A stretch of 64,000 nt of DNA, from assembly GCA_947494675.1 (NCBI GenBank), contig CANLVP010000003.1:359791-423790 (forward strand). Direction: 5' to 3'. The stretch's first letter is position 1, and each line of letters starts with the position of its first letter. The DNA is from an uncultured Paracoccaceae bacterium (lineage in GTDB: Bacteria; Pseudomonadota; Alphaproteobacteria; Rhodobacterales; Rhodobacteraceae). The notes under the pieces are model-generated. The model was given only the letters and a program-made list of their open reading frames with translations. It ran no database searches and was not told where the DNA came from. A program made the translations under genes and the position numbers. Shown here piece after piece: positions 1 through 64,000 of this stretch.

Positions 1-1332
1 CGGAAAGCTCAGCGCGCCGTCAGGGAAATCCCCCATGCAGGACATCAGCGTCAGAACCCGGCCCTGTTCGGCGTCATGCGTGATCAAAGCCGCATGAAAT
101 TTGCCGCGATTGTAGTAGGTCGTGAGCCCCGCTGCTTGCTGAAAGGTCGTGGGGTCAAAGGTCACGGTCGTTTCGGCGTGGTAGGCCAAATGTTCTTGCC
201 TGCGCGCGACGAGGGCCTGTTCAAACCAGCTTCCAATGCTCTCGCGTCCGGTCAGGACCAAGGCCCTGTCCGCCACGTGGAAAATCCGGTCAGGGTAAGG
301 CGTGCGGAGCCACTGAAATTCTGGCGGGAGCGCGGTGAAATGGTTGTGGATGACGGGTGCTGCGACCGCTGGCGGATGATCTGTGGGGATTGTTTCGGGG
401 GACAAAAGCCCGCCATCTTCGAGATAAAGCCAGTCATCGCGCCACACGACCCGCGCGATCCCGGTTTCGCGCCCGCAGGGGCAGAACCGCCCTTTCCCGT
501 TTGCATCTGTGATTGGACGACCCATGAGATAGGTGTGCCAACCGGTGCCATCCTCGGCCTCAACATATTGGCCATGTCCGGTGCGTTGCACGGGATGATC
601 AGGCGCACCCTTGGCCGACATGACGTGCAAGTCTGGGTGATCCTCGTAGGGACCCCAGATGTCGCTTGACCGCGCCAAGGTCACGGCATGTTCATAGCCT
701 GTCCCACCTTCAGCGGTGGTCAGATAATACCAGCCGTTGCGCTTAAAAATATGCGGTGCTTCGGTCAGCCCCCGCGGCGTGCCCGCGTAGATGTTCCGGA
801 CAGGTCCCGTGAGGCCGTCCGTTTCGGACCATTCCTGCAACAAGATGCCATCAAAGCTGTCGTGCGCGGGGTTGACCCCTGTGCCCGGCCCTCGATGATT
901 CCACTGCATGTTGACGAAATACTTGCGCCCGTCGGCATCATGGAAAAGCGACGGGTCAAAACCAGAGGAGTTCACGTAGATCGGATCAGACCAATCACCG
1001 TTGATGGTATCGCAGGTGACGACATAGTTTGGCGCGTCTTTGAACGCCCCGTCCAGCCGCTTCACGTCCGTGTAGACCAACCAAAATCGCCCGTCCGCAT
1101 GGGACAAACAGGGCGCCCAGATGCCGCAGCTGTCGGGGTTACCACGCATGTCCAATTGCGCCGCCCGGTTCAGAGGGCGACTGACCAGCGTCCAGTTCAC
1201 AAGGTCGGTCGAGTGGTGGATCTGGACGCCGGGATACCATTCAAACGTCGAGGTCGCGAGGTAGTAATCCGACCCAACCCGGCAGATCGACGGGTCGGGG
1301 TTAAAGCCGGGCAGGATCGGATTTGTGATCAT
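1..1332 (-). CDS. Glycoside hydrolase family 43 (beta-xylosidase/arabinofuranosidase-like), C-terminus cut by the window edge
   Basis: Not in the ORF track because it has no stop inside the window. Reading the minus strand from ATG at 1332 gives MITNPILPGFNPDPSICRVGSDYYLATSTFEWYPGVQIHHSTDLVNWTLVSRPL..., a typical GH43 N-terminus. Start overlaps the preceding gene stop (ATGA). Confidence 0.9.
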   Translation of the reverse strand, partial: MITNPILPGFNPDPSICRVGSDYYLATSTFEWYPGVQIHHSTDLVNWTLVSRPLNRAAQLDMRGNPDSCGIWAPCLSHADGRFWLVYTDVKRLDGAFKDAPNYVVTCDTINGDWSDPIYVNSSGFDPSLFHDADGRKYFVNMQWNHRGPGTGVNPAHDSFDGILLQEWSETDGLTGPVRNIYAGTPRGLTEAPHIFKRNGWYYLTTAEGGTGYEHAVTLARSSDIWGPYEDHPDLHVMSAKGAPDHPVQRTGHGQYVEAEDGTGWHTYLMGRPITDANGKGRFCPCGRETGIARVVWRDDWLYLEDGGLLSPETIPTDHPPAVAAPVIHNHFTALPPEFQWLRTPYPDRIFHVADRALVLTGRESIGSWFEQALVARRQEHLAYHAETTVTFDPTTFQQAAGLTTYYNRGKFHAALITHDAEQGRVLTLMSCMGDFPDGALSFP

Positions 1333-2438
1333 TTCAGGAGGGCCTTTGCCTCTGCGATGCCCAAGGGTGCCGGTTTTGTGCAAGTGGTGGTCATTGCTTC
1401 AAACTGGCCGGTCTGGCCGGATTTCAGGATTGAGGTCATCACATCCGTGGCATGTACCGCGAGCGAGACGTCGCAACGATGGGGCCGCCCTTCTGTGATG
1501 CCCGCGACCATATCCGCAAGGCCCGCACAACGGTAGTTCGCGCGACCATTGTCGTTTATCACCCCAAAAGGATGGTCCCAGGCGGCCACGGCTTGCATCT
1601 GACCAACCGCATCGGATTGGTGCAGATCGCCCCCAAAGAAGTTGGGGTCCGGCACATAAAGCGTGCCATCCTCACCATAGATTTCCATGTTCTGGTGGTC
1701 GTGCGCTGTGATGTCCCAAGAGGCGGACAGTGTGATGGTCGCGCCCTGCTCAAACTCCAACAAGGCATGGATGTTGGTCGGCGTTTTGACTGGAACGACC
1801 TCCCCATTGCGGGGGCCATTTGCGATGGTCCGTTCCGACTTGGCCGCGCTGGTCAGGGCGGCGACACGTTTGACCGGTCCCAAAAGCTGGATCAGGTTTG
1901 TGACGTAATAGGGACCGATATCAAGGACAGGTCCGGCACCCGGCAGGAAGAAGAAATCAGGGTTGGGATGCCAATGTTCCATGCCCTTAGACATGACATG
2001 TGCCGTGCCTGCCACGACCTTGCCGATGCCGCCTGCGTCGATGATCTGACGGGCCTGCTGGTGTGCGCCGCCAAGGAAGGTGTCGGGGGCAGAGCCAACC
2101 CGCAAGCCACTGTCATCACAGAGCTTTTGCATCGCCTTGGCCTGGTCCAGCGTCAGCACGAGCGGTTTTTCCGAATAGGCGTGCTTGCCTGCTTTCAGGA
2201 TAGAACAGGTCACGTCGAAATGTGCATCCGGGATCGTCAGGTTGATGATCACGTCGATATCGTCGCTGGCCAAAAGCGCGTCGACGCTGCGGGCATCGAC
2301 GCCAAATTCTGCCGCACGCGCGGTGGCGGCGTCCATGTTCATGTCAGCGACAGCCACGATATCCACGCCCTTGAACATGGGGCCAAGACGCAGGTAGGCG
2401 GCAGAGATATTGCCGCAGCCAATAATTCCGATGTTCAT
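1329..2438 (-). CDS. Gfo/Idh/MocA family oxidoreductase
   Basis: 369 aa; N-terminal Rossmann MNIGIIGCGNISAAYLRL and EKPLVLTLDQAKAM motif; AAGGAAG upstream of ATG. Confidence 0.92.
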   Translation of the reverse strand: MNIGIIGCGNISAAYLRLGPMFKGVDIVAVADMNMDAATARAAEFGVDARSVDALLASDDIDVIINLTIPDAHFDVTCSILKAGKHAYSEKPLVLTLDQAKAMQKLCDDSGLRVGSAPDTFLGGAHQQARQIIDAGGIGKVVAGTAHVMSKGMEHWHPNPDFFFLPGAGPVLDIGPYYVTNLIQLLGPVKRVAALTSAAKSERTIANGPRNGEVVPVKTPTNIHALLEFEQGATITLSASWDITAHDHQNMEIYGEDGTLYVPDPNFFGGDLHQSDAVGQMQAVAAWDHPFGVINDNGRANYRCAGLADMVAGITEGRPHRCDVSLAVHATDVMTSILKSGQTGQFEAMTTTCTKPAPLGIAEAKALLK

Positions 2439-2450
2439 ATCTGTCTTCCT

Positions 2451-3203
2451 TTACAGTGACTTAGCGTGTTCAAGCGAGACGCGCGCGAAACGCGTGTCGT
2501 CGGATGGGTTGTCGTGTTCCAGCACAAAGTGGTTCGTGCCCGCGCCGCGCAATGCGCCCATGATCGTGGCCCAATCGATGGTGCCCTGACCAAGATCGGC
2601 CCAACCGTCTTCGTCCTGTTTCGTGCCCGCGGCGGCGATGTCTTTGACATGGGCCGCTGTCACGCGGGAGCCGTATTTTGTGATCACATCCAAGGGGTTA
2701 GCGCCTGCGACAACGGCCCATGCGACGTCGAATTCGAAGGCGAGGTCATTGCCGTCCAGCATGACGTCGATGGGCAGGGTTCCATCGGCAAGCGCTTCAA
2801 ATTCGAAGGCGTGGTTGTGCCAGCCAAAGGTCAGGCCCGCCTCTTGGAATGGCGCGCCGATGCCAGCGAGTTGCTGGCCAAATGCGGCCCAGCCGTCGGC
2901 ATCGGTAGGGCGGTCCTCCTCGACCAAATATGGGCAATAAATGCTTGTGATTCCAAGAGCTTTCGCGATGTCCATGACACCACTCGGATCACTTGCAAGT
3001 TGCGGCAATCCGAAGTGGCCCGACGGCATTTTCAACCCAGTTTCATCAAGCGCTGCTTTAGTCGCGGCAACCGCGGCGGGATCGGCATAGAGCGCGCCGT
3101 ACCCCTCGACCCCAGTGTAGCCAAGATCGGCGACCATGCGCAGCGTCTTGTCCATGGGGCCAAAGTTGCGAGAGCAGAAAAGTTGATAGGAAAAGCCAGT
3201 CAT
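2451..3203 (-). CDS. Sugar phosphate isomerase/epimerase (xylose isomerase-like TIM barrel)
   Basis: 250 aa; LGYTGVEGYGALYADPAA, FGWHNHAFEFE, HVKDI and FVLEHDNPSDD are typical of the AP-endonuclease-2-like family. Confidence 0.88.
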   Translation of the reverse strand: MTGFSYQLFCSRNFGPMDKTLRMVADLGYTGVEGYGALYADPAAVAATKAALDETGLKMPSGHFGLPQLASDPSGVMDIAKALGITSIYCPYLVEEDRPTDADGWAAFGQQLAGIGAPFQEAGLTFGWHNHAFEFEALADGTLPIDVMLDGNDLAFEFDVAWAVVAGANPLDVITKYGSRVTAAHVKDIAAAGTKQDEDGWADLGQGTIDWATIMGALRGAGTNHFVLEHDNPSDDTRFARVSLEHAKSL

Positions 3204-3212
3204 TTCATGTCC

Positions 3213-5578
3213 TTAAGTCGTGGCACTGTGCAGATCGCGCAGCACGAAGTTTGGTGTTTGTGAGGGATCATCGGGGGTAAAGGTCAGCGTCGCCGTGTGG
3301 TCCGGGCCGAGGTGGATAGCGTTAGTGTCAAAGCTGCCGGGGATGTCGGCCTCTGCCGTGACAAAAAGCGCCATGTTTTGGGCAGAGATCGAGAGGGTGT
3401 AAGTGCCGCCAGAATGGCGGACGCTATGGGCCAGTTTTGGGGCTAAGAGATTGTAATGTTTGTAAGGTTTCGGCGCGAAGACATCGCCGCCCTTGGCCCC
3501 GTTTGAGGCTGTCCAACCAAATGTCAGCATCTCTTGATCGCCCACCGTCAGTCCTGCCAAGAGCTCAACAGCTGCTGTGCCTACCGTGGCATTGGCCGTT
3601 GCCAATTCGCGGGTTTTGCCCGCCATATCAGTGGCATAGGCTGCCACCTCGACATCCACGGGATCAGCGGTATCGTTGATTGCACGCAGGCTGATGCTGT
3701 CACCTTGTGGGACGGCAACGACGGTGACAGGCGCGTTGAAGCTAACCGACAGATAATGCAGGATTTTCCAGCCGCCGCCATAGTCGAGAGAGGCCCAGCT
3801 GGCGACTGGCCAGGTGTCATTCAATTGCCAGACCAATGTCCCCATGCAATGCGGTTTGAGGGACCGCCAATGGGTGACGGCGGTCTTGATCGCGAGGGCT
3901 TGCTGGATTTGGCTGACGTAGACGAAGTTGTTGAAATCGTTGGGAAACCGGAAGTAACGGAACATCGTTTCAGCGATACGGGCATTGCCGCCGGGGTTCT
4001 TTTGATGGCTTTCCATCACCGGAGCCGCGATGTTGAAATCCGCCGGGTCCGCAAAGTTGCGGATTTGGTCCATTGACGGATAGCTTTGAAAGCCGAATTC
4101 TGAACAAAAACGGGGACTTACGTCGCGGTAATGGTCAAAGTCGCGGCCCTCGTGCCAGACCGACCAAAAGTGCATGTCACCAGAGCTGTCGTCGTGCCAT
4201 GCGTCGCCAAATGACAGCGGTCCGGGTGATGGAGAAGACGGCCACCAGTTGGCATTTGGCAGCAGGTCCAGAAGTTCCGTTTCGATACAACGGTTTAGCC
4301 GATCATAGTTAACGAGGTAGCGATCACGGTCGGTCTTGGATTCATCATACCAGTTTAGGGCGCCGACGAGTTCATTGTCGCCGCACCAAAGCGCGAGCGA
4401 TGCGTGGTGATGCAGGCGCGCTGCGTTGTAGCGGACCTCTGCCCGGACCTCGGAAAGGAAAGCGTTATCAGATGGATAGAGGTTGCAGGCGAACATGAAA
4501 TCCTGCCAAACAAGCAGGCCCAATTCGTCACAGGCATCATAGAACGACGTCGGCTCATACCGGCCGCCGCCCCAGATACGGACCATATTCATATGCGCAT
4601 CCACGGCAGCTTGCAGTAAACGCCGCGTGCGGTCCTGTGTGATGCGCCCCGGCAGGGCGTCGGCGGGGATCCAATTGGCCCCTTTGCAGAACACGTCGCG
4701 GCCATTGACGCAGAGCTTAAACCCAAACCCAGCCTCATCTTTTTCGGTCACCAGTTGAATGTCGCGCAGCCCGATCCGGCGCGTGGCGACAGCATCACCG
4801 GCGTTAACCTTTAGGTCGTAGAGGGGCTGATCCCCCTGCCCCACGGGCCACCACAAACGGGGATGCAGAACCTGTATGGAAACCATGCACGACCCATGCA
4901 CAACCTGTGCGCATGAAATCCCACCGTCGAAGTCGAAGGTAACCTCTCCTTTATAATTGCTGACCTCGGCCCGCACGGTCAGGGTGACGCCATCGGAATG
5001 GTCTTGGCTGACGATCAGCCGGTCGATCCGGGGCGCGGCAGAGGGTTCGATGCGCAGCGTGCCGTAGATGCCAAAGGGGGCAAGCGCGATGTTCCAGTCC
5101 CAGCCAAAATCGCAGGCCGGTTTGCGGATGAAATTGCCGTAGGGGATCGGGCAATTGTCCGACCATGGGATCGGGAATGGGTGCGCGTCAGATTTGGCCT
5201 TGCCAGCAACGACCGGCGAATGAAAGGTGACGCTGATCGTGTTGGTGCCGACCTGTGCGGCCTCCGCCAAGGACACCCGGTAGCTGCGAAATGCGTTTTC
5301 GGATTGCAGGACTACCACGTCATTCACGCGAATGGTGGCCACGGTGTCGACCTCTGACAGCACCAGATCGACGTCCGTATCTGACAGCTCAAACGTCCGG
5401 GTCGCGGTCCAGTCACGTTCGCAAATCCAGCGCAGATCGTATTCGTTGCGGCCCCAATAAGGATCAGGGATCAACCCGGCATCATGCAGCGCCGTGATCC
5501 CGTCGCCCGGCAGCGACAAGTCGCAGTTATGCATGCCGCTTGCGTCTGCAAGCGACCATATGCCGGACAGATCAAGCA

Positions 5579-5579
<1 letters not shown>
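3213..5579 (-). CDS. Glycoside hydrolase family 2 beta-mannosidase-like protein
   Basis: 788 aa; DLSGIWSL start, PRLWWPVGQGDQPLYDL, MVRIWGGGRYEPTSFYDACDELGLLVWQDFMFACNLYP, WCGDNEL acid/base, CSEFGFQSYPS nucleophile. Confidence 0.93.
4861..4915 (+). repeat. Five-unit tandem 11-bp repeat array, same family, inside the GH2 gene
   Basis: GGATGCAGAAC|CTGTATGGAAA|CCATGCACGAC|CCATGCACAAC|CTGTGCGCATG, contiguous 11-nt units, same strand and same closing TGCGCAT as the array at 49309. Confidence 0.75.
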
Positions 5580-6654
<1,075 letters not shown>

Positions 6655-6658
<4 letters not shown>

Positions 6659-7632
6659 CCTTTGACGGCTCCTGCTGCGATGCCGCGGACGAACAGTTTG
6701 CCGCTGGCGAAGTAGATAACGAGAGGCACAAGGCCGGTGAGAAGTGTGGCGGCCATGTTGACGTTGTATTCTTTCACGCCTTGCACAGAGTTCACGATGT
6801 TATTGAGCTGCACGGTCATCGGGTAGGTTTCCGGCTTGGTGTAGATCACACCAAAGAGGAAGTCGTTCCAGATGCCTGTGACCTGAAGGATCATCGCAAC
6901 AACGAAGATCGGCAGGGACATGGGCAGCATGATACGGAAGTAGATGCCCCAAAAACCAGCGCCATCGACGCGGGCCGCTTTGAACAGCTCTTCGGGGACA
7001 GAGGTGAAGTAATTGCGGAAGAGAAGCGTCAGGATCGGCATGCCAAAGATCGTGTGCACGATCACGAGGCCAGACAGTGAGCCCATGAGCCGGAAGCTGG
7101 ACGCGTCTTCGTTGAAAATCCGCAGGAACCACGTGATGCCCTCGCCGCTTTCGCGCAGCAGGATCACGATTGGGTAGATCATGACCTGATAGGGGATGAA
7201 GGCGCCGAAGATCAGGATGGTAAAGAAGACCTCTGACCCTTTGAAACGCCAGTTCGCCAGCGCGTAGCCATTTACCGATGCAATCGCGATGGAGATGATC
7301 ACCGAAGGCACGAGGATCCAGACGGAGTTGGAAAAGCCGCGCGACAGGCCTTCGCAGTTGATGCCTGTGCAGGCCTCTGACCACGCCTTGACCCAAGGTT
7401 CAAATGTGACCTCAACGGGTGGGGCAAAGATGTGGCCCAGACGCACCTCTGGCATGCCTTTCAGCGATGTCACGAGCATCACGTAAAGCGGCAGGAGGTA
7501 GTAGAGGCAGACCACAAAAAGCGTGCCGTAGATGATGATGTTGGTGCTTGAGAAAGCGCGCTTTGGTTTCGGGCCCGTGGGGCCAGTCATGGTTTGAGAA
7601 GGCGTAGGGGCGTTCACGGTCGCATCAGCCAT
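6655..7632 (-). CDS. Carbohydrate ABC transporter permease (MalG-like)
   Basis: 325 aa multi-TM protein with EAA-type motif EELFKAARVDGAGFWGIYFRIMLPMSLPIF. Confidence 0.94.
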
Positions 7633-8548
7633 TTTTCTTGCCTCCGAATTCGAGATAGGCCCAAGGGATCAGCACGACCAGAACGCTGAGAAGCATCATG
7701 GTGGAGGCCGCAAAACCAAGGCCGAGGTTTTGGGATTGGAACATCTTTTCGATCACGTATTTGGCGGGCACTTCCGAGGCGATACCGGGGCCGCCCGAGG
7801 TTTGCGCCACGACCAGATCGTAGACCTTAATGATGCCCGCTGAGATGATGACGAGTGCCGTCACAAAGACCGGGCGCATCATTGGAATCACGATGAAGAT
7901 ATAGGTTTTCCATGCCGGGATGCCCTCAACACGGCTGGCTTTCCAGACGTCTTCGTCGATGCCGCGCATACCGGCGAGCAACAGCACCATCACAAAGCCA
8001 GAGCCTTGCCAGATGCCCGCGATCAACACGCCAAAGATCACGATTTCCGCGTTGTTAAGCGGGTCAAACGTAAAGCTTTCCCAGCCCCAGTTGCGCACGG
8101 CGTTTTGCAGTCCGAGCGCGGGGTTCAAAATCCACTGCCACGCAAGGCCCGTCACAACGAAGGACAGCGCGAAGGGATAAAGGATGATCGTGCGGATGGT
8201 GTTTTCAAACCGGATCTTCCGGTCAAGCAGCGCGGCGAGGACAAAGCCAATCACCAGCGACAAGACCAGCGAGCAAAACCCGTAGATCGCGAGGTTTTCG
8301 ATCGAGATCAGCCAGCGGTTCTCGCTCCAAAGCCGTTCGTAGTTTTCGAGGCCGACCCATTTGTCGGGCGCGGGCAAAAGACGGGACCGCGTGAATGAGT
8401 GGTATATCGTCCAAAGCGTGCATCCGACGAAGACCACCAGAGCGGTGAAAATCATCGGAATCGCAGCAAACTTTGATGCTAAGTTGTTGAACAGACGCGA
8501 AGGTCGCTTGACCGCTGCCTCACGTTGTCCGGTATCCGTCACCGCCAT
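7625..8548 (-). CDS. Sugar ABC transporter permease (MalF-like)
   Basis: 307 aa multi-TM protein with DEDVWKASRVEGIPAWKTYIFIVIPMMRPVF. Confidence 0.94.
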   Translation of the reverse strand: MAVTDTGQREAAVKRPSRLFNNLASKFAAIPMIFTALVVFVGCTLWTIYHSFTRSRLLPAPDKWVGLENYERLWSENRWLISIENLAIYGFCSLVLSLVIGFVLAALLDRKIRFENTIRTIILYPFALSFVVTGLAWQWILNPALGLQNAVRNWGWESFTFDPLNNAEIVIFGVLIAGIWQGSGFVMVLLLAGMRGIDEDVWKASRVEGIPAWKTYIFIVIPMMRPVFVTALVIISAGIIKVYDLVVAQTSGGPGIASEVPAKYVIEKMFQSQNLGLGFAASTMMLLSVLVVLIPWAYLEFGGKKNG

Positions 8549-8634
8549 TTTGTCCCCCGTCGCTGGCTGTCAGGTAGGTCAAAACACCCCATCTGGCCGA
8601 GGGTGTTCAGAGCTACCAAAGGTGAGTTCGGAGA

Positions 8635-8660
8635 GGCCCGCAGCAAAGTCGCTGCGGGCC
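8635..8660 (-). terminator. Intercistronic hairpin between substrate-binding protein and permease genes
   Basis: Perfect 10-bp inverted repeat GGCCCGCAGC-AAAGTC-GCTGCGGGCC just downstream of the binding-protein stop; no clear U-run, so possibly an mRNA-stabilising or attenuating stem. Confidence 0.65.
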
Positions 8661-8676
8661 CACCCGGGAAGAAAGC

Positions 8677-9906
8677 TTAGTCAGCGCTTTCGATGATGCC
8701 GACGTAACGAGCCTGTGCATCTTCAACAGTGATCGACTGGTCATTCCAGAATTCGACCATCAGGTCTTCTAGCTGACCGGCTGTGTCTGCAGAGTAAGCG
8801 TTCACGCCATCGGGCAGAACGTTACCGGCTGCGAGGATCTCAAGACCCTTCTTCATGCAGTCGTTTGCAGCGGACAGATCAACGTCACCACGGATCGGCA
8901 AGGAGCCTTTCTTGAGGTTAAACGCAACCTGTACTTCTGGGCTGATCATCAGAGCGGCAAGCTCTTTCTGGGCAGCTTCGATGGCTGGATCGTCCTGCTT
9001 GGGGAAGTAGAACGCGTCACCACCTGTGGCGATGATTTCGTTCACGCCCAGACCTGGCAGACAGGTGTAGTCTTCGCCAGCGACCTGACCGGCCACCTGG
9101 AATTCACCCTGTGCCCAGTCACCGTGGATCTGGCCACCGGCCATGCCCGTGATGACGAGGTTTGTCGCCTGGTTCCAATCCTGAACGTTGGATCCGTCAG
9201 ACAGTGCACGTGCATCGGCATATGCCCGGAACACGGCTGTCATGTTTTCGCTGGCAGCAGCTTCGGCGCTCTTGTTGGTCAGAACGTCGATGTAAAGCTC
9301 TGTGCCACCCACGGCGACCATGATCGCACCAAAGGCGAGGCTTGTCTGCCAAGCTTGCTGACCCATCGCGAGAGGGATCACGTCAGCGGCGCGCAGGGCG
9401 TCAGCGGATTCAACGAATTCGAACCAATCGGATGGGACATCAACGCCAGCCTTTGCGAAGGCTTCGTGCGACAGCCACAGCCACTGCGGCGAGTGGATGT
9501 TGACGGGCACACAGTAGATCTTGCCGTCCAATGTGCAGCCATCCAACAGGCGGCTTGGGTTTACGATGTCAGCCCAGCCACCGGCTTCGGCCACATCTGT
9601 GAGGTCCAGCATCAGGCCAGCCTCGACCAGTTCCTCGGCTTGACGGCCGTGGTTCAACTGGGTGGCGTGCATGGGGTCGCCGCCAAGAATACGTGAGATG
9701 ATGATCGGGCGCGCAGTGCCGCCGGACCCAGCGATCGCGCCGTCGAGCCATGAGTGCTCTGTCGCGTCAAACGCTTTTGCAAATTCAGATACAGCGGCCG
9801 CTTCACCACCGGATGTCCACCAATGTGTGACCTCCAGCTCGACAGCGGACACAGATGACGCTGCGAGAATAGCAGTCGCCGACAACAGTTTTGTTGTGAG
9901 TTTCAC
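8677..9906 (-). CDS. ABC transporter extracellular substrate-binding protein (carbohydrate)
   Basis: The ORF track extends to 10401, but GTG at 9906 preceded by GGGAGG gives a clean signal peptide MKLTTKLLSATAILAASSVSA followed by VELEVTHWWTSGGEAAAVSEFAKAF. Confidence 0.93.
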   Translation of the reverse strand: MKLTTKLLSATAILAASSVSAVELEVTHWWTSGGEAAAVSEFAKAFDATEHSWLDGAIAGSGGTARPIIISRILGGDPMHATQLNHGRQAEELVEAGLMLDLTDVAEAGGWADIVNPSRLLDGCTLDGKIYCVPVNIHSPQWLWLSHEAFAKAGVDVPSDWFEFVESADALRAADVIPLAMGQQAWQTSLAFGAIMVAVGGTELYIDVLTNKSAEAAASENMTAVFRAYADARALSDGSNVQDWNQATNLVITGMAGGQIHGDWAQGEFQVAGQVAGEDYTCLPGLGVNEIIATGGDAFYFPKQDDPAIEAAQKELAALMISPEVQVAFNLKKGSLPIRGDVDLSAANDCMKKGLEILAAGNVLPDGVNAYSADTAGQLEDLMVEFWNDQSITVEDAQARYVGIIESAD

Positions 9907-9921
9907 GATTTCAACCTCCCT

Positions 9922-9959
9922 GACTAAATCGTTGTAGAAAATCCTATAACGATTTAGTC
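9922..9959. promoter_or_regulatory. Perfect 12-bp inverted repeat upstream of the ABC operon (candidate LacI operator or 5' leader stem)
   Basis: GACTAAATCGTT (9922-9933), 14-nt spacer, AACGATTTAGTC (9948-9959); lies between the binding-protein GTG and the divergent lacI-family gene. Confidence 0.6.
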
Positions 9960-10053
9960 TCATCTGACAACGGATTAATTTTGCGCTGAAAAGAAACCTG
10001 TTTTCGCCTTGAAAACTTAGGTACGAAAGACCCGGAAAGACACGGCAGGACTG

Positions 10054-11118
10054 ATGGCCAAGCACGACAAAAACGAAAAAGTCATGGTGAGTGATTCGGA
10101 AAAATCGGGTGGTGCACGCAAGCAACCGACGCTCAAAACGATCGCTGCTTTGACCGGACTTGCCGTGCCAACCGTGAGCCGCGCCCTGGGTGGCGCGTCC
10201 GATATTAGCGTGGCCACACGGGCCCGCGTGCGGTCTGTTGCGGATGAAATTGGCTATGTCCCGAACCGCGCAGGCGTGCGTCTCCGGACGGGCCGGACCA
10301 ATGTAATATCCTTGGTGTTGTCGTCCGAACATGAGGTGATGAACCACACCGCCCGGCTGATTTCTGCGGTCGCATCTGGCCTGCGCGAGACGCCGTTCCA
10401 CCTAAATATCACGCCCTATTTTGCGGACGAAGATCCGATGAAACCGATCCGCTATATCGTGGAAACGCGCTCTGCCGATGCGGTGATCTTTAACCAGACC
10501 CGGCACGAAGACCCACGCGTGGCCTATCTGCGCAGCGTCGGCTTTCCCTTTGCCACCCATGGCCGCACGGTGTGGTCGCATGAACATGCCTATTACGACT
10601 ACGACAACGCGGCTTTTGGTGCCTTGGGCGTGGCCGAACTTGCCGCGCGCGGCCGGCGCAATATCCTCTTGGTCGCGCCGCCTACCGAACAGCGTTACGG
10701 GCGCGACATGATCATCGGCGCTGAGACAAAGGGCCGCGAGCACGGTGTTGAGGTGCGGGTGTTGTCTGGCGCCACAAGTGACGACGCCATGCAAGAAACC
10801 GAAGTTGCAATTGATGCCCATATCGCGTCAGGCGCCAAGCTGGACGGGCTGATTTGCGGGTCGAACGCCAGTAGTATTGCGGCCATGTCCTCGGTCGAGC
10901 GGGCCGGACTTGTGCTTGGCGATACGGTTGATTTGTTCAGTAAAGAGGTCGTGCCCCTGCTCAGACGGATCAGGCCATCGATCCTGACTGTGCACGAAGA
11001 CCTTGGCGAAACCGGGAATTTTCTGGCCCGTGCGGCTATGGCTGCGGTGCTGAGCCCTGAAAAGCCACCTATGCAGTTTCTGGAAGTCCCGACCTCTGAG
11101 CGGTTGATGGATTACTAG
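10054..11118 (+). CDS. LacI family transcriptional regulator
   Basis: 354 aa; LKTIAALTGLAVPTVSRALGGASDISVATRARVRSVADEIGYVPNRAGVRL helix-turn-helix and hinge, periplasmic-binding-like C-domain; divergent from the sugar operon. Confidence 0.95.
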   Translation: MAKHDKNEKVMVSDSEKSGGARKQPTLKTIAALTGLAVPTVSRALGGASDISVATRARVRSVADEIGYVPNRAGVRLRTGRTNVISLVLSSEHEVMNHTARLISAVASGLRETPFHLNITPYFADEDPMKPIRYIVETRSADAVIFNQTRHEDPRVAYLRSVGFPFATHGRTVWSHEHAYYDYDNAAFGALGVAELAARGRRNILLVAPPTEQRYGRDMIIGAETKGREHGVEVRVLSGATSDDAMQETEVAIDAHIASGAKLDGLICGSNASSIAAMSSVERAGLVLGDTVDLFSKEVVPLLRRIRPSILTVHEDLGETGNFLARAAMAAVLSPEKPPMQFLEVPTSERLMDY

Positions 11119-11183
11119 CCACCGGGTGGGGCAATCTCTTCCCCTCTTGCCGGATCGGATTTCCGCGTCTAGGGTCGCCGCAC

Positions 11184-11333
11184 ACGACGGGAGAACCGGT
11201 TTAACCGGTGCCGAAGGCGCAACCGCCCCGGAAACGCTCAGGCACAAGGACCGACGTGGACGATAAGACTCTGGAGAGTGGTCCGTTGGACCCGCCGAAG
11301 GGATAACGATCTCAGGCGAAAGGACAGAGGGGG
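11184..11333 (+). ncRNA. Tandem glycine riboswitch (gcvT element)
   Basis: Two consecutive aptamer signatures: GGGAGAACCGG..GCCGAAGGCGCAACCGCC..CGCTCAGGCACAAGGACCG and TGGAGAGTGGTCC..GCCGAAGGGATAACGATCTCAGGCGAAAGGACAGAGGGGG, directly upstream of gcvT. Confidence 0.93.
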
Positions 11334-11411
11334 CATCACGCAGCGCAAGTCGCGCTGCCATGTGGTGCCCGGTGATCCCATCAGATCAGCGCGGCCCGGA
11401 AAGGGAACCGG

Positions 11412-12524
11412 ATGAGCGATCTGAGGCATACGCCGCTATTTGATTTACATGAAAGCCTTGGGGCCAAGATGGTGCCATTCGCAGGTTACGCCATGCCTGT
11501 GCAATATGGTCTTGGCGTGATGAAAGAGCATCTGCATTGCCGGGCCAAGGCGGGGCTGTTTGACGTCAGCCACATGGGTCAGGTCAAACTGGTCGGCGAT
11601 GGTGCCGCCGCAGCGCTTGAAACGCTGGTGCCTGTTGATGTTGTGGGCCTGGCCGAGGGGCGGCAGCGCTATGGGTTCTTTACCAATGACGCAGGCGGGA
11701 TCAGCGATGATCTAATGCTAGCCAATCGCGGCGACCATATTTTTGTGGTGGTGAATGCCGCGTGTAAGGCGGCTGACATTGGCCATATGCGCGCCCATCT
11801 CAAAGGTGTTGAGGTGGTGGAGGTGACGGACCGCGCGTTGCTGGCCCTGCAAGGCCCGGCGGCAGAGGCGGTGCTGGCGGGGGTGAACCCGGCGGTGGCG
11901 GATATGGCGTTTATGGATGTAGCAACGGTCGATTTGAACGGCGCGGAATGCTGGGTGTCGCGGTCAGGCTACACCGGCGAGGACGGCTTTGAGATTTCGG
12001 TGCCGAATGCCGATGCCGTCGCACTTGCCAAGCTGTTGTTGGCCCATGACGATGTTGAAGCCATTGGGCTGGGCGCGCGTGATAGCCTGCGGCTTGAGGG
12101 CGGGTTGTGCCTCTATGGGCATGACATTGATGCCGAAACAACGCCGGTTGAGGCCGCGCTGACGTGGGCCATTCAAAAGGTGCGTCGGACGGGTGGCGAC
12201 CGGGCTGGCGGATTTCCTGGTGCGGATATCATTTTGGCCCAGATCGCGGATGGTGCGGATCGCAAGCGCGTTGGATTACGACCAGAGGGACGTGCGCCGA
12301 TGCGCGAAGGGGTCTTGCTGTTTGACGAAGCCGACGCCGTAACACCCATTGGGCAAATCACATCCGGTGGCTTTGGCCCCACCGTCGAGGGACCTGTCGC
12401 CATGGGCTATGTCGCGACGGCGCATGCCGCCAAAGGCACGGTCGTTTGCGGCGAGCTGCGCGGCAAACGCTTGCCGCTGACCGTGACCGCCCTGCCCTTT
12501 ACCCCCGCAAATTTCAAACGCTAG
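11412..12524 (+). CDS. gcvT: Glycine cleavage system aminomethyltransferase (T protein)
   Basis: 370 aa; TPLFDLHESLGAKMVPFAGYAMPVQYGLGVMKEHLHCRAKAGLFDVSHMGQ; SGYTGEDGFEI. Confidence 0.97.
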   Translation: MSDLRHTPLFDLHESLGAKMVPFAGYAMPVQYGLGVMKEHLHCRAKAGLFDVSHMGQVKLVGDGAAAALETLVPVDVVGLAEGRQRYGFFTNDAGGISDDLMLANRGDHIFVVVNAACKAADIGHMRAHLKGVEVVEVTDRALLALQGPAAEAVLAGVNPAVADMAFMDVATVDLNGAECWVSRSGYTGEDGFEISVPNADAVALAKLLLAHDDVEAIGLGARDSLRLEGGLCLYGHDIDAETTPVEAALTWAIQKVRRTGGDRAGGFPGADIILAQIADGADRKRVGLRPEGRAPMREGVLLFDEADAVTPIGQITSGGFGPTVEGPVAMGYVATAHAAKGTVVCGELRGKRLPLTVTALPFTPANFKR

Positions 12525-12539
12525 AGAACGGAGAAACCC

Positions 12540-12899
12540 ATGAAATTTACCGAAGAACACGAATGGCTGCGCATCGAAGATGACGTTGTGGTTGTTGGCA
12601 TCACCGAACATGCGGCGACACAATTGGGCGATATCGTCTTTGTCGAATTGCCAGAGGTCGGCACCGAAGTTGTGATCGATGACGAAGCGGTCGTGATTGA
12701 AAGTGTGAAAGCAGCCTCTGACATCCTGTCACCGCTGGATGGTGAAATTGTTGAGGTGAATGAAGCACTTGCCGACAATCCTGGCCTCGTGAACGAGGAT
12801 CCTTTGGGGAACGGCTGGTTCTTTAAGATCAAGTCTGACGATCTGTCCAAGATGGACGAATACCTTGATGAAGCGGCCTATAAGGCGCTGGTGGAGTAA
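12540..12899 (+). CDS. gcvH: Glycine cleavage system H protein
   Basis: 119 aa; lipoyl site context [24 protein letters not shown]. Confidence 0.97.
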
Positions 12900-12904
12900 C
12901 GCAT

Positions 12905-15745
12905 ATGACCTTCAAGCCGACAGATTATCTGCCGTATGATTTTGCCAACCGCCGCCACATCGGCCCCTCGCCCGCTGAGATGGACGAAATGTTGCAGGTG
13001 GTGCAGGCGGATAGTCTGGCGGCGTTGATTGATGACACCCTGCCCAAGGGCATTCGCCAAAAAGAGCCGCTGGATTTTGGCAAGCCAAAGTCAGAGCGGG
13101 AGTTGCTGCATCACATGCGGGTCACGGCGTCCAAGAATAAGGTGCTGACCAGTCTGATTGGTCAGGGCTATCACGGCACGATCACGCCGCCTGCGATCCA
13201 GCGCAACATTCTGGAAAACCCGGCGTGGTATACGGCCTATACGCCCTACCAGCCCGAGATCAGCCAAGGGCGACTTGAAGCCCTTTTGAACTTTCAAACC
13301 ATGGTCAGTGATCTGACCGGGCTTGAGATTGCCAATGCCTCGCTCTTGGATGAGGCGACCGCTTGTGCCGAGGCGATGACAATGGCGCAGCGGGTGGCAA
13401 AGTCGAAGGCCAAGGCGTTTTTTGTGGACGAAAACTGCCATCCGCAGAACATCGCCGTGATCCAGACCCGTGCGGCGCCCTTGGGGATCGAGGTGATCGT
13501 CGGCTCCCCGGATGACATGGACGCAAGTGCGGTGTTCGGTGCGATTTTCCAGTTTCCCGGCACCTACGGGCATCTGCGCGACTTTACTGGTCAGATGGCG
13601 GCACTGCATGACCACAAGGCGATTGGTGTGATTTCAGCCGATCCTCTGTCGCTGACGCTATTGAAAGAACCCGGTGCCATGGGGGCCGATATCGCGGTAG
13701 GCACAACGCAACGCTTTGGCGTGCCCGTGGGCTATGGTGGGCCGCATGCGGCCTATATGGCGACGAAACAGCAATACGCGCGGAACATGCCGGGGCGGAT
13801 CGTGGGCGTCTCTGTCGATAGCCATGGCAACCGCGCTTACCGGCTGTCCTTGCAAACGCGGGAGCAGCACATCCGCCGCGAAAAGGCGACGTCGAATGTC
13901 TGCACGGCGCAGGCGCTTTTGGCCGTGATGGCCGGATTTTATGCGGTGTTTCATGGGCCAGAGGGGCTGAAGGCCATCGCGCAGCGCATTCATCGCAAGA
14001 CGGTGCGCCTGGCGCGCGGTTTGGAAGAGGCCGGTTTCAAGGTCGAACCCGCCGCGTTCTTTGACACGATCACTGTGGACGTGGGTCTTTTGCAGCGCGG
14101 CGTCATGCAAGCAGCGGTCAATGAGGGCATCAACCTGCGCCGCGTGGGCAAGACCAAGGTGGGCATCACGCTGGACGAATATTGCCGCCCAGCCACGATC
14201 AAAAAGGTCTGGCGCGCCTTTGGCATCACGGAACGCGACACCGATCTGACGGCAGAATACCGGATGCCCGATGGGTTGGTGCGGACCAGCGATTATCTGA
14301 CGCACCCGGTCTTTCATATGAACCGGGCTGAGACCGAGATGATGCGCTATATGCGGCGTCTGGCGGACCGGGATCTGGCGCTGGACCGCGCGATGATCCC
14401 GCTGGGGTCCTGCACGATGAAGCTAAATTCTGCCGCTGAAATGATGCCGGTCAGCTGGCGCGACTTCTCGCTCTTGCATCCCTATTGCCCCAAGGATCAG
14501 GCGGCGGGCTATCAAGAGATGATCGATAATCTGAGCGCCAAGCTGTGTGACATCACCGGCTATGCTGCGATTTCGATGCAGCCCAATTCCGGGGCACAAG
14601 GCGAATATGCGGGGCTTTTGACGATTGCCGCCTATCACCGCGCGAATGGCGAAGGGCATCGGAACATCTGCCTGATCCCGATGTCGGCCCATGGCACCAA
14701 TCCTGCCTCGGCGCAGATGGTCGGGTGGAAAGTTGTTCCGGTCAAATCGGCTGCAAACGGCGACATTGATCTGGATGATTTCCGCGCAAAGGCGGCAGAG
14801 CATGCGGACAATCTGGCGGGCTGCATGATCACCTATCCCAGCACCCACGGCGTGTTTGAGGAAACGGTGACAGAGGTATGCCAGATCACCCACGATCATG
14901 GCGGGCAGGTCTATATTGACGGGGCCAATATGAACGCGATGGTCGGGCTCTCGCGGCCCGGCGATCTGGGCGGGGACGTCAGCCACCTGAACCTGCACAA
15001 GACGTTTTGCATTCCGCACGGCGGCGGTGGCCCCGGCATGGGACCAATTGGCGTCAAAACGCATTTGGTGCCGCATTTGCCGGGTGATCCCAATGATGGC
15101 AAAGGTGCCGTCTCTGCCGCCGCCTATGGCTCGCCGTCTTTGCTGCCGATCTCATGGGCCTATTGCCTGATGATGGGTGGCGAGGGGCTGACGCAGGCCA
15201 CGCGGGTTGCGATTTTGAACGCAAACTACATCGCGGCGCGCCTCAACGGGGCGTATGACGTGCTTTATAAGGGGCCGACGGGGCGCGTTGCGCATGAATG
15301 CATCATCGACACCCGCCCCTTTGCCGAACATGGGGTCACTGTGGATGACATTGCCAAGCGCCTGATCGACTGCGGGTTCCATGCGCCTACGATGTCCTGG
15401 CCGGTCGCTGGTACGTTGATGGTGGAGCCGACTGAAAGCGAAACCAAGGCCGAGCTCGACCGCTTTTGCGACGCGATGCTGGCCATTCGTGCCGAGATTG
15501 ATGAGATCGCCGACGGCAAGACCGACTATGCCAGCAGCCCGCTGCACAACGCGCCGCATACGATGGAAGACCTCGTGAAGGACTGGGACCGGCCCTACAG
15601 TCGCGAGCAAGGCTGCTTTCCGCCCGGCGCGTTTCGGGTGGACAAATACTGGCCCCCGGTCAATCGGGTGGATAATGTCTTTGGCGACCGCAATTTGGTC
15701 TGTTCATGCCCGCCAATGGATGATTATGCGGAGGCGGCAGAATAA
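12905..15745 (+). CDS. gcvP: Glycine dehydrogenase (decarboxylating), P protein
   Basis: 946 aa; [21 protein letters not shown]-lysine context [24 protein letters not shown]. Confidence 0.98.
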
Positions 15746-15758
15746 CGAGGGGTGAGCC

Positions 15759-16208
15759 ATGACTGAGACGAGAAAGATTGTGCTGTCGAGCGATCATGGG
15801 GCGGTGGACCTGCGGCAGGCGATTGCCGCGCATCTGGACGCGCAGGGGTTTGACGTGACCGATATCGGTCCGATGACAACCGAAAGCACAGATTATCCGG
15901 CGCATGGGCAAGCGGCGGCGGAAATCGTCGCGGCGGGCGAAAGTGATCTGGGCATCATTCTGTGCGGCACCGGTCAGGGCATCATGATGGCAGCCAATAA
16001 GGTCAAGGGCATCCGCTGCGGCGTGTGCATGGATACCTTTTCCGCCAAGATGATCCGGGCGCATAACGACGCCAATATGCTGGCGCTTGGTGCGCGGGTG
16101 ATCGGCGAGAACCTTGCGCTTGAGATTGTGGATGCTTTTGTTGCCACTGATTTCGAAGGCGGGCGGCATGGCAAACGGGTCGATATGATCAAGGCGCTCG
16201 ACATATAG
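15759..16208 (+). CDS. rpiB: Ribose 5-phosphate isomerase B (RpiB/LacAB family)
   Basis: 149 aa; SSDHGAVDLRQAI, DYPAHGQAAAEIVAAGESDLGIILCGTGQGIMMAANKVKGIRCGVC. Confidence 0.93.
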   Translation: MTETRKIVLSSDHGAVDLRQAIAAHLDAQGFDVTDIGPMTTESTDYPAHGQAAAEIVAAGESDLGIILCGTGQGIMMAANKVKGIRCGVCMDTFSAKMIRAHNDANMLALGARVIGENLALEIVDAFVATDFEGGRHGKRVDMIKALDI

Positions 16209-16218
16209 CGCCTTGATC
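16187..16218 (+). terminator. Perfect 12-bp stem overlapping the rpiB stop codon
   Basis: GATCAAGGCGCT-CGACATAT-AGCGCCTTGATC; sits between convergent genes; weak T-richness after it. Confidence 0.65.
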
Positions 16219-16230
16219 CTTAGTTGATTT

Positions 16231-17682
16231 CTATTCGGGCGTTCCGGCAGAAATATATGCTGTTTTGACAGTGGTGTAGAATTCCGCTGCCGCCTTACCC
16301 TGCTCGCGCGGACCGTAGGAGCTGTCGCCGCGTCCGCCGAAGGGCACGTGATAATCGGTGCCTGCGGTGGGCAGGTTCACGGTCACCACACCAGTGCGGG
16401 CGTTGCGGCGGAAGTGGTTGGCGCGGGCCAGCGACTTGGTCACGATGCCCGAGGTCAGACCAAAGTTGGTATCGTTGAGCGTCGTGAGCGCCTCGTCGTA
16501 GCTGCCGACTTTGATCACGGCCGCAAGCGGGGCGAACATTTCCTCGCGGTTGATGCGCATGGAATTGGTGGTGCCGACGAAAAGGCCGGGCGTCATGTAG
16601 TAGCCCTTGGTCGGCATCTCGATCTGGGTGCCGCCGCAGACAAGCTCTGCCCCTTCGGATTTGCCAAGGTCGACGTAGGACAGGTTGCCCTGCAATTGAT
16701 CGTCCGACACCACGGGGCCGATTTGCGTGCCTGCCTCAAGCGCGTGACCAACTTTGAGCGCTTGTGTCGCTGCGATCAGTTTGTCGACAAAGGCGTCATG
16801 AACGGATTCATGCACGATCAACCGGGATGAGGCGGTGCATTTCTGTCCTGAGCCACCAAATGCGCCCCCGGCGGCAAGTGTGACAGCTAGATCGACGTCG
16901 GCGTCGTCCATCACCGCGAGCGCGTTTTTGGAGCCCATTTCCATCTGCACCTTGGTCAGGTTCTGGATCGCCGCTGTGGCGATGCCTTTGCCGACAGGCA
17001 CAGAGCCGGTGAAGGAAATCGCGTTGACCTTGGGGCTTTCCACAAGGCGCTGGCCCACGTCGCGGCCCGCACCCATCACAAGGTTGAACAGACCCGGCGG
17101 GATGTCTTGCCGCGCGATAATCTCTGTCAGGGCCACCGCAGAGGCGGGCGTGACATTGGCGGGCTTCCAGATCACCGCGTTGCCATAGCAAAGCGCTGGC
17201 GCAATTTTCCATGATGCGGTGGCAGTCGGGAAGTTCCAGGGCGAGATGATCGCCACAACGCCAACAGGTTCACGGCGCACATCAATTTCGATGCCATCAC
17301 GCACGGAATCGGCGTTTTCACCGATCTGGCGCAGGGTTTCTGCAGCATAATAGGTAAAGAACTGCCCGGCCCGATAGACCTCGCCCTTGCCTTCAGCCAG
17401 CGGCTTGCCCTCTTCACGGGACAGAAGTGTGCCAAGCTCTTCGGCGCGGTCCATCATCTCTGTCCCGATGGCCATAAGGACGTTGTATTTACGCTCGATC
17501 CCATAGGCGCCCCATGCGGCCTGCGCATCGCGGGCGGCATCAAGCGCCTGTTCGAGCTGATCGCTGGAAGCTTGGGCATAAAGCCCGATCACATCGTCCA
17601 GATCAGACGGGTTGCGATTTTCAACCTCAGACGTGCCGGATACCCAAGCACCGCCGATGTAGTTTTGATAGCTTTTGGTCAT
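16231..17682 (-). CDS. NAD(P)-dependent aldehyde dehydrogenase family protein
   Basis: SPWNFPTATASWKIAPALCYGNAVIWKPA, EMGSKNALAVMDDADVDLA, FGGSGQKCTASSRL; ATG at 17682 preceded by AAGGGGAAG (track ORF extends to 17703). Confidence 0.93.
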   Translation of the reverse strand: MTKSYQNYIGGAWVSGTSEVENRNPSDLDDVIGLYAQASSDQLEQALDAARDAQAAWGAYGIERKYNVLMAIGTEMMDRAEELGTLLSREEGKPLAEGKGEVYRAGQFFTYYAAETLRQIGENADSVRDGIEIDVRREPVGVVAIISPWNFPTATASWKIAPALCYGNAVIWKPANVTPASAVALTEIIARQDIPPGLFNLVMGAGRDVGQRLVESPKVNAISFTGSVPVGKGIATAAIQNLTKVQMEMGSKNALAVMDDADVDLAVTLAAGGAFGGSGQKCTASSRLIVHESVHDAFVDKLIAATQALKVGHALEAGTQIGPVVSDDQLQGNLSYVDLGKSEGAELVCGGTQIEMPTKGYYMTPGLFVGTTNSMRINREEMFAPLAAVIKVGSYDEALTTLNDTNFGLTSGIVTKSLARANHFRRNARTGVVTVNLPTAGTDYHVPFGGRGDSSYGPREQGKAAAEFYTTVKTAYISAGTPE

Positions 17683-17766
17683 GTTCTTCCCCTTTGCGCG
17701 CATCCTGCCCTACTACCGGGCCGAACGCACGTTTCAAAGGGTCGTATTTCGGCGCAATGGCGACAC

Positions 17767-20700
17767 TTAGAACTGCGCGACGATGTTCAGGAACGCGCCT
17801 TGATCATCCAGCGTCAGGTCCGTCAGATCATCCGAGAAGGTGCCGAAGTTATAACCGACGCCGACCTTCAAGTTTTGCCCAAGGTTCTTGTAGACAGCAC
17901 CCAAGGCCGAGGTTTCCGTCGTGCCCGCATCCAATAGGTTCAGCTGGCGCACTTCGATCAGCGCATCCCAATCCTTGACCAGATGCCAGCGGGCGGAGGC
18001 CGCGGCGAGCCAAGCATCGTTGGCCGCATCAAGGTTGCCATCGGCATCAAGCGTCTGGCTGGAGCGATAACCAATCTTGCCGCCCAGCGTCCATTGCTGG
18101 TTCAGGTCATAGGTCGCATCAACACTGACCACATGGCTGCGTTGGCGGATGCCGCTATCGTCAGTGGCGTCCCGCAGACCGTAAAGGTCATAAAGATAAC
18201 GATAGCGTGCCAAGACGTTCAGCTTGTCGTTGTCGATGGGGCGGAAGGCATAACCCAGCACCACATCGGCGTAATTGCCATCCACCAGCGTGCTTTGCGC
18301 GGTTTCGGATCGCGCCAGATCGGCGGAGAATACAAGACGGCGTTCTTCGTCAAATTTGTAGGCGGCGTTGGCGGCCACCAACAGCGTGTCGGCGTTGACC
18401 TGAATGCCGTTCTGCAAGCCATCTTCGGTGCGGTATTCGACCCGGCCGGAAGCGGACAGCTGTTCGGTTTCGTAGATCACACCGAGTGTCAGCGCCTGAC
18501 GCTCAAAATCATAGCCATCACCATCATCGACGCGGCCAAGCTCAAACGCGGTTGTCACCGATAGCGCGTCGTTGGGGGCATAGGACAACCCGTATGCGCT
18601 CGTCAGGGAGCGGTGACGCCCGAAGACGTCATAGGTGTTTTCGCCGAACATATCGACGGTGCCGGAAACGGTCTGCGTCGCACCGGCAACAAGGCGGCCA
18701 CGGTCGCGCCCGCGCAATGCAATGCCGTCATAGTCTCGGCCCGGCTCAAGCTCATACCCGACATAGCGGGTGTTGCCGTTGCCATCGTCATTGCTGGCTG
18801 TGATCCGCCCGCCGACGCCAAAATCGCCATCCGACACTTCGCCAGCGACGGTCCAGCCAGAGGCAAATTCATAAGAGCCGCCAACGCCGTAGCGGTTGTT
18901 TTCGGGCAGTTGCGAGACGTCCACCGTGGCCTGCCCAAAGACATAGACAGAGGCCGTCTCGGTCGGGCTATAGGTGACTTTTGCCGCGACATCGGTGCGG
19001 TTGCCTGCGTTGGTGCCGCCGACGTTGTCCTGCACCTCGACCCCGACCGCGTATTCCCATTGGTCAGAGGCCGCATAGGTCAATTGCCATGTGCCGTCGA
19101 TGTTGCGCACGCCTGCGGCGTTCTCGTAGTGATCAAAGCCGACCAGCAAGGTCAGGCGATCCATCAGCATCACGTCTGCGGTCAGGCCATAAAGCGTTTC
19201 ATCGCTGGCGACGTTCAGATCGAGCGATGAAAAGCCTGCGGTGCGTTCTTCGTAGTAGGCGTTCACGACGCCTTCGCCATCAAAGCCGAGCTCTTCCAGA
19301 TCGGCCTGTGCTTCGATCTTGAAGGCTTGGCCGTCGCTGCCGGTGGCTGCGATGTCATCGACGATCAGGCCGCCGTCAGCAGAGAAGGTGCTGTCGAACC
19401 CGGTGCCTTCGGATTGGGCCAGCTCGATTTTGATAAAGCTGTTGTCGGACATGGCATAAAGCACATCGACGCCGACAACCTGGTGATCGGTCACGCCGGT
19501 CTCGTCCAACATGCCGCTGACGCCAAAGCGCAGGTTGTCGCTGACCCAACCTTCGGCGCGGCCGCCATAGGCAAAGCCTTCGACGTCGCCTGCGGTGGGG
19601 GTATGTTCGTAAGCCGCGACCAGCACGACGTCTGCATCACGGGCAGAGCCGATGGAGAACAGGCCTTCGTTTGCCGTCGCTGTCAGTGGGCGGCGGAGCG
19701 TGATGATGCCTTGGATATAGTTGATCGCGTAATCTTCGCCCGCGATCAGGGTCTGGGTGTCTATCACACGGCCCGTATCCGGGTCCCGCAGCTGGATCGA
19801 GATCGTCTCAGACGCTTGCGCAATGTCTTGTTTTTCCAAGAAAAATACGGTGCCGCCGGTGCCAAGAAAGACATCGCGCTGCGGCAGCATATCGGGCTGC
19901 GCGGCATAGAGCGAAAGCGAGGCACGGGCATCGCCGCGAGACGTGACCGAAGAGGTCGCTAGCCCAGCAGAAAGGCCATAGAGCGAGCGATCATTCTGGA
20001 CAAAATCATTGTCGCCCAGATCGCTGTCAAAGTCGCCCCATTGCAGATAATTCGCTTGGCGTTCGATGCGCAGGAAGATTTTGCCGGAGGTCGGCGTGCG
20101 GTCCTCAATCGTGCTGTCGTCGCCGTAGGTCGGGTAGAGGTCAGCGGGATCGACACGCAGCAAGAGCTGCCGCGGATCGCGTTCGTCCAGACGGCGGAAT
20201 ATCTGATCGAGATCGCCCTCACCGGTATCGACAGAGCCCGTGATCCGCGTGCCATTGGCGGTTTTGCCGTCAAAGAACCCGGCGACACGGCCGGTCTGAT
20301 AGGTCTCGCGCCCGTCTGTGCTGTCGCCTTCGCGGATGCCAAAGGTCAGATCAGCAGTGGCGACATAGAACCATTCGGAATTGGGGATCGTGATGTCGCG
20401 GGTAAGGTCAACGCGCTGGCCCGCGCCGTTGACGTTCACATCAACGCCATAGTCGCCGGGCGGCAGGATGCGCTGAATGACAAAGCCGCCATCGCGGTCT
20501 GTTGGCACGACCTCGCCCAATGCAACCACGCGCGCGCCGGGGGCCACATCGGTGCCGGTGACTGTTACGGCCCCGCCGCTGACGGGGATGCCACGGCGGC
20601 GGGCGCTGTCATTGCCATCTTCGACGCCTTCGGCCAGCCCGCGGTCATCGGCGCGCATGACGGACAGCGGTGCGGTTTCGTCAAAGCGGCCTTGGGCGTC

Positions 20701-21138
20701 ATAGACCCGGTGGACGACAACAAGGTCGTCGCCTTCGGGCAATGTCAGGGCCACCTGACCGTTGGGATTTACCGGCACGGTGGCCACGGTACGTGGGCCG
20801 CCAAGGGCGGCGCGGTCGATCACGCGAACTTCGCCGCGTTGCACAAAGGCCGGGTAGTTGAGAGCGGATTGCAGCGTGACGGTATCGCCCGCCTGCCCCG
20901 GATCGCCAATCAGTTCCAGATCAAGGCGCGGGACAGCGCCAAGCCCATCAAAGACCACCTGCACGTCGGCATTGGCCAGCGCCACATCAGTGCGCCGCAC
21001 GGTGTCCACAACGACCGGGTCGCCTGCGACGGCGTTACCGTTGAGGGTAATGGCAAAGCCTTCTTGGGCGTTTGCGGGCATGGCGAGGGCCAATGCAAGG
21101 GCGCTCGAAGCGAGTGTGGGTGTTCGCATGTTCATCAT
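17767..21138 (-). CDS. Large outer-membrane beta-barrel protein, downstream partner of the giant repeat protein
   Basis: Signal peptide MRTPTLASSALALALAMPANAQ; long alternating-residue barrel region; C-terminal aromatic end LNIVAQF. Start among clustered ATGs at 21144/21138/21135/21129 is uncertain. Confidence 0.75.
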   Translation of the reverse strand: MMNMRTPTLASSALALALAMPANAQEGFAITLNGNAVAGDPVVVDTVRRTDVALANADVQVVFDGLGAVPRLDLELIGDPGQAGDTVTLQSALNYPAFVQRGEVRVIDRAALGGPRTVATVPVNPNGQVALTLPEGDDLVVVHRVYDAQGRFDETAPLSVMRADDRGLAEGVEDGNDSARRRGIPVSGGAVTVTGTDVAPGARVVALGEVVPTDRDGGFVIQRILPPGDYGVDVNVNGAGQRVDLTRDITIPNSEWFYVATADLTFGIREGDSTDGRETYQTGRVAGFFDGKTANGTRITGSVDTGEGDLDQIFRRLDERDPRQLLLRVDPADLYPTYGDDSTIEDRTPTSGKIFLRIERQANYLQWGDFDSDLGDNDFVQNDRSLYGLSAGLATSSVTSRGDARASLSLYAAQPDMLPQRDVFLGTGGTVFFLEKQDIAQASETISIQLRDPDTGRVIDTQTLIAGEDYAINYIQGIITLRRPLTATANEGLFSIGSARDADVVLVAAYEHTPTAGDVEGFAYGGRAEGWVSDNLRFGVSGMLDETGVTDHQVVGVDVLYAMSDNSFIKIELAQSEGTGFDSTFSADGGLIVDDIAATGSDGQAFKIEAQADLEELGFDGEGVVNAYYEERTAGFSSLDLNVASDETLYGLTADVMLMDRLTLLVGFDHYENAAGVRNIDGTWQLTYAASDQWEYAVGVEVQDNVGGTNAGNRTDVAAKVTYSPTETASVYVFGQATVDVSQLPENNRYGVGGSYEFASGWTVAGEVSDGDFGVGGRITASNDDGNGNTRYVGYELEPGRDYDGIALRGRDRGRLVAGATQTVSGTVDMFGENTYDVFGRHRSLTSAYGLSYAPNDALSVTTAFELGRVDDGDGYDFERQALTLGVIYETEQLSASGRVEYRTEDGLQNGIQVNADTLLVAANAAYKFDEERRLVFSADLARSETAQSTLVDGNYADVVLGYAFRPIDNDKLNVLARYRYLYDLYGLRDATDDSGIRQRSHVVSVDATYDLNQQWTLGGKIGYRSSQTLDADGNLDAANDAWLAAASARWHLVKDWDALIEVRQLNLLDAGTTETSALGAVYKNLGQNLKVGVGYNFGTFSDDLTDLTLDDQGAFLNIVAQF

Positions 21139-21145
21139 CCGCATC

Positions 21146-24100
21146 CTATTGCACCGCCCGAATTGCACGCACGATCCGCAGTCCCGATCCGCGCCAGCGG
21201 TCCCGGATCAGCGCCTCTGCCGCGTCAAGGCGGGCGCGTGCGATGTCGCGGCTTTCGCCGTTGACGTAGTAGTTGAGGTTCAGCACCACGGGGCTGTCGC
21301 CCAGTTGCGCGGCCAGCTGGTCAACCCCGTTTGCAAGCGCTGCCGAAGGTGCAGCCCCTGCCCCAAAGGCCGCCGCCATCAGGTCGATGTCGATGACATT
21401 GCCCAGGGCCACGCCAAAGTTGAGCTTGGCCACGGTGCCGGGGGTCACCCGGATGGTGCGTGGGTTTTCGGTCGTGATCGCATACCCGGTGGGCAAGGTG
21501 CGCTCATCGAGTTTCAGCGTGAAGTTCGACCCGATGGACGCAGGCAATTCGGCGCAAGGCACGCTAAAGCGGCCATATTCGTCCGTCGTGATCAAGGTGC
21601 CGTTCACGGTCGACAGACGCACGCCCGGCAAGCCTTGTTCCGCGTCAGGGGTCACAACCTCAGGCGCAAGTTTGCCGCCGCCTTTGCCACCGTAGTAGGT
21701 CTGATCGGTGATCTGTGACCTGTCGGGCTCAATCACGCCGTCCTGATAGCCGTTGAAGTTTTCATCATCAAAAACCTTGCCGATGATGTCGGAACATTCA
21801 AACACAGGCTCTGGCGGGCGGGTCAGTGTGGCGGTCGCGATGTTGGACACCACGGTGCCATCGGGGCCCAGCATATAGGCGCGGTTCACCATCTCAACCG
21901 CGTCGCCTACGACGCGGGCGTCAAAGGTCACGCTGCTGGTGCCAAGGGGGGCCAGCGTCAGCGGACCCCAACGGAGCTGGTTGCCCACGGTTTCCGGATC
22001 ATCAATCGCCACACCATCAAAGGCCGAAGTGCCCGGCGTATAGATCACGCCAGCGGGCATGATATCGACAGCCGTCAGACCCGGTTCGGCCTGCGCCAGA
22101 CGGTTCTGGAAGGTCAGCGTATAGGTTACCGTGCCGCCACGAAGAACGGTTTCGGGGGCCACGGACTTGCTGGCAAAGATGTCAGGTGCGGCCACGCGCG
22201 GCACTTCCACTTCAGCCGTTACAGGTGTCGTCACTGTCGAGGAGACAACAGAGATCGTATTGGCCTGCGCGGGGAAACCCAGTGAGGTGTCGTAGACCAC
22301 AATGATCTGCAAAGTGCCGGTCTCTCCGGGTGCCAAAGACACACCGCTGGTCAGCATCGACGTATCGCTCACCCCATTGAAGTTGGGGTTTGGACCGCCT
22401 GTGCCGGACCAGTTCGAGGCCGTCGGCGCAGTTGTGCTGACCAGTTCGGCGGGCGTTGCGAAGGCCACCAGATCGTCGGTCACCTGGATTTCGTTCTGCG
22501 TGATGTTGCCGGTGTTGGTCACCGTCATATCAAACGTCACTTGATACTGGTTGGCCGCGACGAGTTCGGGCGTGGTTGTGTCTTTCGTCGCCTCAAGGCT
22601 CGCGATCTGGTTGATCGAGATGATTGTCGGATCGTCCAACGTATTGCCGTCATCATCGATGCCATTGTCGGAAATGTCCGTGACCGGATTGTCATCGGGG
22701 TCGATCGCCTCGCCCAATGCCGTGTTCTCAACCCCGCCGCTGTCGATGTCGTCCTGCGTCAGCGTGTAGAGCACGGTAAAGGTGTTCACAGCACCCGGGA
22801 TGAGCGAAGTTTCGTCGTCGCCATCGGTAAAGGTCACGCTGTCAGGTGTCAGCGTATCGCCATTCAGATTGGTTAGCGTATCCGTGATGACCAGATCCGT
22901 CAGCGTCACGGTGCCGGTGTTTTCAGCCGTGATGGTGAATTCCACCACATCACCGACAACCACTGTTGCATCGGGGTCGTCAAATGGCACGGCAAGCTTC
23001 GTCACTTCCAAGCCGGGGTCCGGAATGAACGTGATCACAGTTGGATCGTCGGCGGTGTTGCCGTCGGTATCGTCGCCATTGTCGGATACATCCGTCACTG
23101 GGTCCCCGCTTGGGTCCGTGGCCACCACAGTCGCAGTGTTCGAGATGCCGCCTGAATCCACATCGTCCTGAGTCAGCGTATAGCGCAGCTCATAGGTCAG
23201 CACTTCACCGGGCGCGATGGAGCCCGGCAAGCTGCTGGGGTTCACGATTGTGGGTGCGGCTGTCGACAACACATTGCCATCCGCATCCGACAGCGTGTCG
23301 GTCACGTCGATCCCAAAGAGCGTTGTGTTCCCCTGGTTTGTGGCCACGAGGGCAAAGACAACCTCGTCCCCTGCCGCAGCACCTGTTGTCGTGATGGTCT
23401 TCACAAGGCTGATCGCGGGCCCCGGCACGATGATGAACTCTGTCGGGTCGTCGGTGGTGTTGCCGTCGCTGTCATTGCCATCGTCAGAAGTATCATCAAC
23501 GGATGTGCCAAAGGGGTCGGTCGCATCGACAACCACGGTGTTGTCAAAGCCGCCCGCGTCGATATCCGCCTGAGAGATGATCTTGGTCCCGGTGTAGGTC
23601 CAGACCTCGGTCACGTCCAAGAACCCGTCACCATCGGTATCGCCGGTCAAACTGCCAAAGGGCGTGGTCAACGTGGTGGGCGAGGCCGCAAAGTTGCGGC
23701 GGGTCATGGTGTCGGTGATGCGATCAACTGACAAAGACACATCGCCCGTGTTGGTCAGGGTCAGCGTATACGTCACCTCGGTCCCGAGGAAGGTATTGGG
23801 CGCGCTGGATGTCTTGACCGCTTCGATCCCCGGCACTGCGGGTTCGGCTGGTGTGGTGATCGTATCCTCGCGGGTGATCACGGTGTCGTTGGGGTCAGTT
23901 GCTTCGGCTTCTGCCGTGTTCTCAATCTCGCCCGCGTCCTTGTCGTCTTGCGTGATTGTATAGGCCAGCGTGCAAGTGTCATCGGTGTCGCCCACGTTCA
24001 ACGTTGCGATGGTGCAGCTAAAGGCCGGGGACACGATGTCGTCCGTAATGGTCACATCGGACAGGGTGACGTTGCCCGTATTTTGCACGGTGAAGGTATA

Positions 24101-27100
24101 GGTAATCGACGTGCCGACCGCGCCAAACGGATCGGGGCTTGCAGACTTGACCAAGGTAAATGCTGGTGCCGGTGTTGGGCCGCCAACCGTCAGCGTGGTG
24201 TCATCTTCCACCGCGCCACCCTGTGGGTCCACACCTGCAACAGAGGCGGCGTTCAGGATGCTGCCTGCGTCGATATCGTCCTGCGTAACGGGATAAGTGC
24301 CAAAGCAGCTGTTATCGACGTCGCCGGGTTCTAGCGAGCCGAGCGTACAGTCGAGCGGCAGCAGATCATCGCGCGCGCGCACGCCGCTGATCGTCTGGTT
24401 GCCGTCGTTGGTCACGGTCAGCGTATAGGTGATGATCTCACCCACGGTGCTGAAGTCTGTCAGGTCAGCGGTCTTGACGATCTGCAGCGATGGGTTGGTG
24501 TCTGCTGGCGTGGTCAGTGTGCTGGGTGGTGAGATGATCGGCGTGCCGGGCAGCGGGCCAAAGGTCGTATTGGCGGTCGCGCTGTTGAACACACTTCCTG
24601 CATCCAGATCATCAAGATCAACGGTCAGGCGACCTTCGCAGGTTGCCGTCTCGGCGGGGTCCGTCGCGTTGGCCGGGGTAAAGTCCGGATCCGTGACGGG
24701 GACAGCTGTCCAGCAGGTGACCGGCGTATCCAAGAGCGGGTCATCAATGGTGATGTCGCGGGTAAAGGCAGCGTCGCCGGTGTTGGTGACCACGAATTGG
24801 TAGACAAGGACGTCGTCCACTTCGTCATATTCCAGACCCGGCTGGACCGAGGTGTCGGGGTTTTCAATCCGCAGCAGCGTCTTGGCCACGGTCAGGCCCG
24901 GCGCATTGCCATTAGGGACCGTCACCGCATCTGGTGGTGATGTCGTGCCATCAACCGTCGCAGTTGCCGTGTTGGTGGCAGAGCCCACATCAACCTCGGC
25001 CTGGGTCACGGTATAGGTCGCGGAACAGACCAGTTGATCGCCCGGCGCCATGCCGGGGTTGGGGTTGGCGGGACAGGTCACGCCACCGGTGATCAGGTTG
25101 TCGTTCACCGTGACAGGGCCAGTGAGGTTCACATTGCCTTCGTTTGTGATGGTGTATTCGTAGCTGATGACCGCGCCCGAGACAAAGTTCGCAGGGTTGG
25201 TGACGTCGTTGTCCCCGGTCGAGATTGAGATCGCCTCTTTGTCGACAGAGACCTCAGGATTTTGCTGGGCGGGCACGCTTTCGGTTGCGGCGGGGCTGGT
25301 GGTGGTCCCGTCTGTTGCGGTGGCAGAGTTATCCACTTGGCCCGCGTTCAGATCGTCCTGATCCACGGTGTAGATGCCAGAACAAGTCAGGGAATCGCCC
25401 GGTGCCAAGGGCACGGGGTCACAAGTGATCGTGCCGCCATCATTGGTGATCAGCGGATCGGTAATGCTGATCGCATCGGTGATCGTGACGTTGCCATCGT
25501 TGGTGACGGTAAAGGTATAGGTCAGCGCATCGCCCACGGTGTCATAGGTCGGACCACCGGCGGTCAGCTCTTTCACCAGCGACAGTTCCGGGTTGGCAGG
25601 GATCGTCAGCACCGTCCGGTCGCTGTTGTCGCCCGGTGTGCCTGCGTCTGTGAGGTCATCGACCACCGTGCCGTTAGGGTCCGTGCCTTCAACCGTTGCG
25701 CGGTTGTCGATACCGCCTGCATCCACGTCATCCTGCGTTAGCTGGTAAGTCGCGCGGTAGGTCGCGGTTTCACCGGGCAGCAAAGTGCCAGAGCCTGAAC
25801 CTGCATCCGCGGAAAAGAACGTCGGACCAGAGGTCAGCGTCAGCGTCGTGCCATCCGCCCGGCGCAGCCTGTCGCGGGCCACGTTCACGCCTGTCAGCGT
25901 GACGTTGCCGGTGTTCGTTGCCGTGATCTCAAACCGGACGATGCCGTTGACAGTGGTGGGGCCTGCGGTGATGACCTTTTCGCCCTCGATGTCAGGCTGT
26001 GCCGGAATGTCCAGCGTTGTAGGTGTCGAACCACCACCCGGCGTGGGGTGAGAGACATCGGTAACTGGCGTGTCAGACGGGTCTTCTGCATCTGCGGTGG
26101 CCGTGTTGGACAGCCCGCCCGCATCCACATCATCTTGGGTCAGAACGTGGGTCAGCTGGTAGGTCCAAACCTCGGTCAGGCCAAGCTCACCGTCGCCGCC
26201 CGTATCGCCACCCGTGAACGTGGGGACCGATGGTGTGATAAGCGTGCCATCCGCGCGCGACAGGGTGTCGGACAGCACAATGCCATCCAGCGTGACGTTG
26301 CCGGTGTTGCTGATGCTGATGTCAAAGGTGACCGTCTCGCCCGCGACCAAAGATGCCGGTGGCGTGACCGTTTTCACAACCTCTAGCGATGGATCAGGGT
26401 TTTCGACGTCGACGGTTTCTGTTGCCGTCTGCGTCGCCGGTGGCGTGACACCGGCTGGCGGTGTCGCGTTGGATGCGCTGACGATGTTGGTCAGGTCATT
26501 GCCTTCATCAATGTCGTCCTGCGTGACCACATAGGTCGCGGTCAGTTGCGCGCTGTCGGTTGGGTCAAGCGAGCCGACATTGCCGCTTGACGAAATCGTC
26601 AGGTTCGATGTCCCGCTGGCCGATGTATGGGCGTCGGTCAGTGTGATCCCTGTCAGCGTCACGTTGCCGGTGTTCACCACGGTATAGGTGTAGGTGATGG
26701 TGTCGCCCGCCGCCACGTTGGTGGTGTCGGATGCCACTTTGTCGATGGTAAAGGCCGGACTGCGCGTGCCGTTCACGGTGACCGTGTCGGTGTCGTCAAT
26801 CGTGCCGCCGTTGACCGGGTCAACGACCTCTGCCGTCGCAATGTTGGTGACAAATCCCGCATTCACATCAATCTGATCGACGGTATAGGTGCCGGTGCAG
26901 ACAAAGAAGCTGTCGGGCAAGAGCACAGGATCAAAATCAGGTGCTGGGCCCGTGTCTGGCAGCGTGTTGCCACAGGTCAGCGTCGGAATGCGATCATCGG
27001 TGACCGTCGTTGGATCGGTGATCGTGACATTGCCAGTGTTGGCCACGACATAGCGATAATCCAGCGTGTCGCCATCATTGGCAAAGGTGGTATCCAACGC

Positions 27101-30100
27101 CTCTTTGACAACAGTGATCGCAGGTTCGCGGTCAGGGCCGGACCCGGTGATATCATCGCTGTCATCCACGTCGCCGTAGTTTTCGGTGGTGGAATTCGCC
27201 GTCGCCTCGTTATCCAAGGTGCCGCGATCAAGGTCCTCTTGCGTGACGGTGTAGGTGAACACGCAAGACGTATCGACTGCACCCGGTGCCAAAGACCCGA
27301 TCACACACTGTTCACCCGGGAACAGGATGTCGGTGACGATTGTGCTCGTCAGGGTGATATTGCCGCTGTTGGTCACGGTGATCTGGTAAGGCACCTGCTG
27401 ACCCACGGCAGAGAATGCCGTGCTGGGTTCGCTGGCGGCCAGTTCCTTGAGAATCGTGACTTCGGGGTCAGGCGTCTCAAGGTCATGCATGTTGTCGGCG
27501 GTGCCGGTGACGGCCACACCCTGTGGCGTGTTGCCGGTCACATCGACCACGTTGTCGAGCGTTGTGCCCGCGTCCAGATCGGACTGCTGCACCGTATAGG
27601 TGCCAGTGCAGACCGCTTGCTGGCCGGGCGCAAGCGTCGTGGGCGACGCCGCGCCGTTGTAAAGACAGCTCAACCCCGGGATCAGCGGGTCAGTGATCGC
27701 AAGGCCAGAGATGGTCTGGTTGCCGTCATTGTCCACCGTGATCTGATAGGTGAGCATGTCACCGACGGATGCAGGATCGTTGCCAGCCGTGACAGACTTG
27801 GCAACGGTGAGCAGGTTGATGGCCTCACCATCGACCGTGGCCTGCACGGGTGGCGACGAAATCTCTGACGTGCCGGATGGGACTGTTGTCACGATCCCCG
27901 CGGCGTTGTTGGTGACAAAGCCTGTGGTGTCGCCGGATTGCACCGCATCCAGATCGGCTTGGGTGACCGTGTAGGTCGGCATCTCGAAACAGGTGAACGT
28001 CTCGCCGGGGTCAAGGTCGTCGGATGGTCCGGCCGAGGCCGTGTCGCGGGTGCGGTCAAAACACTCAATATCGCCTGGGATTTTGTCGTCCCGGATGACG
28101 ATGCGCCGGGCGATCGACGGGGCAAGCGCGCCGCCGGGGCTCGTGTTGGTGACGGTGAAGGTATAGGTGATCACGTCGCCGACTGCGTTGAAGGTCGTCA
28201 CATCCGGTACTTTGGTAATCGTGATGGTGGGCGGCTCACCCTCTGGCACAGTTTCTGACGTGGGCGGGCTGTCGACAGTTGGGCTGGATGCAAAGGCGGT
28301 GTTGGTGACGCTGCCAAAGGACACATCCTGCGCGGTAATCGGATAGGTGGCGGTACAGCTGACCGGCGCATCGGTTGGATCAAGATCGCCCGCAAGGCAG
28401 GTGAAGGTGCCGATCAGATTGTCCACAATTTCAATCGGGCCAGAGATCGTCTGGTTGCCGGTGTTGGTGATCTGATAGGTGTATTCCAGCGTGGACGCGG
28501 TGTTAAAGCCGCCGTCGCCCAGGATGTTGGTCAAGGATTTGACCACTTCCATGGATGGCGTCTGGATCGCGTCAACGGTGACAGTGGCGGGTGTTGGCGT
28601 GGTCACCGGGTTGCCGCCGAAGGTCGTGTCGGCGGTGGCAGAGTTGGTAAAGCTGCCCGCATCGACGTCGCCCTGATCTGCCGTCCATATCCCGGTACAG
28701 CTCACCGTGTCGCCGGGTGCGACGGGCGGCGTGCCACAGGCAAAGGCCGGGCCGATATCAGGGTCATTCACCAAGATCGGTTCGGTCAGTGTCACGTTGC
28801 CAGTGTTGCGGACCGTGAAGGTGTAGCTGATCGTGTCACCCACTGCTGAATAGGTCGAAGGCGTGCCAGAGGTTACAGCCTTTTGGATTTCGATCCCTGC
28901 GGTCTGCGTGGCCGTCACGGTCACGGTGTCGGTGGGCGAATCCACGTCAGCCGTCCCGCTTGGGTGGGTGGCAGAGGGCACAACCGGTTGGTTGACTTCG
29001 GCAAAGGCGACGTTGGTGACTTCGCCCGCGTCCAGATCATCCTGCGTGACCGTGTAGGTGGCGGTACAATTCAGCGTATCACCCGGCGCGAGGCCCGCGC
29101 CGATGGGGTCACAGACCACGGATGTCTTGTCGTCGTCGATGGTGATCGGCTCTGTGATCGTGATGGCGCCGGGGTTTCCTGCCAGCACGTTGGTCACAAC
29201 GTAATCATAGGTGATGGTGTCACCGACGGCGGTAAACCCACCGGTCGGCGAGGATTTCACGACGCTCAGTTCTGGCGTCTGTGCCGGACCGGGAATGGTG
29301 TTTTCGTCCTCGGCCTCAACGGTGGTGCCTTCGGTGGTCGTGCCCATGACATCGACGGTGTTGACGACGGCGCCGAAATCCACTTCATCCTGCGTGATGA
29401 CCAAATCCGCGCTCAGGGCGGGTGCGCCGCCTGCACAGGTCGTGGTGCTTTCGCCTGGGCCAAGATCGTCCAGCGCACAGGACATCGTGATGCGGGGATC
29501 GGGGTCGTTAATCGTGAGGCCTGTCAGAGTGACATTGCCCGTGTTGGTGACAACAAAGTTATAAGTCAACGTGTCGCCCAGCGCGAATGCGCTGGGATCA
29601 CCTGCGATGGATTTCTCGACCGTCAGGCCGGGGTTCTCTGCCGGGCCGGTCACATCAACTGAAACGCTGTCGGTCTCTGCCGGGCCGGTTGGCGGATCGC
29701 CTGTGACGTCGGCGATGTTGGTAAACTCGCCTGCGTCCACGTCCGCCTGCTGCACGGTATATGTGCCGATACAATCATAGCTTTCGCCGGGGCCAAGGTC
29801 TTGCGGCGCACAGGCCGGAGCAAAGCTCACATCGGCATCCGTGATGGTCACATCCGTCAGCGTGACGTTGCCTGTATTGGTCGCAGTCAGCGTGAAGGTC
29901 ACCACGTCATTCTCGAGGGTAAAGCCGCCGTCAGCCACCTTACCAATGTCAACCGATGGCGCAGCTGCGGGACCTGTGACGGTATTGCCGTCGTTGTCGC
30001 TCAGGCCATTGGCAGCTGATGCCGCGACGGCGGTATTCACGTATGATCCCGCGTCGATATCGGACTGCATGATCGTGTAGCTGCCCGAGCAGCTGCTGTC

Positions 30101-33100
30101 AGTGTCGCCCGGTGCGATGGCGGGCAGGCTACAGCTTAGGCCCAATTGCGCGTCAGTTACGATCACGTCGGTCAGCGTGACCTTACCGTCGTTCAATACG
30201 TCGATCACATAGTCGATGGTGTCGCCAACAGCGGCGAATGTCGTGGCTGAGGCGCGCTTATCAACCGCAAGGCTCGGCAAGACCGTCGCGTCCGCGTTCA
30301 CCGTCTCACTATCCGACCCCGTCAGCGGCGCACCATTTGGTGTCCGGCCAAGGGCGGTCGCATTATTGGTGACAGAGCCCGCGTCCAGATCGTCCTGTGT
30401 CACGTTGTAGGTATAGGTCGACGGGCAATTCACCGTCGCAGATGGGCCAATCGGCCCAACGGTACAAATCACGCCACCCAGCAGCGGATCAGACACCGTA
30501 ACGGTCGTGATCGTCTGGGCAGAGGTATTGGTGACGCTAAAGGTATAGTCGATGGGATCGCCCACATCGCCGTAATCAGCCGTCGCCGTCATCTTGTCCA
30601 AGGTCAGGCCGGGTGTGATCGCTGAGGGCACGGTTTCGCTGACCTGAGGGCTGGTCACATCAGAACCGAAGACGTTCAGCGTCGCGGTGGCGATGTTCGT
30701 GACTTCCTCTGCGTCGATGTCCGCCTGCGTCACATCATAGGTGCCGGTACAGGTCAGGCTGTCGCCCTGCAAAAGCGCCGCCGGAAGCGGGTTGGGGTCA
30801 GCACAATCCACACCGCCCGCGCCGATCTTGTCATCCGACACGATCGTCGTCGCGTCCACGCCGGTCAGGTCGATATCAATCGTGCCGTCGTTGGTAACGG
30901 TAAAGGTGTAGGTGATCGTCTCATTCAGGGTCGAGAATGTCGCGAGGTTCGCCGACTTCAAGATCGCAAGCGAAGGCGTGCCGCTGGGTGACAGGTTGAC
31001 GGTGTCAGAATTCGACACAACGGGGTTGCCGTCAAACGTCGTGTTGGCGGTCGCGGCGTTACTGACGAAACCGGCTGTCAGATCATCGCCATCGATGGTG
31101 TAGGTGGCACTACAGGTCACGCTGTCGGTTGGAGCCAATGCGCCGGCGGGGCAAGAGATCACGGTGGGCAGAAACTTGCTGTCCTCAACCGTGAACGGGC
31201 CGGGCAATTCCACGTTGCCAGAGTTCGTCACCAGATAGTCATAGCTGATCGTTTGACCCACTAGGAACGCACCGTCAAAGCTGCCGGACTTGTCCATGGT
31301 CAGGGCGGGCAACTGGTCGGCGTCGATGGTCAGGTCATCCTGAACCGGGGTGATTGCCGTGCCATCGGGCGTTTCGGCGTTTGCGGTGGCGGTGTTGGTC
31401 ACCTCACCCGCGTCCAGATCGGCCTGCGTCACGGCGTAGATATCAGACAAACAGGTGATGCTGTCGCCCGCGTCGATAGAGGTCGCGGGGCAGGTCAGTG
31501 TAATCTTGTCATCATCCAAATCGACCGCATCAAGACGGACGTTGCCCGTGTTGGTCAGCACATACTGATAGACCAATTGATCGGTTGTGGCAGAGAAAGG
31601 GTCAGGCCCGCTTGCCAAGGACTTTTCAACCGTCAGCCCAGGCAAGAAGACGGCAGAGATTGTGGCGCCATCGTCGTCCGTGGCGGTCGCACCACTGACG
31701 GTGATCGTGGCATCGGCCGTGTTGAGCACCTCGCCATTGTCGATATCGATCTGCTGGACGGTGTAGCTTGCTGAACATGTCACCGTGTTGCCGGGGGCAA
31801 CCTCCCCCGCAGGACAGGTCACTGTCGGGTCGAGCGTATCGGTCACCGTGGGTGGGCCCGGCCATGTCACGTTGCCGGTGTTCCGGATCGCAATGTCATA
31901 GTTCAGCACATCACCAACAGCGTCATAATTGGCCGTGGCGGGCGTCTTGGTCACTTCCATTGCCGGGGCGGATGCGGGACCGGTCACGGTTTCATTTGCC
32001 GTCTCCGTCACCAAGCCGTTGTTGGGATCGCGGGCGCGGGCATCTGCGGTGTTGAGCAATTGCGTGCCAGCGGCGGCGTTGTCGACATCGTCCTGCGTGA
32101 CAACATAGGTGCCGGTACATTCGACCGTGTTATCGGTGTTTTCCGTGGACAGCGGCGCGACCTCCGTCGCGTCACAGGACAGCGCAGGGATCAGCGGGTC
32201 AGTCACCGAGATATTCGACAACGTAGCGTTGCCGGTATTGGTCAGCGTCACCGTGTAGGTGATCACCTGCCCCGCGGAGGTAAAGCTGGTGGGTGATGCA
32301 ACCTTGTCCAAGGTCATGGCAGGCGCAAGTGCAGGACCGGTCAACGTGACTACGGCCTCAAGCTCACCCAATTGGCCAAATTCGGGGTCGCCATTTGCGA
32401 CGGCGATGTTGGTCAGTGTGCCAGCATCTACATCTTCTTGCGTGACTGTGTAGATACCGGTGCACAGCGCGATCTCTGGGGATGGCTGGCCATTCTCTGT
32501 GCGATCCAGAAACGTGGGCATACAGGACACACTGCCGATTTTGTCATCGTCGACGGTGATGTTGGAAATGCTGACAGAGCCGATGTTGGCGACTTCGTAG
32601 TCGTAGGTGATCCGCTGACCGACGGCGAGGAAGGTCGTATCACCACCGCGACGAACTTTTGTGAGCTCATACCCCGGCGCAATGGTGCGGATGTCACCAT
32701 TCGGAAGCGAATTCCCGCGCGTAAAGTCCCAGTAGTTGTCGTTTGGTGTATCGTCGCGCACCTGCGTCGTGGTCTGCCCGGTGTCCAGAATGTTGGCCAA
32801 AAGTGCCGGATTGGTCGAACTGAACCAGCCGGTGTTGGTGGTGTTGTTGCCAAAACCGTCCTGAAAGCCAAAGCTTTGCGTGCCGTCGGTGTTGGTGATT
32901 TCCGTCGTCAGCCCGGACCAATTGCCAACGTCATAGCCGTTCATCACCAGATTGATGTTGTTACGGTCAAACCCACCTACCTGCGTGTCACCGTCATAAG
33001 CCGTAAAGCGCACGTCGATCTGCGCGATGGCACCGCCGAAATAATCGATACAATCGCGGAACCCGCAATCAAGCTGGATCGGGTCGTTGATCGTAAACGG

Positions 33101-33379
33101 GTTGCCACGGAACGCGCGCGGGGTGCCGCGGTTCTGGAACCCGATAAACGCACCGTCTGGGTCAGAAAACTGATAGTAGATGTTGCCGTTGACGCCGGTC
33201 AGCACCATCGCGACACCGCCGGCCTCCGGGTATTCGGGGGGCAGTGTGACGCCGGTGGTTGGCACTGTCGAAGTAAAGGTCGTCGCAGCGACGGGCAGAG
33301 CCCATAGCGTCGACACAACAGCTGACGCCGTGGCGATCCGTTTCAAGATGCCGCTTCGCTTGCGATCTGCACTTGGCAT
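21146..33379 (-). CDS. Giant (~4077 aa) exported DUF11/DUF7507-type repeat protein with SdrD_B-like module and conserved C-terminal domain
   Basis: ATG at 33379 preceded by AGGGGTGG; signal peptide [32 protein letters not shown]; about 28 copies of [TY]xVTQxDxDAGxxxNTA; SdrD_B-like [19 protein letters not shown]...[27 protein letters not shown]; C-terminus [33 protein letters not shown]. Confidence 0.9.
   Translation of the reverse strand: [4077 protein letters not shown]
21815..32670 (-). repeat. Tandem DUF11-type coding repeats (~350-400 bp units; 28 with the TQxDxDAG motif by eye count, plus two diverged units)
   Basis: Recurrent [19 protein letters not shown]...C..[31 protein letters not shown]. 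Boundaries approximate. Confidence 0.88.
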
Positions 33380-33570
33380 GAACCACCCCTGTTCAAACAC
33401 GTACGACGTTCTGATGACGTCCAAATTTGCTAATTATTAATGCCCGACTTTGCATGGGTTTCGCCAGAAGAAACGGGGAAACATGGCTGGACTACAGCAG
33501 AAATGGCGCATGTGGGTCAGAACACTGTGGCACAAAAACATCGTCCCATTGCAGGGTTGACGCAATTACC

Positions 33571-34647
33571 TCAGTGGAAGCGGAAATGCCCGGCGTCATG
33601 GGCAAGGACTGCAGCCTCGCTTGGGGTCAAAACGCGGCGCGCGAACGCCCCGTATAAGGCCGGGTCGCGTGCCAAATCCGGCAGTCGATCAAACATGCGA
33701 TCCTGCGCATCAGGTTGCATTGTTGCTAGCGCCGCACTTGCGGGGTGAAAGCTTTCGGTGGCGACGCCATTTGCAAAGACGATCTCATGCTGTGGCAGCA
33801 TCATGTGGATGTACGTAACCTGCCGCACCGCCCTGTCCCGGATCACCGTGCTGTCGTTCACAAGATCGTGTGCGGCGACAAGCACTTCATCCGCCCGGAA
33901 CAGCGCCTGGGCACGGGCACCGCGCAAGACGACGCGGTGGTCCGGGGACACCAACAGACCCGCATCGGGCACGTCTTGATCCAACGCGCCACGGCGCAAC
34001 CGGATTGGGGTCAGTTCTGGCATTGCGATCAGCCGCGCGCCTGTCACCCGACGTTGGCCAAGCCACAGGATTTCAGCCTTACCGTTGTCTTTGGTTTGCA
34101 CGAAATCGCCTTCGGCCAGACTTGCGACATCGCGGGGGCCAAAGGGAGTTTCGATCATCGTGCCGGGGGTAAAGCAGATCACGCCGCCGGGATCAGTGTG
34201 GGCCTGATCGCGCAGACGCGCGGAAATGTTCTGGCGCACCACCCAAAGCTCTGCCCGGCGGGGCGGGATCATGCCGTGGAAAATCAACAAGGGCTTGCGC
34301 CCTGCCCCCATGGGGATCAGCGCCACGTCCCATGTGCGCCGCCCATCGGTGACCTGAAAGCCGTTGTCAAAAAGCGGTGCGTTCAGCACCAGCGGGTCAA
34401 CATCGCCCGCAACCTTATCCTGCGCCATCAGCCGCCGCACGGTGAGTGCCGCGCGCTTGCGCATCTCTGTCATTCCTTCGGCCTCGCCCAAGGGCAAGAT
34501 GCCCCGTGGGCCGTCCACCCGCACCGCTTCGCCGGTCCAGGACCAGACGGCGCCCGCGCGCAGATCAGCGACCGGCGCGGCATGGTAGCCGTCCAGCTCT
34601 GTCTGTGACCATGAAATGACAAACGTGCCTTTGAAGCCCGTTTTCAT
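33571..34647 (-). CDS. Hint (Hedgehog/intein) domain-containing protein
   Basis: VICFTPGTMIETPFGPRDVASLAEGDFVQTKDNGKAEILWLGQRRVTG...LVSPDHRVVLRGARAQALFRADEVLVAAHDLVN...HIMLPQHEIVFANGVATESFHP-type motif. Start at 34647 preferred. Confidence 0.9.
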   Translation of the reverse strand: MKTGFKGTFVISWSQTELDGYHAAPVADLRAGAVWSWTGEAVRVDGPRGILPLGEAEGMTEMRKRAALTVRRLMAQDKVAGDVDPLVLNAPLFDNGFQVTDGRRTWDVALIPMGAGRKPLLIFHGMIPPRRAELWVVRQNISARLRDQAHTDPGGVICFTPGTMIETPFGPRDVASLAEGDFVQTKDNGKAEILWLGQRRVTGARLIAMPELTPIRLRRGALDQDVPDAGLLVSPDHRVVLRGARAQALFRADEVLVAAHDLVNDSTVIRDRAVRQVTYIHMMLPQHEIVFANGVATESFHPASAALATMQPDAQDRMFDRLPDLARDPALYGAFARRVLTPSEAAVLAHDAGHFRFH

Positions 34648-34753
34648 ACCTGTTACTCTGCCTCTTGCGCGTCGCGTCATTTGGTGTGCGACGATCTGGG
34701 GCAGGTTAGCCCAGCGCGGAATCCCGGATCAAGTCATTGGCCGCAATTAATTT

Positions 34754-35644
34754 TCAGAAGTTGAAGCCAAGCCGCAGTGAGCCCACCACCTGCCCTTCGG
34801 ATTGGCCGACGAATTCCTCTGACAGATAGGTCGCACCGTAGAAGACCGACAGATTTGGCAGCGGTTGCCACAGCACGCCAAGCCTTGCACGGCTGCGGTT
34901 GTCCATCGCCGTCACGCCGCGACTTGCGGGCAGATAGACGCTGTCCTCAACAAACGCGTAGTCGGCACCGGCGAGGAACGATACGCCCGTCACGCCCGCA
35001 TCGGTGCCGCGATAAGGCTGGCCCGTGACATCATCGCGCAGCCAAAGGTCCGCCTGACCGACCGGGCCCACCAAGATATCCGCACCGACACGGGCAATCG
35101 TCTCTGGCCCGGTCAACACCTCGGCAAAGGGGCGCAGGCTGACCTGATCGGACACCCGATAGGTATAGCTGGCAGAGGCGCGCGCGCCAAAAATCGTGTC
35201 GTTCGCCAATTCTTTCGCAGTGAGCGGCGCACGCAGATCAAACGCCTCGTGGAACGCCTCTTGGAAGTTCGACAACCCCGTCTGCGGACCGATAAACGTC
35301 ACATCGGCCCCAAGCGCGTAATGCCAGGGCCCGTCACCAAAATGCGTCTGCGCCCCAAGGCTGATCGCGCCCACATAGGGCCTGTCCGTGCCGCCGCGCC
35401 CGGGTGAGATAATCTCAGTCTTCAGGCGGTATTCGATAATATTACCAAAGGCGCGGTCGTTGGGGTCATAGGCCCCGGTGGCGCGCAGATGGCTATAGGT
35501 ATAGGATCCGGTGCGCCAACGATCACGGCCATCACCAAAGTAATCGTTGTTGAAAGACCGGCCCGTACCAATCGTTTCGCGTGACTGCGCGGTGGCAGGT
35601 TCGGCGACAATCATCGCCAGTAAAGCAGCAGCAAGAATGCGCAT
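34754..35644 (-). CDS. Lipid A deacylase LpxR-like outer-membrane protein (DUF2219)
   Basis: 296 aa; signal peptide; FNNDYFGDGRDRWRTGSYTYSHL, YVGAISLGAQTHFGDGPWHYALGADVTFIGPQTG, C-terminal LRLGFNF. Confidence 0.75.
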   Translation of the reverse strand: MRILAAALLAMIVAEPATAQSRETIGTGRSFNNDYFGDGRDRWRTGSYTYSHLRATGAYDPNDRAFGNIIEYRLKTEIISPGRGGTDRPYVGAISLGAQTHFGDGPWHYALGADVTFIGPQTGLSNFQEAFHEAFDLRAPLTAKELANDTIFGARASASYTYRVSDQVSLRPFAEVLTGPETIARVGADILVGPVGQADLWLRDDVTGQPYRGTDAGVTGVSFLAGADYAFVEDSVYLPASRGVTAMDNRSRARLGVLWQPLPNLSVFYGATYLSEEFVGQSEGQVVGSLRLGFNF

Positions 35645-35848
35645 CGTTAATCCCTTATCGGCCCCCCGACGCCCCTTGAATTAGGTGATCGCCAACCTTG
35701 GGTCCATCATGAATGTGGTCTAAGGCCAATTTATGGCCGCAGGCTTAATCAACCTATTGCCAGATGCGCAACTTGCTCTAATTCTTGGATAAGCTTGCTA
35801 ATTTGTGCAATCGCGTGTCCACTCGTACGAACCAAGACCGGAGCCGCC

Positions 35849-38062
35849 ATGCCTCAATCCAGCAAAACCGCCCTCCCCTCTGGCGCGTCGTTGATCGATC
35901 ATAACGCCGCGCGCAATGTGTTGGCTGGTCGGTGCGCGGACCCCTTCGGGCAGTTGGGATTGCAAAAGCGCGGCAAGTGCTGGCTGTTGACGGTGTTTGT
36001 GCCCGGTGCCTTATCTGTTTCGGCCCTGACCGGGGCAAAGACGGTGAAGCCTCTGGACCCTTTGCCCGATTATCCGGGGCTGTTTGTCCAAAGCTTTTCC
36101 AAAGCGCCGAAATACCGCCTGCGGGCCGAAGTTGATGGCCACAGCTGGGATTTTGACGACCCCTACCGCTTTGGCCCGGTCTTCGCGGCAGAGGATCTTT
36201 ATTACCTTGGTGAAGGCAGCCACCAGCGGCTGTGGTCCGTCATGGGCGCGCATGTGATGACCCACGAAGGCGTCGCAGGCACCCATTTTGCGGTTTGGGC
36301 CCCTAACGCACAGCGCGTGTCCGTCGTCGGTAACTTCAACATCTGGGATGGCCGCCGCCACCCGATGCGCCGCGCCAGCGAAAGCGGCATCTGGGATATC
36401 TTCATCCCCGGTATTGGTGATGGTGAGGCCTATAAATACGAAATCATCGGCCCCCATGGCGAAACACTGCCCCTGCGCGCCGATCCTGTCGGCTTTGGTG
36501 CAGAGCATCCGCCGCGCACGGCCTCTGTCGTCCGGGACATCGATCATGCGAAATGGTCGGACAAGGCATGGATGGAGCGCCGTGGTGATCTGCAAAACAT
36601 CGAAGCCCCGATCAGCGTTTATGAAGTCAATCTTGCCAGTTGGAAACGAGCGGAAGGCAATCGCCCGCTGTCATACCTCGAACTGGCCGATGATCTGGTC
36701 GACTACGTCGCCTGGATGGGGTTCACGCATATTGAGCTGATGCCGATTTCCGAGCACCCGTTTGATGGGTCTTGGGGCTATCAACCGGTGGGCATGTATG
36801 CCCCCACGATCCGCCACGGCACGCCTGATGAATTCCGCGCGCTGGTCAATGCCGCCCACAAAAAGGGGTTGGGCGTGCTGCTGGATTGGGTGCCGGGGCA
36901 TTTCCCGACGGATGCACATGGGCTCGGCACATTTGACGGCACGCATCTCTATGAACACGCCGATCCGAAAGAAGGGTTCCATCAGGACTGGAATACGCTG
37001 ATCCCGAACTTTGGCCGCAACGAAGTGGCGAATTACTACACCTCTAACGCCCTGTATTGGTTGGAAGAATATCACCTTGATGGGCTGCGGGTCGATGCTG
37101 TCGCCTCGATGCTTTATCGCGACTATTCCCGCAATGACGGCGAATGGATTCCCAACCACGAAGGGGGTCGCGAGAATTTCGAAGCCATCGCGCTGCTGCA
37201 GAACATGAACACGCTGACCTATGGCCAATGCGACGGGATCATGACCGTGGCCGAGGAATCCACCGCATTTCCCGGCGTCAGCCGCCCGGTGGATCACGGC
37301 GGGCTTGGCTTTGGGTTCAAATGGAACATGGGCTGGATGAACGACAGCCTGCACTACATGCAGCTTGACCCAATCCACCGTCGCCATCACCACCACGAGC
37401 TGACGTTCAGCCTGCACTACGCGTTCAGCGAAAACTACATACTGCCGATCAGCCATGATGAGGTTGTGCATGGCAAAGGATCGATGCTGGACAAAATGCC
37501 CGGCAACCAATGGGAACGCTTTGCCAATCTGCGGGCCTATTACGGGTTCATGTGGACCCATCCGGGCAAGAAGCTGTTGTTCATGGGCCAGGAATTCGCG
37601 CAAAGCGCGGAATGGAACCACAATCAAAGCCTTGATTGGCACGAATGCGACCAAGGCGCGCACAAAGGCATGCAGATGTGGGTGCGCGACCTCAATAAGC
37701 TGTATCGCGAACTACCCAGTTTGCACGTCAACGACACGCGACCCAGCGGGTTTCAATGGCTTGAAGCGATGGATGCCGACAATTCCGTCTTTGTCTTCAT
37801 GCGCTTGGGCAAAAAGGGCGACGCACCTGTCGTGGTCGCCATGAACCTCACGCCAATTGAACGCACGGACTATCGCATCGGGCTGCCACTGCCCGGCGAC
37901 TGGGCAGAGGTTCTGAATTCAGACGCCGAAAGCTATGGCGGCGGTGGGCGCGGAAACATGGGAGGTGTGACCGCAGAGCCAACCGAATGGATGGGGCAAG
38001 ACAATTCAGCATCGCTGGTCTTGCCGCCGCTTTCGACCATCATACTGACACCAAAGACCTAA
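35849..38062 (+). CDS. glgB: 1,4-alpha-glucan branching enzyme
   Basis: HFAVWAPNAQRVSVVGNFNIWDGRRHPM, GLRVDAVASMLYRDYSR, ISHDEVVHGKGSMLDKMPG. Start trimmed from 35795 to ATG at 35849. Confidence 0.97.
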   Translation: MPQSSKTALPSGASLIDHNAARNVLAGRCADPFGQLGLQKRGKCWLLTVFVPGALSVSALTGAKTVKPLDPLPDYPGLFVQSFSKAPKYRLRAEVDGHSWDFDDPYRFGPVFAAEDLYYLGEGSHQRLWSVMGAHVMTHEGVAGTHFAVWAPNAQRVSVVGNFNIWDGRRHPMRRASESGIWDIFIPGIGDGEAYKYEIIGPHGETLPLRADPVGFGAEHPPRTASVVRDIDHAKWSDKAWMERRGDLQNIEAPISVYEVNLASWKRAEGNRPLSYLELADDLVDYVAWMGFTHIELMPISEHPFDGSWGYQPVGMYAPTIRHGTPDEFRALVNAAHKKGLGVLLDWVPGHFPTDAHGLGTFDGTHLYEHADPKEGFHQDWNTLIPNFGRNEVANYYTSNALYWLEEYHLDGLRVDAVASMLYRDYSRNDGEWIPNHEGGRENFEAIALLQNMNTLTYGQCDGIMTVAEESTAFPGVSRPVDHGGLGFGFKWNMGWMNDSLHYMQLDPIHRRHHHHELTFSLHYAFSENYILPISHDEVVHGKGSMLDKMPGNQWERFANLRAYYGFMWTHPGKKLLFMGQEFAQSAEWNHNQSLDWHECDQGAHKGMQMWVRDLNKLYRELPSLHVNDTRPSGFQWLEAMDADNSVFVFMRLGKKGDAPVVVAMNLTPIERTDYRIGLPLPGDWAEVLNSDAESYGGGGRGNMGGVTAEPTEWMGQDNSASLVLPPLSTIILTPKT

Positions 38063-38086
38063 AGCAGGCATCACGGGAGGACGACA

Positions 38087-39358
38087 ATGAAGCCGACACC
38101 AAACCAGCGCCTATCAAACCGCGCCATGGCATTTGTGCTTGCAGGTGGCCGGGGGAGCCGCCTGAAAGAACTGACCGACAGCCGTGCCAAACCGGCGGTC
38201 TATTTCGGCGGCAAGACCCGGATCGTGGATTTCGCCCTGTCTAACGCCCTGAACTCCGGCATTCGTAAGATGGCGATTGCCACGCAATATAAGGCGCACA
38301 GCCTGATCCGCCATTGCCAGCGTGGCTGGGGTTTTCTGCGGGCGGAACGGAACGAATACCTTGATATTCTGCCCGCCTCGCAGCGCGTGTCAGAAGAAAA
38401 ATGGTATATGGGCACCGCTGATGCCGTGGCCCAGAACATCGACATCATCGACAGCTATGACATTGATTTCATTGTCGTTCTTGCAGGTGACCACATCTAC
38501 AAGATGGATTATGAAATCATGCTGCAACAGCATCTGGACCAAGGCGCGGATGTCACCATCGGCTGCCTGACCGTCCCGCGGATGGAAGCCACAGCTTTCG
38601 GCGTGATGCATTGCGACACCAAGGATCGGATCACCGACTTCTTGGAAAAACCCGCCGATCCGCCCTGCATTCCCGGGGATCCGGATCACGCTTTGGCCTC
38701 GATGGGCATCTACGTCTTCCGCTGGGAATTCCTGCGCGAGTTGTTGCTGGCTGACATGGCCGACAAAAGCTCCAGCCACGACTTTGGCAACGATTTGATC
38801 CCGCAGATCGTCAAGAACGGCAAAGCCATGGCGCACCGGTTTGAGGAAAGCTGCGTCACCAGCGGCCTTGAGACAGAGCCTTATTGGCGTGACGTTGGAA
38901 CGATCGACGCGTTTTGGCGCGCCAATATCGACCTGACCAGCTTTACGCCACCGCTTGATCTATATGACACAAGCTGGCCGATCTGGACCTATGCCGAAAG
39001 TGTTCCACCGGCGAAATTCATCCACAACGAAGAAGGGCGACGCGGCAACGCGGTGTCGTCGATGGTGTCGGGCAACTGCATCATCTCCGGCTCCGAGATC
39101 AAAGAATCGCTTCTCTTTACCGGGGTGCGCACACATTCCTTCAGCTCTTTGGATCGTGTGGTTGCCCTGCCGGATGTCGAAGTGAACCGCAAAGCACAGC
39201 TCAAAGACTGCGTGTTGGATCGTGGTGTGATCATCCCCGAAGGCCTCGTCGTTGGCGAGGACCCGGAAGAAGACGCCAAGTGGTTCCGCCGCACAGACAG
39301 CGGTGTGGTGCTGATCACCCCGCCGATGCTTGCCAAACGCGCCGCCGAGATTGGCTGA
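38087..39358 (+). CDS. glgC: Glucose-1-phosphate adenylyltransferase
   Basis: [48 protein letters not shown]. Confidence 0.98.
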
Positions 39359-39359
39359 C

Positions 39360-40790
39360 ATGGCGGGCCGGGTTCTTTCAGTCGCCTCAGAAGTGGTGCC
39401 GTTTATCAAAACGGGCGGTCTCGCAGACGTGGCGGGCGCCCTGCCCGGCGCGTTGTCGGCCCATGGCTGGGACATGCGCACGCTCATGCCCGGTTACCGC
39501 GGCTTGGTGAAAAAGACGAAAGCCAAAAAGGTGCTGTGGTCATCGGACGACCTCTTTGGTGGCCCGGCATCGGTGAAAGAGGGCGCCCTGGACGGTCAAA
39601 AGGTGCTGTTGCTGGATGCGCCACACCTGTTTGACCGCGCCGGTGGCCCTTACGGCGACCCCGACGATTTCCCCGACAACGCCCTGCGGTTTGCGGCGCT
39701 GTCCTGGGCCGCTGCCGATATCGCGCAACATGGGCTGACCGACGGCTGGGTGCCACAGGTCTTGCACGCCCACGACTGGCAAGCGGGTTTTGCCCCGGCT
39801 TATCTACGCTTCGCGGGATCATCTGTGAAAACCGTCATGACCGTCCACAACATCGCCTTCCAAGGCACGGCCCCTGCCGCGATGCTGGGGCAATTGATGT
39901 TGCCATTCGATAAATTCAACCCCGATTGCCTTGAATACTGGGGTCATTTGTCATCACTCAAGGCGGGCCTGACCACAGCCGACGCCATCACGACCGTCAG
40001 CCCGACCTATGCGGCAGAGCTGATGCGCCCCGAATTCGGCATGGGGCTGGACGGCGTGATCGCCCATCGCAGCACCGATCTGCACGGCATCCTGAACGGC
40101 GTTGATGATCAGGTCTGGAACCCAGAGACGGACCCAGAGGCGAAACCCTATTCTGCCAAGACGCTCAAGGGCAAAGCCGCCAACCGCAAGGCGCTGATGG
40201 CCGAATTTGGCCTTAAGGGGATCAAGGGGCCGCTGGCCATTATCGTTAGCCGGTTGACCGATCAAAAAGGCATCGACCTGCTAGCGGGCACGATCCCGGC
40301 CTTCATTGCAGGTGGTGGCGGGCTTGCTGTTCTCGGCTCTGGCGATCCCGCGCTTGAGGCGCAGCTCAAAGACCTTGCCAAGGCGCATCCAGGCAAGATC
40401 GGCCTGCGCATCGGCTATGACGAGGCGCTGTCGCATCGCATGTTCGCGGGCGGTGACGCCGTGCTGGTGCCCAGCCGTTTTGAACCCTGCGGCCTGACGC
40501 AGCTTTATGGCCTGCGCTATGGCACCATACCCGTTGTCGCGGCCACAGGCGGGCTGGCGGATACGGTGATCGACGCCAATCCGATGGCGCTCACCGACAA
40601 GGCCGCCACCGGCATTCAGTTCCATCCAGTGGACGAAATCGCCCTGGGCCATGCGCTGCAACGGCTGCTGACGCTACATGCCCAAAAGTCACTTTGGCAG
40701 ACAATGCAGAAACGCGGGATGACGCAGGCGCTTGGGTGGGCTACATCCTCGGGCAAATACGCTGCATTGTATGAAAGCCTGATTGCGTGA
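39360..40790 (+). CDS. glgA: Glycogen synthase
   Basis: VLSVASEVVPFIKTGGLADVAGALPGAL, DAVLVPSRFEPCGLTQLYGLRYGTIPVV. Confidence 0.97.
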   Translation: MAGRVLSVASEVVPFIKTGGLADVAGALPGALSAHGWDMRTLMPGYRGLVKKTKAKKVLWSSDDLFGGPASVKEGALDGQKVLLLDAPHLFDRAGGPYGDPDDFPDNALRFAALSWAAADIAQHGLTDGWVPQVLHAHDWQAGFAPAYLRFAGSSVKTVMTVHNIAFQGTAPAAMLGQLMLPFDKFNPDCLEYWGHLSSLKAGLTTADAITTVSPTYAAELMRPEFGMGLDGVIAHRSTDLHGILNGVDDQVWNPETDPEAKPYSAKTLKGKAANRKALMAEFGLKGIKGPLAIIVSRLTDQKGIDLLAGTIPAFIAGGGGLAVLGSGDPALEAQLKDLAKAHPGKIGLRIGYDEALSHRMFAGGDAVLVPSRFEPCGLTQLYGLRYGTIPVVAATGGLADTVIDANPMALTDKAATGIQFHPVDEIALGHALQRLLTLHAQKSLWQTMQKRGMTQALGWATSSGKYAALYESLIA

Positions 40791-42913
40791 ATGCCCACCT
40801 GACGACCGAACTGCCAACCCAACTCAAAGACCACCCCCTCTCATCCGGTAAGCCCCATCCTTTGGGGGCGACCTTTGATGGTGAGGGTGTGAACTTTGCC
40901 GTCTTTTCGGAACACGCCGAACGGGTTGAGCTGTGCCTGTTCAGCGATGATGGCCGCAAGGAACGCGCGCGCATTCCACTGACGGAACGTGATGGCGACG
41001 TCTGGCACGTCTATGTCACGGGCCTGCATCCGGGGGCGAAATACGGCTACCGTGTGCATGGGCCCTACGCCCCCGAAGAGGGGCACCGTTTTAACCCCAA
41101 CAAACTGCTGCTGGATCCATACGCCAAGCGCATCTTTGGCAAATATCGCTGGTCTGATGCGATGATGGGCTACAAGGTCGGCAGCCCACGCGAAGACCTG
41201 AGCTTTGACACCCGCGACAGCGCTTTTTGCGTGCCGCGGTCTATGGTTGTGGACCCGTCGTTCAACTGGGGCAACGATGCACCGCCTGCCGTGTCGCGGT
41301 CCGAGACCTTGTTGTATGAGGCGCATGTCAAAGGCCTGACTGCGCGCATGCCCGGCGTGCCCCATGATGTGCGCGGAAAGTTTCTGGGGCTGTCCAGCGA
41401 ACCCGTCTTGGAACATCTGACCAAAATGGGCGTGACCACGGTGCAATTGATGCCTGCGCAGGCCTTTATGGATGACCATTTCCTGACCGAAAAGGGCATG
41501 CGCAATTATTGGGGCTACAACACCATCGGCTTTTTCGCGCCAGAGCCGCGCTATATGACCGACCAAGGTGTCTGGGAATTCCAAACCATGGTCCGCCGCC
41601 TGCACAGCGCAGGGATCGAGGTGGTGCTGGACGTGGTCTATAATCACACAGCCGAGGGCAACCAGATGGGCCCCACCATCTGCCATCGCGGCTTTGACAA
41701 CAAATCTTACTACCGCCTGACCAAAGATCAGCGGTTTTACCTTAATGATACCGGCACCGGGAACGTGATGAACATGCAGCATCCGATGGTGCTGCGGATG
41801 ATGATGGATAGCCTGCGCTATTGGGTTGAGGTGATGCACGTTGATGGCTTTCGCTTTGATCTGGCGACGTCGCTGGCCCGCGAAACCGACGGCTTTGACC
41901 GCGAAGGTGGCTTTCTGGACGCGATCCGACAAGACCCGGTGCTGAGCCGGGTGAAGCTGATTGCCGAACCCTGGGACCTTGGCCCCGGCGGCTATCAGCT
42001 AGGCGCCTTTCCGCATCCGTTTTTGGAATTCAACGACAAATTCCGCGATGGCGTGCGCAAGTATTGGCGCGGCGACAAGGGCATGACCCCGGATTTTTCC
42101 AAACGCATTTTGGGCAGTGCCGAACAGTTTGACCACTCGGGCCGCGCGGCCACGACGTCGATCAACTTTGCGTCCGTGCATGATGGGTTCTGCCTTGAGG
42201 ATCTGGTCAGCTACAACGTCAAACACAATGCCGCGAACGGCGAAAACAACCGCGACGGCAAAGACGACAATTACTCTGACAACATGGGTGTCGAGGGGCC
42301 AACCGACGACCCCGCGATCCGGGCCGCCCGCGATCTGCGCAAGCGCAATTTTCTGGCGACCATGTTCCTCAGCCAGGGCACGCCGCTACTGCTGTCAGGG
42401 GATGAGATTGGCAATACCCAGAACGGCAACAATAACACCTACGGCCAGGACAATGAACTGGGCTGGGTAAATTGGGACAAACCCGACCTGGCCTTGCTTG
42501 GTTTTGTCGAACGGCTCGCAGCGCTGCGTCGCAAACATACGGTGCTGCGCCAAATCCGTTTCCTGCATTCGCGTCAGCGTGTCCGCGATGGCATCCCGGA
42601 CCTGTTCTGGCGCTTGCCCGATGGCAATACGCCCGCCGCCGAGGATTGGGAAAACCCCGATTGGAAAGCGCTTTGTGTCGAGGTCCGGACCTCTTCTGGC
42701 ACCCCTGAATACGCCGCCTCTGACGACGTGTTGTTCATGACCTTCAACAGCGGTGATGCCGTTGATGTGCAGCTTCCCCCCGCTTTTCGTGGTAAGGCAT
42801 GGGAGCTGGTGCTGAACACCGCGCGCCCGGACGACGGCGTCGTCTGCGTGACCGGCACCACAACTCGGATCGACGCCCAAAGCGTCTGCGTCTTTGCCTG
42901 TTCCGCCACCTAA
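40787..42913 (+). CDS. glgX: Glycogen debranching enzyme
   Basis: 708 aa; VNFAVFSEHAERVELCLFS, DVVYNHTAEGNQMGPTICHRGFDN, HVDGFRFDLATSLARE. 4-bp overlap with glgA. Confidence 0.96.
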   Translation: MNAHLTTELPTQLKDHPLSSGKPHPLGATFDGEGVNFAVFSEHAERVELCLFSDDGRKERARIPLTERDGDVWHVYVTGLHPGAKYGYRVHGPYAPEEGHRFNPNKLLLDPYAKRIFGKYRWSDAMMGYKVGSPREDLSFDTRDSAFCVPRSMVVDPSFNWGNDAPPAVSRSETLLYEAHVKGLTARMPGVPHDVRGKFLGLSSEPVLEHLTKMGVTTVQLMPAQAFMDDHFLTEKGMRNYWGYNTIGFFAPEPRYMTDQGVWEFQTMVRRLHSAGIEVVLDVVYNHTAEGNQMGPTICHRGFDNKSYYRLTKDQRFYLNDTGTGNVMNMQHPMVLRMMMDSLRYWVEVMHVDGFRFDLATSLARETDGFDREGGFLDAIRQDPVLSRVKLIAEPWDLGPGGYQLGAFPHPFLEFNDKFRDGVRKYWRGDKGMTPDFSKRILGSAEQFDHSGRAATTSINFASVHDGFCLEDLVSYNVKHNAANGENNRDGKDDNYSDNMGVEGPTDDPAIRAARDLRKRNFLATMFLSQGTPLLLSGDEIGNTQNGNNNTYGQDNELGWVNWDKPDLALLGFVERLAALRRKHTVLRQIRFLHSRQRVRDGIPDLFWRLPDGNTPAAEDWENPDWKALCVEVRTSSGTPEYAASDDVLFMTFNSGDAVDVQLPPAFRGKAWELVLNTARPDDGVVCVTGTTTRIDAQSVCVFACSAT

Positions 42914-45560
<2,647 letters not shown>

Positions 45561-45740
45561 AACGTCCCCCACCCCCGGCAAATATCACATGGAAGCCGCG
45601 CGCAATAGCCGCACTTGTCCTCTGGGAAATTTACCTTGCTATGGTTGAGTTTCGCCTGCAATATGCAATCTGGTTTTACGGGGAACACCTAAGCGTGAAT
45701 CACCGTATCAGTCAGCGCAGCGCTCTGCGCCGCTGGCACT

Positions 45741-45790
45741 TGTGCGTAGGCGGGGATCAGGTTTTGGGAGGAGCCCCTCGCCTACGTGCA
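45741..45790 (-). ncRNA. Candidate structured RNA: long hairpin with CUCCUCCC loop on the minus strand
   Basis: CGTAGGCG (45745-45752) pairs with CGCCTACG (45779-45786), extended inward by G.U/G-C pairs and outward by wobble pairs; the minus-strand loop reads CTCCTCCCAAAACCTGAT. No gene explains this gap. Confidence 0.4.
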
Positions 45791-45838
45791 AACAATCCAA
45801 ACCATCGGAACGGGCCATTGAAGCAAGGGCTTTGTTAC

Positions 45839-45868
45839 ATGCCGCGATGCGTAGTGGCACCGCGGCAT
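45839..45868 (-). terminator. Hairpin 3' of the SEL1-caspase gene
   Basis: ATGCCGCG (45839-45846) / CGCGGCAT (45861-45868), 7 nt after the stop; no strong U-tract. Confidence 0.4.
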
Positions 45869-45874
45869 ATGTGA

Positions 45875-48331
45875 TCAATAGAGATCGACGCGGAAGGGCG
45901 TTGTTTCCCAATAGGCCTGCGCCAGTTGCAGGATACGCGCCTTGGGGTCCGTCTCGGCGGGGCCCTTGCCCAGACGGGTCAGCACCTCGTTCATCGCGCT
46001 TTGGCTTCCGGGGCCAAAGGCACCATCAACGTCGATGTCACCGCCCAGCGCCTTGATCAGACGTTGCGCCCCGCCGTCCAACACGTTGCCCGGCATCGCA
46101 TCAAGCTGTTGCTGCGCGTATTGCGCATTGCGATTCTTGGTCAGCGCGGTTCCCTTGGCGGCCATGACAGCGGCATCAAATTGATCGAAACCGGACACCG
46201 ATTGCGTCATAAGCAGATAGGCCGCCGTGGCTGCTGAGATTGGATCGCCACGCTCCAGCCCTTCGGCATAGATCGCAACGGCCTGCTGCATATCAACACC
46301 ACCGGGGGCAGAGCCGTCGCTATGCATCGTGGCCAGCGTATAGGCTGTGCTGGGGTGGCCTGCGTCATGGGCGTCTTTGATCAGTTCATAGGCTCGGCCT
46401 ACATCTGGCGTGAGCCCAGCCTGCCCGCGCTGATACGCGATCCCAAGGTTCAGCATGCCGTAGATGTCACCACGCGCAACGCTTTCGTTCATGTAGCGCA
46501 AAGCCCTCTCTGGATCGAAATAATCAGAGCTTTCATCAAGATAGAGCCCGGTCAGCGCGTTCATCGCAAAGGTGTGGCCCACCTCCATCGCGCGGACCAG
46601 AAGGTCATAACCTTCAACTTCGGCCTCGGTCGTGCCGCCGTTCAACAGCAGCTCATACCCGAGCGTATGCATCGCGTAAGGGTCGCCCTCTGATACGCCG
46701 CGCGCGAATAGCTGGCGCACCGCGTCACTGTCAGGACGGCCATCGTTTCCGACGCCGCTTTCGTCGTAGCGGGCCAGCAGCGCCAGCGCATGCCAGGCCC
46801 GTGTGTGACCCAGATCGCGTGCTTTTTCAAAACTCGCGCGTGCGCCATCCTGGTTCAAAAGCGCCAGTTGTGCCCGCCCCTTTTGATAGTGGAACCGCCC
46901 AGTATCTGGGTTGGCCGCAATCGCGGCCTCGCAAGCCGCCAGCGCGATTTCTGGCCGGATTTCATTGGGATAGCGGGTGAGGCCCATGCCGTCGGGATCA
47001 AGGTGATCCCCCGCTTCCAAATCGCAATTGTTGGGCACAAGGTTCAGCGCCACTTGCTGTGCGACGCCGTTGACCTCGATCAGGATGCCGTCGGTCAGCT
47101 GCCCGCTTTCAAGCGTCATCGCAGGCACTTGCACGCTTTCGTTCACAAGCGTCAGGCGATCCACGTCGAGGCCGGTCAATGTCCGACCCGTCACGTCGGT
47201 GTTCAGCCCGCTCCGGTCACGCTGCATCAACACACCGGTTTCAGGGCGCGCCAAAAAGCGGACCGTGTCGGTGACACCGATATTCAGGGCCGCAGACAGC
47301 GCCGGGCCGATATCAACTTCTGGCACGAAATCCGCCGTGATGACGTTGGTGATGGGGGCCGCGCTCACTTGCGTTTCCTCAGCCGCCACATCGACATCGG
47401 CCACTCGGGCCACGCCGCGCGTTTCGCCTGTCCCTGAGGAGTTTACCTCAATCGGGCGGCTCAACTGCGCGCCAAGTCCAAAGCTGGCGGGTTCAATCAG
47501 GGTTGAGCTGTCCCATGGCACCTGCCGGCCGTTCGTCCGCTCGAACGTCTTGCGGCGGACCTGCTCAAACACATCCTTGATCAACGCTTCTGGCGTGGCC
47601 GAAGCCTCTTCGATCAAAGACGCGGTAAAGGGGCTGTTGTCGCCTTCGCCGTCATAGGCCAGCGAACCGGGAGAGGTTGAATAAATCAGCATGGAATTCA
47701 GTGGCGCCGATTGGCTGGCGAACCCTGTGCGTGTTTCGCGCAGTGTATTGCCCACCTGGGTCAGCAGTTCCTTGCCCGCAAACGGGTTATCCCGGCAGCT
47801 ATCAAGGATCACGACCTGCAGCCGTGCGCGTGCACCGATAATCCCCACCAAAGAGCCAAGCGAGACCGCCTCAAACGGCACATCATAGACGCTATCAAGG
47901 TCGGCATCGGTCGGAACAAGGTAGTTCTCTGCCCCGATCTGAAAGCCATGTCCGGCAAAGAAAACAACGACTTCGGTGTCGCGGTCCACATCGAACAGCA
48001 CGCGGCGCAACATGTCCTCAAACCCGCGCTTGGTGATGTCCTCGTGGTAGCGCACAAGATAGCCCTGTTCGCGCAAGAACGTCGCGACAGCGCCCGCATC
48101 CGCGTGGGCATTGGGCAGATCAGGAATGTCGGCGTAGTCCGAATTCCCGATCACAATGGCATAGCGTTTTGCGGCGCGGGTGTCGGGATTGATGCCACGG
48201 AGCGGCAGAATATCCGCCGATCCGTTGATCAACCGTTCGACGATCAGGCTGTTCTGGGCCAGCGCTGGGGCCGTGCCCAACACGCTGACCGACAGCAGCG
48301 CTGCGGCCATGACTGATAGCGGCTTGCCCAT
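45875..48331 (-). CDS. Exported caspase (peptidase C14) with SEL1-like repeats and C-terminal peptidoglycan-binding-like segment
   Basis: Signal peptide MGKPLSVMAAALLSVSVLGTAPALA; catalytic VVFFAGHG and VVILDSCRDNPF; SEL1-like LGYELLLNGGTTEAEVEGYDLLVRAMEVGH; C-term GGDIDVDGAFGPGSQSAMNEVL. Track ORF start at 48598 rejected (overlaps the upstream lipoprotein gene). Confidence 0.88.
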   Translation of the reverse strand: MGKPLSVMAAALLSVSVLGTAPALAQNSLIVERLINGSADILPLRGINPDTRAAKRYAIVIGNSDYADIPDLPNAHADAGAVATFLREQGYLVRYHEDITKRGFEDMLRRVLFDVDRDTEVVVFFAGHGFQIGAENYLVPTDADLDSVYDVPFEAVSLGSLVGIIGARARLQVVILDSCRDNPFAGKELLTQVGNTLRETRTGFASQSAPLNSMLIYSTSPGSLAYDGEGDNSPFTASLIEEASATPEALIKDVFEQVRRKTFERTNGRQVPWDSSTLIEPASFGLGAQLSRPIEVNSSGTGETRGVARVADVDVAAEETQVSAAPITNVITADFVPEVDIGPALSAALNIGVTDTVRFLARPETGVLMQRDRSGLNTDVTGRTLTGLDVDRLTLVNESVQVPAMTLESGQLTDGILIEVNGVAQQVALNLVPNNCDLEAGDHLDPDGMGLTRYPNEIRPEIALAACEAAIAANPDTGRFHYQKGRAQLALLNQDGARASFEKARDLGHTRAWHALALLARYDESGVGNDGRPDSDAVRQLFARGVSEGDPYAMHTLGYELLLNGGTTEAEVEGYDLLVRAMEVGHTFAMNALTGLYLDESSDYFDPERALRYMNESVARGDIYGMLNLGIAYQRGQAGLTPDVGRAYELIKDAHDAGHPSTAYTLATMHSDGSAPGGVDMQQAVAIYAEGLERGDPISAATAAYLLMTQSVSGFDQFDAAVMAAKGTALTKNRNAQYAQQQLDAMPGNVLDGGAQRLIKALGGDIDVDGAFGPGSQSAMNEVLTRLGKGPAETDPKARILQLAQAYWETTPFRVDLY

Positions 48332-48332
48332 C

Positions 48333-48683
48333 TTAGCACTGCCAGCAAGGTGGCGGCGCGGGTGCGGGCGGCGCGGGGGGTGTGGGTGTCGGAGATGGTG
48401 ACGGCGACGGTGATGGTGAGGGCGATGGCGACGGTGTTGACGTTGAGGCAGACGCGCGTTCTGCGCGGCGACGTTCTGCCCGCTGTGCGGCCAATTGTCG
48501 TGCGCGTTCAACGGCATCTGCATCGACCGTGGTTTGCGCCGTGGTCGTCGTGGTTTGCGTCTGCTGCGCTGGGATCGTGACGGGCACAGGCACCACAAGG
48601 CAGCCTGAGGTCAGTGTCACCAGCCCCACAACAGCAACGGCACGCAACCGGCGCGGAATGGGTTGGAAGGTCGGAAGGGTCAT
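48333..48683 (-). CDS. Lipoprotein with Ser/Thr-Pro linker and C-terminal CWQC
   Basis: MTLPTFQPIPRRLRAVAVVGLVTLTSGC lipobox; (SP)n(TP)n tail ending PPPCWQC; 1 bp gap to the caspase ATG. Confidence 0.65.
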   Translation of the reverse strand: MTLPTFQPIPRRLRAVAVVGLVTLTSGCLVVPVPVTIPAQQTQTTTTTAQTTVDADAVERARQLAAQRAERRRAERASASTSTPSPSPSPSPSPSPSPTPTPPAPPAPAPPPCWQC

Positions 48684-48727
48684 TTCAATTCTCCTTGTCG
48701 TCAATATTTGGCGTGTAACCACCTGTT

Positions 48728-49048
48728 TTAATTGGCCTCTATCGGCAACCCACCAGCCCCTTTGATCCGTTCGATCAGATCGAGCGTTTTGCGCGGGTCA
48801 GCGCGGTAGGCGTCTTGGATCAGGGGGAAGTCTGCCCATTCCTGCCCTTCTGGCAAGTCAGGATTTCCCTCCTGTGTGATCGAGCGTGTCGTGCCGGTTC
48901 CGGGCACAAGCGCTTGTAATTGCGCGCAAAAATGCGTGCTTAGAAATTCATTCTCGAGCCCGAGATCCGGGCAGTCTGCTGTTTGCGCGAAAGCTGCGCT
49001 GGCACAGGAGGCGACACAGGCGGTGGCCAGACAAAGATTACGTAGCAT
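48728..49048 (-). CDS. Small secreted protein of unknown function
   Basis: MLRNLCLATACVASCASAAFAQTADCPDLG signal peptide; GGGGA upstream. Start 49048 vs 49054 uncertain. Confidence 0.65.
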   Translation of the reverse strand: MLRNLCLATACVASCASAAFAQTADCPDLGLENEFLSTHFCAQLQALVPGTGTTRSITQEGNPDLPEGQEWADFPLIQDAYRADPRKTLDLIERIKGAGGLPIEAN

Positions 49049-49308
49049 TGTCATTTCCCCTTTCATAAGAGCGACTTAGCGCCCCAAACCAATTTAACAA
49101 ACCTGCCGCCAAAGCGGCGTCACGTCAGGTCTTGCCACAAAGCTAACCGATCCAACCCTGCTGCGGGGCGTTGTCGTTTCCAATACGACACCGCCGCCAA
49201 TGCGCGCTCCCTTACGGTAAGACTATCGCAGAAAATCGCGTTTCACCAAACGCTTCTGATCAAAAGATCGGGAATGTGATCCGCCGCCCACCGCACGGTC
49301 GAAAACGA

Positions 49309-49363
49309 CCATGCACAACCGATGAAGAACCGATGCACGACCCATACACAAACCATGCGCATC
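49309..49363 (+). repeat. Five-unit tandem 11-bp repeat array (intergenic)
   Basis: CCATGCACAAC|CGATGAAGAAC|CGATGCACGAC|CCATACACAAA|CCATGCGCATC, contiguous units of exactly 11 nt. Confidence 0.8.
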
Positions 49364-49464
49364 AAAGTCCTAACGTGCATTTACCAAGGCCCGCCATGTC
49401 ACACCTTAACGTATGGAAAACGAGACTGTCCCCAAGCCCCCTTTTGCCTGCTAGCATACCCCCC

Positions 49465-50745
49465 ATGATGTATCGTGTGATCCAAACCCTTGCCCTTCTT
49501 GCGGGCCTTGCCCCCGCCGCCATGGCGGAGGACCGTGCGCTGATTATCGGCATCGAGGGCTATCCCAATCTGGACCTGCGCCTTGCGCCGCAATCTGCAG
49601 CAGACGATGCCATTGCGATGGCGCAGCTGGCGGTCGAGCGCTGGGGTTATCGCCAGACGCAGGTGTCGGTGCTGCTGGACAGTGCCGCAACCTCTGCCGC
49701 GATTTTGGATGCGCTGATTGATGAGCTGGTCGGGCTGACCGCACCGGGTGATCGGGCGCTGTTGTATTTCGCAGGATTGGGCAGCCGGAACACGCAAGAC
49801 ACCCGCGTGATCCTTGCCTATGACAGCGAGAGCTTGTTGGGCCGTATTCCAGAGGATGCGTTGTCAGATATCCTTGACCTTATCGCGGATCGCGATGTGA
49901 CCGTGATTATGGACACAGGCTTTCGTGGCGACATCGGCACCCCGGGCCAGCGCGGGATTGGCGCGCCGGGGTTTGAGGCGACACCTTTTGCCGCCAACGG
50001 CGATATGCGCGCGGTCTATACCGCCTCTGCCGTTAGCCAGACCGCTTGGGAGACTGCGATGGGCGGTGTGATGACGACTGCACTGATCGCGGGCGCCAAG
50101 GGTGCCGCCGATAGCGATGGCGACGGGATTGCGAGCCACGGCGAATTGCTGGCGCATCTGCGCAGCCAAAGCACGGCATGGTGTGCGGCCCAAACCAATT
50201 GCGCGCCCATGGGCCTGACGCCTGATTTTGCCGGGCCGCTGAACCGCAGCCCCGTGGGCGTGACGGTGGCGAGTGCCACCCCTGCGCCACAAGGAGCGGC
50301 GCCATTTGCTGCATCCAACACCGCCGATCTGCGCCTGTCGATTGACGCGGGAACGGCGCTGACGATTGGGCAGTCGGTGACGTTCCGCGTCCGGGCAGCC
50401 GCAGCAGGCACATTGCTAATTTTGGATGTGGACCCCGCCGGTCAACTGGCCCGCGTGTTTCCATCGGCACTTGCCCCCAATAGCGGGACCGCGATTGCGC
50501 CGGGCGTCGAACTGGCAATCCCGAACGGGAAATCCACCAATGGTGCGCCGCTGCGCGTGCGTGTGACCGGACCTGCCGGTGATGGTTATCTGCTGGCGGT
50601 GTTGATCGAAGGCGAGGGCGTGGATGCGACCCGGCTTTTGCCGCAGGGACCGGCCAGCACCGCCCTGCCCCAGCTTGCACAGAACTTGCAGTCACTTGGC
50701 CGAAACTGGTCGGCGGTGACGCTCAACTATACAATTTCGAACTGA
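49465..50745 (+). CDS. Exported caspase-fold protein lacking the catalytic His and Cys (pseudo-caspase) with DUF4384-like C-terminus
   Basis: Signal peptide MMYRVIQTLALLAGLAPAAMA then EDRALIIGIEGYPNL; FAGLGS in place of YAGHGS and MDTGFRG in place of DSCHSG; C-term GTLLILDVDPAGQLARVFPS..ELAIPNG. N-terminal extension to 49171 rejected. Confidence 0.85.
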   Translation: MMYRVIQTLALLAGLAPAAMAEDRALIIGIEGYPNLDLRLAPQSAADDAIAMAQLAVERWGYRQTQVSVLLDSAATSAAILDALIDELVGLTAPGDRALLYFAGLGSRNTQDTRVILAYDSESLLGRIPEDALSDILDLIADRDVTVIMDTGFRGDIGTPGQRGIGAPGFEATPFAANGDMRAVYTASAVSQTAWETAMGGVMTTALIAGAKGAADSDGDGIASHGELLAHLRSQSTAWCAAQTNCAPMGLTPDFAGPLNRSPVGVTVASATPAPQGAAPFAASNTADLRLSIDAGTALTIGQSVTFRVRAAAAGTLLILDVDPAGQLARVFPSALAPNSGTAIAPGVELAIPNGKSTNGAPLRVRVTGPAGDGYLLAVLIEGEGVDATRLLPQGPASTALPQLAQNLQSLGRNWSAVTLNYTISN

Positions 50746-50765
50746 CGATTGGATCGGAGGATATG

Positions 50766-51650
50766 ATGAAACGCCTTTCCCTGTTGACCTGTATTGGCCT
50801 TGGCCTTGCGGCACCTGCGCTGGCCTGCGACGGCTACGACGCCGCTGTTGCTGCGGTGCAGACCGAAGACGCAGCGGCAGCTGCGACGATTTACGATGCG
50901 CTGATTGCCGACAATGCCTGCACAGATGATTTCCGCGAATGGGTTGGTGATTTTCTGGCCCGCGACGCCTTTGCCGTGACGTTGACGGATGTGGATGAGG
51001 CGACCAAGCGTGCGGCCTTTGAAACCGCGTTGGGGTATGAGCGGCACTGGCGCAGCTTTGCCGGTTTGGGGCAGTTGGATTGGGCCGCCAAGGATTACGC
51101 AGCGGCTGCGGCGCATTTTCAACTGGCGCTGAATGAATTGGCCGAAGGTGATCAGACCCACAAGGCTGAAACGGGCGAGATTGCCGAGATTTATCAGCTG
51201 GCCACTGCCAGCCTGTCTTTGGCCGATCAGGTTGTGGACCTGCCCACGACACGCGCGGGCAATCCCAGCGTGATGCTGACCGGCAAAGTGCGGGGCTTTG
51301 AGGTCGAGGAAATCCCTCTGCCGATCACGTTTGAATATAACTCGGTTCAGTTTGATGCCGCTGGATTGGATTACGCTAATGCACTCGTCAATCACCTGCT
51401 GATGGTCAATCCGGTCAGCGTGAACCTGGGCGGGCATACCGACCCTGTGGGCGGAGAAGAGTTCAACCTTGCCCTGTCCGAGGCGCGGGCCGAGGCCTTG
51501 GCCACCTATATCAAAGCGGCCGGTTTTGAAGGCGAGATCATCACCACACCCTACGGCGAGAGCCGCCTGCCCGCGCCCCCATCGGGGATTGAGGCCGGAT
51601 CAGAGGAGCACCACCGCATCGCGCGGCGGGTGTCGTTTACAAGCCAATGA
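50766..51650 (+). CDS. OmpA-family protein with signal peptide
   Basis: MKRLSLLTCIGLGLAAPALA; ITFEYNSVQFDAAGLDYANALVNHLL...VNLGGHTDPVGGEEFNLALSEARAEALATYI. GGAGG upstream (ATG 50763 is the alternative start). Confidence 0.9.
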   Translation: MKRLSLLTCIGLGLAAPALACDGYDAAVAAVQTEDAAAAATIYDALIADNACTDDFREWVGDFLARDAFAVTLTDVDEATKRAAFETALGYERHWRSFAGLGQLDWAAKDYAAAAAHFQLALNELAEGDQTHKAETGEIAEIYQLATASLSLADQVVDLPTTRAGNPSVMLTGKVRGFEVEEIPLPITFEYNSVQFDAAGLDYANALVNHLLMVNPVSVNLGGHTDPVGGEEFNLALSEARAEALATYIKAAGFEGEIITTPYGESRLPAPPSGIEAGSEEHHRIARRVSFTSQ

Positions 51651-53218
51651 GGGGGGTCATCTTAGCCGCCGGGTTGGCCTGCGCCGCGCTGCCTGCTTGG
51701 GCGGAAAAGACCTATGGCCTTGTGATCGGGATCGATGAATACGCTCATGTGCCGGATTTGCAGGGGGCGGTGAATGATGCCCGCGATATTGCCGATGCGT
51801 TGGCGGGGATCGGGGCCGAGGTGACGTTGCTGTTGGATGGGGCGGCGTCGCGGGCGGCGATCTTTGAGGCCTGGGAGGCAGTGGCCGCGAAGATTGAGCC
51901 CGGTGACCGTTTGGTCGTCAGCTATGCAGGCCACGGGTCTTATGAGCCGGAGTATATCATCGGGTCAGAGGAAGACGGGCGGGATGAGAATTTCCTGCTG
52001 GCCGGGTTTTCGTTTCAGGGCGCTGGTGCGGCAGAGCGCATTCGTGATGATGAATTGGCGGCGCTGATTGCATTGACGCCGCAGGCCGAGGTCGTGTTTC
52101 TGGCCGACAGCTGCCATTCGGGCACGGTGTCGCGGAATGTGGTGCCGGTGCTGGGTTACCGCTATGTGATCGGCGGCAAGCTGTCGGATGATCCCTTGCC
52201 ACCGCCGCCGCCACGGGTGTCGCCCAGCGAGGGCAAGGATGATGTGGCGCTGTTTTTGGCCGCTGTGGACGAGGCCGAAAAGGTGCCGGAGTTTTTGATC
52301 GACGGTAAACCGCGGGGCGCGCTGTCCTATGCCTTTGCCCGCGGGTTGCGCGGCGAGGCGGATGAGGATGCCAATGGGGCCGTCACCAAGGACGAATTGG
52401 CGACCTATGTGCGTCGCTCGGTGCGCGAGATCAGTCAGGGCTTGCAGGCGCCGCAGATTAGCCCGCGTGGGGATGAAGAGCGTGTGCTGTTTGCGTTGAA
52501 TGGCGCGCCGGAGCCGGTGATGATCGAGGTGTCGCCGTTTGAAAAGACTTTGGCCGGGCTGCCGGAGCTGCCTGTTGCGCATAACGGCGGCAACTATGGG
52601 GCGACCGTTCTGGCGGGGATGGAAGGCGTTCAGCTGGTCGAGGACCCGCTGGCCGCCGCTGCTTTTGCGGATTTCAGCGCCGGTGTGTTGCGGTCCACGG
52701 TCGGGGATGCGCTTGCGTCATTCAGCGACGATGCCCCGGCGGTGGGCCTTGGGCTGGCCATCGACAAGCTGCGGGTGACGCAAGCGATTTCCACGGCGGG
52801 CCGATCCGGCGCGTTGGAGGTGCGGTTCGCCGAAGGGGATCGCAGCTATACCAGCCGCGACCGGGTGACGGTGCAGATCAGGGGTCGTACGACGCCTTAC
52901 ATCACGCTGGTGGCGGTGTCTTCTGATGGGTCGGTCTCACTCCTGTATCCCTATCAGGGCGACGGCATCGACGATCCGATTGCGGTGATCCCGGCGGACC
53001 CGCTGAACCTGACCTTGCAGGTGCAGGCGCCTTATGGGGCGGACCATATCATTGCGATTGAAACGCAGGGCGATGGGGCTGATCTGCGGGCGGTGCTGGC
53101 GCATCTGGATGGGCAGGACAGCCGCACACCAAAGCTGTGGGAGGTGCTGCGCACGGCGGTGCTGAAGATGGACACACAACCGCACATCGCGCTCTTTCCT
53201 TTCTACACAAGGCCTTAA
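51647..53218 (+). CDS. Exported caspase family protein (peptidase C14) with DUF4384-like C-terminus
   Basis: Signal peptide MRGVILAAGLACAALPAWA; KTYGLVIGIDEYAHVPDLQGAVNDARDIADAL; LVVSYAGHGSYEPEY; VVFLADSCHSG; ITLVAVSSDGSVSLLYPY. ATGA overlap with the OmpA gene. Confidence 0.92.
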   Translation: MRGVILAAGLACAALPAWAEKTYGLVIGIDEYAHVPDLQGAVNDARDIADALAGIGAEVTLLLDGAASRAAIFEAWEAVAAKIEPGDRLVVSYAGHGSYEPEYIIGSEEDGRDENFLLAGFSFQGAGAAERIRDDELAALIALTPQAEVVFLADSCHSGTVSRNVVPVLGYRYVIGGKLSDDPLPPPPPRVSPSEGKDDVALFLAAVDEAEKVPEFLIDGKPRGALSYAFARGLRGEADEDANGAVTKDELATYVRRSVREISQGLQAPQISPRGDEERVLFALNGAPEPVMIEVSPFEKTLAGLPELPVAHNGGNYGATVLAGMEGVQLVEDPLAAAAFADFSAGVLRSTVGDALASFSDDAPAVGLGLAIDKLRVTQAISTAGRSGALEVRFAEGDRSYTSRDRVTVQIRGRTTPYITLVAVSSDGSVSLLYPYQGDGIDDPIAVIPADPLNLTLQVQAPYGADHIIAIETQGDGADLRAVLAHLDGQDSRTPKLWEVLRTAVLKMDTQPHIALFPFYTRP

Positions 53219-53251
53219 CCGCTTGACCTGACGCGACGGACGTCCCACCTT

Positions 53252-53935
53252 TTGCCCATGAAAGGCGGGACGCCCGTGAACGAGACGGACAAAAAGGCGC
53301 AATTCAGTTTGCTGCACGCATTTGAAACGGTCGAAGCCTCGCTTCGCACCGAAAACTGGTTCTTTGAAACCGTGCGGGCAGAGCTGCAAAAGACGGCGCC
53401 TTTGTCTGACTTCCCAACAATCATGGGATCCAACGGGCATGATTATCTGCTGCATTTCACCCAGTTCATGTTCTTTCTGCGTGCACTCGATTGCACCGAT
53501 GCCGCCCAGATCAGCGTGTTCATCGACAGCCACAACGACAAGATCAACGGCCAGTTGAATGACCCCGATTTTGGAAAATCGCCTAAGGAATTCCAAAAGG
53601 CGATCTTTAAGCCCGACCGGAAGGCGAAGATCCTGGATAGCATCCGCGCGCTGGGTGCGCCGGTCTTTGCGATCTATGAATTCGGGCATCTGCTGATCGA
53701 CGATATGTCGCCCAAGACCACCGAAAAGCTGATTGAAGATTTGCGCTTTGGCAAGCTGCTCGAGCGGCGCGAGGATGACCGGCTTGAGGCGGATGCAAAG
53801 CGGGTGCTGATCGCCTCAACCGGGTTTCTGGAAGACACATATAAGATGTCGCTACTGATGCAGCGCCGGATGATCGCCGAGAGCATCACCGACGAGGAAA
53901 TCGCAGCGGCCCGGAGTGCGGCGCAAGCGGATTGA
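53252..53935 (+). CDS. Hypothetical protein, helical, cytoplasmic
   Basis: 227 aa, no signal peptide, no family recognised; alternative GTG start at 53276. Confidence 0.7.
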   Translation: MPMKGGTPVNETDKKAQFSLLHAFETVEASLRTENWFFETVRAELQKTAPLSDFPTIMGSNGHDYLLHFTQFMFFLRALDCTDAAQISVFIDSHNDKINGQLNDPDFGKSPKEFQKAIFKPDRKAKILDSIRALGAPVFAIYEFGHLLIDDMSPKTTEKLIEDLRFGKLLERREDDRLEADAKRVLIASTGFLEDTYKMSLLMQRRMIAESITDEEIAAARSAAQAD

Positions 53936-53997
53936 TGAGTTGATGCGCCTGCGGGGCTGACTTATCAGGTGGTCAGATTGCTGCCCCGAGGACGCCC

Positions 53998-54528
53998 ATG
54001 ACCACCGATATTCCCAAAACCGAATTGGCAAAGCAGATTGCCGCGATCGCCACGTTGACCGGGGAATTCACCCTGCGATCAGGACAGGTCGCGCATACCT
54101 ATTTCGACAAATACCGGTTTGAAGGTGATCCCGCGTTGCTGCGTCCCCTTGCGAAAGAGATGGCCAAGCTGATCCCGGCGGAGACGGATATCATCGCCGG
54201 GTTGGAATTGGGGGGCGTGCCGCTTGCGACGGCAATCGCGCTTGAAACCGGCCTGCCCGCCGCCTTTGTCCGCAAAGAGGCGAAAACCTATGGCACCTGC
54301 CGCGCGATTGAGGGTCAGGATGTGGCTGGCAAAAAAGTAACCTTCATCGAGGATGTGATCACCACAGGCGGCGCGGTGGCGGATGCGCATGAATTGGCGA
54401 CTGCGGAAGGCGCGCAGATGCGCGGTGTTGTCTGCGCGATTTGGCGGGGCGAAGGTGCGCCGCATATCGCGAATGTCCCCGGCCTTGCCGTTTGGCCGGT
54501 GTTCACGCGGGCGGATTTGGAACGCTAG
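53998..54528 (+). CDS. pyrE: Orotate phosphoribosyltransferase
   Basis: GEFTLRSGQVAHTYFDKYRFEGDP; PRPP motif VTFIEDVITTGGAVADA. Confidence 0.88.
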   Translation: MTTDIPKTELAKQIAAIATLTGEFTLRSGQVAHTYFDKYRFEGDPALLRPLAKEMAKLIPAETDIIAGLELGGVPLATAIALETGLPAAFVRKEAKTYGTCRAIEGQDVAGKKVTFIEDVITTGGAVADAHELATAEGAQMRGVVCAIWRGEGAPHIANVPGLAVWPVFTRADLER

Positions 54529-54627
54529 CAATAATCGATTGCCTAATTATCAGGCAAAGGCTTTCAAAACCCGCGCTGATGGCTGTGCAGCGTTGCTATT
54601 TGCCTCGAAGGCACTAAACTTTATGGA

Positions 54628-56052
54628 ATGAATTCAAAGGTTCAGCACTTTAGTGAGATGACCGCCGATGGCGGCACCCGTAGCCCCTATACCGCCTATG
54701 ACGGCTGGTTCGCGCAGCAAGACAACGCGCGGCTGGCGAAAAAGTCGGCAGAAGCCGAGGCGTTTTTCAGACGCTCTGGCATCACCTTTAACGTCTATGG
54801 GCAGTCGGACGCCGAAGAGCGGTTGATCCCATTTGATCTGGTGCCACGGATCATTTCGGGGCGGGAATGGACCAAGCTGTCGCGCGGGATTGATCAGCGG
54901 GTGCGGGCGATCAACGCGTTTCTGCATGATATCTACAACCGACAGGAAATTCTGCGGGCTGGTGTCGTCCCGACGTCTTTGGTGGCACAAAACGATGCCT
55001 TCCTGCCGGAGATGATGGATTTCAGCCCACCCGGCGACGTCTATACCCATATCGTTGGCACCGACATTGTGCGCACCGGCGAGGATGATTTCTTTGTTCT
55101 TGAGGACAACGCCCGCACGCCCAGCGGCGTCAGCTATATGCTGGAAAACCGCGAGACGATGCTGCAGATGTTCCCCGAACTGTTCAGTAAAATCAAAGTG
55201 CAGCGGGTCAGTGACTACCCCAAGCAATTGCGCCGTTCGCTTGAGGCCTCGGCCCCTGCTGGGTGCAAGGGTCGGCCCTGCGTGGTCGTGCTGACGCCCG
55301 GCATTCATAACTCGGCCTATTACGAGCACAGCTTTCTGGCGGATCAGATGGGTGTTGAGCTGGTCGAGGGGCACGATTTGCGGATCGTGGATGGCCATGT
55401 GGCGATGCGCACCACGCGCGGCTACAAGGTGATTGATGTGATTTACCGCCGGGTGGATGACGAATTCCTTGATCCGTTGACGTTCAACCCAAGTTCGATG
55501 CTGGGTGTGCCGGGGATCATGGATGTCTACCGCGCGGGCAATATCGCCATTGCCAATGCGCCCGGCACCGGGGTTGCGGATGACAAGGCGATCTATAGCT
55601 ATATGCCTGAAATCGTTGAGTTCTACACCGGCGAGCGGGCGATCTTGAAGAACGTTGAGACCTATCGCTGCTCTGAGCCGGACATGTTGAAATACGTGCT
55701 GGATAACCTTGCCGATCTGGTCGTGAAAGAAGTGCACGGATCGGGCGGTTACGGGATGTTGGTGGGGCCAGCGGCCAGTAAGAAAGAGCTGGCAGAATTT
55801 GCCGATAAGCTGCGCGCGCGGCCCGGAAATTACATTGCGCAACCGACACTAAGCCTGTCCACCGTGCCGATCTTCACCGAGGCTGGGCTGGCCCCGCGTC
55901 ACGTGGATTTGCGGCCCTTTGCACTTGTGTCGCCCGGTGGCGTGGACATCACGCCGGGTGGTCTGACGCGCGTGGCCCTGACTGAAGGCAGCCTTGTGGT
56001 GAATTCATCCCAAGGCGGCGGCACCAAAGACACCTGGGTATTGGAAGACTGA
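54628..56052 (+). CDS. Circularly permuted ATP-grasp protein (DUF404/DUF407)
   Basis: 474 aa; FNVYGQSDAEERLIPFDLVPRIISGREW, EDNARTPSGVSYMLENRE, VHGSGGYGMLVGPAAS. Confidence 0.94.
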   Translation: MNSKVQHFSEMTADGGTRSPYTAYDGWFAQQDNARLAKKSAEAEAFFRRSGITFNVYGQSDAEERLIPFDLVPRIISGREWTKLSRGIDQRVRAINAFLHDIYNRQEILRAGVVPTSLVAQNDAFLPEMMDFSPPGDVYTHIVGTDIVRTGEDDFFVLEDNARTPSGVSYMLENRETMLQMFPELFSKIKVQRVSDYPKQLRRSLEASAPAGCKGRPCVVVLTPGIHNSAYYEHSFLADQMGVELVEGHDLRIVDGHVAMRTTRGYKVIDVIYRRVDDEFLDPLTFNPSSMLGVPGIMDVYRAGNIAIANAPGTGVADDKAIYSYMPEIVEFYTGERAILKNVETYRCSEPDMLKYVLDNLADLVVKEVHGSGGYGMLVGPAASKKELAEFADKLRARPGNYIAQPTLSLSTVPIFTEAGLAPRHVDLRPFALVSPGGVDITPGGLTRVALTEGSLVVNSSQGGGTKDTWVLED

Positions 56053-56053
56053 T

Positions 56054-56995
56054 ATGCTTGGAAAAACCGCAGGTGGTCTATATTGGATGTTCCGCTTTCT
56101 TGAGCGGGCTGAGAATACCGCGCGTCTGATTGAGGCGGGGTTTCGCATTGCGCTGACCCGGTCCACGGATGCGCAGGCCGAATGGAAATCGGTGATTGTC
56201 ACCTCGGCCTCGCAGGCGGCTTATGACGCCAAGCATGATGGCTATGACAGCACGCGGGTGACGGATTTCCTGCTGCGTGATCCAGATAATCCCAGTTCGG
56301 TTTTGTCGGTGATCAAAGCGGCCCGCGACAACGCGCGGCTGGTGCGCACGGCGCTGACAACCGAGGTCTGGTCGAGCGTGAATGAGACTTGGATGGTGCT
56401 TTGCGACGTGTTGCGCGACCCGGTGCCAGAGACAGAGTTACCGGCGGTCTTGGCCACGATCCGCCAGCAATCGGCACTGGTGCGCGGTGGTTTGCACGGC
56501 ACGATGTTGCGCAACGACATCTACGATTTTTGCAGGCTGGGCACGTTTGTGGAACGGATGGACAGCACCACGCGGATCATTGATGTGAAGTATTACGCGC
56601 TGCTGCCTGCGGCGTCCTTTGTCGGCAGCCGGATGGACAATGTGCAATGGGAGACGATTTTGCGGTCCGTGTCGGCGCATCGGTCGTTCCGCTGGGCGGT
56701 TGAGGATGAATTCAACGCGGCCAGCATTGCGGAGTTTCTGATCCTTGACGCGCGGATGCCCCGGTCGCTTTACTTTTGTGCCGGGCAATTGGTGGATAAT
56801 CTGGATTATCTGGCCGCGAACTATGGTGAGGAAACCGAGAGCTTGCGCAAGGCAAGGGCCTTGCGGGCGCGGCTGAAGGATCGGGATATCAGCTCGATCT
56901 TTGAGGAAGGGTTGCATGAGTTCCTGAACGATGTGCTGTCCGATACGGCGCAGTTGGGCATGCAGATTGAGCAAGATTACAGGTTTATCGCGTAA
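56054..56995 (+). CDS. Alpha-E domain protein (DUF403)
   Basis: MLGKTAGGLYWMFRFLERAENTARLIEAGFRIAL, FCRLGTFVERMDSTTRIIDVKYY. Confidence 0.94.
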   Translation: MLGKTAGGLYWMFRFLERAENTARLIEAGFRIALTRSTDAQAEWKSVIVTSASQAAYDAKHDGYDSTRVTDFLLRDPDNPSSVLSVIKAARDNARLVRTALTTEVWSSVNETWMVLCDVLRDPVPETELPAVLATIRQQSALVRGGLHGTMLRNDIYDFCRLGTFVERMDSTTRIIDVKYYALLPAASFVGSRMDNVQWETILRSVSAHRSFRWAVEDEFNAASIAEFLILDARMPRSLYFCAGQLVDNLDYLAANYGEETESLRKARALRARLKDRDISSIFEEGLHEFLNDVLSDTAQLGMQIEQDYRFIA

Positions 56996-57792
56996 TGCAG
57001 CTTCGGATCAGTCATACAACGCGATACAATTACGATCAGCCCGTGGTCTACGCGCTGCAAAAGGTGCGGCTGCGGCCGGTGGATGATCCTATGCAAACGG
57101 TGGTGGACTGGCGGGTTGAGATTGCGGGTGGGACGTGTGAGACGAGCTACCGCGATCATTATGGCAACCACGTTGATCTGGTGAGCACGACGCCCGGCGA
57201 GGCGGAACTGTCGATCACCGCAAGCGGCACGGTAGATACGCAGGACACCGCCGGGATATTGGGCAAGCGATACGGTCGCGCACCGCTGTGGCACTTCAAG
57301 CAGGCCACAGACCTGACGGCGGCTGGCGAAAGGGTTGCGGCGCTTGCCGAGACGACCCGCGAAAAGCGCGATACATTGCAGGCGCTGCATGATGTGTCGG
57401 CAGATATCCTGCGGGCCGCGCCCTATGGGTTTGGCAAAACGGACGCCAATTCAACGGCAGAGGACGCGCTGGCGCTGGCCCAGGGGGTTTGTCAGGATCA
57501 CACGCATATCATGCTCGCCGTGGCCCGCACCATCGGGCTGCCTGCGCGCTATGTCAGCGGCTATCTGATGATGAATGACCGGGTGGATCAGGACGCGAGC
57601 CATGCCTGGACAGAGGTTCATGTCCCTGATCTGGGCTGGGTCGGCTTTGACGTCTCAAACGGTGTGTCACCGGATGAACGTTACGTCCGGCTGGCGGTTG
57701 GGCGTGATGCGCGCGATGCGGCCCCGATTTCCGGGCTGCGGGTGGGCAATGCCGATGAGACCCTCATTGTATCTTTACAGGTGCAGCAGTAA
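56995..57792 (+). CDS. Transglutaminase-like protein
   Basis: LRISHTTRYNYDQPV; Cys/His/Asp triad context QGVCQDHTHIMLAVARTIGLPARYVSGYL..ASHAWTEVHVPDLGWVGFDVSNG. Confidence 0.95.
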   Translation: MQLRISHTTRYNYDQPVVYALQKVRLRPVDDPMQTVVDWRVEIAGGTCETSYRDHYGNHVDLVSTTPGEAELSITASGTVDTQDTAGILGKRYGRAPLWHFKQATDLTAAGERVAALAETTREKRDTLQALHDVSADILRAAPYGFGKTDANSTAEDALALAQGVCQDHTHIMLAVARTIGLPARYVSGYLMMNDRVDQDASHAWTEVHVPDLGWVGFDVSNGVSPDERYVRLAVGRDARDAAPISGLRVGNADETLIVSLQVQQ

Positions 57793-57826
57793 TCTAGGGC
57801 GGCAAAGACCTCTCAGGAAGACCACC

Positions 57827-58558
57827 ATGACATATTGCGTCGGCTTGCGCCTCAATCAGGGCCTTGTCTTCATGTCCGATACCCGCACCAACGCGGGCGT
57901 GGATAATTTCTCATCCAGCCGCAAAATGTTCAATTGGACCGTGCCGGGAGAGATGGCGGTGACGATCATGACAGCGGGCAATCTGGCCACCACGCAAGCC
58001 ATGATCAGCTTGCTCGAAGAGCGGTCCAAAGCGACAGAGGACCGCGACCCCAGCATTCTGCGGCAAACCACGATGTTTCAGGTGGCGCGGCTTGTCGGTG
58101 CGACGCTGAAAGAGGTGATCGCTGACAGCAGCACGGGCGGGCAAGAGGCGGATGATACGTTCGGTGCCTCGGCCATTGTGGGCGGGCAGATCAAGGGCGG
58201 GAAGCCCACGATTTTCCTGATCTACCCGCAGGGAAATTTCATCGAAGTCACGGATGACACACCGTTTTTCCAGATCGGTGAGACGAAATACGGCAAGCCG
58301 ATTTTGGTGCGTGCCTATGATCCGGACATGTCGTTTGAAGACGCCATCAAGCTGTTGCTGGTGTCGTTTGATTCCACCGTCAAAGCCAACCTCTCGGTCG
58401 GGCTACCGTTTGATTTGAAGGTCTATGAAGACGACAGCCTAAACGCGGGACGGGTCACACGGATTGAAGATGACGACCCGGTTTATCAGGCGATTTCAAC
58501 CGGCTGGGGCGATGCGCTAAAAACCGCGTTTGAGCAGCTTCCAAGCTATAAGTTGTAG
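57827..58558 (+). CDS. Anbu/proteasome-type peptidase
   Basis: MTYCVGLRLNQGLVFMSDTRTNAGVDNFSSSRKM with Thr2 as likely Ntn nucleophile; track ORF extends upstream to 57575 but overlaps the transglutaminase gene. Confidence 0.93.
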   Translation: MTYCVGLRLNQGLVFMSDTRTNAGVDNFSSSRKMFNWTVPGEMAVTIMTAGNLATTQAMISLLEERSKATEDRDPSILRQTTMFQVARLVGATLKEVIADSSTGGQEADDTFGASAIVGGQIKGGKPTIFLIYPQGNFIEVTDDTPFFQIGETKYGKPILVRAYDPDMSFEDAIKLLLVSFDSTVKANLSVGLPFDLKVYEDDSLNAGRVTRIEDDDPVYQAISTGWGDALKTAFEQLPSYKL

Positions 58559-59649
58559 TCTGGCCCGGGCATCTGCGTCAGGCCAAGCTGCGCCAGCGTG
58601 ATTGAAGTTTCAGAGCGGAGCACATCCCAAAGAGCGTTTAGCCCCGCCTCGCCCCCGGCAGCGATGGCGAATTGTAGGATGCGGCCCAGAAATGTGAAGT
58701 TTGCACCCAAGGCATAGGCCTTGACCACGTCCTCGCCACTGCGCAGTCCGGTGTCGTAGAACAGCGGATAGTCGGGACCAAGTGCGGCACGGATGTCGGC
58801 GAGCGCGTTGATCGGTGGGCACGCGCTGTCGAGCTGGCGGCTGCCGTGGCTTGAGACCTGGATCGCGTCCACCCCGGATTTTTGCAGCGTCTTGGCGTCA
58901 TCGGGATCAAGCACGCCCTTCACCACCAGCTTGCCTGGCCATGCGTCGCGCAGGCGCGCGAGCGTATCCCAATCGGCCTTGGCCCGGCTTTCGGTGCGAT
59001 CAAATGCGAAGCCCGGCATTTGGAAATTCGCCATCTCTGGGCGGCCCCGGAACAGCGCGTTGAGCGACCAGCGCGGGTGCAGGGCAAAGTCGATGAATTG
59101 CTTGGGGCCGATGCGGAAGGGCATGGTGAAGCCGTGGCGCAATTCGCGCGGGCGGCGGCCAACCTCTGGCACGTCAACCGTCAGGATCAGGGTTTCATAG
59201 CCCGCCGCCTTGGCCCGTTCGACAAGTTGAAACGTCCCGGTGCCGTCACCGCTGAAATAGAGCTGAAACCAAGCATGGCCCTGTGCCGTCTCGATCATCT
59301 GTTCCATCGGGGTCGAAGCCACGGTTGAGACGCCCAGCGGCACCTTTTCCCGCGCGGCAAGGCGGGCCAGCATCAGGTCCGCACCGGGACCAGAAAGGTT
59401 GCACATGCCCATGGGGCTGATCCCAAAGGGCGCCTGGGTGGTTGCGCCAAAAAACGTGGTGCCGATGGTACGATTGCTGACGTCACACAGGATTTTCGGT
59501 TTGAATTCAATCGCATCAAGGGCAGCGCGGTTGCGGGCAGCACCCACCTCTTGCCCGGCAGCACCGTCGATGTAGTCAAACACCATCCAAGGCAGGCGCC
59601 GCTTCGCGATGCGGCGGGCGTCCTCGCTCGCGTGGATTCCGAGGCTCAC
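58546..59649 (-). CDS. FMN-dependent alpha-hydroxy acid oxidase/dehydrogenase
   Basis: ARRIAKRRLPWMVFDYIDGAAGQE, GISPMGMCNLSGPGADLMLARLA, VSSHGSRQLDSACPPINALADI, DTGLRSGEDVVKAYALGA. 13-bp convergent overlap with Anbu gene. Confidence 0.92.
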   Translation of the reverse strand: MSLGIHASEDARRIAKRRLPWMVFDYIDGAAGQEVGAARNRAALDAIEFKPKILCDVSNRTIGTTFFGATTQAPFGISPMGMCNLSGPGADLMLARLAAREKVPLGVSTVASTPMEQMIETAQGHAWFQLYFSGDGTGTFQLVERAKAAGYETLILTVDVPEVGRRPRELRHGFTMPFRIGPKQFIDFALHPRWSLNALFRGRPEMANFQMPGFAFDRTESRAKADWDTLARLRDAWPGKLVVKGVLDPDDAKTLQKSGVDAIQVSSHGSRQLDSACPPINALADIRAALGPDYPLFYDTGLRSGEDVVKAYALGANFTFLGRILQFAIAAGGEAGLNALWDVLRSETSITLAQLGLTQMPGPDYNL

Positions 59650-60635
59650 GACGCGTCGGGGGCAAGGATGATTTTCGGGGCCGCGACTTTGCCCGCGCGA
59701 ATGTCTTCAAAGGCTTTTTGGCCCTCCGACAGCGGCCGTTCTTCGGTCCAGTCGAGCGGGCCAAGGCGGCCATCAAAGATCGCGGCGGCGGTGTCGCGAA
59801 AGTCCTGCGCAGTATAGGTGTAGGTGCCGATGAAGGTGATTTCCTGCAAGGTCATACGGCGGATATCAAGGCCGCCTGTCGCCTCGCCCAATCCGATGTG
59901 TGCAATCACACCGCCGGGCCGTGCGATGGCCGTCGCATCAGCGCGGGTGGCGGCATAGCCTACCCCGTCGATCACAAAATCCACGTCGGTAACCGCGCCG
60001 GGGGCGACGGCATCAAAGCCGTCAATCGCATCAAGCGTCGCGCGGCGGACCGGGTTAGGTTCTGCCACGGTAATCTCTGTCGCGCCAAAGGCACGCAGGG
60101 CCAGTGCGGCCCCGACCCCAATCGCGCCGCCGCCGATGACATGGCAGCGGGCCTGATCCAACGGGACGGCAAGCGCCTGTGCGCCCAAGCGAACCGCGTG
60201 CCAGCCGCAGGCCAGCGGCTCGGCCAAAGCGGCCTTGGCCAGCGGCACATGGTCGGGGACGGTGACGAGGTTGTTGTCCTGTATTACCACGCATTCGGCA
60301 AAGGCCCCTTCGCGCGGCGGCATGGAGATGATCATACGGTCGGGGCACAGGTTATCCCGCCCCGCCACGCAGGCACGGCAGCTGCCACAGGCCACCAGCG
60401 GATTGATCGTCACACGCTCGCCGTCGCGGGGGCCGCCACTGATAATACCCGCCGCTTCGTGCCCGAGGATCAGCGGCGCGGGGCGGCGTTCATCGTGGCC
60501 CAGAAAGGCGTGCATGTCTGACCCGCAGATGCCCGATGCCATGATCAGGATGAGCTGCTGCCCGGATTGTGGTTGCGGATCAGGAACATAGCGGTAGTCG
60601 AGCTTTTCGACGTCGGCATAAACTAAAGCCTTCAT
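59646..60635 (-). CDS. Zinc-dependent alcohol dehydrogenase (MDR; L-idonate/sorbitol dehydrogenase-like)
   Basis: GICGSDMHAFLGHDERRPAPLILGHEAAGII, CGSCRACVAGRDNLC. Confidence 0.9.
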   Translation of the reverse strand: MKALVYADVEKLDYRYVPDPQPQSGQQLILIMASGICGSDMHAFLGHDERRPAPLILGHEAAGIISGGPRDGERVTINPLVACGSCRACVAGRDNLCPDRMIISMPPREGAFAECVVIQDNNLVTVPDHVPLAKAALAEPLACGWHAVRLGAQALAVPLDQARCHVIGGGAIGVGAALALRAFGATEITVAEPNPVRRATLDAIDGFDAVAPGAVTDVDFVIDGVGYAATRADATAIARPGGVIAHIGLGEATGGLDIRRMTLQEITFIGTYTYTAQDFRDTAAAIFDGRLGPLDWTEERPLSEGQKAFEDIRAGKVAAPKIILAPDAS

Positions 60636-61399
60636 TTTGCGGTGTATCCTCCGTCAACCATCAGCACTTGCCCGGTCACATAGGCAGAGGCGTCTGAGCA
60701 TAGAAATAGAAGCGGGCCGTCGATGTCGCGCAATTCTCCGTTGCGGCCGACGCAGGTTTGGGCGGCGTTGCGGGCCGCGCGGTCGGGGTCGGCAAAGACG
60801 GGACCAGTCAGTTCGGTGGGAAAGAACCCCGGCCCAATGGCGTTGGCCGTGATGCCGTGGGGGGACCATGCCTCTGCCATGGCGCGGGTGAGTTGCGCGA
60901 TGCCGGCCTTGGACGCGCCGTAGCTGATGCCTGCGGGAAAGGCGCGGGTTGTCTGGAGCGAGGCGAAGTTGACGATGCGGCCCCAGCCCTTGGATTTCAT
61001 TGCGGGGGCAAGAGCTTGGGTCAGAAAGAAGGGTGCAGCGAGGTTCAGGTTCATCGTGATGTCCCACCCCTCTGGCGTGACCTCATCGGCGGTTTGCCGG
61101 GTGTTGATCCCGGCGGCATGGATCACGATGTCGGGTGCGCCAAAGGTTGCTGCAATGGCGCGGGCCACGTCCGTGATGGCGGCACGGTCGGACAGATCGG
61201 CGCTGACGGTCGCGGCGGCGGGTCCGGTTTGCGCGGCCCAATCGGCCAGCGCATCAGCGCGGCGGGCCACGCCGACGACCTGCGCGCCCGCAGCGGCAAG
61301 GGCGACGGCGGCCCGCTGGCCCAAGCCCGCGCTGGCCCCGGTCACACATGCAATCCGGCCCGTGAGGTCAAAAAGCTGTCTTGGATCATGATCGGTCAT
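60632..61399 (-). CDS. SDR family oxidoreductase (gluconate 5-dehydrogenase-like)
   Basis: FDLTGRIACVTGASAGLGQRAAVALAAAGAQVVGVARR; ISYGASKAGIAQLTRAMA; start trimmed to ATG 61399. Confidence 0.92.
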   Translation of the reverse strand: MTDHDPRQLFDLTGRIACVTGASAGLGQRAAVALAAAGAQVVGVARRADALADWAAQTGPAAATVSADLSDRAAITDVARAIAATFGAPDIVIHAAGINTRQTADEVTPEGWDITMNLNLAAPFFLTQALAPAMKSKGWGRIVNFASLQTTRAFPAGISYGASKAGIAQLTRAMAEAWSPHGITANAIGPGFFPTELTGPVFADPDRAARNAAQTCVGRNGELRDIDGPLLFLCSDASAYVTGQVLMVDGGYTAK

Positions 61400-61406
61400 G
61401 CCCTTG

Positions 61407-61420
61407 TGTAAGCGCTTACA
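61407..61420. promoter_or_regulatory. Perfect 14-bp palindrome TGTAAGCGCTTACA, LacI-family operator-like
   Basis: Located 7 bp upstream of the SDR start codon, at the head of the three-gene dehydrogenase operon. Confidence 0.7.
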
Positions 61421-61469
61421 TAGCCGTTTGGCAAATGTTTTTCGCGGAGGGCGATCTGGTGTGGTGTCG

Positions 61470-64000
61470 TTATCCGACGATGAAGAATGCGGCCCAGAAG
61501 CGGGGGTGGTCAAAGCTGCTGCCTTCGGTGGAAAGCTGCGCGATGGTCTGGCGCAGGACGGTTTCGGGGCGCGCATCGGGGTCCTGGCGGAGCGCGATGG
61601 CCACGTTTTTCATGATTTCAACGGTGGCGCTGCTGTCCACAGCCCAGTGCGAGACCATTAGCGCGTGGGCCCCTGCGTAGGAAAATCCTGCGGCCAATTC
61701 CGAAAGCGCGCTGCCTGCGCGGGTGCTGCCGGTGTCGCAGGCCGACAGGATCACGAGCCGCGCGTTCAGGCGGAGTTCGTAGACCTCGCGGGCGGTCAGA
61801 TAGGCGTCGTGGGTTTGGTGGGGGTCAGGCGACAGGGCCAAGGCGGGTTCGGACGGGCCTGCATTGCCGACGCGGCCCAAGAGCCCATGGGTGGCAAAGG
61901 AGACGACGGCGGCATCGGCAAGCGCGCCGCTGTCGTTGCGGGCCCAGATCGCGCTTTGGTTGGCGGTGTCCCCGGTGAGCACGGTTTGGGTCGGATCAGC
62001 GCCGAGGGCGGCGGCGAGAAAGAACACCTCGGCCTCTGTTTCGGGGAGCGGGGTGAGGAAATCAGCCGCGAATGTGGGCGCGCCGATACCGAAGAATGGC
62101 TGCGTGCCGGTGGCGCGGGCGGGACTGTCATCCATCAGCCAGCCGACGGCTGGCAGGCGGCGCAGGTCGGTTGTGGCACCAAGCCATTGCGTGTCGGGCG
62201 ACTGCAATGCCGCGAGGGGTAGTGCCGCGAGCGTATCGTCCAGCATCAGGAACAAGACACGGGGTTGGTCGCCCGCGACCCAACCAAAAAGGTCATCATA
62301 GAGCGCGCGGGATTGGGCGGCGTCAAAGCGGTCATCATCCCGGCGGCTGCTGTAGATGCCGTTTCGGAAGGCGGCGATGCGTTGTTGCATGGAGGTGGCT
62401 GACACCGGCAGCACCCGCTGTTGCAAGCCGTTGCCGTCGACCCAGCTAAGCAGCAGACCACCGGGGAGTTGGGTGCCGACAAAGAGCGCCTCTTGCCCGG
62501 CCTTTAGGCGGTCCTGCACGGCAGCGGCGGTTTCAAGACGGCCCATGCGCACGGCGGTTTGGTCTACGGGGAGGGCTGCGAGCTCTTCCTCGATCTCTTC
62601 CAGCGTTGCGCTGGCTTGCAGGATCGCGTCGGCGTCGCGGTCTTCGTCGGCGACGTTTTGCAGGCTGCGCAACTGGCGGCGGGTGTCTTGGTAACGGCGC
62701 AAGAGATCAGGGTTGGTCGATGACAGCCGTTCATCAATGGCCGAGATACTGGCGTTGGACCCGGCCAAAGCAAGGGCTTGCTGGACTTGGAAAATCTGGC
62801 CCGGATCGGCCCCGGTTTCCACCGCATGATCCAGCCAAAGCAGCAGCGTCGTGACGGCGGCGGTTGCCACCTGTTCGACACGACCGCGCTGGATGTTGGC
62901 GACGTCGGACAGCTCTGCCAGCACGCGGTCTACAATGGGGGCAAGGATTGCCATGCCTTTGGCGGGGTCATCGCGGGCAAAGGCGATGCGGGCGTGCGCC
63001 TCGTTCAGGATCAGCAGACGCGGGTCAGATTGGATCAAGGCCAAGGTGTCGGGGTCAGTGACGGGCAGGTCAAAGGGCGAAATGTGTGAATTAAAGGCGA
63101 AATAGACCTCGGCGATGTCGGGCAGGCCGAGGTTCAGCATTGCGGTGCCGGTATTGACCGACAGGCGATCCATCGCCTCGTATTCAAAGCTGCGCGCAGA
63201 AGCGCCACTGTTAATCGCGGTGAATTGGTTGTGGAACTTTTCGAGCAGTTCCGCGCGCTCTTCGGTCGTTATCTCATCCAAAAATGACAGGTGGTCGAGA
63301 TACCAGCCTTCTTTGTTTTCTGGGTCGTGGGCGGCAAGCAAGTCCGTGATAAAATCCGCGCGGGCACCGCCCTGACGGATGGCAACCTGATACATTTCTG
63401 TATCGTTTCGCAGGGCGAGCTGGGTCGCGAAGGGTGCCAGGACGTCCAGCCGGCCAACGTCCGCGGCACCATCCAGACAGTTCGCCATGTAGTAATCATT
63501 GACCCAGCTATCGACGGGACTGAGGCTGATATTGAGATAGGTCAACACATCGACGTCGTCCGCGTCGAGCAAGGCCAACTGGCAATAAAGGCGCGAAATG
63601 GACTGTACAGATGAATCGGAATAGCCGCAGAATTTGAGCGTTTCATAGGCACCCGTTGCCCGCAGATCGGCCAGCATGCCGGGCCTGTATTGGAGGGCAT
63701 AGTAGTTGATCTCTGGTGTGAAGATGCCAAGGCGCGCGCCCTCTTCGTTGCCGTTGCAGCGCGAATTGACGAAGCGGATCACCTCTTCACCCAAGACGGT
63801 GCCGGGGGTCTTGGCCTCTGCGCCCGTCAGGTCCATCTGCGCCAAGAGCGCATCGATGCGGCGGCCAAACTCGTCGTCTTCGGCGTTGGCGGCATAGGAA
63901 ATGGCGGCGTCGATCCAGCGCTCGGCCTCCTCAAAGCGGCCAATGCGGATCGCCGCATCTGCCGCGATCACCGAGAGTTCGGCGGCGACATGAGGCGCGT
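61470..64000 (-). CDS. CHAT domain protease with TPR-like N-terminal region (N-terminus cut by window edge)
   Basis: VVSFATHGLLG and LVILSACDTGSTRAGSALSELAAGFSYAGAHALMVSHWAVDSSAT; reading frame stays open to the right edge upstream of the GTG at 63971. Confidence 0.9.
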   Translation of the reverse strand, partial: APHVAAELSVIAADAAIRIGRFEEAERWIDAAISYAANAEDDEFGRRIDALLAQMDLTGAEAKTPGTVLGEEVIRFVNSRCNGNEEGARLGIFTPEINYYALQYRPGMLADLRATGAYETLKFCGYSDSSVQSISRLYCQLALLDADDVDVLTYLNISLSPVDSWVNDYYMANCLDGAADVGRLDVLAPFATQLALRNDTEMYQVAIRQGGARADFITDLLAAHDPENKEGWYLDHLSFLDEITTEERAELLEKFHNQFTAINSGASARSFEYEAMDRLSVNTGTAMLNLGLPDIAEVYFAFNSHISPFDLPVTDPDTLALIQSDPRLLILNEAHARIAFARDDPAKGMAILAPIVDRVLAELSDVANIQRGRVEQVATAAVTTLLLWLDHAVETGADPGQIFQVQQALALAGSNASISAIDERLSSTNPDLLRRYQDTRRQLRSLQNVADEDRDADAILQASATLEEIEEELAALPVDQTAVRMGRLETAAAVQDRLKAGQEALFVGTQLPGGLLLSWVDGNGLQQRVLPVSATSMQQRIAAFRNGIYSSRRDDDRFDAAQSRALYDDLFGWVAGDQPRVLFLMLDDTLAALPLAALQSPDTQWLGATTDLRRLPAVGWLMDDSPARATGTQPFFGIGAPTFAADFLTPLPETEAEVFFLAAALGADPTQTVLTGDTANQSAIWARNDSGALADAAVVSFATHGLLGRVGNAGPSEPALALSPDPHQTHDAYLTAREVYELRLNARLVILSACDTGSTRAGSALSELAAGFSYAGAHALMVSHWAVDSSATVEIMKNVAIALRQDPDARPETVLRQTIAQLSTEGSSFDHPRFWAAFFIVG

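Follow-up and report, generated by a model that had tools for sequence, protein, structure and literature searches.

Predicted exported caspase homologues, live and dead, in a conserved Rhodobacteraceae gene set linked to a Tad-like locus in relatives

The analysed window, 64,000 nucleotides of a contig from an uncultured Paracoccaceae bacterium, contains seven adjacent genes encoding three caspase homologues, one of them catalytically dead, and their partners. Co-inheritance of these genes, export of the products other than dn1, and the pairing of dyad states across lineages are each well supported by sequence comparison. We favor, tentatively, the interpretation that the genes encode a peptidoglycan-tethered, extracytoplasmic, Lys/Arg-specific protease module, a former accessory of a Tad-like machine, which would process envelope or surface proteins.

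Six of the genes had been described from the sequence alone as two divergent operons, and all six open reading frames are present and intact. The minus-strand operon consists of g1 (48728-49048), encoding a small secreted protein of 106 aa with a signal peptide; g2 (48333-48683), a small Pro/Ser-rich lipoprotein of 116 aa with the lipobox LTSGC; and g3 (45875-48331), an exported caspase of 818 aa that contains Sel1/TPR repeats and whose C-terminus weakly resembles peptidoglycan-binding domains. On the plus strand, p1 (49465-50745) encodes an exported pseudo-caspase with a C-terminal DUF4384 domain; p2 (50763-51650), an exported OmpA-domain protein with a helical, TPR-like N-terminus; and p3 (51647-53218), an exported type-I-metacaspase-like protease with DUF4384, the start of which overlaps the p2 stop as ATGA, as noted previously. 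The first start codons of the two operons are 416 bp apart, matching the reported gap of about 415 bp. The extent of the unit, however, was underestimated: it runs to 53935 and includes a seventh gene, dn1 (53252-53935, plus strand), which co-occurs with the module; its product is predicted to be helical and has no signal peptide. The host is a marine alphaproteobacterium.

All seven genes are adjacent, in the same order, in all six species of the genus, and are found on one contig, within about 30 kb, in three further genera (G080, G147 and G359). Beyond this set, g1 and dn1 are rare, with one exception for dn1; dn1 was also seen without caspases in G138. Among 101 genera of the family, g1 was detected only in G000 and G080, and dn1 in the same two (2/101); g1 is additionally present in G147 and G359. 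The g1 proteins are 74-84% identical within the genus, and g3 is 55-60% identical to the copies in the three linked genera.

The C14 family assignment is clear for g3 (E=6e-33, 115 bits) and p3 (E=1.5e-16, 61 bits), against a curated Pfam cutoff of 21.4 for Peptidase_C14; p1 also matches this family (E=1.5e-7, 31.8 bits), and DUF4384 was detected in both p1 (E=3e-8) and p3 (E=3e-6). In the aligned dyad columns, p3 retains H96/C156 and g3 retains His128/Cys179, with the motif ILDSCRDNPF, whereas p1 has Leu in place of His and Gly in place of Cys and is thus a pseudo-orthocaspase. The three proteins form separate clades (support for the p1 clade, 89/84). The g3 dyad is retained across all homologues examined, and that of p3 in every lineage except G455, where p1 has it instead. 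In each of the two-caspase operons examined, at least one partner has an intact dyad, but the identity of the dead partner varies, and a dead paralogue is found in several lineages. The live and dead pair postulated in the sequence-only reading is conserved, and it evolves under purifying selection: genus-wide dN/dS is about 0.05-0.18, the pseudo-caspase included, with synonymous sites near saturation, so that retention of these genes reflects more than chance.

The caspase fold and His-Cys dyad of p3 are those of type I metacaspases and prokaryotic orthocaspases (C14; yeast Mca1, PDB 4f6o; Geobacter GSU0716, PDB 3bij), and p3 can be aligned with the yeast metacaspase through the catalytic and acidic motifs GHG, EEDGxDE, DDE and DSCHSGTV. 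Unlike these enzymes, p3 is predicted to be exported, carries DUF4384 and is encoded in an operon with an OmpA-domain protein and a pseudo-caspase. D44 and D154, the acidic residues expected in a Lys/Arg pocket, are conserved, and p3 is expected to cleave after Lys or Arg.

The domain assignment of g3 stood in part. In the window copy, the Sel1 match is below the cutoff (E=0.006, Pfam) and that to PG_binding_3 is weak (0.11), but Sel1 repeats were found in all nine g3 homologues (best 2e-30), PG_binding_3 in two of the nine and PG_binding_1 in one. These profile matches bear out the proposed Sel1 part and leave the peptidoglycan-binding C-terminus plausible but weak. The g3 C-terminus ends in a conserved motif, FRVDLY, and Cys436 and Cys467 are invariant.

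Signal peptides were scored with a hydrophobicity/AXA heuristic rather than SignalP. The six products of the divergent operons score far higher than most of the cytoplasmic proteins of the window that served as controls, although one of these, pyrE, approaches the low end of their range. Homologues of p1, p3 and g3 score like the window copies, except for one g3 homologue (G230), for which the start codon could not be placed. Invariant cysteine pairs in g1, p2 (Cys22/Cys53) and g3 fit an oxidising periplasm. The sequence-only reading had proposed Sec or lipoprotein signals on all six products and had named lack of co-conservation, or a cytoplasmic location, as grounds for rejection; with the genes co-conserved and predicted to be exported, it survives on both counts.

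The OmpA domain of p2 is above the Pfam cutoff (E=3e-6, 28.0 bits versus 27.2), and D227 and R242, the Asp/Arg pair expected of a peptidoglycan binder, are invariant in nine homologues, in keeping with the anchoring role suggested for this partner. The g2 sequence is poorly conserved, yet relatives have a lipoprotein at the equivalent place. The g1 protein, which matches no known family, has a conserved Cys pair and the motif R(A/S)DPxKTLxLIxRI; an RseA_N match (E=0.05) was judged to be due to chance. For dn1, which is part of the unit, no family was found in Pfam, NCBIfam or PADLOC, nor any match in phages and plasmids or any similar solved structure; a fold search with a low-confidence model produced no matches at E<=0.001. 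Predicted structures of dn1 and g1 are both of low confidence (pLDDT 61 and 52, respectively).

The divergent gap contains an operator-like palindrome, TGTCGT-N7-ACGACA (49172-49190, strand not assigned), 122-124 bp upstream of g1, which is exact in all six species and has near-matches upstream of g1 in G080, G147 and G359; its expected count in the window, with one mismatch allowed, is 0.13. In the Rhizobium loci, the palindrome was not found at comparable strength. A Crp-type gene, linked to the locus in G080, G147 and G359, is a candidate for its regulator. On the plus strand, a putative -10 element, TAGCAT (49452-49457), lies within a conserved block, CTGCTAGCAT, only 7 nt ahead of the p1 start codon, which suggests a leaderless p1 transcript. 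A promoter scan and an Rfam search yielded no matches, and terminator counts equaled those of shuffled sequences.

In G080, G147 and G359, and on Rhizobium plasmids, the module is located inside a specialised locus of the Tad-like (type IVc pilus) kind, which encodes two ATPases and also contains FHA/kinase genes. In G080 and G147, the module is surrounded by TadA/B/C/E/G, RcpC, an A24 peptidase and the second ATPase; in G359, most of this set is found near the module, TadE/G and RcpC being absent from the stretches covered. The full set is also present in Rhizobium, where R. leguminosarum and R. etli have a similar Tad locus with an OmpA-caspase-pseudo-caspase arrangement, a Sel1 caspase and a dn1-like gene. 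The second ATPases form a clade with support of 100/100, whereas the main TadA proteins of Rhizobium and Rhodobacteraceae are joined with only moderate support (86/77). In three genera, TadA has an FHA-like N-terminus, with FHA matches below the cutoff (E=0.002-0.02).

No Tad- or Kil-like machine was detected at or near the module in the window genome. The genus lacks the specialised TadA and has only an ordinary one, about 47% identical and encoded elsewhere, and the genome has no match to the FGE-domain protein of the Tad-like locus. Given that the p1, p3 and g3 trees each nest the genus and G359 within the Tad-linked group, the specialised locus was probably lost in this genus and the module kept alone, this direction of change being our inference. 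The Tad link is not universal, as two-caspase or OmpA-caspase operons without nearby Tad genes occur in G055, G292, G122, G008, G017 and Azospirillum.

Under the favored interpretation, the set would have originated as an add-on to a specialised, Tad-like machine of the envelope equipped with FHA/kinase signalling. The p3 protease would cut after Lys or Arg, working alongside its dead paralogue p1, possibly in a complex, and would be held at the cell wall by p2; the divergent operon would add a second caspase, g3, the lipoprotein g2 and the small, disulfide-type secreted g1, with dn1 contributing from the cytoplasmic side, either as a partner or as a regulator. With the machine lost, the retained module would probably act here by trimming proteins of the envelope or surface, possibly those of an ordinary Tad pilus, when an envelope or contact cue sets it off.

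The exported caspases might instead be effectors or processing factors directed against neighbouring cells and delivered by a machine, Tad-like or otherwise; g1 or g2 would then serve as the cognate inhibitor. In Azospirillum and Ruegeria, T6SS genes adjoin relatives of p3 or g3, the FHA-like TadA N-terminus is shared with the Myxococcus predation ATPase KilF, and a serpin gene lies within the Rhizobium operon. We nevertheless regard antagonism as unlikely: the presence of an OmpA partner suggests that the proteins stay at the producer's own wall, no dedicated delivery machine is left in this genus, and g1 is well conserved, whereas immunity proteins often diversify. Slightly less probable still is a structural role, in which the caspase and DUF4384 folds scaffold envelope assembly and catalysis is incidental; dead paralogues under purifying selection would fit this, but the intact dyad kept in every pair examined, and in every g3 homologue examined, does not. 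Immunity or programmed cell death, as with the caspase modules of defence islands, is disfavored and improbable. PADLOC caspase matches (best E=8e-16) come from a generic model and reflect only the shared C14 domain, a ZorB match is to the OmpA domain, and matches in NCBIfam are all below cutoff; the products are predicted to be exported rather than cytoplasmic effectors, the unit contains no gene for a sensor NTPase or a nuclease and none otherwise tied to defence, and the neighbours are metabolic genes, with no tRNA in the window. A chance neighbourhood in a caspase-rich lineage (caspase genes are common in Alphaproteobacteria, and this genome encodes five C14 proteins) is contradicted by the order kept in six species, the linkage in three further genera and the coinciding rarity of g1 and dn1.

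Parts of the module have precedents. OmpA domains in 14 metacaspase operons were already tallied in a 2012 survey, which also suspected signal peptides (PMC3501461); the passages covered here describe no module, pseudo-caspase partner or Tad link. A 2019 survey reported alphaproteobacterial pseudo-orthocaspases, dead like p1, with a trypsin, Gln/Cys caspase and DUF4384 architecture (PMC6426788); its text contains none of the terms operon, OmpA, Sel1 or peptidoglycan. Proteins of this architecture fall in the p1 clade and fill the p1 position in Rhizobium, but p1 of the window lacks the trypsin domain, and neither catalytic residue is left in it. The relatives' loci hold the same TadA/B/C/E/G, RcpC and prepilin peptidase genes as Tad/Flp (type IVc) pili; they include TadG, which is missing from the Myxococcus Kil apparatus, where KilF has the FHA-like N-terminus and neither caspase nor OmpA is mentioned (PMC8460266). 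The window genus has no such specialised locus. A search of an open-access library turned up no paper that links caspases to Tad. The claim of an undescribed system holds only in part; the broader envelope-protease interpretation stood on export, co-conservation, OmpA residues and the caspase pair, and had missed the seventh gene, the Tad link and the palindrome.

Discussion of caspase homologues in bacteria usually treats them as proteases of cell death or defence that act in the cytoplasm. If our interpretation is correct, a conserved, exported live and dead set would give them another job, envelope proteolysis. The related locus on R. leguminosarum and R. etli plasmids offers a concrete, genetically tractable test case, and the lineages provide a natural series for the question of why dead caspases persist, with dyads that are whole, that lack one residue or that lack both, and with the roles exchanged in a single lineage. 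More speculatively, and doubtful as yet, peptidoglycan-tethered caspase/pseudo-caspase pairs may serve, across Alphaproteobacteria, as the regulated proteolytic arm of a Tad machine that is Kil-like and under FHA/kinase control, an arm that could persist after loss of the machine as a periplasmic protease system in its own right and would represent a previously undescribed envelope class.

All six genes that the sequence-only reading placed in two divergent operons are present and intact. The minus-strand operon encodes a small secreted protein (g1, 48728-49048), a lipoprotein with a lipobox (g2, 48333-48683) and a Sel1-repeat caspase with a Pfam C14 domain (g3, 45875-48331), and the plus-strand operon encodes a pseudo-caspase (p1, 49465-50745; C14 and DUF4384), an OmpA-domain protein (p2, 50763-51650) and a caspase with an intact catalytic His-Cys dyad (p3, 51647-53218; C14 and DUF4384), with the claimed ATGA overlap located between p2 and p3. 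We include in the module a seventh gene of no known family, dn1 (53252-53935, plus strand). The window genome encodes five C14 proteins. The Sel1 repeats attributed to g3 hold up, being sub-threshold in the window copy yet found in 9 of 9 homologues scanned; support for its peptidoglycan-binding C-terminus is weak. The motif R-x-D-L-Y/F (45878-45895 in the window g3) is common to the extreme C-termini of Sel1 caspases across genera, including Rhizobium and Paracoccus.

Export, claimed for all six products, was assessed with a simple hydrophobicity/AXA score as a substitute for SignalP. All six score high, as do nearly all homologues of p1, p3 and g3; the single failing g3 homologue (genus G230) has an uncertain start position. 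Cytoplasmic controls mostly score low, with pyrE (2.8) close to the lowest positives, and dn1 lacks a signal by this score. Cysteine pairs are invariant in g1, p2 and g3, consistent with an oxidising compartment. The lipoprotein at the g2 position is not conserved in sequence among relatives; in genera G080 and G147 its gene lies between g1 and g3, and in G359 it follows g1.

The entire block is conserved in the same order in all six species of the genus examined. Among 101 genera (one genome each), g1 and dn1 each occur only in the window genus and G080. G147 and G359 were first identified by p3 alone, and each carries g1, g3 and dn1 on one contig. In a second, independent sample of 296 genomes from the order, dn1 was present in 5/5 genomes with a close p3; one exception, G138, has dn1 but no caspase gene in the surrounding 30 kb or so, and two further dn1-like matches are distant. 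These figures are counts over sampled genomes, with no formal test. The G138 homologue (L135:12816-14623) is close and paired with a Crp-type regulator; G080, G147 and G359 have a regulator of this type linked to their modules. A distant dn1-like gene on the conjugative Roseovarius plasmid pSMR3-1 (L124:15023-21097) adjoins DUF4403 and TIR-domain genes.

Genes for TadA, TadB, TadC, TadE, TadG, RcpC and an FGE-domain protein flank the module in G080 and G147. In both, a prepilin peptidase gene sits between p3 and dn1, and a second ATPase is encoded divergently from g1. Near its module, G359 likewise has TadA/B/C, the FGE-domain protein, the peptidase and a second ATPase. A like locus is carried on plasmids of Rhizobium leguminosarum WSM1325 and R. 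etli CFN42, in the order Sel1 caspase, dn1-like protein, OmpA/DUF4384, caspase, trypsin with pseudo-caspase and DUF4384, serpin, kinase, FHA, TadC/B/A, RcpC, TadG, TadE and peptidase, WSM1325 having a second ATPase as well. Tblastn with p3 matched 88 Rhizobium plasmids and one Neorhizobium plasmid, as did the dn1-like protein; the identity of the two sets was checked among the records listed in both. The second ATPases form one clade (support 100/100), and the main TadA grouping has moderate support (86/77) with a long-branch warning. TadA of G080, G147 and G359 has a sub-cutoff N-terminal FHA match, such as has been reported for KilF of the Myxococcus Kil system (PMC8460266).

The only TadA paralogues in the window genus are ordinary ones (about 47% identity), and the FGE-domain protein had no match in the window genome. 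In each of the p1, p3 and g3 trees the genus and G359 cluster together within the Tad-linked group, so that a single loss of the Tad-like locus in the genus is a simpler explanation than repeated gains, an argument from parsimony and not proof.

In the caspase-domain tree, p1 (support 89/84), p3 (100/98) and g3/Sel1 (100/100) form separate clades. In the window genus, p1 has Leu, Ile or Val in place of His and Gly in place of Cys. Elsewhere the p1 dyad reads Leu/Ser (G359), His/Gly (G080 and G147) or Gln/Cys (Rhizobium), and it is an intact His/Cys in G008, G017, Azospirillum, G659 and G455. The p3 dyad is His/Cys everywhere examined, with one exception: G455 has Ala/Gly in p3 and an intact p1; thus a live member is kept in each pair examined, and either caspase may become the dead one. 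Within the genus, p1 dN/dS is 0.07-0.17, similar to other module genes, with dS near saturation.

OmpA-caspase pairs also occur without Tad genes. In G055 (L069:11758-16485) the pair follows genes for a ferric-reductase-like membrane protein and a cytochrome c/DUF4384 protein, an arrangement that G292 (L070:2590-7650) resembles, judged from the sequence start only. An Azospirillum pair and a Ruegeria g3 relative lie near T6SS genes; the R. conchae plasmid locus (L127:5000-11205) reads ExbB-ExbD-ExbD-DUF4384-small protein-Sel1 caspase and adjoins T6SS genes. G103 (L034, contig C5) encodes two more caspase-domain proteins, near one of 1196 aa that has a possible P-loop (AGMGKT); these may form a separate system. 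Similar 730-750-aa proteins are encoded near caspase genes in two genera (L027:13707-15902 and L068:10785-13028), one with a weak glycosyltransferase 28 match.

All six species carry an exact copy of the palindrome TGTCGT-N7-ACGACA (49172-49190 in the window), 122-124 bp upstream of g1; it recurs upstream of g1 with one mismatch in G080 and G147 (at about 80 bp) and with two in G359. A conserved TAGCAT lies so close to the p1 start as to suggest a leaderless p1 transcript.

Metacaspase operons with OmpA were already counted in a 2012 survey (PMC3501461), and the trypsin pseudo-orthocaspase was described in 2019 (PMC6426788). We found no reports connecting caspases with Tad in the open-access papers searched. 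By analogy with known metacaspases, and given the acidic motifs conserved here, the module protease would be expected to have Lys/Arg specificity and, possibly, calcium dependence. On sequence evidence, the module is real, exported and co-inherited, its ancestry is linked to a specialised Tad-like locus, and its function would be envelope proteolysis.
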